Source: Candidatus Zixiibacteriota bacterium (lineage in GTDB: Bacteria > Zixibacteria > MSB-5A5 > GN15 > FEB-12). Taken from it: a DNA stretch of 53,730 bases. The DNA is taken from contig JAOUBJ010000014.1 of NCBI GenBank assembly GCA_029860345.1, positions 1 through 53,730 of the forward strand, in the 5' to 3' direction. A program made the translations under genes and the position numbers. Positions 1 to 53,730 of this stretch are shown piece after piece. Each line of letters begins with the position of its first letter. The first letter of the stretch is position 1. Under the pieces are notes generated by a model. The model searched no databases, was not told the origin of the DNA, and saw only the letters and a program-made list of their open reading frames with translations.

Positions 1-522
1 ATCGTAAATCCTTCTGTGTAAACCACAAGTTTACCACGGGTTTGACTCCTTTCATTGGTCTGAAAACTAAAAGTCAAACCCGTTGTTATATCAATCTGCC
101 AATTTACACAACTTAGTTTACACTACCTCTTACAGCTTTGGCTTGACACAATGTACTCCATTGACTATGGTGGGTCCACATAGGATTACATGTTGGTTGA
201 GCATATCGGGAACCGTAATGTCGCGAACACAAACTGCTCGTCGGGCCTTCGAACTCTCTTATGTGTCGCAACAAACCTTTGGTCAGCCAAATAGCGAAAT
301 GGTGACGTATTAGTTGGTGTAACTACACCGTGAGAACCCTAAACTTAATGGAGGATCAGGCAAGTACTGTTTTATGCGTCGGAGTTCCGATTGTTCACTG
401 GGACGTTGACGGCGTAGTTCTTTGTCCAATCTAAACTGTTCTTCCGATTGCCGGAGTCAACTCAAACCGCACTGAAAGAGACCCTCGTGGTGCTCTTCCG
501 TGTAGCGAAGGGAAAAAGAGTA
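1..522. other. AT-richer non-coding left edge
   Basis: I see no convincing gene in this stretch. The 76-codon open frame at 83-313 has no ribosome-binding site and no recognisable features. The base composition is visibly more AT-rich than the genes that follow. The stretch contains a perfect 12-bp inverted repeat (listed separately) and must also hold the promoter of the metalloprotease, but I cannot point to a clear one. Confidence 0.5.
36..83. repeat. 12-bp perfect inverted repeat (hairpin)
   Basis: ACGGGTTTGACT at 36-47 is followed after 24 bases by its exact reverse complement at 72-83. It could be the terminator-like end of a gene left of the window or a protein-binding palindrome. No T-run follows the right arm, so a classic intrinsic terminator is not evident. 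Confidence 0.5.
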
Positions 523-3228
523 ATGAGAACTAACTTTGAACGCGCTGAGAAAGTGGCAGGAACATCTCCACTCTGGCTGCCACGATTGATTGCATTCGTG
601 ACACTCACTTTGGTTGTCATCCTGGCACCTGGTATCGTGCAGACACAGGTGGTAGAGGAAGCTGAGCTCAAAGACTTTTGCGGGACATATAGAGAATTTG
701 CCGAAAAGAATCCCGATAAGCTGCTGGCTCGCGACGGAGACTGCGGTACTTTTGGTGGCTGCGACGTCCCCGCCAACCGGGACGCCTGGATACCTGATGC
801 CAACACGCCCTGGCAGACGTTCCGTGTGAGATTCCACATTTTGCGTGAGGACGATGGAACCAACCCGGCCTGTACGCAAGCTCAGGTCGACGACAATATG
901 GCTACAATGAACGCCGCGTATGCAGCTCTTAACATTCAATTCATTCATACAACTGAATTCAACGACGACAGCGAGTATCGTTCCATGTCCGAGGCCGAGA
1001 AGCCTGCTATGAAGGCCGCCCATGCCGACGACCCGGCAAACCAGTGCAACGTCTACGTGACAACGGTGGAGAGCGGGTTCAGCTGGGGCACCTTTCCATG
1101 GGACGCAGACGCCTTAGCAGCGAACGGCGGAATCGTTATGAACGCCTCCCATTTCGGATTTGGTGACGATGTGTTGGTCCATGAAATGGGTCACTGCTTA
1201 GGGCTTTTGCACACTCAACGCGGCGTCTCCGAGAGCCCAGACGCCTTCCCCGATTGTGACTGGGGCTGCTATGAACACGCCGGCAGCAATAGTGATGTTA
1301 CCGGCGATTACTGCAGCGACACTCCGCCTACTCCCACCAACAACAGTTGCAACGAACCAGCCGGTAACGACCCTTGTCCCGGCGATGTTCCCTGGGCGCC
1401 AACCTGGCCGGAGAACTACATGGGCTACGGTGGACCCGGTTGTTGGAACGCCTTTTCGACTCAGCAAATGGGACGCATACACTGCTGGGTTGACGCTGAA
1501 ATGACAAGCTGGTTGGTGGCAACGCCGATAGCTCAGTGTCAGAACGTAGAGGTAAGCGCCGACGGTAACTGCGAAGCTCAGGCTAGTGTCGACGATGGCT
1601 CTTATCATCCAGGAGGAGTCGGGATTACCCTTACGCAGATTCCCGCAGGTCCTTATAGTTTGGGAGTTACCAACGTGACCTTGGTAGTGACCGACGACAA
1701 CGGTCTCGCGGATTCATGTGAAGCGACGGTGACGGTCATCGACGATACCGATCCGGTGGCGCAGTGCCCGGCTGATATCACTGTAGGCAACGACCTCGAT
1801 GAATGCAGTGCCGTCGTCAATTTCGCCATCGCCGCCACAGACAACTGTCCCGGTGTTGCAGTCGCTGCTGTACCACCCTCAGGTTCCACATTCGGTGTGG
1901 GAACTACTGGAGTCACAGTTACGGCCACCGACGGTTCGGGTAACACCGATGTCTGTACCTTTGACGTAACAGTGCTCGACACCCAGGCACCCGAGATCAC
2001 CTGCCCTCCGGATTACGTCTTTGAGTGTGACAACGTCGGCAGCTTTGGTACGCCGACCGCGACGGATAACTGCGACCCCAATCCGACCATCACGCTGCTC
2101 ACTCGTGATTCGATCCCCGGTGACTGTCCGCAGGAATACCAGATCGTCCTGACTTATCAGGCCGAGGATGATGCCGGCAACACCGACCAGTGCGTCCAGA
2201 CGGTCTCGGTCCAAGACACCACGCCACCGGTAATCACCTGCCCCGATCCGGACAGTCTTGACGTGATCTTCATTAATCCCAATCAGGCACAGGTTTTCTT
2301 TGAAGTCACCGCCACCGACAATTGCGATGACGATCCCGACATCACCAGTGACTCGCTGTCCGGCGCTATCTGGGAGATAGGCGACCATACCGTCACCGCT
2401 ATCGCCGATGATGGTTGTGGCAACGCCGACACCTGTTCCTTCAGTTTTCACCTGGTCTATCTGGATATCAAGCCGAACTCATGTCCCAATCCGCTAAACG
2501 TCAAGCCATACACATCTGATAGCAAAGGCGGCGCCGAATTCGCTCTCGGTGGTTCACCCGAGGCCAATCCGAGCCTTGACGAATACGCGGCGAGAGGTGG
2601 TTTCCCGGTTGCGATTCTGGGAACCGATCAGTTTGATGTGCGCGATCTGGAGCCCGAGACCATCACCATCAACGGCGTGTCGCCGATACGGTGGTCTTAC
2701 GAAGATGTCGCAACCCCGGCCTTCGACGTCGATGAATACTGTGGTTGCACCGAGGACCGTGGGGACGGTTTTGACGACTTGACGCTAAGGTTCGACATGG
2801 CATCCATTGTGGCCTCCCTGGGAGTGGTGGCTGACGGCGATGTTATTCAACTCATCATTACCGGCGACCATATAGATCACGATCCTTTCTTCGGCGGTGA
2901 TTGTGTTCTTATCCGCGGCAAGAAGACCCTGGCATCCGACGGCCAACCGGAAGGGGACAACGCTTCAGCGGAAACCGGATTAATCGGAGCCAACCCCAAT
3001 CCGTTCAATCCGATCACGACTCTGAGCTTTAGCCTGAGCAGTGCCACCCAGTATCGGCTCACTGTGTATAATATCGCCGGACAGGTGGTGAGGTCATTTG
3101 GCGGTACCGGTCAACCGGGTCTGAACAGTGTCGTATGGGACGCTTCTCACAACGCCAGCGGCGTATACTTCTACCGGCTGGAGACAAACAACTTCTCAGC
3201 TTCGAAGAAGATGATTCTGATGAAGTAA
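523..3228 (+). CDS. Secreted M43 (pappalysin-type) metalloprotease with HYR repeats and C-terminal sorting domain
   Basis: Predicted secreted zinc endopeptidase of 901 residues. After a basic N-terminus and a hydrophobic signal segment (about residues 20-42) comes a metzincin-type catalytic domain. It carries HEMGHCLGLLH at about 220-230 (two zinc His, catalytic Glu, third zinc His) and a downstream NYMGY Met-turn, the arrangement of pappalysin-like M43 peptidases. About three HYR/Ig-like repeats follow (DNCP, DTTPPVITCP motifs), then a Cys-containing domain, and finally a segment of about 80 residues (NPNPFNP ... YNIAGQ ... SGVYFYRL ... KKMILMK) typical of type IX secretion or FlgD-like C-terminal domains. 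A TTG-initiated frame opens at 448, but I prefer ATG 523: it directly precedes the signal peptide and follows a GGGAAAAAGAG purine run. Secretion route and substrate are inferred. Confidence 0.9.
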   Translation: MRTNFERAEKVAGTSPLWLPRLIAFVTLTLVVILAPGIVQTQVVEEAELKDFCGTYREFAEKNPDKLLARDGDCGTFGGCDVPANRDAWIPDANTPWQTFRVRFHILREDDGTNPACTQAQVDDNMATMNAAYAALNIQFIHTTEFNDDSEYRSMSEAEKPAMKAAHADDPANQCNVYVTTVESGFSWGTFPWDADALAANGGIVMNASHFGFGDDVLVHEMGHCLGLLHTQRGVSESPDAFPDCDWGCYEHAGSNSDVTGDYCSDTPPTPTNNSCNEPAGNDPCPGDVPWAPTWPENYMGYGGPGCWNAFSTQQMGRIHCWVDAEMTSWLVATPIAQCQNVEVSADGNCEAQASVDDGSYHPGGVGITLTQIPAGPYSLGVTNVTLVVTDDNGLADSCEATVTVIDDTDPVAQCPADITVGNDLDECSAVVNFAIAATDNCPGVAVAAVPPSGSTFGVGTTGVTVTATDGSGNTDVCTFDVTVLDTQAPEITCPPDYVFECDNVGSFGTPTATDNCDPNPTITLLTRDSIPGDCPQEYQIVLTYQAEDDAGNTDQCVQTVSVQDTTPPVITCPDPDSLDVIFINPNQAQVFFEVTATDNCDDDPDITSDSLSGAIWEIGDHTVTAIADDGCGNADTCSFSFHLVYLDIKPNSCPNPLNVKPYTSDSKGGAEFALGGSPEANPSLDEYAARGGFPVAILGTDQFDVRDLEPETITINGVSPIRWSYEDVATPAFDVDEYCGCTEDRGDGFDDLTLRFDMASIVASLGVVADGDVIQLIITGDHIDHDPFFGGDCVLIRGKKTLASDGQPEGDNASAETGLIGANPNPFNPITTLSFSLSSATQYRLTVYNIAGQVVRSFGGTGQPGLNSVVWDASHNASGVYFYRLETNNFSASKKMILMK

Positions 3229-3254
3229 GCAACAACATCAACTCTGAACGACAG

Positions 3255-3291
3255 AAGGGACAGCAGTCACATGCTGTCCCTTTCTTTATTC
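3255..3291 (+). terminator. Rho-independent terminator of the metalloprotease gene
   Basis: An 11-bp perfect stem (AAGGGACAGCA at 3255-3265, TGCTGTCCCTT at 3272-3282) with a 6-base loop is followed by a T-rich tail. It begins 26 bases after the stop codon of the metalloprotease. Confidence 0.85.
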
Positions 3292-3406
3292 CATGACTTA
3301 TGCCAATCAGCAAGTTACAGTGGCAGGTCCACTGGTCACATGCAGACGCGCCGCGGACGGCCCCCGACAAACTCGTCGGGATTAGCGCCAGGAACTTTTT
3401 GAGAAG

Positions 3407-4357
3407 TTACTTTTGCTGGTAGTCGGCTGGTACGCTGAACCGAGCTAAATCAAACTCCTTTTCAGTGATACTTGTCACTTCTCTCTTGGTTTCCATCAGA
3501 GTCTCGAACTCGCCTGCCCCGCTTAACGATCGGAAGACGGTAGCCAGGTTTCGAATCGGGTTGAAATGCTGCGGGTCCATCAGTTCATACAGCGAATCGA
3601 GAATGGGACTTGGCACTGTGTCCGATGACGGATACATCAGTAAGGAAGTTGATTTTAGAGGGATGCCGTCACCGCGAACTACTCGCTGGGCCAACTGCTT
3701 GTACTGTTGTATCATGGCACCATCAAAACCCTGCGATTCGTATGCCCAGACCCCATTGGCGGCATTCCGATCGCTGTCCCATTGCTGATAACTTTGATAC
3801 TGGCGGAGCCCAGGAACACTGGAACTAAGGCACACTTCATAGAATACTATCTGGCTGATCCCGTTCTGCTCGGTGCGTCCCAGTGACAGAAACAGCACAC
3901 TGTTACAGCTATCGTCGCCGCGCTGGCCCGCGGCCGATTCGTCAACAGCATGCCTCCACTCAACCTTCGGTAGGTCCTTTCGCCCGAATTCGATGAGAGG
4001 TCGTTCATCGGGGGCCGGTTTCTGCGAATCGACCTTTGGCAGGATGACGTCTAGTTCGTAGTACTGACCACTGTCAGGATACAGCCTCCACATAGTCGGC
4101 GCATCGTAGTGGGCGATACTCGCAGTTCGTTGCGTTCCCGTATCGAGTGAGAACGAAGCGAAGGTTCCGGGAATCCACTTTACATCATTATTGCGCATGG
4201 CATTTTCTGTTAAGAACAAAGTATCCCAGGACTGGCTGGTCACTAACTCGGCGGTTTTGGTGGTAGTCTCAAATGATATTACCACACCGGCTTGAACGGG
4301 ACAGATGAAGCACACTGTAAATAGCGCGCAATAAACCACACAATTCGATCTTCTCAC
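3407..4357 (-). CDS. Secreted protein of unknown function
   Basis: A 316-residue protein that I do not recognise with confidence. It starts with two Arg and a hydrophobic stretch ending CPVQAG, consistent with a signal peptide. The mature part, rich in Ser/Thr and aromatic residues, resembles periplasmic or outer-surface proteins of the DUF4412 style (ISFETTTK near the N-terminus), but that match is only impressionistic. The frame could open at 4417. I chose GTG at 4357 because an ideal Shine-Dalgarno GGAGG lies six bases upstream and the signal peptide then begins immediately. The gene lies 50 bp downstream of the C25 peptidase on the same strand, so the two may be cotranscribed. Confidence 0.7.
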   Translation of the reverse strand: MRRSNCVVYCALFTVCFICPVQAGVVISFETTTKTAELVTSQSWDTLFLTENAMRNNDVKWIPGTFASFSLDTGTQRTASIAHYDAPTMWRLYPDSGQYYELDVILPKVDSQKPAPDERPLIEFGRKDLPKVEWRHAVDESAAGQRGDDSCNSVLFLSLGRTEQNGISQIVFYEVCLSSSVPGLRQYQSYQQWDSDRNAANGVWAYESQGFDGAMIQQYKQLAQRVVRGDGIPLKSTSLLMYPSSDTVPSPILDSLYELMDPQHFNPIRNLATVFRSLSGAGEFETLMETKREVTSITEKEFDLARFSVPADYQQK

Positions 4358-4407
4358 GGTTACCTCCGGGTTGGACGTTGCATAACTCGCTGATGATCCG
4401 GACAATT

Positions 4408-7284
4408 CTAAGGGCACACCGGCGCGGGTCCGGACGAGAACATATAGTCAACCAGGTACACCAGATCGGCAATGTCAATTGTGCCACCGGAACCGTCAAC
4501 GTCGGACGCTGCCATTACCGGCGGTTCCGGTCCGCCATTGAACATGAAATCGACCATGTAGACCAGATCGGCGATGTCGGGACCAAGGCTGCTGCCGTCG
4601 ACGTCGCCGCAGACCCATCCCTGACAGAACAGAGAGACGACGCGCACATGGTCAAGATTCCATCCGGCGTAGACCAACCCGCCGTCGGTCGGACCCATCG
4701 TCCAGCGCAGATAGACCTCGGGTTCGTCATCCGCGTGTTGAGAAATGTCAAACTCGATGTCGTTCCATTGCAGATCGGCGATAACAGCGGGATTCTCCCA
4801 GAGTGTTGTCCAGTTGTAGCCATCGGTACTGATGGAAACCGTGGCTTTATCATATATGGGTTGCTCAACAGCCAGCCATCGGCAGAATCTCAGTCGCGTA
4901 TTGTACATGTTGGAGCAGTCGATGGCCGGAGAGGTGACGTGCTGCCCCGGCAGGTTGTTTTCATAGTCACCGGCCAGATTGTAGCCCATCACATTGGGGC
5001 CGAGACAGCCTTCGGTCGGATCGGGCGCCGGGTATTGTAGCTCGGTCCCTCCTTGGCCCAACGGAATTCCCCGCGACCATTGTCCGCCTGAGATTGTCCA
5101 ACCGGCGTCAGTCTCGAAATCATCCTCAAAGAGTGTTATCTCCTCGGTCACGGCCATAGCCGTCAGGGGTTCTGTTGGGTCGGGCGCATAGCGAGGTCCT
5201 GATTGCGATTCTTCCACGCTTATGTAGTACTCAATCTGCTGGTCACACTCGATGGCCGGCAAGATGGCTTGATACTGCTGGCCCTTCGTCCACACCAGCG
5301 GTACCTCCGCAGAATCAGTGCCGTCGACACAACAGTGGATAAGACCGCTGCCCAGCAGAGGTTCGCCCAAGCCGATGCCGGTAACCGTCACTTCGAAAGA
5401 AGTAGGCTCCATAGGTTCGACGATCTGCGGGACACCATCGGGAAACATGATGGCCAAACTTCGGACCGGTTTGATATTAACAGCCGGATCGGCGAAAAGA
5501 TTGGTCTCGTAGTATGTCCATCGCATGCCGGGGTCGTCGATTCGCGCGGCCAGGTCGAACCGGGCGTCGAGCATGGCCATACCCAACTGGGGATACCCTT
5601 CGTCGGCATTGAGAATCGCATCCCAAAACTCACGATTGATCACGTGCACCGGGTGTTTAGTTGTGCGCGATCCTAATCCGGAGCGAGAATTGGCGATGCA
5701 CCCGAAACCGCCAGTGGCCAATTTGACGGTAACGTATTCCGCCCAGCAATCGTTATGGTCGAATTTCCCGGCCGTGCAGCCTTCGGCATACAAGAAGCAA
5801 AACTCGGTGTTGGTAAGTTGGTTCTTCACCATGGTGGTGTCGGTGCGCATGGCGTAACCGATGAAACTATGACCCAGATGGTCTACTATATGAACGCCTG
5901 CGTTGATACGACTAATGATCTCGGCGGGCGCCCAATAATTGTATGGGAGAAAGGTCAGATCATAGAGTTTGTCGATGTCGTATTGATCGGCTGGGAAACC
6001 GCAGGTGGTAAAACCATGGGCGTTGGAACCGCCTTCCATCTGTTCCATGGCATATCCGCCGTATTCTCCCATGCCACCGAAGTTGAGTTGCTCGCCGGTC
6101 AGTAAAACCTTGGACAGATAGGCAGCCTCGCTTTCAAGGTAAGCAATAGACTTCGTCACCATGTTTGCTGCCTCCTCGATGGTTGCTGCGGAGATTCGTC
6201 CGACGCCTACTTCGGGCAACAGATCGATGTCACCACCTCCCTCGCCGTCGGTCGGTTCCGCCCAGTAAGGGTCGCCGTCGTAGTTGAATGTGCCGTCCAG
6301 GCAGCCATAGTAGAAATCGCCGGGCATGTCATAGGCGGCCAGGCTTCCCGAACTCAGCATTACTTCTACGAACACATCCAAAGCCGGGATGATGTCGTCA
6401 TCGCCACCGATAAGAACCATGCTGATACCGTTCGACAAGTATTCGTTGCGGATGTAATCGCGAACCGTGTGCGGATCGGCACCGCCGACCTGATCCAGGG
6501 TATGGATTTCGGTTGGGACGCCGTGGGCGTCATGGTAGTCTTTTAAGGGCTGATAGGTGGTAGCCAGGCCGGTCGGTGAAATGACCAAGAGATCGTAACT
6601 TCGGGTGGCCGGTCCTGCCGTTGGGTAGCTGCCAAGCTGGGCCTTGTTATCGACCCGCCTGCCGACAGCCTCAGCATCGACGGTCAAACCACGCACGGTC
6701 GCAGTCGGCAAGGACTCCTCAGTATTGACAATGAGCTTCATCTCGGGAAAGTGGTAGAGAGCACCGTCGGCCGGTGAGTATTCCACCGGAATAAGGTTGA
6801 TGAAGACTATTCTGTATCCGTGGAATGACTGGGTCGATTGCACCTGGAACCTGGAGAGCGGCAATACTTCGCTTCGGGCATAGGCCGCTTCATCGATTGC
6901 CAGCGGTCCGATCCGGTCCGGCGGTGTCGACAGAATAAACGGCTGTTCGATAGGCGGAAGTCGCAAGCCGGTCCCAACGAGTAGCTTTTCACCTGCTACC
7001 ACTTCGACACTGGAAAGCTTTTGGCCGTAGGGTAGTAGGATTCGGGCCCTTTTCGTCGGGAGGGCCGGTTGACCGACCAATCCTGTAACCGGGCAACCGA
7101 CAATCTCTGCCTGGTCGAACAGTTCGCCGGCAATCTTGACGGTTTCCACTCGCGGTCGCTCAAACGTGTATGTCCGTTCAATGGGTGCGGACAACCCGGA
7201 GCCGGCGGCCACTGCCACCGCGATGATGGTACTCAGCGCCATCCACAATAAGCCCTTCGAAGTTAAACATCTCTGCCTCGGCAT
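4408..7284 (-). CDS. Gingipain-like C25 cysteine peptidase with C-terminal dockerin
   Basis: Predicted secreted cysteine endopeptidase of 958 residues. It has a signal peptide, a gingipain-type propeptide (residues about 30-200) and a C25 catalytic domain. The catalytic dyad is readable: His at about 472 in DHLGHS and Cys at about 503 in AEGCTAG, each in the usual gingipain context. A beta-rich region follows, including a jelly-roll segment at about 690-880 (GWTISGGQWSRG and onward). The protein ends in two calcium-binding dockerin-like segments (GDVDGS ... DIADLVYMVDFMF and DVDGSGG ... DIADLVYLVDYMF). ATG 7284 follows GGAGGAGAC and begins the signal peptide, so the longer frame to 7419 is rejected. 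Dockerins dock onto cohesins in cellulosome-type systems, but no cohesin is visible in this window. Confidence 0.9.
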   Translation of the reverse strand: MPRQRCLTSKGLLWMALSTIIAVAVAAGSGLSAPIERTYTFERPRVETVKIAGELFDQAEIVGCPVTGLVGQPALPTKRARILLPYGQKLSSVEVVAGEKLLVGTGLRLPPIEQPFILSTPPDRIGPLAIDEAAYARSEVLPLSRFQVQSTQSFHGYRIVFINLIPVEYSPADGALYHFPEMKLIVNTEESLPTATVRGLTVDAEAVGRRVDNKAQLGSYPTAGPATRSYDLLVISPTGLATTYQPLKDYHDAHGVPTEIHTLDQVGGADPHTVRDYIRNEYLSNGISMVLIGGDDDIIPALDVFVEVMLSSGSLAAYDMPGDFYYGCLDGTFNYDGDPYWAEPTDGEGGGDIDLLPEVGVGRISAATIEEAANMVTKSIAYLESEAAYLSKVLLTGEQLNFGGMGEYGGYAMEQMEGGSNAHGFTTCGFPADQYDIDKLYDLTFLPYNYWAPAEIISRINAGVHIVDHLGHSFIGYAMRTDTTMVKNQLTNTEFCFLYAEGCTAGKFDHNDCWAEYVTVKLATGGFGCIANSRSGLGSRTTKHPVHVINREFWDAILNADEGYPQLGMAMLDARFDLAARIDDPGMRWTYYETNLFADPAVNIKPVRSLAIMFPDGVPQIVEPMEPTSFEVTVTGIGLGEPLLGSGLIHCCVDGTDSAEVPLVWTKGQQYQAILPAIECDQQIEYYISVEESQSGPRYAPDPTEPLTAMAVTEEITLFEDDFETDAGWTISGGQWSRGIPLGQGGTELQYPAPDPTEGCLGPNVMGYNLAGDYENNLPGQHVTSPAIDCSNMYNTRLRFCRWLAVEQPIYDKATVSISTDGYNWTTLWENPAVIADLQWNDIEFDISQHADDEPEVYLRWTMGPTDGGLVYAGWNLDHVRVVSLFCQGWVCGDVDGSSLGPDIADLVYMVDFMFNGGPEPPVMAASDVDGSGGTIDIADLVYLVDYMFSSGPAPVCP

Positions 7285-7415
7285 GTCTCCTCCATGGTTG
7301 GATGCCGGCTGAAGGCCAGCCACACATCCGTGCGATACGGGATAGGTCCCGGATAAACCGATACGGCTACGCCTAATATAGCCTGTTCCCTCCATTAGGC
7401 AAGTCTCAACGACCT

Positions 7416-7907
7416 TCATTCGGCTCGGCAGGCACGAATGCGAACGACCCGCGTTCGGGCAACACGGTCACCCAGTCTTGTTCGCTCGGGCGAGGTCAGA
7501 ATCAGGACCGCCCCGAGGATGCTCATAAACGGCAGGCCGTCTACCAACCGCATCAGGTTCCTCAATATGCTCCTGACCAAACCCGGCCTGGCGCCGTTCG
7601 GTTGCACCACTCGCAAACCCATCAGGCGCTTGCCCAGGGTGGTGCCGAACAGACCCTCCAGTACGACAAAGTACACAGCCATGATAACGAAAAAGGTAAT
7701 GCAGATCGGGTCGGTGACAAGCCAGCCATAACCCCAGAGATGATCGCCTGCGCTCATTATCCAAACACCCTTCACCAGCCTGGTGACCGGAAAGAACACC
7801 AGTCAGAACATAAACCCGTCGGCGGCCAGGGCCAGGAATCGGACCCACAGCCCTGCATAGTGAAGAGTTTGCTCGGCTCCTGGCTTGTCGGAATCGGTGT
7901 AGTTCAC
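7416..7907 (-). pseudogene. RDD-family membrane protein interrupted by one in-frame TGA
   Basis: Reading from GTG 7907, which follows GGAGG at ideal distance, gives a 163-codon RDD protein whose only flaw is a TGA at 7803-7805. The N-terminal part carries the RDD-type motif (GLWVRFLALAADGFMF). The part after the stop has two hydrophobic segments, GTTLGKRLMGLRVV and a closing RLGDRVARTRVV, all typical of the family. The frame is preserved on both sides and no indel is needed. It may be a recent nonsense mutation (TGG to TGA is one base), an assembly error, or readthrough. TGA is a normal stop elsewhere in the window. The role of RDD proteins is poorly known. It lies downstream of the beta-helix gene on the same strand. 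Confidence 0.75.
7803..7805 (-). other. In-frame TGA inside the RDD gene
   Basis: The codon series reads ...GGG TTT ATG TTC TGA CTG GTG TTC... A UGA followed by C is the context most prone to readthrough in bacteria generally. I see no hairpin immediately downstream that would argue for a selenocysteine element. Confidence 0.8.
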
Positions 7908-7926
7908 TAAGCCTCCGATTTATTCC

Positions 7927-7961
7927 GCCGCCCCGTGATCCATCATTGCAGCCGGGGCGGC
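7927..7961 (-). terminator. GC-rich hairpin after the beta-helix gene
   Basis: GCCGCCCCG at 7927-7935 pairs perfectly with CGGGGCGGC at 7953-7961. The hairpin lies between the stop of the beta-helix gene and the ribosome-binding site of the RDD gene. There is no T-run, so it may be a weak terminator or an mRNA-stabilising structure. Confidence 0.45.
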
Positions 7962-7980
7962 TGGTGAACATCGCACACAA

Positions 7981-10900
7981 TCAAGGGCACAACACCGGTA
8001 CCGGGCCATCGGTAAACATGAAGTCCACCAGATATACGAGGTCGGAGATGTCAATTACACCGCTGCCATCGATATCAGCCTCGTCATAGCATACCGGTAC
8101 AGGTCCGCCCGTGAACATGTAGTCCACGAGATAGACGAGGTCGGATATGTCGATTTGATCACCGGAGTCGCCGTCGACGTTGCCACGGTTCCCTATGCAG
8201 CAAGCGATCCATTGGAAAGCTCCTATATCGTTACGACTGCCGTCGGAATCGTTGTACTGCGGATCGGGGTGTCCGGCATTGATGCACGGTGAGTGTGACT
8301 GTAGTCCGAAATCATGTGCGGCCGCATCGACGTATACCGGATCAACCTGGATGTCGAACGGAACCTCGACACCGTCGATATCGTAGTTGGGATTATTGTT
8401 GTAGATATCATTGTACGCCAGCATGGTAAAGTCGCTAATCGATGTTGATCTCACACCGACTTCCAGTGAGTTGGTGACGATGTTGTTAATGGCGTATCCA
8501 CCTCCGGCGATCGAGTAGAAGCCGCGTTCATTATCGTGCATTGTATTGTTGATAATCCAGCTTTCGTTAGCGCCGTCACGCATACCAACACAGCCACGTC
8601 CGCCATTGCCATAGAAGAGATTCCGGCTCACAAATACAGTGCCGCCCCGGCAGTACACGACTACTCTGATTGATCCACCCACCGGTATATTATCGTGGAA
8701 GACGCAATCTCTGACAATGGTCGAATCAGAGCTTTCGATTCTTACAGTGTGATCCCCGCCGCCGCCGCCGCTGATGGTGAACCCTCGTAACTCGGCACCC
8801 GGCGCCAGAGCGCCGACGATCCGAACAGTGGGATTGTCGACAATTGCAGGTGTTAAGGTAGTTGGCTCGGCCCGGCCGCCGCCCAAAAGTACGATCGCGC
8901 GACGACTGTAATCGATGTTTTCAGTATACGTCCCGGGCGCCACTATGATCGTGTCATTGTGATAGGCAAGCTCGATCGCCGCCTGAATGGTAGCCTGCTC
9001 GGTCGGGACATTGACCAGACCGACTGAGGGCAGGGTGGAAAACTGCTCGACAGTTGACCACTCGCAGAATTCGAAGCCGTCGAAGGCCCGCACACGCCAC
9101 CAGAAATCCTGCTCGGCGCCCAGCCCGGAAACAAAGCCCGAGTAGGAGAGGGGCGTCTTGCGCCGAACATGATCGGCAGAGTATACCAACGATGTCAGAG
9201 AAGGATCGTCGTAGACTTCGAAGTAGTAGTATAGTTGATCATTCTCCTGGTCCACTCCGTTTTCCGTGAACAACTGTATGTCACACGCGTGCATCACTTC
9301 TCCCCCGACCGGAGAATTCGGTGTTAGACTGGCTGTAACACTGTTCATTCGAAATGAGCGCGTTACCCAATCACCCCAGTCGTTGCCGCCGTAGACTCTG
9401 ACGCGATAGAAGTAAGCCCCGCCATCGTCGAGTGTCAGACCGGCGTAAGCGGTGAAAGTGTCGGCTGTGTAAACCTGCCCGGAAGCCCACATCTCCGCTG
9501 TTGACCATTCACTGTCGGTACCGACCTCGAGTTCAAACGCGACCTGCTGCGGAAGCGTGTCGTAGTAGCTCCAGAAGAAATTGGGCGTGTGGTTGACCAC
9601 ATGAGCGGTATCTTCCGAGCCCAGATTCGGCACCCCTGGATAAGGATAGTTCCCGACCAGCCAAAGAGCGCCCATATCATTACGCGAGCCATTGGGGTCG
9701 TTGTACTGTGGATCAGGGTGACCGGCCTCGACACACGGAGAACCGGGCCTCAGCCGGTAATCGTATACGCTCTCATCCCAATACTGCGGATCTGCGTGTA
9801 TATCGTGCTCCCCCTCAAGGCCGGCAATATCGTAGTTGGGATTATTGTTCCAAACGTTATTGTAGTCCAGCAGAGTAAAGTCCGTTTCCGAGTTGGACCC
9901 GATACCCTGATAGGCCGAGTTGGTCACGATGTTGTTTATCGCATAGCCACCGCCGGCGACAGAAAAGAACCCGCGTTTATTACTGTCAAAAGTGTTGTTG
10001 ATAATCCAGGAGTCCTGGGCCCCTTCATGCAGTCCAACGCAGTAGGTGCCGTTACTGTAGAAGATATTTCTTGTCACTATTACCGGTCCATTGGAACAGG
10101 CGATCACTTCTAAACTGGAGCCCGCTCCCCATAAGTTTTCTCGGAAGACATTGTTGGAAATGATGACCGACGCGCAATTGTCGATGTACACAACATCCGA
10201 CTCCGGAAACGCCCCCCAGTCGACCACCGTAAAGCCTGAGAACACAGTTCCGCTATCGGGCGTGTCGGTGATTGCAACTCCTGGGTCCATTTCCCACAAG
10301 CGGGAAAGTGTGGTGGCGTCGGGACCATCGGAACTCATCACCACCATCGGGCGGCCGTGAAGAATGAGGTTTTCCCCGTATTCACCAGGGGCTACCAAAA
10401 CGGTATCATGGTCGTAGGCGGATTCGATCCCCGCCTGAATTGTCGGTTGGTCGGCAGGAACGTTTAGAGTAATTGGCACGTCTCGCGTTACAAACGAATC
10501 GACCGACCATGTGGACACCTCGTAGCCGTCGTTCGACTGCACTCGCCACCAGTAAGTCTGATCGGTGTTCAAACCATCGATGGTGTCTGTGGCTGTTTCC
10601 CACCTCTGCTCGGGGACAGAGTCGAAAGACGCCACCAGCCACAGTAGGTCTGGGTCCTCGTACAGTTCAAAATTATAGGCGAGGCTGTCCCCATCCACGT
10701 CGTCCGCATTCTCTGCCAACAGGGCCACAGCCAAAAAATGAGGTCTTGGACCGCCGACGGTGTTGAGGGGTACGGGAGTCGTTGGCTTGTTGTTCATTTG
10801 GAAATCGCGTTCCTGCCAAGGTCCCCAGATGACGCCGTTGTTGACCCTGGCGCGATAGAAGTACGTCAAGCCGTCGGTCAATTCCAAACCGGCGTAGACA

Positions 10901-11973
10901 ACACTACTGTCGGCGGTGTAGACCTCGCCGGAGTTCCACATCTCAGCGACCGACCAATCGGTATCGGTCCCCACTTCGACTTGGTAACCAAATTGAGTCG
11001 GCAACGTGTCGAGAAATCTCCAGGTAATAGTAGGGTTGTGAGAGACCACGTGCAGGACATCTTCGTCGCCGGGCTTAAGCTCGCCCGGGAACGGGTAGCC
11101 GGCGATGTCCCAGTAGACGCCCATGTCATTGCGTGTCCCGTTTGGGTCGTTGTACTGCGCATCGGGGTGACCGGCGTCAATACACGGGGATTCCGGCATC
11201 AGGCGATAATCATGCAGGTTGACGTTGCTGAATTGCGGATCAACGTGGATATCGTAAGGGCTGGATATGTCCTCGGTATCGTAGTTAGGGTCGTTGCCCC
11301 AAACGTTATTGTAGGCCAACAGGGTGAAATCGGATGCAGCTATGGCGCCGATGCCCCGTTCCAGGGAATTGGTCACGATGTTGTTGATGGCGTATCCACC
11401 TCCGGCGATGGAAAAGAAACCGCGCTCGTTGCCGTTCATGGTATTATTGACTACCCATGTGTCATGGGAGCCTTCTCGCAATCCGACACAACCGATGCCG
11501 CCGTTGTTGTAGAATAGGTTTCGCGTGATCATGGCCACGGCATCGCTGCAGGAGATTACCTCACGATTTTGCGTACCGACTGGAATATTGTCGTGAAAAA
11601 CGTTGTACCAAATCGTCGCCGAGGCTTCGTTTTGCAGCCGTACAGTGTAGGCAGGCCCGCCGCCACTGACGGTGAATCCGCGAATCTCCGTACCGACCAG
11701 TTCACCGTTGCGCATGTGTACGGTGGTCGACTCCGGGCTGGCCGGTTGAATTGTTGTGACCGCTGATCCCTCGGCGCTCAAAAGCACAACCGAGTGACCG
11801 TTAAAATCGATATTCTCCGTGTACACACCCGGCGCCACCAGCACAGTATCGCCGTCTACTGTTGCATCGATTCCGGCCTGAATTGTTGGTTGATCAGCTG
11901 GTACCTGGATCGTTGTCGCATGGAGTACACCGGATGCGAGCGCCACAAGGGCGACACAAAGTTGAGTTCTCAT
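7981..11973 (-). CDS. Giant secreted right-handed beta-helix protein, triplicated, with dockerin
   Basis: A 1330-residue secreted protein starting with a clear signal peptide (ends near VLHATT). ATG 11973 follows GGAGG at good distance. Three homologous units begin at about residues 25, 504 and 986, each opening with a VPADQPTIQAGI-like strand, then VAPG-Y-EN and a pectin-lyase-type parallel beta-helix rich in NNTM, FSIAGGGYAINNIVTNS and SPCIDAGHPD motifs. Units one and two also carry two fibronectin-III-like segments each (GYQVEVGTDTDWS, TYFYRARV). The protein ends in two dockerin-like segments (DISDLVYLVDYMF, DISDLVYLVDFMF). Such folds usually bind or cleave polysaccharide. I see no certain catalytic residues, so an adhesin or carbohydrate-binding surface protein is as likely as an enzyme. 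Confidence 0.85.
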   Translation of the reverse strand: MRTQLCVALVALASGVLHATTIQVPADQPTIQAGIDATVDGDTVLVAPGVYTENIDFNGHSVVLLSAEGSAVTTIQPASPESTTVHMRNGELVGTEIRGFTVSGGGPAYTVRLQNEASATIWYNVFHDNIPVGTQNREVISCSDAVAMITRNLFYNNGGIGCVGLREGSHDTWVVNNTMNGNERGFFSIAGGGYAINNIVTNSLERGIGAIAASDFTLLAYNNVWGNDPNYDTEDISSPYDIHVDPQFSNVNLHDYRLMPESPCIDAGHPDAQYNDPNGTRNDMGVYWDIAGYPFPGELKPGDEDVLHVVSHNPTITWRFLDTLPTQFGYQVEVGTDTDWSVAEMWNSGEVYTADSSVVYAGLELTDGLTYFYRARVNNGVIWGPWQERDFQMNNKPTTPVPLNTVGGPRPHFLAVALLAENADDVDGDSLAYNFELYEDPDLLWLVASFDSVPEQRWETATDTIDGLNTDQTYWWRVQSNDGYEVSTWSVDSFVTRDVPITLNVPADQPTIQAGIESAYDHDTVLVAPGEYGENLILHGRPMVVMSSDGPDATTLSRLWEMDPGVAITDTPDSGTVFSGFTVVDWGAFPESDVVYIDNCASVIISNNVFRENLWGAGSSLEVIACSNGPVIVTRNIFYSNGTYCVGLHEGAQDSWIINNTFDSNKRGFFSVAGGGYAINNIVTNSAYQGIGSNSETDFTLLDYNNVWNNNPNYDIAGLEGEHDIHADPQYWDESVYDYRLRPGSPCVEAGHPDPQYNDPNGSRNDMGALWLVGNYPYPGVPNLGSEDTAHVVNHTPNFFWSYYDTLPQQVAFELEVGTDSEWSTAEMWASGQVYTADTFTAYAGLTLDDGGAYFYRVRVYGGNDWGDWVTRSFRMNSVTASLTPNSPVGGEVMHACDIQLFTENGVDQENDQLYYYFEVYDDPSLTSLVYSADHVRRKTPLSYSGFVSGLGAEQDFWWRVRAFDGFEFCEWSTVEQFSTLPSVGLVNVPTEQATIQAAIELAYHNDTIIVAPGTYTENIDYSRRAIVLLGGGRAEPTTLTPAIVDNPTVRIVGALAPGAELRGFTISGGGGGDHTVRIESSDSTIVRDCVFHDNIPVGGSIRVVVYCRGGTVFVSRNLFYGNGGRGCVGMRDGANESWIINNTMHDNERGFYSIAGGGYAINNIVTNSLEVGVRSTSISDFTMLAYNDIYNNNPNYDIDGVEVPFDIQVDPVYVDAAAHDFGLQSHSPCINAGHPDPQYNDSDGSRNDIGAFQWIACCIGNRGNVDGDSGDQIDISDLVYLVDYMFTGGPVPVCYDEADIDGSGVIDISDLVYLVDFMFTDGPVPVLCP

Positions 11974-12009
11974 CTGTCCTCCGCATTGGCTGTCTTTCGA
12001 TCTTCACCC

Positions 12010-12038
12010 AAGGTAGGGAAAAAAGGCAACTTTGTCAA
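12010..12038 (-). promoter_or_regulatory. Sigma-70-type promoter of the beta-helix gene
   Basis: On the reverse strand, TTGACA (12033-12038) and TACCTT (12010-12015) are separated by 17 bases. The start codon lies 36 bases further on at 11973, which leaves a short leader carrying the GGAGG ribosome-binding site. Confidence 0.65.
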
Positions 12039-12189
12039 TGAATCAGTGGCGACTGCCGACCAAAAGCGGTGTTGAACGGTTTTTTAATCCAATTGAAGAT
12101 ACAAGTCGATGGCTCTCAATAAACGGGATGGCCGAGTGGGGTACTTGAAGCGTGATTGGCCCACAAGAGCCAACTAGTTGCATCTCAAT

Positions 12190-12277
12190 TGGTGCCGAAG
12201 GGGGGACTCGAACCCCCACTCCCGTAAAGAGAACTGCGCCCTGAACGCAGCGCGTCTACCAATTTCACCACTTCGGC
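12190..12277 (-). tRNA. tRNA-Leu (anticodon CAG)
   Basis: An 88-base class II tRNA with encoded CCA. The acceptor arms GCCGAAG/CTTCGGC pair perfectly, the discriminator is A, the anticodon stem is CTGCG/CGCAG with loop TTCAGGG (anticodon CAG at 12241-12243), a long variable arm is present, and the T-loop is TTCGAGT within a GGGGG/CCCCC stem. It reads CUG leucine codons. Confidence 0.95.
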
Positions 12278-12555
12278 ACTTTTCGAACCGCGGGCATCCA
12301 TACAGATCGGATACCGCGACCGGGCCTCTATATAAGCTATCCTCGACCGAAAAGCAAAAAGATTTTGCCGACTAATTGCCCGAGTCCAGCCATTCCAACT
12401 CACCGACGGTGCTGTTTCGCTCATCACTCGTAAAGTGGGGCCGACACCACTGTAACGGAATAAACCAAACACTGACGATTACACTGGACAGACCTGCCTC
12501 GCCCCGCTGGTTTGTTCCCCGACTGTTGACAACGACCATATTGGTAGAGTTCAAA

Positions 12556-13500
12556 ATGTTACAACGTCTATTATTGGCAGTACTATTACCACTCCTGAGC
12601 CTCTCCCTTCAGTGCGAACGCCGGGAGACTAAAAACATCACAGCTCTCAGCCAGGCCAATCAACTCCCCCAGCGGTTGATCGAATTACCGTTCGACCAAC
12701 GGCCAAATACGTGAGTGGATACCGCTCGCGCCCGTCGGTTTATCGAGCCCATGGATGCCGACAGCATTGAACTGTTCCATTATCGGGGAGCTGATTACTA
12801 CCATCCGGTTAATCTGTCACAGACTTGCCACGTGCTGCTTGCTACTTTTGTCCGGACGGGCGAGGATATTTATCTGGCGCGGGCTGAGCGGTATATGCAA
12901 AAGCTCATGTCGCTATGTCATGAGGCAGACGGTGCCTCCTGGGCGCCTTACGAGATGCTGTACGCCGTACATAGCTACTCGGCCAACAGGCTCGACCCAC
13001 CATGGTACTCCGGTATGGCTCAGTGTGAAATACGGACCGTGCAGTCGCGACTCTACGAACTGACCGGCAACACCGAATATCTGGATTCTGCGCGCAAGCT
13101 GTTCCGAGCTTTGCTTGTCCTGCAGGGAACCGGTGACCGATGGGTAGCACGCATCGACACGACCGGATACTATTGGATTGAGGAATACCCACTTGATGAC
13201 CGACCCGCTCAGACGCTAAACGGGTTTGTCACCGCTCTGTTCGGCGTCTATGAGTATTACCTGGCGTCGCACGATCCACAGGCACTCGAAGTGTGGGAAC
13301 TGGCTCTGACTACGCTGAAAGCCTACCTACCGGACTTCCATCGCAACGGACAAAGCAGTCTCTATTGTCTGGGTCATCGACACGAGGCTAATCCGGGGTA
13401 TCATAAACTTCATATCAGCCAGATGCGAGATTTGCATCGTCTCACCGGAGATAGCTTCTTTCTCATGATGGCCGAGGTGTTTGAATCATTCCAGCCGTAG
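12556..13500 (+). pseudogene. D-glucuronyl C5-epimerase-like secreted protein interrupted by one in-frame TGA
   Basis: One continuous frame from ATG 12556 to the stop at 13500, broken only by a TGA at 12712-12714 (codon 53). The first part is a signal peptide ending at a possible lipoprotein Cys (residue 20, though with an atypical Gln before it). The second part, about 260 residues, resembles the C-terminal alpha/alpha-toroid domain of D-glucuronyl C5-epimerases: YYHPVNLSQ, the ASWAPYEMLYAVHSY region, and a closing SLYCLGHR ... YHKLHISQMRDLHRLTGD. A GTG directly after the TGA could restart translation, but it lacks a ribosome-binding site and the product would lose its export signal. Nonsense mutation, sequence error and readthrough all remain open. 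This is the second such gene within 5 kb. Confidence 0.7.
12712..12714 (+). other. In-frame TGA inside the epimerase-like gene
   Basis: The codons read CCA AAT ACG TGA GTG GAT ACC. Both flanks stay in the same frame and both look like protein of this family, so this single codon separates the export signal from the enzyme domain. Confidence 0.8.
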
Positions 13501-13802
13501 GGCAGGATCCCTGTGATCCTGCCGATCTTGGCGGCATCGCAGGGATGCCGCCCTACTAATGTAGGCTGTCGGGTCACAACCAGGCCTTCGGTGTGTCCAC
13601 TCATGGGTCCGTTGAAAGAACGACGACACCGTCATTGCGAGGTATCCCGCGCCGCGCGGGATGCCGTGGCAATCTCAATTCGTTGTGCAGCAAGACGTAT
13701 GAGATTGCCGCGCTCCTCCGCCCCGCCTGAGGCGGGGATCGCTCGCAATGACCAGAAATGGGCCTTTTTCAGCGCCCCCCACAAGTTTGGCCCCTTTCCA
13801 CA
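13501..13802. repeat. Intergenic cluster of dispersed hairpin repeats
   Basis: No gene is visible. Two back-to-back hairpins (GGCAGGATC/GATCCTGCC and GGCGGCATC/GATGCCGCC) occupy about 13501-13552. A larger imperfect inverted repeat spans 13631-13752, with 11-bp perfect ends GTCATTGCGAG/CTCGCAATGAC and an inner pair GGCAATCTCA/TGAGATTGCC. These look like the chromosome's dispersed spacer elements. Confidence 0.7.
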
Positions 13803-13832
13803 CAAAAAAACCGCCCTCGGGAAAGGGCGGTT
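13803..13832 (-). terminator. Rho-independent terminator of rpoD
   Basis: On the reverse strand, a 9-bp stem (AACCGCCCT/AGGGCGGTT) with a six-base loop is followed by seven T. It starts 24 bases after the rpoD stop codon. Confidence 0.9.
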
Positions 13833-13855
13833 AGTACAGTCTGGGTCCTGTTCGC

Positions 13856-14710
13856 TTAATTCAAGTAGGCACGCAGGGAGCGACTGCGTGAGGCATGACG
13901 GAGCCGGCGGATTGCCTTCTCTTTAATCTGCCGCACACGCTCACGCGTGAGTGAAAAGCGAGCACCGATCTCTTCCAACGTAAGAGCCTTTTCATGATTG
14001 AGGCCGAAGTAAAGATTGATCACCTCAGCCTCGCGCGGCGTCAGCGAATCCAGAGCTTTCTCGATCTCAACTTTCAAAGACTGACTCAGAAGCGCTTCAT
14101 CCGGCGACGGCTGTAGTTCATCCTCCAGCACGTCGATCAATGAGTTGTCTTCTGAAGTGGAAAACGGCGCATCCAATGAGAGGTGGGAATTGGAGATTTT
14201 GAGAGTGTCGGCCACCTCACTTTCCGACAGCTCCAGTTCTTTTGCAATTTCCTCGGCCGAGGGGAGACGTCCCAACCCTTGCTCCAGTCGACTGGAAATC
14301 TTGCCTATCTTGTGCAGCGTCCCCACTCTGTTGAGGGGGAGCCTGACAATTCGGCTCTGTTCAGCCAGCGCTTGCAGGATCGCTTGACGTATCCACCAAA
14401 CGGCGTAGCTGATGAATTTGAATCCCCGGGTCTCGTCGAACCGTTTGGCCGCTTTGATGAGGCCGATATTGCCCTCATTGATTAGATCGGCCAGGGACAG
14501 ACCCTGATTCTGATACTGTTTTGCCACCGAGACTACGAAGCGCAGATTAGCCTTGGTCAGTGCTTCCAGGGCACGCATATCACCCTGCTTGATTTTTCTG
14601 GCCAGCCGCACTTCCTCTTTGGCGTTGATCAAAGGAGTTTCCCCGATTTCGCGGAGATAGAGGTCCAAAGACCGGTCTTCATCGCGATATTTTAGGGATT
14701 GTTTAGCCAC
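13856..14710 (-). CDS. rpoD: Primary RNA polymerase sigma factor RpoD/SigA, short form
   Basis: Housekeeping sigma-70 factor of 284 residues that directs RNA polymerase to -35/-10 promoters. Region 1.2 lies near the start ([13 protein letters not shown]). Region 2 includes [35 protein letters not shown] and [13 protein letters not shown], the core-binding and -10-recognising parts. Regions 3 and 4 follow, with a helix-turn-helix at about residues 245-275 ([25 protein letters not shown]). It lacks region 1.1, like the short primary sigma factors of Bacteroidota and relatives, which supports an FCB placement. The start is GTG 14710, with AAGGAG 13 bases upstream, a rather long spacing. It lies 89 bp downstream of the HtrA gene on the same strand and has its own terminator. 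Confidence 0.95.
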
Positions 14711-14799
14711 TTGTGTTGACTATCTCCTTCCTATGGGTTTGGCCGATCACACTTTTCCATCCACTCAGATGGACCGTCATCGACCGTTATATGTTCCAA

Positions 14800-16302
14800 T
14801 TATGGCCTGATGACCTTGCGGACCATCGTGCCGTCCGGTTCCAAAACTATCACTGAAACGTGTTCGGTGGATCGTTCCAGACTGCCAAGTACTTCTTCTA
14901 CGTCCTCAAGCGACTTCACTGTGACATCATCCAGTGAAAGGATGACGGTGCCACGAGTGATCGAGGCATAATCAGCCGCCGAACCGGCTTGCACTCGCCT
15001 AACATATACGCCGTCGGCCTCGCGCAAATTCATGGCTCGCGCTATATCGGGCGTGAAATTGACCAACTCCATCCCAAGCCACTGCTCGGAAACAAAGTCA
15101 TCTTCCTCGGTAGCCCGCACTGGTCGCGCCCGACGAGCGTCGTCACGGTCGCCGATCAGAGTCTCCAGAGTCAGGTGTGACCCATCTCGTACGATCTGCA
15201 CCGGCGTCGGAAGACCTTCGCGAGCTGTCGAGACCAGGACTGAAAACTGACCGGAATTCTCGACCGGCTGATCGTGGAACCCGACGATGACGTCGCCTTC
15301 CTTGAAACCTGCATCGTCGGCCGGTGACTGAGCCACCACCGAGTCTATGGTGATTCCCTTGACCGATTCCAGACCCTGTCGTTTGGCCTCGCGCTGTGTG
15401 ACCGGATGGTACCATATACCAAGCCAGCCACGCGATGCCTGACCGGTGGCAATCAAGTCGGGAACTATGGCCCGGGCCAGGTTAACCGGAATGGCGAACC
15501 CGATACCGACCGAGCCGCCCGAGGGACTGGATATGGCGGCGTTGATACCCACGCACTCACCTTGCAGGTTCAAAAGCGGACCGCCGGAGTTACCGGGGTT
15601 GATCGAGGCGTCGGTCTGAATATAGCTTTGATAGTAAGGCCGCTCACCACCGCCAAAATGGAGGTTGCTGCGCCCGACCGCCGATATGACACCGACTGTC
15701 ACCGTGCGCTCCAATCCCTGCTGCGGAAATGGATTGCCGATGGCAATGGCCCAGTCACCGACTTTGATATCGTCGGAGTGTCCGAACGGGATTATGGTGA
15801 TATCGTCTTCCGGTTCGACTTTCAGTACAGCCAGGTCTGTTTCCGGGTCGCGGCCGACCAACTGGGCGTCATACTGATAGCCTGAAGCCGTGCGAACAGT
15901 CATTTCGACAGCATCTTCTACGACATGGTTGTTGGTCAGGATATACCCGTCCTCGCGAAAGAAGAACCCGGAGCCGGACGAAGTTTGATAGTTTGATCCG
16001 TGGTACCACCAGGGCATGCGCTCTGTTTTGGATTTGGCCGATATATTGACCACAGCGTCGGCCACGGTCTCTACGACGGCTACAAACGGCGATTCGTACT
16101 CACCGTCGCGCTCGACCACAGGATAGGCCCCGGCCTGCGATACGACCGGCAGGTTGACCGGGCTGCTCTTCTCAACCGAGAATGGCAGGTGCGGCGCCAC
16201 CAGAATTCCAATGAGGGTAAAAATAGCGGCTGCCAACCCCACCGAAACAAGCCGCGACCCCTTCCGATTGTGTGAATCCTCCCGGATTCCTTGTTCAACC
16301 AA
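14800..16302 (-). CDS. HtrA/DegP-family periplasmic serine protease (Do-like)
   Basis: ATP-independent envelope protease and chaperone of 500 residues that degrades misfolded exported proteins. A membrane-spanning signal or anchor lies at about residues 20-40. The trypsin-like domain has the full triad: His126 in TNNHVVED, Asp156 in ETDLAVLKV and Ser239 in NPGNSGGPL. Two PDZ domains follow (about 285-375 and 400-495) and would gate substrates. The first codon is TTG 16302, with GGAGG ten bases upstream. No better start exists before the hydrophobic segment. A good promoter lies just upstream, and rpoD follows on the same strand. Confidence 0.93.
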   Translation of the reverse strand: MVEQGIREDSHNRKGSRLVSVGLAAAIFTLIGILVAPHLPFSVEKSSPVNLPVVSQAGAYPVVERDGEYESPFVAVVETVADAVVNISAKSKTERMPWWYHGSNYQTSSGSGFFFREDGYILTNNHVVEDAVEMTVRTASGYQYDAQLVGRDPETDLAVLKVEPEDDITIIPFGHSDDIKVGDWAIAIGNPFPQQGLERTVTVGVISAVGRSNLHFGGGERPYYQSYIQTDASINPGNSGGPLLNLQGECVGINAAISSPSGGSVGIGFAIPVNLARAIVPDLIATGQASRGWLGIWYHPVTQREAKRQGLESVKGITIDSVVAQSPADDAGFKEGDVIVGFHDQPVENSGQFSVLVSTAREGLPTPVQIVRDGSHLTLETLIGDRDDARRARPVRATEEDDFVSEQWLGMELVNFTPDIARAMNLREADGVYVRRVQAGSAADYASITRGTVILSLDDVTVKSLEDVEEVLGSLERSTEHVSVIVLEPDGTMVRKVIRP

Positions 16303-16334
16303 CTACTGTCTTCCTCCAAATACGGTAACCGTGT

Positions 16335-16363
16335 AAAATACCAATCCGGTCTCGCCGTGTCAA
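16335..16363 (-). promoter_or_regulatory. Sigma-70-type promoter of htrA
   Basis: On the reverse strand, TTGACA (16358-16363) and TATTTT (16335-16340) are separated by exactly 17 bases. They lie about 35 bases upstream of the htrA start. Confidence 0.7.
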
Positions 16364-16489
16364 GTGGTTTCTGGGCGGCCGGAGCTTTCTATATAAGTTA
16401 TAACGCAAAAGGGGCCAATATGATGGAAAAAACTTTTGAGATGGTGAAATCTACCCTATTTGCCGGGTATTGGGAGTGATAAATCAGCC

Positions 16490-16788
16490 ATGAATGGCCC
16501 CCTTGCGCTTCGCGCGCCCCGACCTCAGGCTGAGCGAAGTCTCGGGGCGAGACCATCTCGTCCTTGTCACCCCGAGCGGAGTCGAGGGGCGCGGCAATCT
16601 CTCCCCTCTGTCATGCCGGACTTGATCCGGCATCCATCTTCTCTTGTAGGGTGGGTCCGCCTTCGCCGAAGGTCCGCCGTAGGCGGGAACCCGCCGAAGT
16701 CGGCAGGGTTGCCTGGCGTTGTGGTGGCCGAGTCTTCAGACTCGGCTATAAAAGAAATATACTGAAGTCTCACCCAAAAAGACATCTG
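16490..16788. repeat. Intergenic cluster of dispersed hairpin repeats
   Basis: No gene is visible. The stretch is a mosaic of short inverted repeats: a GC-rich CCCCGA/TCGGGG pair near 16516-16553, one copy of a 28-bp hairpin at 16608-16635, a GGGTGGGTCCGCC-type segment near 16650-16700, and a 9-bp stem GCCGAGTCT/AGACTCGGC at 16727-16746. Related pieces recur in other gaps of the window. Confidence 0.7.
16608..16635 (-). repeat. 28-bp hairpin repeat, left copy (inverted)
   Basis: Its reverse complement is identical over 28 bases to the copy at 17770-17797. The core is GCCGGATCAAGTCCGGC, itself a hairpin. The two copies face each other across the small membrane ORF and the PD-(D/E)XK-like gene. 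Confidence 0.85.
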
Positions 16789-17568
16789 TTATCGGCCAGC
16801 GCACCCAAATGTCAGGCGGGACATGGCCGCACTCCAATCTATTATGGCCGTATCCCCTACACCGTGATGATGTAACTCATACAGGACTGCGGCCCATCTG
16901 ACGTCGCCGCTTGATTTTCGCCATCTCTCTCTCACGGTACACCGCAGATTAGACCAAGTGTCTGGACACTGCCTGAAGTGTTTCGGATTGCCCCAAGATA
17001 TCAAATCCGCCCAGGAGCGATAAACCACGGACCTATCCCGGGACAGCGCTTGGTCTAACGGGAAGTTGCGCGGACCTGGTATGCCTTGTGTTCTTCCCGC
17101 TAGTGACCAACGTATATCTATCTTAGATCTTTGGAGAGTCCTGAATGACTCAGAGAGGTACTTTGTCTCCCCACCGATGAGCAGATATGTCCGGAGCGCT
17201 TTCTTCTCCGCTTCTGTCGATCTACTGAATGCGAGTTTCCATATGTCCTTTGCAATATCTGCAGCTTTGGCCTGCTTAAGCCACTTCACTTCGCAGGCCA
17301 TCCCAGCGTCATTCTCGTCTGGCACCACGGCCACGTCATGCTGAATGGGACGCCCCTGACTTGGACTGTGACTGCGATCACTGTAGCAGGTGGAATTGGA
17401 CCAATTGGCCGTATGCTCTGTCGTCACCCTGAATGCTTGATCAGGGTTCGACAGACAAAGCCCACGTGCGAACGATGCTCGTATGTATTCCTCGGTCATA
17501 ATAAGACGCGTTGGTGTGGCGAGTTCTGCCGCGAGTGCGGACTCCACCAACAGAAAAGCCCGTGCCAT
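16789..17568 (-). CDS. Hypothetical protein, possible PD-(D/E)XK nuclease fold
   Basis: A 259-residue protein that I do not recognise by family. The central part has a short pattern compatible with a PD-(D/E)XK nuclease core: Asp78 in HDVAVV, then 15 residues later Glu93-x-Lys95 in CEVKWLK, followed by a helix (ADIAKDIWKLAFSR). The N-terminus (SNPDQAF) and the Trp/Arg-rich C-terminus are uncharacterised. ATG 17568 follows AAGGA. The frame stays open for a few codons upstream to a TGA, and those codons look coding-like, so the start could be slightly earlier. The small membrane ORF ends 23 bp upstream. The nuclease reading is an inference from spacing only. Alternatives are a sensor or a degenerate domain. 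Confidence 0.5.
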   Translation of the reverse strand: MARAFLLVESALAAELATPTRLIMTEEYIRASFARGLCLSNPDQAFRVTTEHTANWSNSTCYSDRSHSPSQGRPIQHDVAVVPDENDAGMACEVKWLKQAKAADIAKDIWKLAFSRSTEAEKKALRTYLLIGGETKYLSESFRTLQRSKIDIRWSLAGRTQGIPGPRNFPLDQALSRDRSVVYRSWADLISWGNPKHFRQCPDTWSNLRCTVRERWRKSSGDVRWAAVLYELHHHGVGDTAIIDWSAAMSRLTFGCAGR

Positions 17569-17591
17569 CCAATCCTTATACTCTTTGGCTA

Positions 17592-17729
17592 TCAGGGAAT
17601 CACCTCAGGCGCTATGATATATTGTTCGCTTTGCCACCCCATGGCACTGACAAGTACGCTGACAATGCCAATGATCCAGCCGCTGTATTCCTCGAGTACA
17701 GTTTCCATCAAATCTTCCAATTGTTGCAT
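17592..17729 (-). CDS. Small single-pass membrane protein ORF (45 aa)
   Basis: An open frame of 45 residues: an acidic amphipathic N-terminus (MQQLEDLMETVLEEYSG), one hydrophobic segment (WIIGIVSVLVSAMGW) and a short polar tail. It ends 23 bp before the possible nuclease gene on the same strand. No strong ribosome-binding site precedes the ATG, so confidence is low. It could instead be the N-terminal part of a longer gene disrupted by a frameshift, since the neighbouring frame also looks coding-like just downstream. Confidence 0.35.
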   Translation of the reverse strand: MQQLEDLMETVLEEYSGWIIGIVSVLVSAMGWQSEQYIIAPEVIP

Positions 17730-18133
17730 CAATATAGGCCGTTGCGTCTACCAAGACAATGACTAAGCTGGATGCCGGATCAAGTCCGGCATGACAGGCG
17801 TGGATGTTGTAGCCCGTCCCAAACAGGGTTTGAGACGGCCACCCGGACGAACCTCATGCCTCGACTCCGCTCGGCATGACAGTGATAAATCACTCTTTTT
17901 TTCGCTCCGCACGTCTCACCTGCACACACAAATTGTTAACACTTACAAGTGGTGGTGGGCGACACCGCCCGACACCCGAAAGCTGTCAGGCGAGGTCGCC
18001 TGACAGCACCTGAAACGGCGGCGGGTTCACGCCGCGGCGCGCAGGCGAAGACCGACCCGCCCTACAAGATAGAACCCACTTATGGGTGGCGTATGTTGTT
18101 GACTTGGCAGGAAAATGCGTCTACCTTCTGCCC
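17730..18133. repeat. Intergenic dispersed-repeat region
   Basis: Apart from the 28-bp hairpin at 17770-17797, this gap holds an imperfect inverted region near 17815-17845 (CCGTCCCAAAC / GTTTGAGACGG), a hairpin CTGTCAGGCGA/TCGCCTGACAG at about 17978-18005, and a GC-rich segment ending GACCCGCCCTACAAG that resembles other gaps. I see no gene. Confidence 0.65.
17770..17797 (+). repeat. 28-bp hairpin repeat, right copy
   Basis: An exact inverted copy of 16608-16635. A close variant with an altered loop lies at 29299-29327. Confidence 0.85.
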
Positions 18134-18799
18134 ATGATTAATGCTTCACCGTTCATTATGCGTAAAGCGGTAGCCGAGTTCGGCACCCGCCTCTACGAAC
18201 AGCAAATGATCGCCGGGACCGACGGCAATCTATCAGTACGGCTCGGTGATGACCGAGTATTAGTAACGCCATCCGGTCTGCCCAAGGGACGACTGGCGCC
18301 CGAAGACATGGTGATCGTAGACATGAACGGCAAACACCTGCAAGGCAGCCATAAAGCATCGGCGGAACTGGCTATGCACCTGTTGGTGTATCAACGTCGC
18401 AGCGAAGTCAACGCCGTCATCCACGCCCATCCCCCCCACGCGACAGCTTTTGCCGTGGCCGGGATCGGGCTTGAGTCCGATGTGCTGCCGGAAGTAGTGG
18501 TCTCGGTCGGTAAGATTCCGTTGACCGACTACGCCGGACCGGGGACCGATGAGGTTCCCAAATCGATTGAGCCGCACGTCGACACCTGTAACGCTTTTCT
18601 GCTGCGCAATCATGGTCTGTTGACGGTCGGCCGGTCGTTGGATGAAGCGTATAATCGGCATGAAGTTGTTGAGCATTATGCCCGGATTGTCCTGCTGGCG
18701 CGGCATCTTGGAAACATCGACGCTATTCCCGGCGAGGATTTCAGGAGGCTCGAGCGAATGCGTGAGAATCTGGATAAAACCTGGGACCCCAAAGTCTAA
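18134..18799 (+). CDS. Class II aldolase / adducin-family protein (fuculose-phosphate aldolase-like)
   Basis: A 221-residue metal-dependent aldolase of the L-fuculose/rhamnulose-phosphate or ribulose-phosphate epimerase type, which cleaves or rearranges phosphorylated sugars. Motifs seen: GNLSVR and TPSG (phosphate binding), HAHPPHATA (zinc ligands), and RNHGLLTVG (third zinc His). The substrate cannot be told from sequence. The frame opens at GTG 18086, but family proteins begin near the MINASPF segment, so I chose ATG 18134. No clear ribosome-binding site supports either start. The next gene begins 12 bp after the stop, so the aldolase probably heads an operon through panB. Confidence 0.85.
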   Translation: MINASPFIMRKAVAEFGTRLYEQQMIAGTDGNLSVRLGDDRVLVTPSGLPKGRLAPEDMVIVDMNGKHLQGSHKASAELAMHLLVYQRRSEVNAVIHAHPPHATAFAVAGIGLESDVLPEVVVSVGKIPLTDYAGPGTDEVPKSIEPHVDTCNAFLLRNHGLLTVGRSLDEAYNRHEVVEHYARIVLLARHLGNIDAIPGEDFRRLERMRENLDKTWDPKV

Positions 18800-18811
18800 C
18801 GGGTTGTTTTC

Positions 18812-19990
18812 GTGCCTGTAAAAAAGATCATCGTAGAAAAGGCTAACCGGTTGTATCAGTTGCCGCCGGACCTGCTGTCGTTTGCCCAACCGCAGAAGCG
18901 GTTGAAACTGCTCCAAAAGACCGAGATTCTGGACCTGACTTCGTTCCGCTGGCCGGTGGAACCATCGGATAGCCCGCCAGTCGACAATTATCTCGAACCG
19001 GCCGGTAAAGCTGACATGCAAACGCTGAAAGAATCGCTGGCCGAATGGTATCGGTCGGTGCATGGCGCCAAACTCAACCCCAACAAACATGTCTTTATCG
19101 GCAGTTCCATCTCGGCCAACCTGCTGGGCCTGGGCATGGCTTTTATCGATCACGGCGATATCACCTTTGTGCCCGGGTTGGGTCTCCCCCTGTATCGCCG
19201 AGTGGTTGGCGCCTGTGGCGGCGAAGCGGTGGCTTATGCCGTGTTGTCGCAAGATGGCTGGAAGCCGAACTTTGAACGAGTGGGTACCAGATTGGGACGA
19301 GTGGCGCGCGTCCTGTTCGTTAACACCCCGCACAATCCGACCGGTGCTGAACTGAGCGAGAAGGAAATGACCGAGCTGGTGTGGCTGGCGATCAAAGAGA
19401 ATGTCATGATAGTCAACGATGCCGCCTACCAGACTTTCGCCGAGCGGACATCTACCAGCTTGATGAGTGTGATCGGCGGCAAGAAGGTCGGCGTGGAGGT
19501 AGGTTCGTTCTCCTATCACTTCGGACTGCCCAGTCTGCCGCTGGCTTTTGTGGTCGGCCATCGCGATGTAGTCAGTGGACTGAAACTGTCCAGCCGACTG
19601 ACCCGTCCGTTTTTGTTCACTGCCCACGTCCGGGCCGCGATGGAGGCAATGCGCCAATACCCCAACCCACCTTTGCAAGCCGCGCGAAAGAAGATATCAC
19701 AAACCGCCGGCCAGGTGGGCAGCTTCCTGGACACGCTCAACCTTGAGAAAACCGGCTACGATACGGTCCCATTTGTCTGGGCAAGGTTGCCCCGGCGAAG
19801 TCCTTCGACACGCGCCGCCACGCGACTGCTCAAGCGCAGCCGCATCCTGGTGGCGCCGGGTTCCGCTTTTGGCGAACTCGGCGAAGGATACCTCAGATTG
19901 TCGCTGACACCGGATGCTACAACCTATCGGGAGGCAACCGATCGGTTGCGAAAGCGCCGGTTGGCACAACAGAAAGATGCAGCCGAATGA
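18812..19990 (+). CDS. Aminotransferase class I/II homologue lacking the PLP lysine
   Basis: A 392-residue fold-type I PLP-family protein. Much of the usual framework is kept: the NTPHNPTG motif (residues 171-178), Asp203 and Tyr206 in VNDAAY, and a C-terminal YLRLSL that should carry the carboxylate-binding Arg. At the position of the catalytic SxSK lysine, however, the protein reads SFSYHFGLP, with Tyr235 in place of Lys. The phosphate-binding Arg a few residues later is also gone (SLPLAF). The DNA is unambiguous here (TCC TAT CAC). The protein may be a non-catalytic regulator or binding protein, or use different chemistry. GTG 18812 starts 12 bp after the aldolase stop, and the gene ends in an ATGA overlap with folB. 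Confidence 0.85.
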   Translation: MPVKKIIVEKANRLYQLPPDLLSFAQPQKRLKLLQKTEILDLTSFRWPVEPSDSPPVDNYLEPAGKADMQTLKESLAEWYRSVHGAKLNPNKHVFIGSSISANLLGLGMAFIDHGDITFVPGLGLPLYRRVVGACGGEAVAYAVLSQDGWKPNFERVGTRLGRVARVLFVNTPHNPTGAELSEKEMTELVWLAIKENVMIVNDAAYQTFAERTSTSLMSVIGGKKVGVEVGSFSYHFGLPSLPLAFVVGHRDVVSGLKLSSRLTRPFLFTAHVRAAMEAMRQYPNPPLQAARKKISQTAGQVGSFLDTLNLEKTGYDTVPFVWARLPRRSPSTRAATRLLKRSRILVAPGSAFGELGEGYLRLSLTPDATTYREATDRLRKRRLAQQKDAAE

Positions 19991-20379
19991 AAGACATCAT
20001 CCGCATGACCGGCATGTCGTTTTATGGCTACCACGGTGTCAGCGCTGCCGAGCGTGAGACCGGACGGATGTTCGAGGTTGATTGCGAACTCGAAGTCGAC
20101 CTGGCCGAGGCGGGTCAGTCCGACCAACTCATCGACACTATCGATTACGCCAAAGTCTACGACACCGTCCGCGAAACGGTCGAGGGGACGGCCTTCTCGT
20201 TGCTGGAGGGTCTGACCGGTAAACTGGCCACGCGAATTCTAAATGACTTCGGGGCCTATCGGGTTACTTTGCGCGTTCGCAAGCTTGATCCCCCTCTGGG
20301 CGGACACGTAAAACATATTGAAGTTGAACTGACGCGCCACCAGGCGGACACTCAGAAACTCATCAACAACGAATCATAG
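19987..20379 (+). CDS. folB: Dihydroneopterin aldolase FolB
   Basis: A 130-residue enzyme of tetrahydrofolate synthesis that converts 7,8-dihydroneopterin to 6-hydroxymethyl-dihydropterin and glycolaldehyde. Family features are FYGYHGVSAAERETG near the N-terminus, IDTIDYAKVY with the active-site Tyr, LLEGLTGKLA, and RVRKLDPPLGG with the catalytic Lys. The start overlaps the stop of the preceding gene (ATGA), which implies translational coupling. folK follows nine bases later, the standard partner acting on its product. Confidence 0.93.
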   Translation: MKDIIRMTGMSFYGYHGVSAAERETGRMFEVDCELEVDLAEAGQSDQLIDTIDYAKVYDTVRETVEGTAFSLLEGLTGKLATRILNDFGAYRVTLRVRKLDPPLGGHVKHIEVELTRHQADTQKLINNES

Positions 20380-20388
20380 AGGCATACG

Positions 20389-20898
20389 ATGTCTGAAACT
20401 GTTTTTATTCTCGCCGGCTCGAACATGGGTGACCGTGAAAAAAACCTGGCCGACGCGCTGGCCAAACTTGAGTTTATCGAAGGTCTCGAAATCGTCGCAA
20501 CATCTGCCATCTACCTGTCGGAGGCCGATGGTATGGACTCTGCGGCGCCATCGTTTATGAATCAGGCCGTGATGGCCGACTATCGGTTCACTGCGGGTGA
20601 ATTACTTAATGCTCTGGAGTTGATTGAAAAGAAGCTCGGTCGCACCGGCAAAGGTCAGCAACTGCCGCGCACTATCGACCTGGACATACTGTTGTTCGGG
20701 CAACAGGTGATCGAGAGCGAGCGGCTGTCCATACCGCATCGGGAGTTGCTCAATCGACCGTTCGCCATGGCGCCGATTCTGCAGATTGATCCGAAAGTGA
20801 CTCATCCGGTAACGAAAAGGCCGGTCTCGGATTTTCTCAGTGACGAAGATCGAAACAAAGTAATGTTGTACAAGGACCATGTCGCAAGACAACCTTAG
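20389..20898 (+). CDS. folK: 2-amino-4-hydroxy-6-hydroxymethyldihydropteridine pyrophosphokinase FolK
   Basis: A 169-residue HPPK, which transfers pyrophosphate from ATP to the pterin made by FolB. Signature features: ILAGSNMGDREKNL at the N-terminus, FMNQAV, LLNALELIEKKLGRTG, and RTIDLDILLFG with the Mg-binding Asp pair, then IPHRELLNRPFAMAPIL. The last 20 bases overlap the next gene in another frame. Confidence 0.95.
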   Translation: MSETVFILAGSNMGDREKNLADALAKLEFIEGLEIVATSAIYLSEADGMDSAAPSFMNQAVMADYRFTAGELLNALELIEKKLGRTGKGQQLPRTIDLDILLFGQQVIESERLSIPHRELLNRPFAMAPILQIDPKVTHPVTKRPVSDFLSDEDRNKVMLYKDHVARQP

Positions 20899-21538
20899 AC
20901 CCAATTACATAGCCGTTGAAGGCGTCATCGGCGTCGGGAAAACATCGTTCGCCAAGATGCTGGCCGAGCGACTCGAAGCCGAGTTGCTGGCTGAAGAAGT
21001 CTTCGAGAACCCGTTTCTGGTGGATTTCTACAAGCATAAAAAGCGGCATGCCTTCAGTTGCCAGTTGTTCTTCCTGCTGTCGCGGTTTCAACAACAGCAG
21101 CAACTGATGGTGCGGGATCTGTTCGCTCAACGGATCGTCGCCGACTATCTTTTTGCCAAAGATGCTATCTTTGCGTCGGTGAACCTGGCCGAGCGCGAAC
21201 TGGCTTTGTATGACAAGATCGCACCGATTCTATCGAAAGACGTTCCCAGACCGGACCTGGCGATCTACCTGCAAGCATCGACACCGACACTGCTGCAACG
21301 GATTCGCAAAAGGAACTACACCTTCGAAAAGACAGTCGGTCCCGACTATGTCGAGATGCTAAACAAAGCATACGACTATTACTTTTTCAACTACACCGAA
21401 ACGCCGCTATTGGTGGTCAAAACAGACGAGATCGACTTTGTGGAGAACCCGGAACACTTCGATGACCTGATCGATCAAATCGAAAAACCGATGAGTGGCA
21501 AAAAATACTACGTGCCGGCCGGCAACGTCGTATTATAA
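20879..21538 (+). CDS. Deoxynucleoside kinase (dGK/dCK family)
   Basis: A 219-residue salvage kinase that phosphorylates deoxyribonucleosides with ATP. The P-loop GVIGVGKTS sits near residue 15, followed by LLAEEVFENPFL (the Glu that contacts the sugar), a Gln/Phe-rich helix (FFLLSRFQQQQQ), the lid region LQRIRKRNYTFEK with its Arg pair, and a C-terminal helix. Exact base preference is not readable. It overlaps folK by 20 bp and is followed by panB nine bases later, an arrangement that points to one operon. Confidence 0.88.
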   Translation: MSQDNLRPNYIAVEGVIGVGKTSFAKMLAERLEAELLAEEVFENPFLVDFYKHKKRHAFSCQLFFLLSRFQQQQQLMVRDLFAQRIVADYLFAKDAIFASVNLAERELALYDKIAPILSKDVPRPDLAIYLQASTPTLLQRIRKRNYTFEKTVGPDYVEMLNKAYDYYFFNYTETPLLVVKTDEIDFVENPEHFDDLIDQIEKPMSGKKYYVPAGNVVL

Positions 21539-21547
21539 TGAGACATT

Positions 21548-22375
21548 ATGGGATACCTTGACGGAAAGAAACGGATGACGATCGGTCGCATTCTGAAAAA
21601 GAAAGCATCCGGTGAGAAGATTGCGGTGCTGACCGCGTATGACCACTACACGGCACACCTCTTGGACGAAGCGGGGATCGACATGACCCTGGTCGGCGAC
21701 TCGGCGGCCAACGTTATTCATGGCTACGACTCGACGCTGCCGATCACGATGGACGTGATGGTGGCTCACTGTGCCGCTGTAGCGCGCGGTACCGAGAATG
21801 CACTGGTCATCGCCGACATGCCGTTCATGTCGTTTCAACCGTCGACTGAGACGGCTATTCTCAATGCCGGACGCTTTCTCAAAGAAGGCGGTGCGCACGC
21901 AGTCAAACTCGAAGGTGGTCTGGAAATCGTACCGACGGTCAAGCGGTTGGTCGAGATAGGTATCCCTGTCATGGGGCATATCGGTTTGACGCCGCAGTCG
22001 ATCAATCGGTTCGGCGGTCCTCGAGTACAGGGCCGGAAGAAAAAGTCACAGACCTATCTCAAAGAGTCGGCGCTGGCTCTGGAAGAAGCGGGCGCCTTCT
22101 CGATGGTGCTCGAATTAGTCGAGAACGACACAGCGCGCGAGATCACTGAGAGCCTGAAGCGCGCGGCGACTATCGGTATCGGCGCCGGTGTCGCTTGCGA
22201 CGGTCAAGTACTCGTGATCAATGATATTCTGGGGCTGGGTGACACTGAGTTCAAACCGAAGTTCGTGCGCCGCTACGCCGACCTCTCCCCTGTCATTTCC
22301 GATGCTGTCAAACGCTTCATCGCCGACGTCAAGTCCGGCGAGTATCCCTCAGATGATGAGTCGTATGGGGGGTAG
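21548..22375 (+). CDS. panB: 3-methyl-2-oxobutanoate hydroxymethyltransferase PanB
   Basis: A 275-residue ketopantoate hydroxymethyltransferase. It adds a hydroxymethyl group from 5,10-methylene-tetrahydrofolate to 2-ketoisovalerate in pantothenate synthesis, which links it functionally to the folate genes just upstream. Motifs: AVLTAYDHYTAHLLDEAG, VGDSAANVIHGY with metal-binding Asp, VIADMPFMSF, AVKLEGG, VMGHIGLTPQS, and the EGAFSMVLE-like segment (EAGAFSMVLE). Near the C-terminus LGLGDTEFKPKFVRRYADL also fits. The usual partner panC is not in the window. Confidence 0.95.
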   Translation: MGYLDGKKRMTIGRILKKKASGEKIAVLTAYDHYTAHLLDEAGIDMTLVGDSAANVIHGYDSTLPITMDVMVAHCAAVARGTENALVIADMPFMSFQPSTETAILNAGRFLKEGGAHAVKLEGGLEIVPTVKRLVEIGIPVMGHIGLTPQSINRFGGPRVQGRKKKSQTYLKESALALEEAGAFSMVLELVENDTAREITESLKRAATIGIGAGVACDGQVLVINDILGLGDTEFKPKFVRRYADLSPVISDAVKRFIADVKSGEYPSDDESYGG

Positions 22376-22399
22376 GGGGCACCATATGCAAGGTGATTT

Positions 22400-23731
22400 G
22401 TGCTGAACAAAACAGACCCGGGAAAACTAAACGCCAGCCGAGTGTACTTTACCGAGTTTGATCGAGTCACTTATTCCCAGGTGGCTTGGACGCCTTCTGA
22501 CGTGGAGGGGATCAAACTCGCTCTGATCAGGAAGTTGAAGCTGTTGGCTTTGACAAAAGGTCATGTTGTTATCGCAGCTTCTCACCTGTTGGAATCAGAG
22601 CTTGCTCGTGAGCTCCTGCTACCCCACCCAGAGTTATTCTCTGAACGCATAGTTGTGCCTGCCCTCCGTGAGGAATTTCCAACGTGCGTCGACTTTATGG
22701 AGAGCAAACAACACGCTCCGTCACAAGGGGAGGCCGAGTTATATTGCGGTGCCGATCAGAGCGAGATGGCCCAATTGATTGATGACAGCGCCCGACCAGT
22801 GAAATGGAACACGGCCGAAACAAGTACTTGGTTCAAATCTAGACTGCTTTCCGATCTTCGGAACCCCAACAGCCTACCGGGCCTGATGCTTTCCGAAAAT
22901 GGCCTTTCGGTTCCCGAATCCATGTGCTCTGAACTTGAGAACACCGCTTCGCTCAGCCGCGGAGCGGTCTACAGCGCCTCACAACAGTGTGGCGAATTGA
23001 CATTCAGAGAAATCATCACTTCCTATGCGGACTTTCTGTATTATCTATCCGGTGCGCGAGCTGTTGACTCAGAGGGAATCCTCCCGCAAGAGAACATCGT
23101 TGACTTCCGTTTATCTGACCTCAGCGGAGCCAAAACCAACCTCTCGGAGCATGAGGTGTTCTTTAAGATTTTCGTCGATCTAGTTAAGACCAGTACATCT
23201 ACTTATTTTCCGACTGATCTCTTGGACGCAATTACGGTTGAAGATTCAATCGAGTTACACCGGATTGCCGTTGAAGCTTCGTTTGTCGAAAAGTACAACG
23301 ATATTCAGACTAAAACCAAAGCCGGTCTCATGATGACAGATCCAGAACGGCTGGTGTTTCTGATGCACGAACTGGAGGAGCTCGAACGCGAATTGTGGAG
23401 TGAATACAGAAACGCCATCTATAGTGAGCTTCCTCTGCAGCATCGCAAACTTATGAAGCGTCGCGCTGCTCAGTTTATTCACTCGGTTGCATCTGTCATC
23501 ATCACACCGTACGGTCTTGTAATGGGAACCAAGGACATTCTGGTCTCAGGGCTGCGACTGATTAGCCTGGACGGCATCGCTTCACGTATCGAGTCAAGAA
23601 TCGAGAAGAGTCTCCGTGGCCTTGAGTCGGCAGTGGCGAAGACGACAGCCGGCCAGAAGCCGATTCTATTGCAATATATCGACAAACTGAAATCCCGATA
23701 CGCGAGTAAGATGCTTGGACCTCAAGATTAG
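22400..23731 (+). CDS. Orphan hypothetical protein (443 aa)
   Basis: I do not recognise this protein. It starts at GTG 22400 with AGGTGA five bases upstream. There is no signal peptide. The N-terminal third includes a mixed alpha/beta segment (VVIAASHLLESELARELL ... ERIVVPALREEFPTCVDFMES), the middle is polar, and the C-terminal third is helical and charged (LMHELEELERELWSEYR). A weakly hydrophobic stretch follows at about residues 365-390 (FIHSVASVIITPYGLVMG). Codon and base use look more AT-rich than in panB, and hairpin repeats lie downstream, so it sits at the left edge of an accessory stretch. It may be part of a defence or phage-related island, but nothing in the sequence proves that. 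Confidence 0.75.
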   Translation: MLNKTDPGKLNASRVYFTEFDRVTYSQVAWTPSDVEGIKLALIRKLKLLALTKGHVVIAASHLLESELARELLLPHPELFSERIVVPALREEFPTCVDFMESKQHAPSQGEAELYCGADQSEMAQLIDDSARPVKWNTAETSTWFKSRLLSDLRNPNSLPGLMLSENGLSVPESMCSELENTASLSRGAVYSASQQCGELTFREIITSYADFLYYLSGARAVDSEGILPQENIVDFRLSDLSGAKTNLSEHEVFFKIFVDLVKTSTSTYFPTDLLDAITVEDSIELHRIAVEASFVEKYNDIQTKTKAGLMMTDPERLVFLMHELEELERELWSEYRNAIYSELPLQHRKLMKRRAAQFIHSVASVIITPYGLVMGTKDILVSGLRLISLDGIASRIESRIEKSLRGLESAVAKTTAGQKPILLQYIDKLKSRYASKMLGPQD

Positions 23732-24160
23732 CAATCCGCTTCGGTTCGGCAGCAGTGATACCCAGAGCCCTCGACGTTAGGCACCGTTTGAAGATGTCGA
23801 AACCCGCCCTTCGGCAGCGCACAGGACGACACGGTCAAGCCGTGACTCTCACCCTTAGGGCCAAGAGGTTTCGCCCTACAAGACTGGATACTGGCCTCCG
23901 CCAGTATGACATAGGCGGAAAAGATGGATTCCCGCCTGCGCGGGAATGACACCCATAAATGTGTTCTTTGCGCTTCGCGCACCCTTCAACTGCATTCGGA
24001 GTAACAATGGGTGCGAGGGGATGACAGGTAGGGCGTGCGCGACGCCTTTCTGACAACGGCGTCAGGTCTCTAAGAGAAGAGAGACCTGACCTACAAGACT
24101 TCGCGCTCCTTTGAGAACAGCGTGAGGTTTCGTCCTTGACTTGGAAACGATCCCTACCTA
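23732..24160. repeat. Intergenic dispersed-repeat region
   Basis: No gene is visible. The gap holds a GTCGAAACCCGCC...GGTTTCGCCCTACAAG-type element (about 23796-23884), a GGATTCCCGC..GCGGGAATGAC-type hairpin near 23923-23949, and the GTCAGGTCTC/GAGACCTGAC hairpin at 24061-24090, related to copies at 29255 and 37960. Confidence 0.65.
24061..24090. repeat. Copy of the CAGGTCTC/GAGACCTG hairpin family
   Basis: GTCAGGTCTC at 24061-24070 pairs with GAGACCTGAC at 24081-24090. Relative to the copies at 29255 and 37960 both arms changed together (GGCAGG/CCTGCC to GTCAGG/CCTGAC), so pairing is maintained. Confidence 0.75.
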
Positions 24161-24202
24161 GACTGTATGATCGTTCAAAGTAAGAGTTGAGGTATCAAAA
24201 CC

Positions 24203-24550
24203 ATGGCGTTCAGCAAAACAGAAACGAAACGGTATGAGAAACAGGTGGCCGCGTTTGTTGAGAAGCGCAGACCGCCTGAACACATTCGCGACCAGGTGGA
24301 TATCGCATTCCGGATCAAGGGCCAGAGCGTCGAGATATTTGAGATTCGACCGAGCTTTTTCAAACCCAAAGTGAAGATGGAAGAAGCCGTAGCCAAAGCG
24401 ACGTATGTACGTACCCAGGGGATATGGAAAGTGTTTTGGCAGCGAAGGGATTTGAAGTGGCATACCTATGAGCCCTCTCCCAGGCTTCGGACTCTTAAGA
24501 AGTTCCTGGATTTGGTGGATGAGGATGCCTTGTGCTGTTTCTGGGGTTAG
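24203..24550 (+). CDS. DUF3024 family protein
   Basis: A 115-residue soluble protein matching the DUF3024 pattern: an N-terminal charged helix with VEKRRPPEHIRDQVDI, then FRIKGQSVEIFEIRP, a Lys-rich helix with AKATYVRTQGIWKVFWQRRDLKWHTY, and the short C-terminal LDLVDEDALCCFWG. Function is unknown in the family, and a nucleic-acid link is only a guess. GAGG lies about 10 bases before ATG 24203. The next gene, 46 bp downstream, is another small protein of unknown function. Confidence 0.85.
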   Translation: MAFSKTETKRYEKQVAAFVEKRRPPEHIRDQVDIAFRIKGQSVEIFEIRPSFFKPKVKMEEAVAKATYVRTQGIWKVFWQRRDLKWHTYEPSPRLRTLKKFLDLVDEDALCCFWG

Positions 24551-24596
24551 GTTCATTGGTCGGTAGCCCTGCGCTATTGACCAAGTAGGATTTACT

Positions 24597-25052
24597 ATGC
24601 CAGCAGAAGTATTACTCAAAGACTTAGTCGACGGCATGCAGTTTCAGTCGGATCTGGCCAAGTCGTTCCTGAATACTGTGACCGGAAAAGTAGTGACCAT
24701 TACCGAGGATGAATTCAGAGCTGTTGATAACGAGGTGAATTCACTCGGTTTCAGTGAAGAAGAACTCAAGGATGCTCGTGACGTGGAAAAAGGAGAGGAC
24801 TACATCGCCCTGCCGAGTCAATTCGACACCAACGAGTACAAAATGCTAGAGCGGTTTGCCGATTCGATCGATAACCAACACCACTCCGACGAGTTGCTTA
24901 GAGCGCTACGCGGTCGCGGCGCTTTTCGACGATTCAAGGATACTACCTACAGACTGGGAATTGAGAAGGACTGGTACACGTTTCGCGATCAAGCCTACGA
25001 GGAACTGGCCGTCGAGTGGTGCGAAGAGAACAACATCAAGTATCGCCGTTAG
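24597..25052 (+). CDS. UPF0158 family protein
   Basis: A 151-residue protein of the uncharacterised UPF0158 family. Recognisable parts are VTITEDEFRAVD in the first half, ALPSQFDTNEYKMLERFADSI in the middle, and the aromatic C-terminal half (RGRGAFRRFKDT, IEKDWYTFRDQAYEELAVEWCEENNI). No export signal is present. AGGA lies a few bases before ATG 24597. It probably forms a pair with the DUF3024 gene. Confidence 0.85.
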   Translation: MPAEVLLKDLVDGMQFQSDLAKSFLNTVTGKVVTITEDEFRAVDNEVNSLGFSEEELKDARDVEKGEDYIALPSQFDTNEYKMLERFADSIDNQHHSDELLRALRGRGAFRRFKDTTYRLGIEKDWYTFRDQAYEELAVEWCEENNIKYRR

Positions 25053-25281
25053 TTTCTTGTCGGTCATCCCTGTGGTCTCGACCCGCACGGTTCATGGTTC
25101 GACTCCGCTCACCATGAGGTGATGAATCACTTTTTCGCGCTACGCGCGTCATTCAACCCGGTACCCCACGCAGAGCGCTTCGCGGCGAGTGGATTCGACT
25201 GTGGGGTACCGTGCAACACATGCAGATCCCGCCCCAAGCTGTGGGCCACCCGTGTGATCGTCCACACCACTCCCACTAAGT
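25053..25281. repeat. Intergenic region with dispersed repeats
   Basis: Contains the 29-bp repeat at 25091-25119 and a long inverted pair GGTACCCCACGC near 25160 and GTGGGGTACC near 25200. No gene seen. Confidence 0.6.
25091..25119 (+). repeat. 29-bp dispersed repeat, copy 1
   Basis: A 29-base sequence beginning TTCATGGTTCGACTCC and ending ACCATGAGG. Identical copies occur at 27313-27341 and 28375-28403. CATGGT and ACCATG form a short stem. Confidence 0.9.
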
Positions 25282-27009
25282 CTACCGATCCGCCGGACGA
25301 CTCAGCGCCGCCTCGATCTCAGCAGCACGTTCGGGATATAGTTGCTTGTCCATCCAACCAACCGTCGTCGGGCGCATCCGTTCGTTTTCATACCCCTTGC
25401 GCTTGGCCATCACACGATAAGTGAACGACGCATCGCTTGAGCCGGATTGCAACTCGACCACATCAAAACCGGTCGTGCCGACACTAACGTAGGTACCGTT
25501 GCAGTCACCGCGTAACTGAATGAAAACTTCCATGGGATGATCGTCGTCGATAACAACCGTCTCCAAGTAGAGCGGATCAAGTTCGATGTGTGCGGACCCA
25601 TTCTGTAATTGACCACGGCCAATATCTTCGAACCAGATTTCGGTAGCCTCGGTAGCGTACATCAGGTTTTCACCCTGTGACGTACGCACCACAGCCGGCT
25701 TGGCACCGGATGCGATCATGTCGCCGGAGGCATAGACGGCCGCCCCTGAGCCGCCGGCATTCTCAAAACCGAAAACACCGTAGTGGGTACCGGAACCGGT
25801 GGAGTTCACTGAACCATAAACACCGTATGTGGCACCCGAGCCGGAATTGCGAATGTCCTGAGCCCTTAACCCGTAAACAGAAGATGTCGAGTTTCCTTCG
25901 GCATAGGCCCAAACACCGGTGACGCCCCCGGAGCCGGAGTTCCAGGCCTGTGCCTCAACGGCAATGGCGTCACCGGAACCCTGGTTGTCGGTCTGCATCC
26001 TGAGTCCAGATAGGTTACCTGTCTGACTGGTTACCTCACCTCTTACGCCGTAGGTAGACGTGGCCGCAGAGGAGCTCACAGTCATATCCAGCCCGGTGGT
26101 ACCGAAGACACCGCTGACATCCCATCGCATCCCCGTGCAACCGTGGTTGGTGGAGGTGGCGGTCAAATCCATACCGTAACAGGGACCACTTTCAGAACTG
26201 AAATCCCCGTCCAACCCGAAAGTCCAGTTGGAGCCGGTACTGGTGGAAGATAGCCCCAGCGCCGTGGCGCGCCCCGAGGTGGAACCGAAGTTGTAGGCAT
26301 CGAATTGCCCCGCCGTCATATGCCCCCCCAAACTCGTTGTCGCCGTTCCGGCCACCCCGACACCAGAACCACCGCCGAAAAGGGTAATATCAGCGGTCCC
26401 CCGTAATGCGAAACTGGTATCAACACTACCAATCTTTCCTTCTACCTCAAAATCACCAGCTATACCACCACCGTTACCGCTGTTTTTAACGTAGGAATGA
26501 ACGCCGGGTATAAATGCAGTTGAATTGCTGGTCCTCGTCACCTCAAGTTGCGCCGGTCCCCAGCCAATGGTGTCAGCCCCAATCAGGACAGTGGCAAAAG
26601 GATCGACGGGATGCATAAAATAACCGGCCCGTCTCCAGGTGCCGCTGAACGCAAAAGGTACCGATCCAAACTCTGTCCGTGGACTTATCTCCGGGTCCGA
26701 GCCGACCTTTACACCCAGAAACCTATCGGCACCGGCAAAGTAGAGGGGATCCAGTGGGTTCACCGAGCCAAGCATTATAGCGAACGCACCGTCGGTGGTG
26801 GAGACCGACTGGGTTTCGCTCCAAATAGCGGACCCGCCACTGGCCACATCGTAAATCGAGAACAGCACCGAATAGCTGCCGTCGGCTACCGGCGAACCGC
26901 CCCCGTCGGTGAGCACACCTTGGTAGGACATTACACTTGGGACATCCGCTACGGCTGTCAGGGCCGACAGCATGATCAATAACACAACAACTGAGAGAAG
27001 GACGCGCAT
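25282..27009 (-). CDS. Large secreted glycine/serine-rich surface protein
   Basis: A 575-residue secreted protein. The signal peptide MRVLLSVVVLLIMLSALTA is followed by an opening segment (SVMSYQGVLTDGGG, DGSYSVLFSIYD) common in surface proteins of this group. The middle is a long Gly/Ser/Thr-rich stretch with many short beta-repeats (YGVYGSVNSTG, HYGVFGFENAGGSG) like tail-fibre or phase-variable surface stalks. The C-terminal domain (QLRGDCNGTYVSVGTTGFDVVELQSGSS, RVMAKRKGYE) recurs in related proteins. The frame opens at 27102, but ATG 27009 has GAGGT seven bases upstream and begins the signal peptide. Role unknown, probably adhesive or structural. Confidence 0.8.
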   Translation of the reverse strand: MRVLLSVVVLLIMLSALTAVADVPSVMSYQGVLTDGGGSPVADGSYSVLFSIYDVASGGSAIWSETQSVSTTDGAFAIMLGSVNPLDPLYFAGADRFLGVKVGSDPEISPRTEFGSVPFAFSGTWRRAGYFMHPVDPFATVLIGADTIGWGPAQLEVTRTSNSTAFIPGVHSYVKNSGNGGGIAGDFEVEGKIGSVDTSFALRGTADITLFGGGSGVGVAGTATTSLGGHMTAGQFDAYNFGSTSGRATALGLSSTSTGSNWTFGLDGDFSSESGPCYGMDLTATSTNHGCTGMRWDVSGVFGTTGLDMTVSSSAATSTYGVRGEVTSQTGNLSGLRMQTDNQGSGDAIAVEAQAWNSGSGGVTGVWAYAEGNSTSSVYGLRAQDIRNSGSGATYGVYGSVNSTGSGTHYGVFGFENAGGSGAAVYASGDMIASGAKPAVVRTSQGENLMYATEATEIWFEDIGRGQLQNGSAHIELDPLYLETVVIDDDHPMEVFIQLRGDCNGTYVSVGTTGFDVVELQSGSSDASFTYRVMAKRKGYENERMRPTTVGWMDKQLYPERAAEIEAALSRPADR

Positions 27010-27149
27010 GAGAGTACCTCGTAAGTTAGAAAAAGTCTGAAGTCTTTTCGATCTGTCTAATTGCACATTCAGAATCGGCGGGTATTCGAGCACAGTCGGC
27101 ATGGAAGCCGCCTATGTGGAGTGTTCGTACCCACATACTCCATGATTGG

Positions 27150-27177
27150 AAGATATCACATCCGGACTATTTGTCAA
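27150..27177 (-). promoter_or_regulatory. Sigma-70-type promoter of the surface protein
   Basis: On the reverse strand, TTGACA (27172-27177) and TATCTT (27150-27155) are separated by 16 bases. This leaves a leader of about 135 bases before ATG 27009, which contains a GGAGT/ACTCC inverted pair. Confidence 0.55.
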
Positions 27178-27260
27178 GATAAACTGCGTAGGTTTAAGAT
27201 ATCAATCTGCCCTTAATCTACAGCTCAGTAGGTCGGGAGCCCTGTGCTCCTGACGAAAAT

Positions 27261-27341
27261 GTCGAAACCCGCCTTCGGCGGTCCTGCGGACCAGGGGTTT
27301 CGACCTACGAAGTTCATGGTTCGACTCCGCTCACCATGAGG
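27261..27341 (+). repeat. Composite repeat, copy 1: three-way-junction-like hairpin plus 29-bp element
   Basis: Outer arms GTCGAAACCC (27261-27270) and GGGTTTCGAC (27295-27304) enclose two small hairpins, CCGCC-TTC-GGCGG and GTCC-TGC-GGAC. The 29-bp element follows at 27313-27341. The second copy at 28323-28403 is nearly identical. Confidence 0.85.
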
Positions 27342-27491
27342 TGGCCACGAGCGGAGTCGAAGGATGAACAGATTACACCATCCTGCGCAAGCAGTAGGTC
27401 ACAGTTAAGTGTGAGAAGGCTTGACTACATGTGGCCTGTTTACTATTATACAAATCAGAATCGTGCATCCATTTTATGAGGGAGTCGAACT

Positions 27492-27656
27492 ATGGCACAG
27501 ATCAAATCGGGAGATCGATGCGCAGATTGCACCCATTGCAAAGTATGGTCTACTGATCACAGTAAGGCATCGTGTAACCTGCATAGCGACCAGGGGTTTC
27601 ACCCAGACCGACCTGCACCGGCTAGATGCGTCAACAAAGTAACCCGGAAGTTCTAG
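27492..27656 (+). CDS. Cysteine-rich microprotein (54 aa)
   Basis: A 54-residue frame with GGAG seven bases upstream of ATG 27492. It reads as a small metal-binding-like protein with Cys10, Cys13, Cys16, Cys28 and Cys46 (RCADCTHCKVW, ASCNLH, ARCVNK), a compact CxxCxxC cluster plus two more Cys and several His. No signal peptide. The layout suits a zinc- or Fe-S-binding knuckle, but I do not recognise the family. It lies 59 bp upstream of the Sel1-repeat gene on the same strand. Confidence 0.6.
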   Translation: MAQIKSGDRCADCTHCKVWSTDHSKASCNLHSDQGFHPDRPAPARCVNKVTRKF

Positions 27657-27715
27657 TCCACATCATTACGCACCGGCTATAAGGGGAAAGAATCTAGTCA
27701 ATCTAGGGAGTTACT

Positions 27716-28255
27716 ATGAGTGATAGAGAGAGATTTGAGAGGCTTTTGCTTGATGCAGAACAAGGAGATGCTGAAGCACAGTATGAAGTGGGCAAAATGT
27801 ATGCTATGGGTGCTGGGGTTGAGGCGAACCAGGAAGAGGCCGTCAAGTGGTTTCACAAAGCTGCTGACCAAGATCATGTAATTGCGCAGCACAATCTGGG
27901 CGTAAGTTACCGAAAAGGGGTTGGTGTCAAAGCCAATGACGTTGAATCTGTCAAATGGTACCGTTTGTCAGCTGAACAAGGGGACTTCGATGCTCAGCTT
28001 AGTTTGGCCTCCATGTATACTGACGGAAGAGGAGTTTCGAAGAATCTGACCGAGGCATTCAATTGGTGTCGCAAATCGGCTCAACAAGGAAATCCCTCGG
28101 CTCAATTCTATTTAGGTAGAATGTATGTTTACGGTTATGGAGTTAACTCTGACCTAGACATGGCTATGGAGTGGCTTCGTAGGGCATCAGAGCAAGGAAA
28201 CAGTGAAGCGCAGTCTTTAATGGATGCACTATTAAACGGGATTGATTTCTCCTGA
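27716..28255 (+). CDS. Sel1-like repeat protein
   Basis: A 179-residue soluble protein built of about four Sel1-like (TPR-related) repeats of about 36 residues: GDAEAQYEVGKMYAMGAGV, HVIAQHNLGVSYRKGVGV, FDAQLSLASMYTDGRGV and PSAQFYLGRMYVYGYGV, each followed by an A-x-x-W-helix (EAVKWFHKAADQ and similar). Such solenoids mediate protein-protein contacts. No signal peptide is present, so it should act in the cytoplasm. GGGAG precedes ATG 27716. Base composition is more AT-rich than the surrounding metabolic genes, which fits an acquired accessory gene. Confidence 0.88.
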   Translation: MSDRERFERLLLDAEQGDAEAQYEVGKMYAMGAGVEANQEEAVKWFHKAADQDHVIAQHNLGVSYRKGVGVKANDVESVKWYRLSAEQGDFDAQLSLASMYTDGRGVSKNLTEAFNWCRKSAQQGNPSAQFYLGRMYVYGYGVNSDLDMAMEWLRRASEQGNSEAQSLMDALLNGIDFS

Positions 28256-28513
28256 GGCGGACACGATACAGCTTAGGGATTAGTGAGCACACTGTAGCCT
28301 GAGTGTCGATTCAGACGAACCTGTCGAAACCCGCCTTCGGCGGTCCTACGGACCAGGGGTTTCGACCTACGAATTTCATGGTTCGACTCCGCTCACCATG
28401 AGGCGGACACGAGCCTCCCCTGAGCTGCACGCCTGCAAATCCCCGGCGCGCAAAGCGCATGAAAGTGATTTATCACTGCGCGGAGCGCATGAAACCCGTT
28501 TTTGGGTGGTTTA
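28256..28513. other. Intergenic region with second composite repeat
   Basis: Contains the composite repeat 28323-28403 and a short inverted repeat around GATTTATCACT/GGTTTATCACC (28471-28518). No gene seen. It separates the convergent Sel1 gene and mntP. Confidence 0.6.
28323..28403 (+). repeat. Composite repeat, copy 2
   Basis: Almost the same sequence as 27261-27341. The inner stem GTCC/GGAC is kept while its loop changes from TGC to TAC. It includes the third copy of the 29-bp element at 28375-28403. Confidence 0.85.
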
Positions 28514-29065
28514 TCACCACACCGTCTTGATCGCCAACCCGATCAGGATCAGGCCGCCGAGGATACCTGCCTGGCGAGAAAAACGCAGACCCAAAGCACG
28601 ACCGAACGACAGGCCAAGCACAGTCATCCCGGCCGCGACGACGCCGATAATCAAGGCCGGATTCAATATCGCCGTGCCGACCAAGGCCAGAGACAGTCCG
28701 GCCGCCAACGCATCGATCGATGTCGCGAACATGAGGACAATCAACGAAGCGCCGCGCGTTGGGTCCCCTGTCCACTCCCGTTGTTCAGGTTTGAGATGCT
28801 CGTAAATGGCATGGCTCCCGATGGCGAACAAGATCAACGCGGCCAACCAATGACCCAACGAGCCGACCCAACCCGAAATTACACCACCGGCATACCAGCC
28901 GACAATAGGCATCCCGAACTGCGCGAAACCGAAATGCCACGACAGCCGAAACACCGTCCAGCGCTCCAGATGGCCCATCCGTATTCCCACCACGATGGCA
29001 ACGGCGAAGGCATCAAAAGCCAGCGCGAAGGCCAGGATGACTATGTTGGTCAGGTCGGTCGAAAT
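28514..29065 (-). CDS. mntP: MntP-type manganese efflux pump, apparent ATT start codon
   Basis: A polytopic membrane protein of 183 residues with six hydrophobic segments, of the MntP family that exports Mn2+. The paired motif of the family is present: ALAFDAFAVAI near the N-terminus and ATSIDALAAGLSL in the second half, each with the conserved Asp. GTG 28990 would start inside the first helix and lose half the motif. In frame upstream, the coding signal continues to ATT 29063-29065, with GAGAGGA eight bases before it, and the resulting length is the family norm. No ATG/GTG/TTG lies between the upstream stop and this point. ATT initiation is rare but known (infC, pcnB). Substrate is inferred from family. 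Confidence 0.75.
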   Translation of the reverse strand: MSTDLTNIVILAFALAFDAFAVAIVVGIRMGHLERWTVFRLSWHFGFAQFGMPIVGWYAGGVISGWVGSLGHWLAALILFAIGSHAIYEHLKPEQREWTGDPTRGASLIVLMFATSIDALAAGLSLALVGTAILNPALIIGVVAAGMTVLGLSFGRALGLRFSRQAGILGGLILIGLAIKTVW

Positions 29066-29254
29066 CTGCGCTGTCCTCTCGTCTGTGACTTGGTGTCAAG
29101 CCTGTCAATCGGTGTAGAATACCGATCTCGATCTGTTTAAGCAACCGTCAATCTATGAGCGGGTTATTGAAGAGCCCACTTGCCGCTGCGCTCCAGATGC
29201 AGTAGGGCGGGGTCCGTCTTCGCCTGCGCGCCGCGGCGTGGACCCGCTGGAATT

Positions 29255-29284
29255 GGCAGGTCTCTAACAGAAGAGAGACCTGCC
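29255..29284. repeat. Copy of the CAGGTCTC/GAGACCTG hairpin family
   Basis: GGCAGGTCTCT pairs with AGAGACCTGCC. It is followed by CTACAA, as in the 24061 copy. Confidence 0.75.
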
Positions 29285-29298
29285 CTACAAAAGCAGAT

Positions 29299-29327
29299 GG
29301 ATGCCGGTTCGAAGTCCGGCATGACAG
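29299..29327 (+). repeat. Variant of the 28-bp hairpin repeat
   Basis: Begins GGATGCCGG and ends CCGGCATGACAG, as at 17770. The centre is TTCGAAGT instead of ATCAAGT. Confidence 0.75.
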
Positions 29328-29501
29328 AAGTTGGGCGTAAAGCAGGGGGAAGCGAATTGTCAGGTTACCTGTGTCGGGCGGGTCGCCCAACACCACCAAA
29401 GACAGCCGGCAGGCCTTTGCCGGCCGCTAACCACATGAAATAACAACAGATAGCAGGTGCTCGGGAACAAATCCAGGCTGCCGACAATTATAGTAAATAA
29501 T

Positions 29502-29532
29502 ACTTTACATTTTTGTAAGGTTTTCGTATAAA
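29502..29532 (+). promoter_or_regulatory. Promoter and operator-like palindrome of the suf operon
   Basis: TTTACA (29504-29509) and TATAAA (29527-29532) are separated by exactly 17 bases, a good sigma-70 promoter about 40 bases before the first gene. Overlapping the -35 box is an 8-4-8 imperfect palindrome, ACTTTACA-tttt-TGTAAGGT (29502-29521), one mismatch from perfect. Its place and size suit the binding site of the Rrf2-type regulator encoded directly downstream, which would make the operon autoregulated. This is inference from position. Confidence 0.65.
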
Positions 29533-29572
29533 TAGGTGCCGGCTGCAAAAATGGACCGGCAAAGGAAATGAT

Positions 29573-30052
29573 TTGAGAATATCGGCCACCGAAGAATACG
29601 GATTGCGATGCCTTTTGGTACTGGCCCGACAAGGCCTGGACGGGCAAATGTCCATTGCCGATATCGCAACAGCCGAGGGGATTTCGGTGCCGTATGCTTC
29701 GAAATTGCTGGCCAAGATGCGCCAGGCCGGGTTGGTCAAGGCCGTTCGGGGGCGCAAGGGTGGCTTCTGTATCAGCAAGCAACCGGGCCAGGTCAATCTT
29801 CTGGAAGTGATTACTGTCCTGGGTGGACCGCTGCTTGATCCCGACCACTGTACCAAGCGGACCGGCCAACTTGAGGAATGTGTGCACACCGATCAATGTT
29901 CGGTGCATGACATTCTCGGCAGTCTGGCCGGTCAAATCGCCGGCTTCCTGGCCGGAAAGACGCTGGCCGATCTGGTGCACAACGAACGACTGATAACCCT
30001 GTCGGCTCTTACCGGCGACGACAAAGGGCGGCAGGCTGGGGACAGACCATAA
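29573..30052 (+). CDS. Rrf2-family Fe-S-sensing transcriptional regulator (IscR/SufR-like)
   Basis: A 159-residue regulator heading the suf operon. The N-terminal winged helix-turn-helix (RISATEEYGLRCLLVLAR, SIADIATAEGISVPYASKLLAKM, GLVKAVRGRKGGF) is characteristic. Cys93, Cys103 and Cys109 lie where IscR holds its three [2Fe-2S] ligands (Cys92, 98, 104), with a longer first gap. The C-terminal tail of about 40 residues is variable. The start is TTG 29573 with AAGGA seven bases upstream. It probably represses or activates the suf genes according to cluster occupancy. sufC follows 40 bp later. Confidence 0.88.
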   Translation: MRISATEEYGLRCLLVLARQGLDGQMSIADIATAEGISVPYASKLLAKMRQAGLVKAVRGRKGGFCISKQPGQVNLLEVITVLGGPLLDPDHCTKRTGQLEECVHTDQCSVHDILGSLAGQIAGFLAGKTLADLVHNERLITLSALTGDDKGRQAGDRP

Positions 30053-30092
30053 TGAACATGTTTGACCTACCTATATCGAGGATAATCCAATT

Positions 30093-30863
30093 ATGACCGA
30101 AAAGAAGCCTCTGTTTGAGTTCAAGAACATTCACGTTTCCGTTGAAGGTAACGAAGTCGTCAGCGGAGTGTCGTTGAAGATAGCAGCGGGTGAGATTCAT
30201 GCCATCATGGGACCCAACGGTTCCGGCAAGTCTTCCCTGTCGAACGCACTGATGGGTCACCCGGCTTACACCATCACCCAGGGTGAAGCGTTCATCGACG
30301 GTGTGAGTATTCTGGACATGGCGACCGACCAACGCTCGCAGGCCGGACTGTTTCTGGCTTTTCAGTATCCGCTGGCAATCCCGGGTGTGTCGGTGGCCAA
30401 CTTCATGCGGGCCGCGCTGAAATCGCACCGCGGCCCGGATGCCGATATGTCCGATTTCCGCAAACTGTTCAAAGCCGAGATGAAGGCGCTGTCGGTGGAT
30501 GAGTCCTTTGCCTCGCGTTATCTCAACGACGGTTTCTCCGGCGGCGAAAAGAAGCGGGTGGAAGTCTTGCAGATGTCGATTCTGAAGCCGCGCATCGCCC
30601 TTTTGGATGAAACCGACTCCGGGCTGGATATCGATGCTCTCAAGGTTGTCTCCAAGGGTATCAACCGCTTTAGCTCCGAAGAAAACGGAATCCTCCTGGT
30701 GACGCACTATCAGCGCCTGCTCAATTATGTCAAACCAAACTACGTCCATGTCATGATGGACGGCAAACTGGTCAAACATGGCGGCCCGGAACTCGCATTG
30801 AAACTGGAAGAGTCCGGCTATGACTGGGTGGAGGAAGAAACCAGCAGTAAGGCCGAGGTGTAA
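30093..30863 (+). CDS. sufC: Fe-S cluster assembly ATPase SufC
   Basis: A 256-residue ABC-type ATPase of the SufBCD scaffold, which powers Fe-S cluster assembly in the cytoplasm. Walker [10 protein letters not shown], the signature FSGGEKKR, Walker [12 protein letters not shown] and the His switch [10 protein letters not shown] are all intact. The length is the family norm and no membrane segments are present. GAGGA precedes ATG 30093. sufB starts two bases after the stop, so the two are translated together. Confidence 0.97.
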
Positions 30864-30865
30864 AC

Positions 30866-32299
30866 ATGTCCAACGATGTAAATCAGCGCAACCGGGACCT
30901 GGCCGAACTGGGTGAAGACTATGCCACCAAGTATGGTTTTCGCGATCCGGTGGACTATTTCCATAAAGGGGCGCGGGGGATCAACCATGAAGTAGTCGAG
31001 ATGATTTCCCAGATGAAAGGTGAGCCCAAGTGGATGTCCGAGATTCGCCACAATGCGCTCGACACTTTCAATTCCAAGCCGATGCCGGACTGGGCCAACA
31101 CCGAGATGCTCTCGGAAATCGATTTCGAGAACATTTACTACTTCATGAAACCGATCAAGGAGCAGCAGCAAAGCTGGGATGATGTTCCCGAGTATATCAA
31201 AAAGACATTTGACAAATTGGGCATACCCGAAGCTGAACGCAAGTTCCTCGGCGGTGTATCGGCGCAGTATGAGTCGGAAGTGGTGTATCACTCAATGCGC
31301 GAGGACCTCAAGAAGCAGGGCGTCATCTTTCTTGACATGGACAGCGCGCTACGTGAACAACCTGAGATCGTAAAGAAGTACTTCGGCAGTGTGATTCCGG
31401 CAACGGACAACAAGTTTGCGGCGTTGAATACGTCGGTCTGGTCCGGCGGGTCGTTCATCTATGTCCCCCCCGGTCTCAATGTAACAGTGCCGTTGCAGGC
31501 ATACTTCCGGATCAATGCAGAGAACATGGGGCAATTCGAGCGGACGCTGATCATTGCCGACAAGGGTTCGCGAGTGCATTATATCGAAGGCTGCACGGCT
31601 CCGGTCTATTCGACCAACTCGCTGCATTCGGCGGTGGTTGAACTGGTGGCGCTTGAGGGTGCTTATATCCGCTATACGACTATTCAGAACTGGGCGCGGA
31701 ACATCTTCAATCTCGTCACCAAACGCGCTTCGGCCTATCGCAATGCCACCGTTGAATGGGTTGATGGTAACATGGGATCGCGTCTGACCATGAAATACCC
31801 TTGCATCCAGCTTTTGGAGGAGGGAGCCAAGGGTGAGATTCTCTCGGTCGCCTTTGCCGGAACAGACCAGCATCAGGATACCGGGGCCAAGATGATTCAT
31901 GCCGCCCCGAATACCTCCTCGCGGATAACGTCCAAGTCTATTTCCAAGAACAACGGGCGCGCCTCATATCGCGGTTTGGTGAAAGTTCACAAGAAGATGC
32001 CGGGCGTCAAAGTCTCGGTTGAGTGCGATGCTCTTTTGATCGGAGAGGAAGCCCGGAGCGACACCTATCCGACCATGGAAATCGATCACGATCAGGTGAA
32101 GATAGAACACGAAGCCAGGGTGTCCAAAGTGGCCGAGGAGCAACTGTTTTATCTGTGCAGTCGTGGTTTGAGTGAGGACGATGCGCGCTTGTTGATAGTT
32201 AACGGTTTCATGGAGCCCTTCACCAAAGAACTTCCGCTGGAATACGCGGTGGAGCTAAACCGTCTTATCGAACTCGAAATGGAAGGATCCATAGGTTGA
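30866..32299 (+). CDS. sufB: Fe-S cluster scaffold protein SufB
   Basis: A 477-residue scaffold subunit of SufBCD. Typical landmarks are [27 protein letters not shown] near the N-terminus, [14 protein letters not shown], the beta-helix with [29 protein letters not shown] with the Cys thought to take sulfur, and [12 protein letters not shown] followed by [16 protein letters not shown]. The C-terminus [36 protein letters not shown] is also classic. The stop overlaps sufD (GGTTGATGAAC), evidence of translational coupling and that TGA is a real stop here. Confidence 0.97.
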
Positions 32300-33633
32300 T
32301 GAACAAAGAGACACAGGCCAATACCCAGGCAAGTGATTTTTCGATTCCTCGTCTGGCTCCGGCTCTGGAGCGCGGCCCCCGTTGGCTGCGCGACATTCGC
32401 AACCGTTCGCGGGATGTATTCAATAGTGCTCCCGTACCCCGTCGTGGATTGCATCTGTGGCGCTACACCGACCCGGCTAACTTCTTGATCGACCGGAGCC
32501 GCGTACAGGACACTGACTACGGTGAGAATTTTGGCGCTGTTGAGAAGATTGTGCAGGAACATCTTCGCCAGGGTAACCTCTCCGGTATCGCCACCGACCT
32601 GGCCGGACGTAAGATAGACTTTTTCGGTATTGACGACTTGATCGCGCAGGGCGTCACCATCACGCGACTGTCCGAAGCGGTCGAGGAACATCCGGAGTTG
32701 GTGGAAAGATACCTGTATCAATTGGTCAATTCCCAAACCGGCAAGTTTGAAGCCATGAATTCCGCCCTGTGGAATGATGGTATCTTTATATATGTGCCCG
32801 ACGGTGTGACGGTAACACAACCGCTGCATTTGTTGCGTGAGTCCGGTCTCGGCGGATCGGTTCAGTATCCACGGCTGCTGGTGGTTGTCGGCAAGAACGC
32901 GGAGTTGACGCTGATCGACGAATACGGCGGCGGTTCCACCGACCGCGACCAGGTATCCAGTAACGTCAACGGTGCGGTGGAGATTTTTGGTTTGGAAGAC
33001 AGTCGCTCACGATATGTCTTCCTGCAGCGCCAGGCCTCCGGCATGAACAGCTATCTTACCCACCGGGCGCGAATCGAGCAGGGAGCGCAGATGCTCACCG
33101 TGCCTCTCGCTTTCGGCGGTTCCATTGCCAAACAGAACTTCGGCGTCACGCTCAACGGGCGAGGGGCCGAAAGTGAAATGCAGGGACTTCTTTTCGGCTC
33201 CGGCCATCAGCAGGGTGACAACCACACGCTGCACATGCACACGTCCGGCGATACGCATTCGTCAATCAATTTTAAGGTGGTGCTGCGCGACCGCGCTCGC
33301 TCGGCTTATACCGGTCTGATACGTATTGAAGAAGATGCTCGTACCTGCGAAGCCTATCAGGAAAACCGGAATCTTCTGTTGAACCGGGATGCCCGCGCAC
33401 AGACGATACCGGAGCTTGAGATTCTGAACGAGGATGTTCGATGTTCGCACGGCGCGACAATCGGTCCGATTGACCCTCTTTCGGTGTTCTACCTTCAGTC
33501 GCGAGGCGTTGGCCTGGCTGATGCCGTGCGGATGATCGTCACCGGATTTGTAGCCTCTACTTTGACCAGCTTGCCGGAGGACCTTCGTATGAGGATCAAT
33601 GACTTCGTGGCTCAACGTTTGGAGCAGGAGTAG
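32296..33633 (+). CDS. sufD: Fe-S cluster assembly protein SufD
   Basis: A 445-residue SufB paralogue and partner in the SufBCD complex. The first 120 residues are divergent, as is usual. The beta-helix shows [20 protein letters not shown], then [38 protein letters not shown] and [14 protein letters not shown], and the C-terminal helical domain has [24 protein letters not shown]. It contains the conserved His in SHGAT. It overlaps sufB by four bases, and the Rieske gene follows two bases after its stop. Confidence 0.96.
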
Positions 33634-33635
33634 CC

Positions 33636-33947
33636 ATGAGTGCGTTTGTCCGGGTAGCCGACACCGCCGATATCCCACCGGGTGAGATGAAGTCGTTCAC
33701 GGTCGCACACCGACAGATTGTGGTTTGCAACATCGACAACGAGTTCTTTGCCCTGGCTGATGAGTGTTCGCATGATTCTGCGCCGATCAGCGACGGACAT
33801 TTGGATGAAGCTCGACTCGTCTGTCCTCGTCATGGCGCCACGTTCGATATCCGTTCCGGCCGGGCAACCGGACCACCGGCGGTGGTTGGTATCGACAAGT
33901 ACGAACTTAAGATCGAAGGCGAAGGTATTCTCGTCATGGTCCCATAG
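33636..33947 (+). CDS. Rieske-type [2Fe-2S] ferredoxin within the suf operon
   Basis: A 103-residue soluble Rieske protein. The cluster-binding boxes are intact: Cys44-x-His46 (DECSHDS) and Cys63-x2-His66 (VCPRHGATFD), 16 residues apart, with RSGRATGPPAV following. It resembles the ferredoxin subunits of aromatic dioxygenases, but no oxygenase is present. Position between sufD and sufS suggests it supplies electrons to, or monitors, cluster assembly, an arrangement known from other suf operons. It starts two bases after sufD. Confidence 0.9.
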   Translation: MSAFVRVADTADIPPGEMKSFTVAHRQIVVCNIDNEFFALADECSHDSAPISDGHLDEARLVCPRHGATFDIRSGRATGPPAVVGIDKYELKIEGEGILVMVP

Positions 33948-33977
33948 ACCGTGATGGTTTCCGGGTAGACAAGACAA

Positions 33978-35255
33978 ATGCAGACCAACGCGAACAATCG
34001 ATCAACGCAAGCGGCACAGGTCCAGTCTCGACTTGACATGAGCCGGATAAAAGCGGACTTTCCGATTCTCGAAGAGAAGATCAACGACCGACGATTGGTT
34101 TATCTCGACAGTGCGGCAACTTCACAGAAACCTCGTGTGGTGATCAACGCCGTCCTGGACTACTATCGACGCAAGAACGCTAACATCCATCGCGGCATTC
34201 ACTTTTTGGCCGAGAAAGCCACGGCGGCCTATGAGCATACGCGGGAGCGAGTGGCGCACTTTATCGGCGGCGTGGATCAGGCCGAGGTTATTTTTACGCG
34301 AGGCACTACCGAAGGGATCAACCTTGTCGCCTACACCTGGGCTGAAGAGAACATCGGCGAGGGTGACGAGATTGTCATCACCGAGATGGAACATCACGCC
34401 AATCTGGTGCCCTGGGTTGTTCTGGCTCAGAAGAAGCAGGCCAAGCTGAAGCGTATACCGATAACGATCTGCGGCCACCTGGATTTGAGCAACATCGATA
34501 ATATCATCACACCGAGGACAAAACTCGTTGCCGTGTCGCACATGTCAAACGTTCTTGGAACCATCAATCCTATCGAACAGCTGGCCGAACTGGCTCACAA
34601 GCAGGGCGCGGTCATCTTAGTCGACGGCGCGCAGGCGGTGCCGCACATGGCTGTGGACGTCAAAAAGCTGGGGGCCGATTTCTACACTTTTTCGTCCCAC
34701 AAAATGTTGGGGCCGACCGGCGTAGGTATTCTCTATGGTCGACTGGAACTACTGGAGGAGATGCCGCCTTTCAACATGGGTGGTGAGATGATCCGCGAAG
34801 TGCGCTTTGATCGTGTCACGTGGAACGAAGTTCCACACAAGTTCGAGGCAGGCACTCCGGATATTGCGAATGTCGTGGCTTTTGAAGCTGCCTTGACCTA
34901 CCTTGAAGAGCTGGGTATGGACAGAATTCGCGAACATGAAATTGCGCTCACCAGATATGCTATTGAACGATTGTCCGAATTGGACGGCATCGAGATACAG
35001 GGTCCGCAGGAGCCTGAGCAACGGGGTGGGGCAGTGAGCTTTACCGACCCCAACGTTCACCCGCATGACATAAGCACTTTTCTCGATACAAAAGGCATTG
35101 CCATTCGCGCCGGACACCATTGTGCTCAGCCGCTCATGCGAATCCTTGGCAAGGTTGCAACGGCGCGGGCATCACTTTATATTTACAACGACGAGGCAGA
35201 CATTGACGCTTTGGTCGAAGCGTTGACAGACATGAGGAGGTACTTCGGAGCATGA
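33978..35255 (+). CDS. sufS: Cysteine desulfurase SufS
   Basis: A 425-residue PLP enzyme that removes sulfur from cysteine for Fe-S assembly. Landmarks: YLDSAATSQKP, NIHRGIHFLAEKAT, FTRGTTEGINLVAY, EMEHHANLVPW, VDGAQAVPHM, the PLP lysine Lys242 in SSHKMLGPTG, and the persulfide Cys382 in RAGHHCAQP. The extra N-terminal stretch of about 20 Gln/Asn-rich residues is unusual, and Met21 is an alternative start, although ATG 33978 is the first in the frame. The stop overlaps sufU, its activating partner. Confidence 0.97.
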   Translation: MQTNANNRSTQAAQVQSRLDMSRIKADFPILEEKINDRRLVYLDSAATSQKPRVVINAVLDYYRRKNANIHRGIHFLAEKATAAYEHTRERVAHFIGGVDQAEVIFTRGTTEGINLVAYTWAEENIGEGDEIVITEMEHHANLVPWVVLAQKKQAKLKRIPITICGHLDLSNIDNIITPRTKLVAVSHMSNVLGTINPIEQLAELAHKQGAVILVDGAQAVPHMAVDVKKLGADFYTFSSHKMLGPTGVGILYGRLELLEEMPPFNMGGEMIREVRFDRVTWNEVPHKFEAGTPDIANVVAFEAALTYLEELGMDRIREHEIALTRYAIERLSELDGIEIQGPQEPEQRGGAVSFTDPNVHPHDISTFLDTKGIAIRAGHHCAQPLMRILGKVATARASLYIYNDEADIDALVEALTDMRRYFGA

Positions 35256-35731
35256 GCGAACCACTTGACGACATGTACCGTGATATCATCATGGATCACT
35301 TTCGTTCACCCCGCGGCAAAAAACCGCTTGAGCAGGTGGACATCAGTTCAGACGGCTCCAACCCGGCCTGCGGTGATGAGCTTGAGTTGAAGGTTCAAAT
35401 GGATGACGGCACCCTGAAGAACATTCACGTCGACTGTAAGGGATGTGCTATCTCCGTCGCATCCGGATCAATGCTGGCTGAGATCATCAAAGGTCGACCG
35501 CTTGAAGAGGCGCGACGCATTGCCGAATTGGTGCGGCGGATGCTGAAAGGCGAAGTGGTCGAACTGCCGGATGATCTCGGCGACATCGACGCCCTGCAGG
35601 GAGTGCGGCAGTTTCCGGTACGCATCAAGTGCGCCCTGCTGTCATGGGTGACGTTGATCGAGGGATTGAACAATTTTGAGAAAGGCCGTAGCGAAACCGA
35701 CAGTACGGTAACGACCGAAGATAACCAATAG
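35252..35731 (+). CDS. sufU: SufU, sulfur-transfer partner of SufS
   Basis: A 159-residue zinc-containing protein that takes the persulfide sulfur from SufS. The conserved ligands are present: Cys40 and Asp42 in NPACGDEL, Cys65 in CKGCAISVASGSML, and the C-terminal Cys in VRIKCALLSW. The 18-20 residue insertion before the last Cys (VRRMLKGE and around) is typical of SufU as opposed to IscU. It overlaps sufS by four bases. Confidence 0.95.
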   Translation: MSEPLDDMYRDIIMDHFRSPRGKKPLEQVDISSDGSNPACGDELELKVQMDDGTLKNIHVDCKGCAISVASGSMLAEIIKGRPLEEARRIAELVRRMLKGEVVELPDDLGDIDALQGVRQFPVRIKCALLSWVTLIEGLNNFEKGRSETDSTVTTEDNQ

Positions 35732-35801
35732 AACCGGCGCATCCCTCTTTGCACGATGTCGGGACAATGATGCGAACCGATTCTTGACATAGAAAACAAC
35801 C

Positions 35802-36107
35802 ATGCCTACTCAGGAACAGATAATCGAAGCGTTGAAACCGGTCCAGGACCCGGAAATCCAGGTCGGCATTGTCGACCTGGGACTCATATACGACGTCAAC
35901 ATACTCCCGGCTGGACTGGTCCAGATTAAGATGACCCTCACTACACCGGCCTGTCCATACGGTGAGATGTTGATCAATATGGCCCATCAGGCCGCACAAA
36001 AAGTCGAAGGCGTCAACGAAGTCCGAATTGCTTTAGTATGGGAGCCGGTGTGGGACCCCAAGACTATGGCCTCCGAAGAAGCCAAGGACATACTGGGCAT
36101 TTGGTGA
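35802..36107 (+). CDS. sufT: SufT / MIP18-family protein (DUF59)
   Basis: A 101-residue protein of the DUF59/MIP18 family that assists maturation of Fe-S proteins. Family features: ALKPVQDPEIQVGIVDLGLIYDV near the start, the TTPACPYGEMLINMAHQA segment with its single conserved Cys, and VEGVNEVRIALVWEPVWDPKTM near the end. It sits 70 bp downstream of sufU, the end of the operon. The next gene faces the other way. Confidence 0.93.
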   Translation: MPTQEQIIEALKPVQDPEIQVGIVDLGLIYDVNILPAGLVQIKMTLTTPACPYGEMLINMAHQAAQKVEGVNEVRIALVWEPVWDPKTMASEEAKDILGIW

Positions 36108-36162
36108 CGGTTCCACCTGCATCTGATAATAGTCGCGCCGACTGACGCTCGGGACTCACAAC

Positions 36163-37449
36163 CTATTCGCTGACTATCGTAACATCTATCTTCGTACCAT
36201 CGTAGGTTGCCATGTCAAGGCTCATGATATTGCCGTCGACCTCTATGAACTCATCTGAAAAAGAGGCGTTGGCACCTATTCTGTAGATCAGTATGCGCGT
36301 GGCCAGTCCGTCGAAGGCGTAATCCATGTCCATGTTGTCGGCCAATAGTGTCGGCAAGCCATTTCCATGCACCACGAGATGGGCGGCGCCGGCCTGGCGG
36401 TCGATGGCCAGACGACCTGAGCTTTCGGTGACGGTTCCCGGAACCGGTTGGAGGATGGGGTACGGCGAGGCATCACCCACAATAATCCGGATTTGATAAA
36501 CGAAATCCGAAAGGCTAAGGGTGATTCCATCGGCATTGATGTCAGAGGCAGCGATCTGTCCGGCATAATTGATCTGAAACACGTCAGTTCCGTAGAGAAA
36601 GTAATCTCTGAACATTAGAGCATCAGCGATTTCATTGACAATGCCGTTGAGGTTGATATCGCCTCGATAGTCCGGTCCGCCGACACAGACTATATCCACG
36701 CCGCCATTCGAGAAGCTAACCAACGGCACCGGCTGCGACTGGTGGTTCAATTCGGCAGTGAAACACTCTTGCTGGTAGCCTTGAAATGTCGGAAAGCCGA
36801 CCTGGTCGTCGCCGATACGCCCAAAATCAAGCACCTCCATGCTGACAGCTGTGATGTCGGTATCAGGGTTCCATCCGGAACGATAAGCAATAACGTTGTC
36901 GTCGCAGTCTTCCCAGTAGAACCTGATCGGCAGGTAGGCGCAATCGAATTGCCGATCACTCGACACCAAGTAGTCCAGGCTGAACAACACGACCGGTCCA
37001 TCATCCATCAACTCCTGCGGACAGTCGGCATCGGACACTCGGGGTCGTCCGAAGTTAATGTCGGCTATAGCGACCAAGTCGACCAGGCCGCATGGTGACA
37101 TTCCATCACAGGACTGCCGGAACGAAAACTGATAATTGAAGTACTCCCAGTGACATTCCGTAAACAAAGGGCCTGGGATCGCTCCCTGGAAGCTAAGGGC
37201 GTTGGCATAGTGCGCGATCTTGAGGTCGAAGCTGGAGAGGCGGTAGTAACCACGTTCCAGTGTCACGTCGATGATCTCATGCAGTCCTTGCAGAGAGTTG
37301 TGGCTCATTTCAATCTTGACCTCGAAGACATGTGCGTCTCCCTCTCCCCCGCCGGAGGGTGGCGTGTGCTCGCATCCAGAAAGAAGCAGCATCAACACTG
37401 TACCAGCGATCCATCCAAGGGCGCCAACGATTCTACCTATTGATATCAT
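36163..37449 (-). CDS. Dockerin-containing lipoprotein of unknown function
   Basis: A 428-residue predicted lipoprotein: a hydrophobic N-terminus ends in the lipobox LLLSGC (Cys about residue 26). The first part is a beta-rich domain with Cys pairs (MSHNSLQGLHEIIDVTL ... CDGMSPCGLVDLVAIADINFG). In the middle lies a pair of dockerin-like calcium loops (GDINLNGIVNEIADALMFRDYF and DINADGITLSLSDFVYQIRII). The end is a small beta domain (AAHLVVHGNG ... SLDMATYDGTKIDVTIV). A C-terminal copy of this last domain follows the gene's own start as a separate fragment. Function unknown, perhaps a cell-surface anchor. Convergent with sufT. Confidence 0.78.
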   Translation of the reverse strand: MISIGRIVGALGWIAGTVLMLLLSGCEHTPPSGGGEGDAHVFEVKIEMSHNSLQGLHEIIDVTLERGYYRLSSFDLKIAHYANALSFQGAIPGPLFTECHWEYFNYQFSFRQSCDGMSPCGLVDLVAIADINFGRPRVSDADCPQELMDDGPVVLFSLDYLVSSDRQFDCAYLPIRFYWEDCDDNVIAYRSGWNPDTDITAVSMEVLDFGRIGDDQVGFPTFQGYQQECFTAELNHQSQPVPLVSFSNGGVDIVCVGGPDYRGDINLNGIVNEIADALMFRDYFLYGTDVFQINYAGQIAASDINADGITLSLSDFVYQIRIIVGDASPYPILQPVPGTVTESSGRLAIDRQAGAAHLVVHGNGLPTLLADNMDMDYAFDGLATRILIYRIGANASFSDEFIEVDGNIMSLDMATYDGTKIDVTIVSE

Positions 37450-37457
37450 ACTATTCC

Positions 37458-37811
37458 CTACTCCTCAACAATTGTCACGTCAACACGCGCCCCGTCCAAT
37501 GTGGACATGTCCATGGCTATCACCTCTCCCTCGGTCTCCATGAACGGCCCCGAAATCGTGTACAATGGAAGGGAGTCTGACCCACCCCACAGCGGATTGA
37601 GGAGTAGCACATGGGTATGTGTTCCGTCGAAGCGCGAGAGGCTAATGGTGCGATCGGCCAATTGTGACCAGGTTCCTGATCCCTCATGCGTAACCCGGAT
37701 CGCTTTGACCTCAGCGTTAACCGACAGAACGCCTTCGCTACTGACGGTACAAATGGCACTGTCGGGCTCCAACTTACGTCTGACAATCAGATGTATCCTT
37801 CCCCGAAACAT
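37458..37811 (-). pseudogene. Truncated second copy of the dockerin lipoprotein's C-terminal domain
   Basis: A 117-residue frame with no signal peptide. It aligns with the last about 90 residues of the neighbouring lipoprotein: EGVLSVNAEVKAIRV against SGRLAIDRQAGAAHLV, and a closing MDMSTLDGARVDVTIVEE against LDMATYDGTKIDVTIVSE. The upstream part (signal, dockerin) is missing. It is best read as the remnant of a tandem duplication. The intact gene begins nine bp downstream of its stop. It has no convincing ribosome-binding site. Confidence 0.6.
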
Positions 37812-37927
37812 TGATGTTATCTCGTGTCGTCACCATCCTGCGACTTCACGAACAATATAGACGATATTGGGACAGTGTCAAGACCGGGCAACACGAGGAC
37901 GCCCGCTACGAATATGGTAGGAGACGT

Positions 37928-37993
37928 AGGGTGGGTCCGCTTTCGGACCCGCCGAAGATGGCAGGTCTCCAAGAGAAGAGAGACCTGCCCTAA
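37928..37993. repeat. Dispersed composite hairpin (GGGTGGGTCCGC type)
   Basis: GGGTCCGC-TTTC-GGACCC (about 37933-37950) is followed by the hairpin GGCAGGTCTC/GAGACCTGCC at 37960-37989, the third copy of that family. The rest of this gap up to 38070 shows no gene. Confidence 0.7.
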
Positions 37994-38070
37994 AGTTGTC
38001 CCGTCCTAAACAAACTGTGAGACGGCCACCCAACTCCGGAGTTTATGGGCATCTCTGAGGCTCAGCTGTC

Positions 38071-38817
38071 CTACATCAATGAATACCCACCGTCGACGAT
38101 TACCGTTTGGCCGGTGATCCAACTTGCCTGCGGAGAAGCCATGAAGGCTACGACGGAGGCGATTTCTTCAGGACGTCCGACTCGTTTGAACGGTGTCCGT
38201 TCGCTGACTTCATCAAGCATCGACTGGTAGTTCGGGAAGACTTTCAAAGCATCGGTATCAATGAATCCACCGGAAACACAATTGACACTGATATTGCGCG
38301 GCGCGAACTCGATGGCCATGTATTTTACGATGTTCTCAATGGCTGCCTTGGAAACACCGATAGCGGCATAGCCGGGGATGTACCGGATCGACCCCAGAGA
38401 CGACAAAGCTACTATGCGTCCGTGCTCCTGCATGATCGGATAGGCCAATTGCACACAGTTGAGAAAGGCGCGGGCGTTGGTATGCATCGAAAGATCCCAG
38501 GCTTTGTCGTCGATGTCGATCATCTTGGTGAAGATACCGAGGGCGGCGTTGGAGATGAGAATATCCAATTTACCAAATCGCTCTTTGATCCCTTCAAATA
38601 TCGCGGGAAGCTGCTCATGATTGCCCATGTTGGCGCGGTGTGCATAACACTCGACCCCGTAACTCCTTACTTTCTCCTCGGCTTCTTTGGCCGCAGCCCG
38701 ACTTCGGAAATAATTGATAACAACATTAGCGCCGTTTTGCGCCAGCTTCTCGGCGATACTAAGTCCGATCCCCTTGGTTCCCCCGGAAACAAACGCGGTC
38801 TTACCTGCAAGTTCCAT
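38071..38817 (-). CDS. fabL: Short-chain dehydrogenase, FabL-type enoyl-ACP reductase
   Basis: A 248-residue SDR enzyme. The NADPH site GGTKGIGLSIA and ISNAALG are present. The catalytic tyrosine and lysine are spaced Y-x6-K (YAAIGVSK), as in FabI/FabL enoyl-ACP reductases, instead of the usual Y-x3-K of other SDRs, and the surrounding RYIPGYAAIGVSKAA fits FabL. It would reduce trans-2-enoyl-ACP in fatty-acid synthesis. The frame opens at 38838, but ATG 38817 has GAGGAG five bases upstream. It is downstream of lipB on the same strand, and both feed on acyl-ACP metabolism. Confidence 0.82.
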   Translation of the reverse strand: MELAGKTAFVSGGTKGIGLSIAEKLAQNGANVVINYFRSRAAAKEAEEKVRSYGVECYAHRANMGNHEQLPAIFEGIKERFGKLDILISNAALGIFTKMIDIDDKAWDLSMHTNARAFLNCVQLAYPIMQEHGRIVALSSLGSIRYIPGYAAIGVSKAAIENIVKYMAIEFAPRNISVNCVSGGFIDTDALKVFPNYQSMLDEVSERTPFKRVGRPEEIASVVAFMASPQASWITGQTVIVDGGYSLM

Positions 38818-38859
38818 CTCGCTCCTCATCAGTTGCACCGTTCATTGTTGCGACCGTCA

Positions 38860-39561
38860 CTATACCGTGAAGCCGCCCGCCTGCGATTCCATATCCTCGG
38901 CCAGACTCTCCGGAGTTACCGGCTCGAATTGTGTAACAAAAATGTCCGAGTATTGTTCGATTAGTTTATCCCCGAAGGAGTTCAAGTCTACCGGCTTCCC
39001 AAGAACTTCCGCCGCCGACACCATGACGTCCGATTCCAGGCCGCACGGGTTGATACATGCAAACTCAGACAGGTCGGTGTTCAAGTTTATCGCCACGCCG
39101 TGAAAAGTCACCCATCGTTTTACGGCAATACCCACCGAACCGAGTTTTCGTTGGCCCACCCAGAGTCCTGTGTGATCGTCGTCCTTTCTGCATTCAATGC
39201 CGATCTGCGCCATGGACCGAATGACGCCCTGCTGCAGGTCGCCCATGAAACGATGCAGGTCACGCCCGCGCCGGGTCAGGTCAAAGATGAAATAGGCAAC
39301 CAACTGGCCGGGGCCATGATAGGTCACATCGCCGCCACGTTCGATAAACACCGGATCGTAAGGGGAGTCGGCAAAGTTCTCATCGTGGCCGTCACGCCCA
39401 ACCGTGATCACAGGCGGATGTTCAAGCAGGATAATAGTGTCACGGGCCAGACCGTCGCGTCGCATCGTTACCAGACCACGCTGCCAGGTCAGCGCCTGGC
39501 GGTAGTCTGTCAATCCTGCCCGGAGGACCCAACCGAAGCGCCTTGAGAAGAGTGCGGCCAC
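38860..39561 (-). CDS. lipB: Octanoyl-[acyl carrier protein]:protein octanoyltransferase LipB
   Basis: A 233-residue enzyme that moves the octanoyl group from ACP to lipoyl domains, the first step of lipoate synthesis. Conserved parts are LLEHPPVITVGRDG, ERGGDVTYHGPGQLVAY, the catalytic Lys139 in RKLGSVGIAV and Cys173 in INPCGL. The start GTG 39561 lies one base after the stop of the E2 gene, so its product is made together with a lipoyl-domain target enzyme. The C-terminal tail of about 30 residues is somewhat long. Confidence 0.95.
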   Translation of the reverse strand: MAALFSRRFGWVLRAGLTDYRQALTWQRGLVTMRRDGLARDTIILLEHPPVITVGRDGHDENFADSPYDPVFIERGGDVTYHGPGQLVAYFIFDLTRRGRDLHRFMGDLQQGVIRSMAQIGIECRKDDDHTGLWVGQRKLGSVGIAVKRWVTFHGVAINLNTDLSEFACINPCGLESDVMVSAAEVLGKPVDLNSFGDKLIEQYSDIFVTQFEPVTPESLAEDMESQAGGFTV

Positions 39562-39562
39562 G

Positions 39563-40897
39563 TTACCGAAGCTGCATAAGCAGCTTGTTTGGATCGGCCA
39601 GCAATCCGTGCACTCGGTGCAGGAACTGAACCGCCGTGTGGCCGTCGATCAGCCGGTGGTCGAAGGACAACCCAAAGGTCGAGACGTCGCGCACCACGAT
39701 TTCACCATCCACCACCCACGGACGTTTGGCGATCGCATGGATACCCAGGATGGCCACCTGCGGCTGTGCGATGATGGGTGTCGAGGCGGTGGCTCCGAAC
39801 ATTCCAGCATTAGTCAGTGAGAAGGTACCGCCGGATACGTCTTCAGGCGTCAACCCACCGGTTCTGGCTTTCTCTCCCAACTGGGCGATCTCGACAGCCA
39901 GCTCGACTATCGTTTTGCGGTCGGCATCCTTTATGACCGGTACGATCAAGCCGTCCTCGCGGGCTACAGCGATGCCTATGTTATAGAAGTTTTTTAGGAT
40001 GATCTCTTCGTCGGTCAACGATGCGTTCATCTTCGGGAACTCTTTCAAACCGACACAGACGGCTTTGGCGATAAATGGCAGGAAGGTCAGGTTGGCGCCA
40101 TAGGTGGAGCGGAACTCGGCTTTATTTGCGTTGCGATAATCGACTAACGCAGTCAGGTCCAAATCTTCAAAAGTGGTCACATGAGCGGAAGTGTGCACCG
40201 AGTGCACCATGTGATCGGAGATAAGTTTGCGTACTCCCTGCAACGGCTGTCGAGTCTCCCGCTGAGCTTGTGGGAGCGGCTCGAAGGCAGGTATATCAAC
40301 GTTCACAATTGGCGCCGCCGCTGGCCCCGGTGAAGGAGCCGCTGCCACCACCGGCGGTGGCGGTGGCGGAATCGGACCGGCGGTATAGCCGGTGGCAGCC
40401 GAACGGGATTGGACGGCTCGTTCCACATCATCGACGGTTACACGACCCTGGGGTCCGGTCGGCTTGATGGTCGCCGGATCGAGCGAATACTCCCTCACCA
40501 TCATCTTGACTTTGGGTGACATGCCGGCACGGTTGATGGTCGATGCTGACGCACCAGCCGGCGCCGATTTCTTTGCCACGGCCGGTTGTGGTGTCTTTGC
40601 GGTGGTGGTCTCTTTGCGGGCCGATGCTTTCTGTGCAGGTTTTGCTTTGGTGTCACCGGAGCCGTCCTCGATGCGAGCAATGATGGCGCCTACAGGTACC
40701 ACTTCACCTTCCTCGACCAGTACCTCAATGAGCACCCCTGCAACTTCCGCCGGGATCTCAACGTTGACTTTGTCGGTCATCAATTCTACGAGCGGTTGGT
40801 TTAGTGAGACGTGGTCACCGACTTTGACTTTCCATTCGAGGATGGTGCCTTCAAGCACCGATTCACCCATTTGAGGAACTAGAACATCTGCCGCCAT
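39563..40897 (-). CDS. Dihydrolipoamide acyltransferase (E2) of a 2-oxo acid dehydrogenase
   Basis: A 444-residue E2 subunit. The lipoyl domain (1-78) has the modified lysine Lys43 in LMTDKVNVEIPA. An Ala/Lys/Pro-rich linker follows, then the E3-binding domain (SPKVKMMVREYSLDPATIKPTGPQGRV), a second Pro-rich hinge (GPIPPPPPPVV), and the catalytic domain with SAHVTTFEDLDLTALVDYR and the active-site FDHRLIDG near residue 415. Substrate specificity is uncertain. The sequence is of the branched-chain or generic 2-oxoacid type, not clearly pyruvate or oxoglutarate. E1 and E3 genes are not in the window. lipB follows one base later. Confidence 0.92.
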   Translation of the reverse strand: MAADVLVPQMGESVLEGTILEWKVKVGDHVSLNQPLVELMTDKVNVEIPAEVAGVLIEVLVEEGEVVPVGAIIARIEDGSGDTKAKPAQKASARKETTTAKTPQPAVAKKSAPAGASASTINRAGMSPKVKMMVREYSLDPATIKPTGPQGRVTVDDVERAVQSRSAATGYTAGPIPPPPPPVVAAAPSPGPAAAPIVNVDIPAFEPLPQAQRETRQPLQGVRKLISDHMVHSVHTSAHVTTFEDLDLTALVDYRNANKAEFRSTYGANLTFLPFIAKAVCVGLKEFPKMNASLTDEEIILKNFYNIGIAVAREDGLIVPVIKDADRKTIVELAVEIAQLGEKARTGGLTPEDVSGGTFSLTNAGMFGATASTPIIAQPQVAILGIHAIAKRPWVVDGEIVVRDVSTFGLSFDHRLIDGHTAVQFLHRVHGLLADPNKLLMQLR

Positions 40898-40997
40898 GGT
40901 TTTCTATCCTTGTCTGCTTTTGACATTATATGCGCCCGCACGTATTGAAAACGCCCGCGGCCGCTGTTTCCTTTTGGTCTACCCCGCCTGTTGCAGG

Positions 40998-42077
40998 TCA
41001 ACTGATCGAGAGCATTTTTGCAAGCGCCATCAAAGCTTCACTTCTATCCGGCTCAGTCACCTGACAAGGTTTCAGGTCGACGTAGTTTTCCAAACAGTAA
41101 GCCAGGTCGTTCAAAGTGGTGCGATACATATTGGCACAGACCGGGCAGGTTTGGCCCGACAACTCAAAAATCTTCTTGTCCGGGTGCTCATAGGCCATGC
41201 GATTGATCAGGTTTATCTCGGTCCCTACGGCAATAGTCGATCCAGCCTGAGCTTGTTTACAGTAGTCCACGATGTACTTGGTCGAGCCGACACCGTCGGC
41301 CAGCGAGACTACCTCGGGCAGGCACTCCGGATGCACAACCACTTTCACATCGGGATGCTCAGTTCGTACCTGGGCTACATGCTCGGCCTTAAAATTGGTG
41401 TGCACATGACAGTGTCCTTTCCATAGGATAACTCGTGCCCGTTCCAACTGTTGTTCGGTCAGACCACCGCTGTCACGTGAAAAGTCCCAGATGACCATTT
41501 CCTCAGGCTTGAGCCCGTACTTCAGTCCCGTATTGTAGCCAAGGTTTTCATCGGGGAAAAAGAACAGCTTCTCACGTCGGTCGAATCCATATTCAAAAGC
41601 CGCTGCTGCGTTGGACGATGTACAGATCAGCCCGCCATGGCGTCCGGTGAATGCTTTCAGACCGGCCGTGGTGTTCATGTACGAAATCGGCATGATTTTC
41701 TCATCGCCGCCAAACTGCTCCAAGAACTTCCAGGCCTCCAGTACGTCGGCCATTTCAGCCATGTCGGCCATGGGACATCCAGCCAACGGATTGGCCAGAA
41801 ATACCTGCTGATGATCAGACGATAGGATATCAGCCGATTCGGCCATAAAGTGAACGCCACAAAACAAAATAACTTCGAAATCCTTGTTCTCGGCAGCCAA
41901 CTTGGACAATCCATAACTGTCGCCGACATGATCACCACAAGCAACCACTTCGCGCCGCTGGTAGTGATGGGTGAGGATGCACAGTTTCGTCCCCAGTTTG
42001 GCACGGGCTGAGGCAATGCGATCGGTCAACTCGGCCGTTTCGGCTTGTCGGTACTCTGTCGGTAAAGAGAAATACAT
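40998..42077 (-). CDS. nadA: Quinolinate synthase NadA
   Basis: A 359-residue [4Fe-4S] enzyme that condenses iminoaspartate with dihydroxyacetone phosphate to quinolinate in NAD synthesis. Features: LCILTHHYQRREV, HVGDSYGLSKLA, the cluster Cys in LFCGVHFMAESADIL, MSYMNTTAGLKAFTGRHGGLICTSSNAA, PDENLGYNTG, VHPECLPEVVSLADGVGSTKYI and the final Cys pair CPVCANM. Its oxygen-sensitive cluster ties it to the suf operon upstream in the window. No nadB or nadC neighbour is present. Confidence 0.96.
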   Translation of the reverse strand: MYFSLPTEYRQAETAELTDRIASARAKLGTKLCILTHHYQRREVVACGDHVGDSYGLSKLAAENKDFEVILFCGVHFMAESADILSSDHQQVFLANPLAGCPMADMAEMADVLEAWKFLEQFGGDEKIMPISYMNTTAGLKAFTGRHGGLICTSSNAAAAFEYGFDRREKLFFFPDENLGYNTGLKYGLKPEEMVIWDFSRDSGGLTEQQLERARVILWKGHCHVHTNFKAEHVAQVRTEHPDVKVVVHPECLPEVVSLADGVGSTKYIVDYCKQAQAGSTIAVGTEINLINRMAYEHPDKKIFELSGQTCPVCANMYRTTLNDLAYCLENYVDLKPCQVTEPDRSEALMALAKMLSIS

Positions 42078-42313
42078 TTGAGTTCTGTTATCCGGATTCG
42101 GCGTGGGAAGTTGCCATCAACTTTCCGGCCGTTTTCGATTTATCGGTCTCCAGTTGCTCTCTGACATCCAATTCAATATACACATGCGCCGACAGGAGAG
42201 CAATGGCGAGTTGCCGGCACAATTATTCCGCAAGTGTTGGTCAAAAGCCGTCATACAAAGAGATCAACACCGGTGAGGGCTGTCGGTTTCAATTAATTAG
42301 TCGCGGAATCCGT

Positions 42314-42814
42314 TTAAGCATTGAGTTTGGCCAGTTGCTCAAACAGGTCATCGTTGTTTGGCAGATCGGCTGGGTGCAGACGTTCGATCCAGCGGATAAT
42401 CCCTTTTTTGTCGATCAGAAAAACCGTGCGCTCTGCGTACCCTTTTCGATTGAGTACACCATACTTGCGGGCCACCTCGCCGTGCGGCCAGAAGTCGGCC
42501 ATCAAAGGAAAATCCAGACCGCTCATAGACTTGGCCCAGGCGATGTGGCAAGGTACGGAGTCACAGGACAGGCAGAACAACTGGCAGTCCAACTCCTCAA
42601 ACCGTTCGATCTTCTTTTGATACTCGGGTACCTGAGTGGAACAGACCGGTGTCCAGTCGGCCGGATAGAACGCCAGCACCACATTCTTCCGCCCCTGATA
42701 CCAGGCCAGATTGAGCTCGCCTTCATTGTGAGTAGCCAAGGTGAAGTCCGGTGCAGGATCACCAATAGCAAGTTGAACCTGCCCCTCAGCCTCGGAGCGC
42801 CCAGAATCACTCAT
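42314..42814 (-). CDS. Peroxiredoxin (AhpC/TSA family)
   Basis: A 166-residue thiol peroxidase that reduces H2O2 and organic peroxides. The peroxidatic Cys58 sits in the classic FYPADWTPVCSTQ. Further Cys residues follow in LDCQLFCLSCDSVPCH, any of which could be resolving. The rest (WPHGEVARKYGVLN, ERTVFLIDKKGIIRWI) is standard. The start overlaps the stop of the rubredoxin-like gene (ATGA), so the two are translationally coupled, suggesting the rubredoxin feeds electrons into peroxide defence. Confidence 0.93.
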   Translation of the reverse strand: MSDSGRSEAEGQVQLAIGDPAPDFTLATHNEGELNLAWYQGRKNVVLAFYPADWTPVCSTQVPEYQKKIERFEELDCQLFCLSCDSVPCHIAWAKSMSGLDFPLMADFWPHGEVARKYGVLNRKGYAERTVFLIDKKGIIRWIERLHPADLPNNDDLFEQLAKLNA

Positions 42815-43011
42815 ATTCCTTCATCCTCATAGTCGGCATAAAGATCCTTCTCGAAGTTATCCGCGCCGTCATCCTCGCCCGGTCCCTCCGATTGATCGTC
42901 ACCCTCAAAAAACTCTGCAAACTTATTCGACAGGGCACCACAAACCGGACAGGACCCCGGCCGATCCTCGTCATCGTGCAAGTAACCGCAAATCTCACAT
43001 ACCCACTGCAC
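42811..43011 (-). CDS. Rubredoxin-like small iron protein
   Basis: A small protein with an N-terminal rubredoxin-type knuckle: CEICGY ... CPVCGALSNKF, the first pair of Cys 3 residues apart, the second pair 13 residues on, as in the short rubredoxin domains of rubrerythrins. A very acidic tail (about 35 residues of Asp/Glu/Gly) follows. GTG 43011 is preferred over TTG 43023, because GGAG lies six bases before it and the protein then begins MQWVCEICGY like true rubredoxins. It overlaps the peroxiredoxin by four bases. Confidence 0.88.
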   Translation of the reverse strand: MQWVCEICGYLHDDEDRPGSCPVCGALSNKFAEFFEGDDQSEGPGEDDGADNFEKDLYADYEDEGI

Positions 43012-43070
43012 ACATATCTCCAAAGTCAGGTTTGTCGATTCTGCCGATCATTAAGGGTCAGTATTCCTCT

Positions 43071-43565
43071 TCAATGCTCTTGGGGTGCGCTTTCGTCATA
43101 ACCAAACCAAAAGTAGTTTCCGCTCAGCGCTTCCCGCTCGGCCATCAACAATTCATAATGCGTGTTCTCTTCGCTGGCGAGTCGCTCAAAAATCAGTTTG
43201 ACCGCCTCGTTGTCCGACGATTTGAAGTGTTCATTGTAGTACTTGGTGGCGGCCAATTCCGCTTCGATGGCAAGGTTGATGAACTCCATTTCGCTTTTGA
43301 GTTCATCGAGATGACCCTTTCGAAACACCTCAGCCAGTGCCGACAGACCCTTTTTGGGCAACTCACCGATTTCTCCACCGACATGTTCCTCGTATAGTTG
43401 GTACAGCACTTTCTTATGCGCAATCTCGTCATTGCGCAGGTTCTCAAGTTTACGTTTTGCCTCAGGATTGGTTGCTTTTGCAGCCAGCAAATCGTAGAAC
43501 TTATACCCGTCTTCTTCGCCCTTGATGGCGGTCTTCAATACGTCAGCAAGTTGCATCTTGGCCAT
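43071..43565 (-). CDS. Rubrerythrin-like ferritin-fold diiron protein
   Basis: A 164-residue four-helix protein with the diiron ligand pattern of rubrerythrins: EEDGYKFYDLLAAKA, NDEIAHKKVLYQLY, AIEAELAATKYYNEHF and ASEENTHYELLMAERE. It lacks the C-terminal rubredoxin domain. That domain is encoded separately 60 bp downstream, so the pair looks like a split rubrerythrin. It probably reduces H2O2 using electrons from the rubredoxin-like protein. Confidence 0.88.
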   Translation of the reverse strand: MAKMQLADVLKTAIKGEEDGYKFYDLLAAKATNPEAKRKLENLRNDEIAHKKVLYQLYEEHVGGEIGELPKKGLSALAEVFRKGHLDELKSEMEFINLAIEAELAATKYYNEHFKSSDNEAVKLIFERLASEENTHYELLMAEREALSGNYFWFGYDESAPQEH

Positions 43566-43589
43566 AGTTCTTTCCAGACTTATAATAAA

Positions 43590-45041
43590 TCAGGCGTTGT
43601 TTGTCAATTCGATTTGTTCTACTGCCCGCCGCATTCGCCCTACCACCACCGGCTGTGAAAGTACGGCCAGCATCTCATAAAGCGAAGGACCGGTTGGTCG
43701 CCCGGACACGGCCAGCCGTGTCGGATGAATAAGTCGACCTTTCTTCAGACCTTTCTCCTCAGCCAGCGCGGACAGGCATGGTTCTATCGTCTCGGGCGTA
43801 AAGGCCTCAAGCCGCTCGAACCGTTCAGACAGCGCCGTCAATAACTCACCGTTCTCGGCGGTAAACTGCTTGGCGGCGGCTTCGGGGTCATACTTGTAAT
43901 CAAACTCAAAGAAATATCCACTCAGTTGAACAAAGTCTACGATGCGCCTGGCGCGAAGTTTGAGCGTACCGATCACCTGACGAAGATACTCCCAGCGAGT
44001 CTCCAGCCAGTATTTGGTGGTCAGACCGGCCTCAACCAACAGTGGCGCCACCAGCACGGCCAGGTCATGGTCGGACGTAGCGGCGATGTATTCCTGATTG
44101 AAGGCAATCAGTTTCTCTTCATCAAACACGGAGTTGGACGGGTTGAAATTGTCGGGAGTAAAGCTTGAGATCAACTCGTCTACTGAGTAAATCTCTCGAT
44201 CGGTCTTTGGTGACCAGCCCAGCAGGCAGAGATAGTTGAACATTGCTTCCGGCAGGACTCCTTCATTGCGAAACTGAAGGACGTCCTTGTCGCCCCGACT
44301 CTTGGACACCTTTTTCTTGTCGGTACGCAGGATCATGGGAACGTGCGCAAATTTCGGGATATCAAAACCCAGGGCTGTGTACAGATGGATTTGCTTGAAT
44401 GTGTTTGTGATGTGATCGTTGCCACGCAGTACGTGCGTGATCCCCGTAGCGTGGTCATCGACCACCACGGCCAGATTGTAGGTGGCCGATCCATCCGAAC
44501 GAGCCACGATAAAGTCTTCGATGTCACCTGAGTTGCGGACCAGCTCGCCCGACACCATGTCGTCGAAAGTGCAATCACCTTCGGGAATCCGCAGCCGAAT
44601 GGTATGCGGCTCACCGGCGGCCAGGCGCCCGGCGACTTCATCGGACGAGAGCTTCAGACATCGCCGATTGTATCGCAGATCGGTTTTTTCGGCGCGCGCC
44701 TTGTCTCGGTCGGCCGCCAGCATCTCCGTCGTGCAAAAACAGGGATAGCCGTTTCCGGACTGAGCCAGTGTCTGCACATGTTCTTTGTAGATGTCCAGAC
44801 GATCCGCCTGATAGATTATATCCTCGTCCCACTGCATACCAAGCCAGGTGAGGGCGGACAGAATGGCTTCGGTGAATTTTGGGTCGCTTCGCTCGGTATC
44901 GGTGTTCTCGATTCGGACTAGAAATTTACCGCCGTAGCGGCGTGCGAACAGATAATTGAAAATAGCGGTGCGGGCCGTACCGACATGCACGTATCCCGAC
45001 GGCGAGGGAGCGATGCGAACTCGAACTTCTGGTTGATCCAT
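43590..45041 (-). CDS. gltX: Glutamyl-tRNA synthetase GltX
   Basis: A 483-residue class I aminoacyl-tRNA synthetase that charges tRNA-Glu. The HIGH-type motif is HVGTART in IAPSPSGYVHVGTART, followed by LVRIENTDTERS. The KMSKS-type loop is KKVSKSRGDKD, after DHITNTFKQIHLYTALG and HVPMILRTDKKK. The anticodon-binding C-terminal domain is complete. ATG 45041 is the frame's first. The rubrerythrin-like gene follows 24 bp downstream on the same strand. Confidence 0.96.
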   Translation of the reverse strand: MDQPEVRVRIAPSPSGYVHVGTARTAIFNYLFARRYGGKFLVRIENTDTERSDPKFTEAILSALTWLGMQWDEDIIYQADRLDIYKEHVQTLAQSGNGYPCFCTTEMLAADRDKARAEKTDLRYNRRCLKLSSDEVAGRLAAGEPHTIRLRIPEGDCTFDDMVSGELVRNSGDIEDFIVARSDGSATYNLAVVVDDHATGITHVLRGNDHITNTFKQIHLYTALGFDIPKFAHVPMILRTDKKKVSKSRGDKDVLQFRNEGVLPEAMFNYLCLLGWSPKTDREIYSVDELISSFTPDNFNPSNSVFDEEKLIAFNQEYIAATSDHDLAVLVAPLLVEAGLTTKYWLETRWEYLRQVIGTLKLRARRIVDFVQLSGYFFEFDYKYDPEAAAKQFTAENGELLTALSERFERLEAFTPETIEPCLSALAEEKGLKKGRLIHPTRLAVSGRPTGPSLYEMLAVLSQPVVVGRMRRAVEQIELTNNA

Positions 45042-45056
45042 AGTCTCTCTTAACTT

Positions 45057-45707
45057 TCAAGTAGTCTCGGGTGCCGATGGTGGGTCGTCCTTTGTTTCTT
45101 CCTCGGTCGGCTTCGGTCGTACTACCGGGGAAGGCGATTCTATCTCTGTCGTCGTCGGTTGAAAAGGTGGCGCCGCCGACAGTTCAGGCATGTCCGTCGC
45201 CGGCCTCGGCGGCGTCGGGTCGGCAACCGGGGCTGCTTCTGATGACACACCTGGAACCGGTGGTGGTGGTGGCGGCGTAGTACGCCTGGGAGGTGGCTCA
45301 TGCACCGGCGGCACCGACACAGCCGCTTCATCAACAGTAGCGAGAGCCGCTCTGGGGCGCACCGGCGTGGCTGACCGCGCCTGCTTCACCGGGTCAAGGT
45401 CAAATTCAAGGCCGCCCATCATGCGGACGATCAAATTGTAGACGGCTACCAGCAACACACCGATCATGGTATGAAACACGGCCGCGAACAAGGAGCACAT
45501 TATCGGTAGTATCACCAACATCGCTGTGAACGAAACCTCGGAGGGATTCATAGCCCCGCCGGGAAACCCGCCAAGTTCGGCCATACTGACCATTACAGGG
45601 AGCAGTATTGCGTAGAGCAACCCGAGGATGAAACCAATCACGAGGTTTATGAAGAACGAAACTTTCGTGAAAGACCAGATCCCGAGCGATTTCAATTCGT
45701 AGCGCAT
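45057..45707 (-). CDS. Membrane protein with DUF3566-like segments and Pro-rich tail
   Basis: A 216-residue integral membrane protein. A short polar start (MRYELKSLGIWSFTKVSFF) leads into two or three hydrophobic segments (INLVIGFILGLLYAILLPVMV, MLVILPIMCSLFAAVFHTMIGVLLVAVYNLIVRMMG), then a tail of about 100 residues rich in Pro, Ala and Thr (RRTTPPPPPPVPG), disordered. The N-terminal pattern resembles the DUF3566 family. GGGGAG precedes ATG 45707. gltX follows 15 bp later. Role unknown. Confidence 0.75.
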   Translation of the reverse strand: MRYELKSLGIWSFTKVSFFINLVIGFILGLLYAILLPVMVSMAELGGFPGGAMNPSEVSFTAMLVILPIMCSLFAAVFHTMIGVLLVAVYNLIVRMMGGLEFDLDPVKQARSATPVRPRAALATVDEAAVSVPPVHEPPPRRTTPPPPPPVPGVSSEAAPVADPTPPRPATDMPELSAAPPFQPTTTEIESPSPVVRPKPTEEETKDDPPSAPETT

Positions 45708-45810
45708 GCATCTCCCCTTCTACTGATTTGTCTGCCCGTCACGGTAGGGCCGTGCCGCAGCCGTCTATGCGTCCGTCTGTTGCAAGTCATGGCGTTCTCA
45801 TCCGTCTGTG

Positions 45811-47925
45811 TCAACTCCTTGATGGCCTGACAATAAAGCGTGCATCCACGGCTGCGCATTGTTTTTTGTCCGGGGAGGCAATGAATGGATTAATATCGAT
45901 TTCCGAAAAAGCGTGAAAGTCCCTGACCAATTGCGACAGCCTGAGTAACGTTTCGATGATGACATCCTGATCTACCGATGGCGCTCCCCGAAAACCGTCC
46001 AGCAACGGAAATGACTTGAGCGAACGAATCATGTCACGCGCTCCCTGGTCGGTGAGGGGCAGGATGCGGAAAGATACATCCTTCATTATCTCCACGTAGA
46101 TTCCACCTAATCCGAACATGATGAGCGGCCCAAACTGCGGATCGGTCGACATACCCATCACGGTTTCAATCCCACCGGATATCATCTTTTGCATAGCCAC
46201 CGAGAACTCGCCCTCTTCTCCGTGGTCAAGTATGCGCTGTTTGAGAACCGAGAACGCCTTGCGGACTTCTTTGCCGGTTCGGAGATCCACCATGACACCG
46301 CCAACCTCGGTCTTGTGCAATACAGGCGGTGTATTGACTTTCATCACCACAGGGAATCCGAGCTTGGAAGCCGCCTTGACCGCTTCATCGGGACTAAAAG
46401 CATATCTATACGGCACAGCCGGGATACCATAGGCGCGCAAAATGTCAATTGCGTCCTCGCCTACAATGGCCTCACTTCCGTTGGCTTCCGCCCGCGTGAC
46501 GATTTTCTCCACCGTGGCTTCGTCGACCTTGAAAGTGCGGACCTTGCCGCGGGGATGCAGCATGCGCTGGCGATATTTGTGCATACTCGACAATGTTTTG
46601 GCCGCTGCTTCCGGAAAGATGTATACCGGTATGCCGTGCTCTCGAAGATAGTTCATGCCGACCGACTCAAGTCCCACGCCCATGAAACAAGCGGCCAATG
46701 TTTTGTCTGTTCCCTCCAGACCCTTGCGAATGCAACGGGCCACATCGAGTTGGTCGATAGTCACCGGCGGCACCACTATGGTCACGATGGAATCGTAGCG
46801 ACGGTCGTTTTTCACGGCATTAAGCGTGATTTCGAACTCCCGCCCACCGGCGCCGGCCACCATGTCCATGGGGTTGGCGAACGATGCTTCAGCCGACACA
46901 TGTTTTTTTAGAATTTTCACGGTGGACGATGACAGCGCCGGCATCTCCATTCCGTTGTTGATCAGCGCATCGGTAGCCAGAATGCCCGGCCCGCCTGCAT
47001 TGGTCACCACAGCGACCCGGTTACCCCGGGGCAGAGGCTGGCGGGTCAACGCCTGGGCGACATCGAAAAGTTCCTCAACCGTATCCACGCGCATGACGCC
47101 GGTCTGTTCGAACAAGGCATCAACACCAACGTCCAGCCCGGCCAGTGCGCCGGTGTGCGAAGAGGCCGCCTTGGCGCCCAGCTTGGTACGGCCGGACTTG
47201 ACCGCCACGATCGGCTTGTGCCGGACTACCTCGCGAGCAATCTTGGTGAAATTGCGTGGATTACCGAAGTTCTCAAGGTACATCAGAATAACGTCGGTGT
47301 CGGGATCGGTCTTGAGGTATTCGAGCATGTCATTGGATGAAATATCTGCTTTGTTGCCGATTGACGCCACTATCGAGAAACCAATCCCCAAATCGTGTGC
47401 GACATTCACGATAGCCTCGCCCATAGCGCCTGACTGAGTTATGAATCCAATTCGGCCGGACATGGGATAGGTCTTACCAAAAGTAGCGTTGAGAGATACG
47501 TCGGGATGTGTGTTGACGATTCCGAAACAGTTGGGTCCGATCATACGCATTCCGTATTCACGAACCACTTTCAGAACCTCCATCTCCCTCCTTTTTCCCT
47601 CTTTACCTACTTCCGAAAAACCGGCCGAGATCACGACGACGCCTTTGACACCCTTCTCGCCGCACTGTGCCACGACCTCTCTGACGTCCCCCTTGGGGAC
47701 AATGATAATGGCCAGATCGACCGCGTCGGGGACATCGAGAACGGTGGAGTATGCTTTGATTGAGAGGATTACACTCGCCTTGGGGTTTACCGGAAAGACC
47801 TTGCCGTTGAACTCGGCCAACAGCATGTTGCGCACAGTCTCTCGCCCGATGGATCCTTTACGTGTAGAAGCCCCGATCACAGCCACCGATCGCGGCCTGA
47901 AAATCGCATCCAACTGTTGTTTCAT
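45811..47925 (-). CDS. ADP-forming acetyl/acyl-CoA synthetase (fused subunits)
   Basis: A 704-residue fused-domain enzyme, with CoA-binding alpha domain first (SVAVIGASTRKGSIG, GPNCFGIVNTHPDV, GFITQSGAMGEAIV), the alpha-part ligase domain holding the phospho-His in SHTGALAG, then the ATP-grasp beta domain (DILRAYGIPAVPYRYA, FPVVMKVN, MGMSTDPQFGPLIMFGLGGIYVE, INPF). It converts acyl-CoA, ADP and Pi to the acid, CoA and ATP, making ATP in fermentation, or runs in reverse. The carboxylate substrate is not readable. An intergenic gap of 276 bp separates it from ppdK. Confidence 0.9.
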   Translation of the reverse strand: MKQQLDAIFRPRSVAVIGASTRKGSIGRETVRNMLLAEFNGKVFPVNPKASVILSIKAYSTVLDVPDAVDLAIIIVPKGDVREVVAQCGEKGVKGVVVISAGFSEVGKEGKRREMEVLKVVREYGMRMIGPNCFGIVNTHPDVSLNATFGKTYPMSGRIGFITQSGAMGEAIVNVAHDLGIGFSIVASIGNKADISSNDMLEYLKTDPDTDVILMYLENFGNPRNFTKIAREVVRHKPIVAVKSGRTKLGAKAASSHTGALAGLDVGVDALFEQTGVMRVDTVEELFDVAQALTRQPLPRGNRVAVVTNAGGPGILATDALINNGMEMPALSSSTVKILKKHVSAEASFANPMDMVAGAGGREFEITLNAVKNDRRYDSIVTIVVPPVTIDQLDVARCIRKGLEGTDKTLAACFMGVGLESVGMNYLREHGIPVYIFPEAAAKTLSSMHKYRQRMLHPRGKVRTFKVDEATVEKIVTRAEANGSEAIVGEDAIDILRAYGIPAVPYRYAFSPDEAVKAASKLGFPVVMKVNTPPVLHKTEVGGVMVDLRTGKEVRKAFSVLKQRILDHGEEGEFSVAMQKMISGGIETVMGMSTDPQFGPLIMFGLGGIYVEIMKDVSFRILPLTDQGARDMIRSLKSFPLLDGFRGAPSVDQDVIIETLLRLSQLVRDFHAFSEIDINPFIASPDKKQCAAVDARFIVRPSRS

Positions 47926-48201
47926 CGCCTGATGGACCCTAACATATCACTTGGTGCACTGCCGGACGAGGACTGATCAGGCCCTTCAACGCAGTCGGAA
48001 TGCCAATGATTCCGCACCAATCCAACCACTCAAATCACGTCTGAATGAACGCCCTGCCCGGCAAAAGTCAAGCGAAACTTGCGAGATGTAGGTTGGATGG
48101 ACCGATGTTGTGTAATCCGAAGGATCATGTGACCAACGGATGGCAACAAAACGTCGTTCAGCAAGGACCCACCGGTAATATTGACCCATCGGCCTGGAGG
48201 G
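47926..48201. other. Gap between the acyl-CoA synthetase and ppdK
   Basis: About 276 bp with no recognisable gene. It should contain the promoter of the synthetase gene, but I cannot identify convincing boxes. Confidence 0.4.
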
Positions 48202-51200
48202 CTACTTCTTCTTTTTAGAGGAAGTAGTACTCCAACGCAGAGTCGACTGCGCCGCCGCCAGTCGAGCTATCGGCACGCGATACGGCGAGCAGGACACGTA
48301 GTCAAGTCCGACCCGATGACAGAAATCAATCGAGTCCGGGTCTCCACCATGTTCGCCGCAGATACCTACCTTTAGATCCGACCTTACCGAAACCCCCTTA
48401 TCATGCCCCATTCTCACTAACTGACCGATGCCTTTCTGGTCGATAGTGATAAACGGATCGCTGGGCAAAATGCCGTGATCGACATAATGACTCAGGAATT
48501 TCCCGGCGTCATCGCGTGAGAAACCCATAGTCATCTGAGTCAGGTCATTGGTGCCGAAACTGAAGAACTCCGCCTCCTCAGCGATTTCGTCGGCGGTCAG
48601 GGCGGCGCGCGGAATCTCAATCATGGTCCCGACCAGGTATTGCAGGTCCTTGATCTTACGTTTGGCAATAACCTGGTTGGCAATGCGCTGAGCTACTTCT
48701 TTCTGGTGCTTGAATTCATTGACATGCCCGATGAGAGGGATCATTATCTCCGGATGCACCTCTTTTTTGTCCTTGGCCACGGCACAGGCCGCTTCCATTA
48801 TTGCCCGCACCTGCATCTCAGTTATCTCCGGATACACAATGCCCAGACGACAGCCTCGATGACCAAGCATGGGGTTGAGTTCCGTAAGCTCGTCGATACG
48901 CTGGATGATTCTCTCGAAGGCCTCCAGCTTCTCTTCGTACTCTTCGTCGGTTTTCTTGTCCAGACCGGCGATTTTGGCGTCTATTTCCGCCTTGCGCGGG
49001 AGGAACTCATGAAGAGGTGGGTCCAGAGTTCTGATCGTGACCGGTTTGCCCTCAAGGGCGATGAAGATTTTTTGGAAGTCCTTTTTTTGCATCGGCAGCA
49101 GTTTATCCAGAGCCGCCTGACGATCTTCAACAGAGTCGGCCAGGATCATTTCCTGAACGATGGGTATCCGATCCTCGGCAAAGAACATGTGTTCAGTCCG
49201 GCACAAGCCGATACCCTCGGCGCCGAACTTAACCGCCTGAAGGGCATCGCGCGGTGTATCGGCATTGGTTCGAACCTTAAGGGTGCGGATCTCATCGGCC
49301 CACTCCATGAAGGTTGAGAACTCACCGGACAACTCAGGTTCTATAGTAGGCACTTCACCAAGGATTACATCACCGCTGGACCCATTGAGTGTTATCGTCT
49401 CGCCTTCTTTAATGATCAGTTTGCCGATCTGAAAGCGTTTCTTGGCAGCATTGACACGGATGGCTTCGGCGCCTGAGACACAGCACTTGCCCATGCCCCG
49501 AGCCACCACCGCGGCATGCGAGGTCATACCACCGCGCGCGGTGAGAATACCCACAGCGGCGTGCATGCCTTCGATGTCGTCGGGATTGGTCTCTTCGCGC
49601 ACCAGCACGACCGACTTCTTCTTTCCCTGCTTGACAGCTTCCTCGGCGGTGAAATAGACTTTTCCAGAGGCAGCTCCGGGCGAGGCAGGCAGGCCCACGG
49701 CGATAACATCAAACTTTGCCTTGGGATCAAGACTGGGATGGAGCAGTTGATCGAGCGCTTGCGGATCGATCCGCATGATCGCTTCGTCTTTTGTAATCAG
49801 TTTTTCCGCAACCATGTCGACGGCAATCCGAATGGCAGCCTGAACAGTGCGTTTTCCGGATCGGGTCTGGAGCATATACAGCTTGCCGCGTTCAATCGTG
49901 AACTCGAAATCCTGTACATCACGATAGTGCATCTCAAGTCGGCCGGTGATCGTCTTCAATTGCTTATAGACATCAGGCATCTCCGCGTTCAGTTGCTTAA
50001 TCGGCTGGGGCGTACGGACGCCCGCCACGACATCTTCGCCCTGGGCATTCAGCAGATACTCTCCGTAGAACTCCTTGGCGCCGGTGGCCGGGTTACGAGT
50101 GAATCCCACGCCGGTGCCCGAGTCGTTGCCCATATTGCCGTAGACCATGGCCTGCACATTGACGGCCGTGCCCAGATCGCCCGGCAAGTTCTCTATGCGA
50201 CGATATGAGATTGCGCGCGGGCTGTTCCAACTGCGGAATACGGCATCGCGCGCCATACGTAACTGTTCGTAAGGATCCTGCGGAAACGATTCACCGGTCT
50301 TGCGCTTGATAATCTGTTTGTATTTTTTGACGATGTTCTTGAGATCATTGACCTGTAATGAACTGTCTTGCTTGATGCGTCTCTCGGTCTTGGTTTTGGT
50401 GATGACATGTTCGAAGACATCCTTGTCAATACCCATGACAACATTGCCGAACATGGCAATAAAACGTCGATAGTTGTCCAGCGCAAAACGCATGTTTCCG
50501 CTGACCTCAGCCAGTCCATTCACCGCTTCTTCGGTAAGGCCAAGATTCAAGACCGTATCCATCATCCCCGGCATGGAGAATCTCGCACCGGAACGAACCG
50601 ACACCAACAAAGGATCTGAGGGATCGCCAAATTTCTTGCCGATGACCTTTTCGACTTTAGCCATGTAAGTTTCCAGGTCATGCTCCAGCGCCTTTGGCAC
50701 TTCCAGCGCGTTTTCATAGTATAGCTTGCAAACATCGGTGGTTATGGTGAACCCGGGTGGTACAGGGATTCCGGCATTGGTCATTTCAGCCAGGCCGGCT
50801 CCCTTGCCGCCCAGCAGGTCGCGCATATCGCCATTGCCCTCGGCAGTGCCGCCGCCGAAGGAATAGCAGAACTTACCTTTGGGAGCAGCCTTCACAGGCT
50901 GCTTGGGTACGCTCTTTGTTTTTCTCTGAGTTGTTACTTTCTTTACTGCTGTTTTCACGACTTTTTTTTGAACTTTCTTCTGAGCTTTCTTTGGGACTTT
51001 CTTCTTTGCCACTGTCTTTTTGACAGAGCTCTTCTTCCTGGTGGTCGCCTTGGTTGTCACGGCCTTTTTCTTACCTGCCTTTTTGGTTGCGGTGGTCTTT
51101 TTATTGCCTGCTTTTTCAGTTGCAGTGGCCTTCTTCTTACTGGCCGCTTTGGTCGAAGCGGTTTTTTTCTTACCTGCTGCCTTGGTCTTAGTGGTCTTTT

Positions 51201-51210
51201 TATTGGACAT
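48202..51210 (-). CDS. ppdK: Pyruvate phosphate dikinase with a histone-H1-like N-terminal tail
   Basis: A 1002-residue PPDK, interconverting pyruvate + ATP + Pi and PEP + AMP + PPi. Residues 1-112 are an extra tail, 40 Lys in the first 110, with Thr/Ala/Val and few acidic residues (SNKKTTKTKAAGKKKTAST style), like the C-terminal domain of histone H1 or bacterial Lys/Ala-rich DNA-binding tails. The enzyme proper begins at about 113 (KFCYSFGGGTAEGNGDM), with the nucleotide-binding domain, the phospho-His565 in GGMTSHAAVVARGMGK, and the PEP domain with the catalytic Cys974 in VSCSPYRVP. ATG 51210 follows GAGGGAG. No normal PPDK start codon lies near residue 113, so the tail appears part of the product. 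Confidence 0.93.
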   Translation of the reverse strand: MSNKKTTKTKAAGKKKTASTKAASKKKATATEKAGNKKTTATKKAGKKKAVTTKATTRKKSSVKKTVAKKKVPKKAQKKVQKKVVKTAVKKVTTQRKTKSVPKQPVKAAPKGKFCYSFGGGTAEGNGDMRDLLGGKGAGLAEMTNAGIPVPPGFTITTDVCKLYYENALEVPKALEHDLETYMAKVEKVIGKKFGDPSDPLLVSVRSGARFSMPGMMDTVLNLGLTEEAVNGLAEVSGNMRFALDNYRRFIAMFGNVVMGIDKDVFEHVITKTKTERRIKQDSSLQVNDLKNIVKKYKQIIKRKTGESFPQDPYEQLRMARDAVFRSWNSPRAISYRRIENLPGDLGTAVNVQAMVYGNMGNDSGTGVGFTRNPATGAKEFYGEYLLNAQGEDVVAGVRTPQPIKQLNAEMPDVYKQLKTITGRLEMHYRDVQDFEFTIERGKLYMLQTRSGKRTVQAAIRIAVDMVAEKLITKDEAIMRIDPQALDQLLHPSLDPKAKFDVIAVGLPASPGAASGKVYFTAEEAVKQGKKKSVVLVREETNPDDIEGMHAAVGILTARGGMTSHAAVVARGMGKCCVSGAEAIRVNAAKKRFQIGKLIIKEGETITLNGSSGDVILGEVPTIEPELSGEFSTFMEWADEIRTLKVRTNADTPRDALQAVKFGAEGIGLCRTEHMFFAEDRIPIVQEMILADSVEDRQAALDKLLPMQKKDFQKIFIALEGKPVTIRTLDPPLHEFLPRKAEIDAKIAGLDKKTDEEYEEKLEAFERIIQRIDELTELNPMLGHRGCRLGIVYPEITEMQVRAIMEAACAVAKDKKEVHPEIMIPLIGHVNEFKHQKEVAQRIANQVIAKRKIKDLQYLVGTMIEIPRAALTADEIAEEAEFFSFGTNDLTQMTMGFSRDDAGKFLSHYVDHGILPSDPFITIDQKGIGQLVRMGHDKGVSVRSDLKVGICGEHGGDPDSIDFCHRVGLDYVSCSPYRVPIARLAAAQSTLRWSTTSSKKKK

Positions 51211-51250
51211 AAAGACTCCCTCTTATCCGTCCATCCACACATTTGGCGTT

Positions 51251-51279
51251 ATGGTACCCAAAATCGACCGTTTGAGCAA
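51251..51279 (-). promoter_or_regulatory. Possible promoter of ppdK
   Basis: On the reverse strand, TTGCTC (51274-51279) and TACCAT (51251-51256) are separated by 17 bases, about 40 bases before the ppdK start and just after the upstream gene's terminator. The boxes are weak. Confidence 0.4.
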
Positions 51280-51283
51280 CATA

Positions 51284-51319
51284 ATAAAAACGATTGAGAA
51301 GTCAGCAACTTCCCAATCG
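51284..51319 (-). terminator. Rho-independent terminator of the small basic protein gene
   Basis: On the reverse strand, CGATTGGGAAGT pairs with ACTTCTCAATCG (12 bp, one G-U pair, loop of five bases) and is followed by TTTTTATT. It separates the small gene's transcription from ppdK. Confidence 0.85.
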
Positions 51320-51344
51320 TCATAAGTCTAACTGTTTCCAGGGT

Positions 51345-51701
51345 TTACATTGTAAAGAAACGTTCGCCCTTGATTATCTTCTCCAGGATACGGATAGTTT
51401 TTTCAACAGGGGCATGCATAAGATCAGTCGTGTTGAAGGTGGTTCTCACTACCTCCCTGGGTGCAGTAAATCCGGAACGTCCCCGCCCACCACGAGCTTT
51501 CTTCTTATGAGTCAAGTTGTACTGCCTCTGGTATTCCTTTGCTTTTTCTTTGTGCATCTGATAATACCTTCGTTGGTATTCTCTTCGAGCCTCCGCGGTT
51601 GACAGCTTTCCCTTTGTTGAGCCCCTTTTCTTGGCCGCGTCAAGTTGCTCACTGGAGTCAGTGCTGGGTGTGGCTGGGGTGGTTTTCTTAGTCCGAGCCA
51701 T
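51345..51701 (-). CDS. Small basic repeat protein, possible DNA-binding
   Basis: A 118-residue basic protein of unknown family. A Thr/Lys-rich N-terminus (ARTKKTTPATP) precedes two tandem 15-residue repeats, EYQRRYYQMHKEKAK and EYQRQYNLTHKKKAR, the sort of charged aromatic helix seen next to homing-endonuclease or nucleic-acid-binding domains. A Gly/Arg patch (GGRGRSG) and a helical end (PVEKTIRILEKIIKGERFF) follow. It has its own promoter (TTGACA-17-TATTGT) and terminator. It lies next to ppdK, whose tail is similarly rich in Lys/Thr/Ala, but the two are not homologous as far as I can see. Confidence 0.65.
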   Translation of the reverse strand: MARTKKTTPATPSTDSSEQLDAAKKRGSTKGKLSTAEARREYQRRYYQMHKEKAKEYQRQYNLTHKKKARGGRGRSGFTAPREVVRTTFNTTDLMHAPVEKTIRILEKIIKGERFFTM

Positions 51702-51786
51702 TACCTACCTCACTTTCCATGTGTTCCAGAAAGGCTACCCAACCCTTCTGAGTTCACCACCAATGGCCTTGGTTCCTCCAGCAGCG

Positions 51787-51815
51787 ACAATAGGAAAGAA
51801 TTACCTGTATGTCAA
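51787..51815 (-). promoter_or_regulatory. Sigma-70-type promoter of the small basic protein gene
   Basis: On the reverse strand, a consensus TTGACA (51810-51815) and TATTGT (51787-51792) are separated by exactly 17 bases, about 85 bases before ATG 51701. An AT-rich palindrome sits right upstream of the -35 box and could act as an UP element or operator. Confidence 0.75.
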
Positions 51816-52072
51816 GTGATTTCTTCGATTTTTTCGAAAAAAGTTTATCTTAAGATGTCACCTCCTATGCAGTTACGAGTCGCAACATTTTCAGTTTTCG
51901 TATCGCGGGCAGTATCAACGATTTATGCGGGCCGGCCGGGGGCGCCGTAATGGCTTGTCGAGCAACCACTTACCTCGATCACCAACAAACTCCTACATAC
52001 ACCAGTAGATTCTGAGTTACCTGTATCCTTTATACGCATATCACCTTAAGAAGGTTGGATGTGATAACGAGC

Positions 52073-52090
52073 GTCAAGTTTTAACTTGAC
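52073..52090. repeat. Perfect 8-bp inverted repeat
   Basis: GTCAAGTT-tt-AACTTGAC. It is an unexplained palindrome in the gap beyond the terminator of the membrane-protein operon, and could be a regulator's binding site. Confidence 0.5.
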
Positions 52091-52124
52091 ATAAATTTAA
52101 TACTATCAGGAGACAGTATAATTC

Positions 52125-52158
52125 AAAAAATCCCACCCGGCCAGAAGCAGGGTGGGAT
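52125..52158 (-). terminator. Rho-independent terminator of the membrane-protein operon
   Basis: On the reverse strand, ATCCCACCC pairs perfectly with GGGTGGGAT across an 11-base loop, followed by six T. It lies 23 bases after the stop of the 268-residue membrane protein. Confidence 0.9.
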
Positions 52159-52180
52159 TCATATAGGTATGGTTGTTGCC

Positions 52181-52987
52181 CTAAGAGGCGGACGCCGGTC
52201 GTCTGAGGTGGCTGACGATCTCGTAGATGATATAGCCAACCACGAAGGCCACAAAACACCAGAAGACTATCGGGAACCCGGCGTTGTAGTTCTGATTGGT
52301 GGCATCGAAAGCCGTATTCCCCCATGCGAAAGTATCCTGAAGGCGGTTGATGAAGAGCGAGATGCGCGCCATCACCGTAAATCCAAACGAGGCGCCAAAA
52401 CCTATCATCAATACCCAGATACCAAGCTTGGCAATACCGCCAAAGGCGCCGGTGTGCTCCTTGGAGAAGAAGAAGTAGATGATGGCCGACATAGTTCCGA
52501 TCATAATCAAAACCTGTGACAATCCGCTGGTGATATCAAGCAGATTGAAACCATCGTGGCCCGTAAAGTTCACCCAGTCGATCTCAACCATCATCGCATG
52601 CAGTTGCTTGTTGACCTTGGTGGACATTTCCAAAGGAATCGCCAGCCCGGCCGAGATGCCGATATACAAGGCCATCGGCCAGCGCGACAACCACGAGTAG
52701 TCCTTGGAGAAACGAGTAAACATCATTACACCGAGAATAGCCGGTATGATGTACTCCCAATGGCTGGCGTTCATGAAGCCGTAATACCAGTCTCCGTCGG
52801 CCAGTTTTTGAAACAGTTTCGGCACCAGGCCGTTGTGCCAGAGAATTATTACAAAGTATCCGGCGGACACCCCGACCACCAAGTGTTCGGCGATTTTGTA
52901 GAACGGGTTATCCTTGTACAGGAAGGATAATGTGCCCAGTGTTACAAAGACGCCAAAGGTCAAGCCCAGAAAATGAAGAAAAGTCAT
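52181..52987 (-). CDS. Seven-helix membrane protein of unknown function
   Basis: A 268-residue integral membrane protein with about seven hydrophobic segments (FLHFLGLTFGVFVTLGTLSFLY, LVVGVSAGYFVIILW, IIPAILGVMMF, MALYIGISAGLAIPL, LSQVLIMIGTMSAIIYFFF, IWVLMIGFGASFGFTV and IVFWCFVAFVVGYIIYEIV), interspersed with short loops such as FSKDYSWLSRWP. I do not recognise the family. ATG 52987 overlaps the stop of the gene upstream by one base (TAATG), so the two are coupled. The pair resembles uncharacterised membrane operons of this bacterial group, but that is only an impression. Confidence 0.7.
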   Translation of the reverse strand: MTFLHFLGLTFGVFVTLGTLSFLYKDNPFYKIAEHLVVGVSAGYFVIILWHNGLVPKLFQKLADGDWYYGFMNASHWEYIIPAILGVMMFTRFSKDYSWLSRWPMALYIGISAGLAIPLEMSTKVNKQLHAMMVEIDWVNFTGHDGFNLLDITSGLSQVLIMIGTMSAIIYFFFSKEHTGAFGGIAKLGIWVLMIGFGASFGFTVMARISLFINRLQDTFAWGNTAFDATNQNYNAGFPIVFWCFVAFVVGYIIYEIVSHLRRPASAS

Positions 52988-53730
52988 TATACTGCCCCCC
53001 CTTCTTTTTTCAATCGTCGACGATTGGCAAAGTATCCGACGTTACCCATGATGATGAAGATGATAATCACTATGTGAGCGGGAAGCTGAACACGCATCCC
53101 ATCTTTTGCTCTGCCCGGATTGTCGGCCAATTCCTCATACTGGGCGGCGCCAAGTAACCCCCCCATTATGCCTATGACCTGGCCACTTCCGAGAAAGGGA
53201 TAATACTGCGCCGTCATAACCCCGGTCAGGCCGAGGGCCAAGGGAAATCCAAAGCGACTCTGGCCATAGGCTATCCAGGCGTCGGTAATGTTGCCGCCTG
53301 AGATGTCCACCACCAGATCGACTTGACCATAATTGATGATGTCCTTCATCATCGGGACCGAGTCGAGAGGCGTGCCATAATAGTCGGTGGGGAAAGGCAG
53401 TTTGAAGGCCTGCCCCATACCAAGTATCACGATCGCGTAATACGGTTTATAACCCAGAAAACAGTAATCCACACCATTGACGATCTCGCGCCCCTTGAAT
53501 TCTATGCCGTTGTATTCATGGTCGCGGCTCAGGCTGTCGGTAATATCCCGGATCGCCTGGTCGGCCATGCCGGGGCCGTTTTGCGAAAGCGAGGTGAATA
53601 TCGTCTTCACCTTCTTTCGCCAGCAGTGTTCTACAATGGCATAGGTCATGGGATGCAACTCGGCCAGGTTGTTAGGATCGTAGTCGATTGCCACCAACAC
53701 TACCGAACCCTCCGGAAGTGAATCGATTCG
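52987..53730 (-). CDS. Membrane-associated protein of unknown function, cut by the window edge
   Basis: The 3' part of a longer gene: the frame continues past the right end (RIDSLPEGSVVLVAIDYDPN is still coding-like), so the start is not visible. The visible 247 codons include a soluble part (PMTYAIVEHCWRKKVKTIF, VDYCFLGYKPYYAIVILG), a central segment with PTDYYGTPLDSVPMMKD and VDLVVDISGGN, then two or three hydrophobic helices (GVMTAQYYPFLGSGQVIGIM, IVIIIFIIMGNVGYF). Function unknown. Its stop overlaps the next gene's ATG. Confidence 0.65.
   Translation of the reverse strand, partial: RIDSLPEGSVVLVAIDYDPNNLAELHPMTYAIVEHCWRKKVKTIFTSLSQNGPGMADQAIRDITDSLSRDHEYNGIEFKGREIVNGVDYCFLGYKPYYAIVILGMGQAFKLPFPTDYYGTPLDSVPMMKDIINYGQVDLVVDISGGNITDAWIAYGQSRFGFPLALGLTGVMTAQYYPFLGSGQVIGIMGGLLGAAQYEELADNPGRAKDGMRVQLPAHIVIIIFIIMGNVGYFANRRRLKKEGGAV

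Follow-up and report, generated by a model that had tools for sequence, protein, structure and literature searches.

A lysine-less aminotransferase homologue kept beside folate genes in Candidatus Zixiibacteriota, a probably non-enzymatic relative of DapL

Among the closest described systems, LCB1/SPTLC1, the non-catalytic subunit of serine palmitoyltransferase, is a homologue of PLP enzymes which is devoid of the PLP lysine and is kept by selection (PMC3794620). In IscS of Archaeoglobus fulgidus and the related archaeal IscS1, the catalytic lysine is replaced by aspartate, the protein serving as a binding or ligand partner and not as an enzyme (PMC7585200). Here, we describe a lysine-less homologue of the class I/II aminotransferases, psAT (pseudo-DapL), which is encoded within a 53,730-nucleotide stretch of Candidatus Zixiibacteriota DNA (GCA_029860345.1, contig JAOUBJ010000014.1, positions 1 to 53,730), hereafter referred to as the window. 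A search of the openly licensed literature found no papers on the psAT family or on a lysine-less DapL. The locus is composed of the following features.

18086..18799, plus strand: class II aldolase/adducin-family protein (PF00596, 177.8 bits; metal site E94, H113, H115 and H176 conserved)
18812..19990, plus strand: psAT, lysine-less class I/II aminotransferase homologue, 392 aa (open ORF; PF00155; AlphaFold2 model; BacF 6l1o match)
19987..19990, plus strand: ATGA in which the psAT stop codon overlaps the folB start codon (translational coupling; 17/40 relatives, most of them from family f1, have an NTGA-type junction)
19987..20379, plus strand: folB, dihydroneopterin aldolase (over the TIGR00525 cut-off; E22, Y54, E74 and K99 conserved)
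20389..20898, plus strand: folK, HPPK (over the TIGR01498 cut-off)
20879..21538, plus strand: deoxynucleoside kinase, dNK (PF01712, 136.9 bits)
21548..22375, plus strand: panB, ketopantoate hydroxymethyltransferase (over the TIGR00222 cut-off)

Fold and active-site residues of psAT

The psAT reading frame starts at GTG and is open throughout, and its product matches Pfam Aminotran_1_2 (PF00155) over the whole fold with 131.9 bits against a cut-off of 19.7. The AlphaFold2 model, which is confident across the fold (mean pLDDT 88.8) with residues 1-15 and 29-33 scoring low, predicts a full class I/II aminotransferase fold. The best solved match to this model is BacF of Bacillus subtilis (PDB 6l1o, Z 43.4; also 6l1l and 6l1n), with 369 residues aligned at 22% identity, and the other near neighbours are likewise class I/II aminotransferases; unlike psAT, BacF carries the SxSK lysine at the equivalent place of the alignment.

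The search for counterparts covered 60 relatives and, subsequently, 132 genomes of the phylum, and the resulting alignment holds 80 psAT counterparts (pseudo rows), which represent 18 of the class's 19 family-level groups, together with 52 lysine-bearing homologues (Lys-type rows). The motifs NTPHNPTG (171-178), VNDAAY (201-206), GSFSYHFGLPSLPLAF (231-246) and YLRLSL (360-365) are present in psAT, and the roles of the following residues are assigned by their correspondence to aspartate aminotransferase (AspAT).

19334..19336, plus strand: codon of Asn175 (AspAT Asn194), retained (N in 75/80 pseudo rows)
19418..19420, plus strand: codon of Asp203 (AspAT Asp222), retained except in family f17 (D in 76/80)
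19514..19516, plus strand: codon of Tyr235, aligned with the lysine that forms the PLP Schiff base (AspAT Lys258; K in 52/52 Lys-type and 0/80 pseudo rows)
19538..19540, plus strand: codon of Pro243, aligned with the phosphate arginine (AspAT Arg266; all 52 Lys-type rows have R; P in 40 and K in 14 of 80 pseudo rows)
19895..19897, plus strand: codon of Arg362 (AspAT Arg386, substrate carboxylate), retained (R in 79/80, the last row being a gap)

Two of the residues expected of a PF00155 enzyme are, therefore, replaced in psAT, the SxSK lysine by Tyr235 and the phosphate arginine by Pro243, as the sequence-only reading had recognized within a fold-type I framework, while the pocket residues equivalent to Asn194, Asp222 and Arg386 are present. 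Arginine is not among the eight commonest residues of the phosphate-arginine column in the pseudo rows. Further losses concern Ser234 of SxSK, which is not conserved in the pseudo family, the PLP-stacking aromatic residue (GYP in working enzymes), which is lost in most pseudo rows and is L125 in the window, and the Tyr70* motif (Y..G, preceding the first helix), which has disappeared together with its glycine; tyrosine occupies the Tyr70* column in 52 of 65 Lys-type rows, and P, L, S, A and others are found there in the pseudo family. The pocket residues Tyr/Phe206, Gly354 and Pro176 are also kept, and new constraint is apparent at Arg129 (70/80), His174 (76/80), Pro320 (74/80) and Asn197 (68/80).

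Lysine loss and selection across the class

Lysine occupies the PLP column in all 52 Lys-type enzymes and in none of the 80 pseudo counterparts, whose genes have the same neighbours. Because none of these aligned counterparts, which derive from independent genomes, has the lysine, its loss is attributable neither to sequencing error nor to chance, and the earlier designation of psAT as a pseudo-enzyme is upheld. Nor does the alignment contain another conserved lysine which might stand in for PLP binding; the lysine-rich columns (4, 5, 10, 73, 87, 92 and 225) all fall away from the catalytic motifs and show only partial conservation, and replacement of the PLP lysine by another lysine was accordingly rejected.

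The earlier emphasis on tyrosine as the replacement applies to the nearer relatives only. The column of position 235 contains Y in 37, F in 16, T in 11, L in 6 and H in 4 of the 80 rows, and a gap is also seen. Tyrosine is found throughout the genus and family (31 loci), and the motif SF[SA]Y.[FL]GLP is well conserved in the family nearest to the window; across the order, the genes at this locus encode Y, F or L there, and the rest of the class possesses F, T, L, H and others, or a shortened loop. In families f12-f14, SxSK is absent and the loop is shortened to an extent that makes the exact PLP column uncertain. Since the residue drifts in this manner, tyrosine as a dedicated catalyst was rejected for the family. 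Some genomes of f6 and f12-f14 encode Lys-type DapL-like paralogues elsewhere (L191-L197) and thus harbor both forms. Beyond Zixiibacteriota and Ca. Eisenbacteria, single genomes of seven other lineages were searched for lysine-less relatives, and the best matches examined were all of the Lys type.

The psAT gene is under purifying selection, with pairwise dN/dS values of 0.05-0.14 (pairs with measurable dS) which are close to those of the operon neighbours and usually slightly higher; selection on the gene had previously been thought probable. Loss of the catalytic residues thus coincides with purifying selection across a clade, as is the case for pseudoenzymes. Nearly all loci examined across the class have an intact psAT, which is also the most diverged gene of the operon (mean distance 1.88), evolving faster than its neighbours. 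It is cleanly missing, with the neighbours present, from g44 (L208 and L209) and from g73 of f16 (L214 and L216), and f8 (L210) possesses folB-folK-panB without psAT. Because these lineages dropped psAT yet kept other genes of the locus, psAT is not an obligate partner of FolB. In genome G129, psAT is split over two frames, by mutation or assembly error. Six genomes without a FolB match (G005, G006, G009, G073, G110 and G125) also produced no psAT match of full-length strength, as would be expected if the whole locus had been lost or had fallen into an assembly gap. Rate covariation was uninformative, the psAT-folB value (0.71) being hardly different from that of the control, htrA (0.68).

Operon context and relation to DapL

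Across the class, the gene order aldolase, psAT, folB, folK, dNK, panB is mostly conserved, with rearrangements in some families. At order level, loci on contigs of sufficient length present, with few exceptions, the arrangement sigma factor (reverse), htrA (reverse), aldolase, psAT, folB, folK, dNK, panB; elsewhere in the class, the segment folB-folK-dNK-panB is retained, with dNK relocated in f15/f16. The coupling to folB which had been proposed earlier holds mainly for f1, in which most genomes have the overlap; overall, the junction is present at 17 of 40 loci. The aldolase/adducin-family gene (18086-18799), which scores below all NCBIfam cut-offs, is the first gene of the operon in most members of the order. 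No aldolase match was obtained beside psAT in f7, f17 and some f10/f13 loci, and a fixed partnership between psAT and the class II aldolase is thereby weakened.

Several additional observations were made at these loci. Downstream of panB, positions 22400-23731 of the window encode a 443-aa protein without a Pfam or NCBIfam match, for which, among the order-level loci searched, only L091 of the same genus has a counterpart (76% identity). Short dispersed repeats, 88-97% identical and apparently intergenic, occur at 16607-16657, 17765-17797 and 29277-29328 of the window, with the chance translations CHAGLDPAS and MPDLIRHP. The G030 bin carries two copies of the locus (L093 and L094), whose psAT proteins are 66% and 54% identical to that of the window, possibly reflecting two organisms in one bin.

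The two NCBIfam families which match psAT best are both LL-diaminopimelate aminotransferases (DapL), and both scores fall far below the respective cut-offs (TIGR03540, 173.9 bits against 593; PRK09276, 175.1 bits against 507). In Ca. Eisenbacteria, an aminotransferase gene is located directly before folB-folK-dNK, in the same position as psAT, and its product has SFSK, GYP, Arg266, Asn, Asp, Tyr and Arg386 all intact. Of these operonic enzymes, two were scored against TIGR03540 and obtained 504 and 517 bits, and the PRK09276 DapL cut-off is exceeded by one of them; a gene position common to psAT and to intact DapL-like genes is thus evident. An intact DapL-like gene within the folB-folK-dNK operon was seen at Eisenbacteria loci L225, L227, L228, L230-L237 and L253, which represents an unexpected link between lysine/peptidoglycan and folate genes.

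A branch supported at 100/100 separates all pseudo rows from the other sequences. Because the tree is unrooted, has long branches and was built with the catalytic columns included, it does not by itself prove a single loss, and it does not join psAT and the Eisenbacteria operonic gene as sisters. From position and family membership, and not from the tree, we infer that the two genes are orthologous, and synteny, which is independent of the tree, together with family likewise suggests that psAT descends from DapL. The simplest reading is that of a pseudo-DapL whose catalytic function disappeared a single time, near the base of the class and before its sampled families diverged, the gene staying in its operon.

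DapF is present in 39 of 41 genomes and no DapD over the cut-off was found in 26 genomes, and a DapL-type aminotransferase is therefore to be expected; no Zixiibacteriota protein reaches the DapL cut-off. A Lys-type aminotransferase gene is located directly before dapF in f1 and f4 genomes (L005, L284 and L285), including the window's own genome (L005, 1342-2547; C9:137620-138642), where dapF is at C9:138923-139720. Its product, which resembles the aminotransferase domain of MocR/PdxR, is a candidate non-orthologous LL-DAP aminotransferase and is likelier than psAT to perform the DAP step. If this enzyme replaced DapL, the operonic copy would have been freed to change role. A hole in the folate pathway was also considered and rejected as an explanation for psAT, since nearly all relatives encode FolP as well as class IV aminotransferases of the PabC/IlvE type, leaving no obvious gap for psAT at these steps.

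Proposed role and comparison with known systems

As the lysine has been lost and yet the class keeps the gene beside folate genes, psAT is probably non-enzymatic. The loss of the lysine without a fixed substitute, together with that of the phosphate arginine and of Tyr70*, argues against both catalysis and the completion of a partner's active site, and the retained pocket residues and new invariant positions favor a ligand- or partner-binding role. We propose the following sequence of events. An ancestral, active DapL would have resided in a folB-folK-dNK(-panB) operon, in which Ca. Eisenbacteria still encode an intact enzyme. The Schiff-base lysine, the phosphate arginine and the tyrosine which reaches the partner subunit would have disappeared from this ancestor near the base of the sampled class, after which PLP transamination and completion of a partner's active site should be impossible. 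The folded protein would have been kept with part of the old pocket (Asn175, Asp203 and Arg362) and, being made together with FolB and FolK, may bind at least one operon product and/or a small carboxylate-bearing metabolite in that pocket, thus stabilizing or tuning the pterin branch of folate synthesis. The most economical role would be that of a partner of the co-translated enzymes, with FolB the first of the proposed partners. Ligand binding and partnership with FolB/FolK are both inferred from the preserved residues and gene arrangement, and to the explanation as a whole, a non-catalytic psAT made with FolB and FolK as the partner- or ligand-binding remnant of an operonic DapL, we assign about an even chance. 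That a DapL of the folate/pantothenate operon was converted, in the class ancestor, into a non-catalytic protein dedicated to folate synthesis, as a metabolite sensor or as a scaffold, is put forward more tentatively; if true, psAT would be an aminotransferase-fold regulator without covalent PLP, a kind of protein for which the literature search gave no description.

In fold-type I enzymes, the active sites are shared between the subunits of a dimer. Conceivably, psAT is a pseudo-subunit which joins a lysine-bearing aminotransferase from another locus and helps to shape the active site of that enzyme, as in the LCB1-LCB2 pair, whose LCB1 member is itself without the PLP lysine (PMC3794620). 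The genome does encode several lysine-bearing aminotransferases, one of which adjoins dapF, but no Lys-type gene neighbours psAT at the window locus, and Tyr70*, the residue which reaches into the active site of the other subunit, is lost from the pseudo family; this arrangement is considered rather unlikely.

Retention of most pyridine-contact residues (N175, D203 and Y/F206) would also suit a PLP carrier, chaperone or vitamin-B6 sensor which binds PLP non-covalently for signalling or delivery. Such binding is disfavoured because the phosphate arginine and, in most rows, the GYP aromatic are lost, Ser234 likewise not being conserved, although N175, D203 and R362 are mostly kept in the aligned sequences; a function of this type appears doubtful. 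About as doubtful is a lysine-independent enzyme employing PMP/PLP or another cofactor without a Schiff base, with residue 235 or another group as the catalyst. The retained Asp203, Asn175 and Arg362 and the conserved motif of the nearest family are compatible with this improbable alternative, but the variation at position 235 (Y, F, T, L, H or a gap) provides no catalytic replacement common to the family, the phosphate arginine and stacking aromatic are gone, and f17 has lost the aspartate as well. A decaying, pseudogene-like remnant without function, to which the absence of psAT from several lineages, its divergence and the broken G129 frame might point, is hardly tenable in view of its intact state at nearly all loci, its low dN/dS and its class-wide invariant residues.

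Annotation pipelines would label psAT a PLP-dependent aminotransferase, and an activity which probably does not stem from it would then enter metabolic models of Zixiibacteriota. The locus also offers a rare natural series, in which one phylum has the intact enzyme at this position, another has some 80 catalytically dead counterparts, and certain lineages have lost the gene; such a series allows a direct test of why a dead enzyme is retained.

In its fold, its N-terminal RL..LPP-type motif, its NPHNPTG-type loop and its pocket aspartate and arginine, psAT resembles DapL (TIGR03540/PRK09276), including the Eisenbacteria copy, with which it additionally shares the position before folB-folK-dNK; it differs from DapL in having lost the Schiff-base lysine, the phosphate arginine, the stacking tyrosine and Tyr70*. 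LCB1, which works with its paralogue LCB2, belongs to another subfamily; psAT, in contrast, has no LCB2-like partner at its locus and does not keep the partner-completing Tyr70*. Archaeal IscS is also distinct, belonging to the cysteine-desulfurase family and contributing a cysteine as ligand of an Fe-S cluster. LCB1 and archaeal IscS already exemplify relatives of PLP enzymes which have no catalytic lysine and are kept as partners, and psAT would add another such case.
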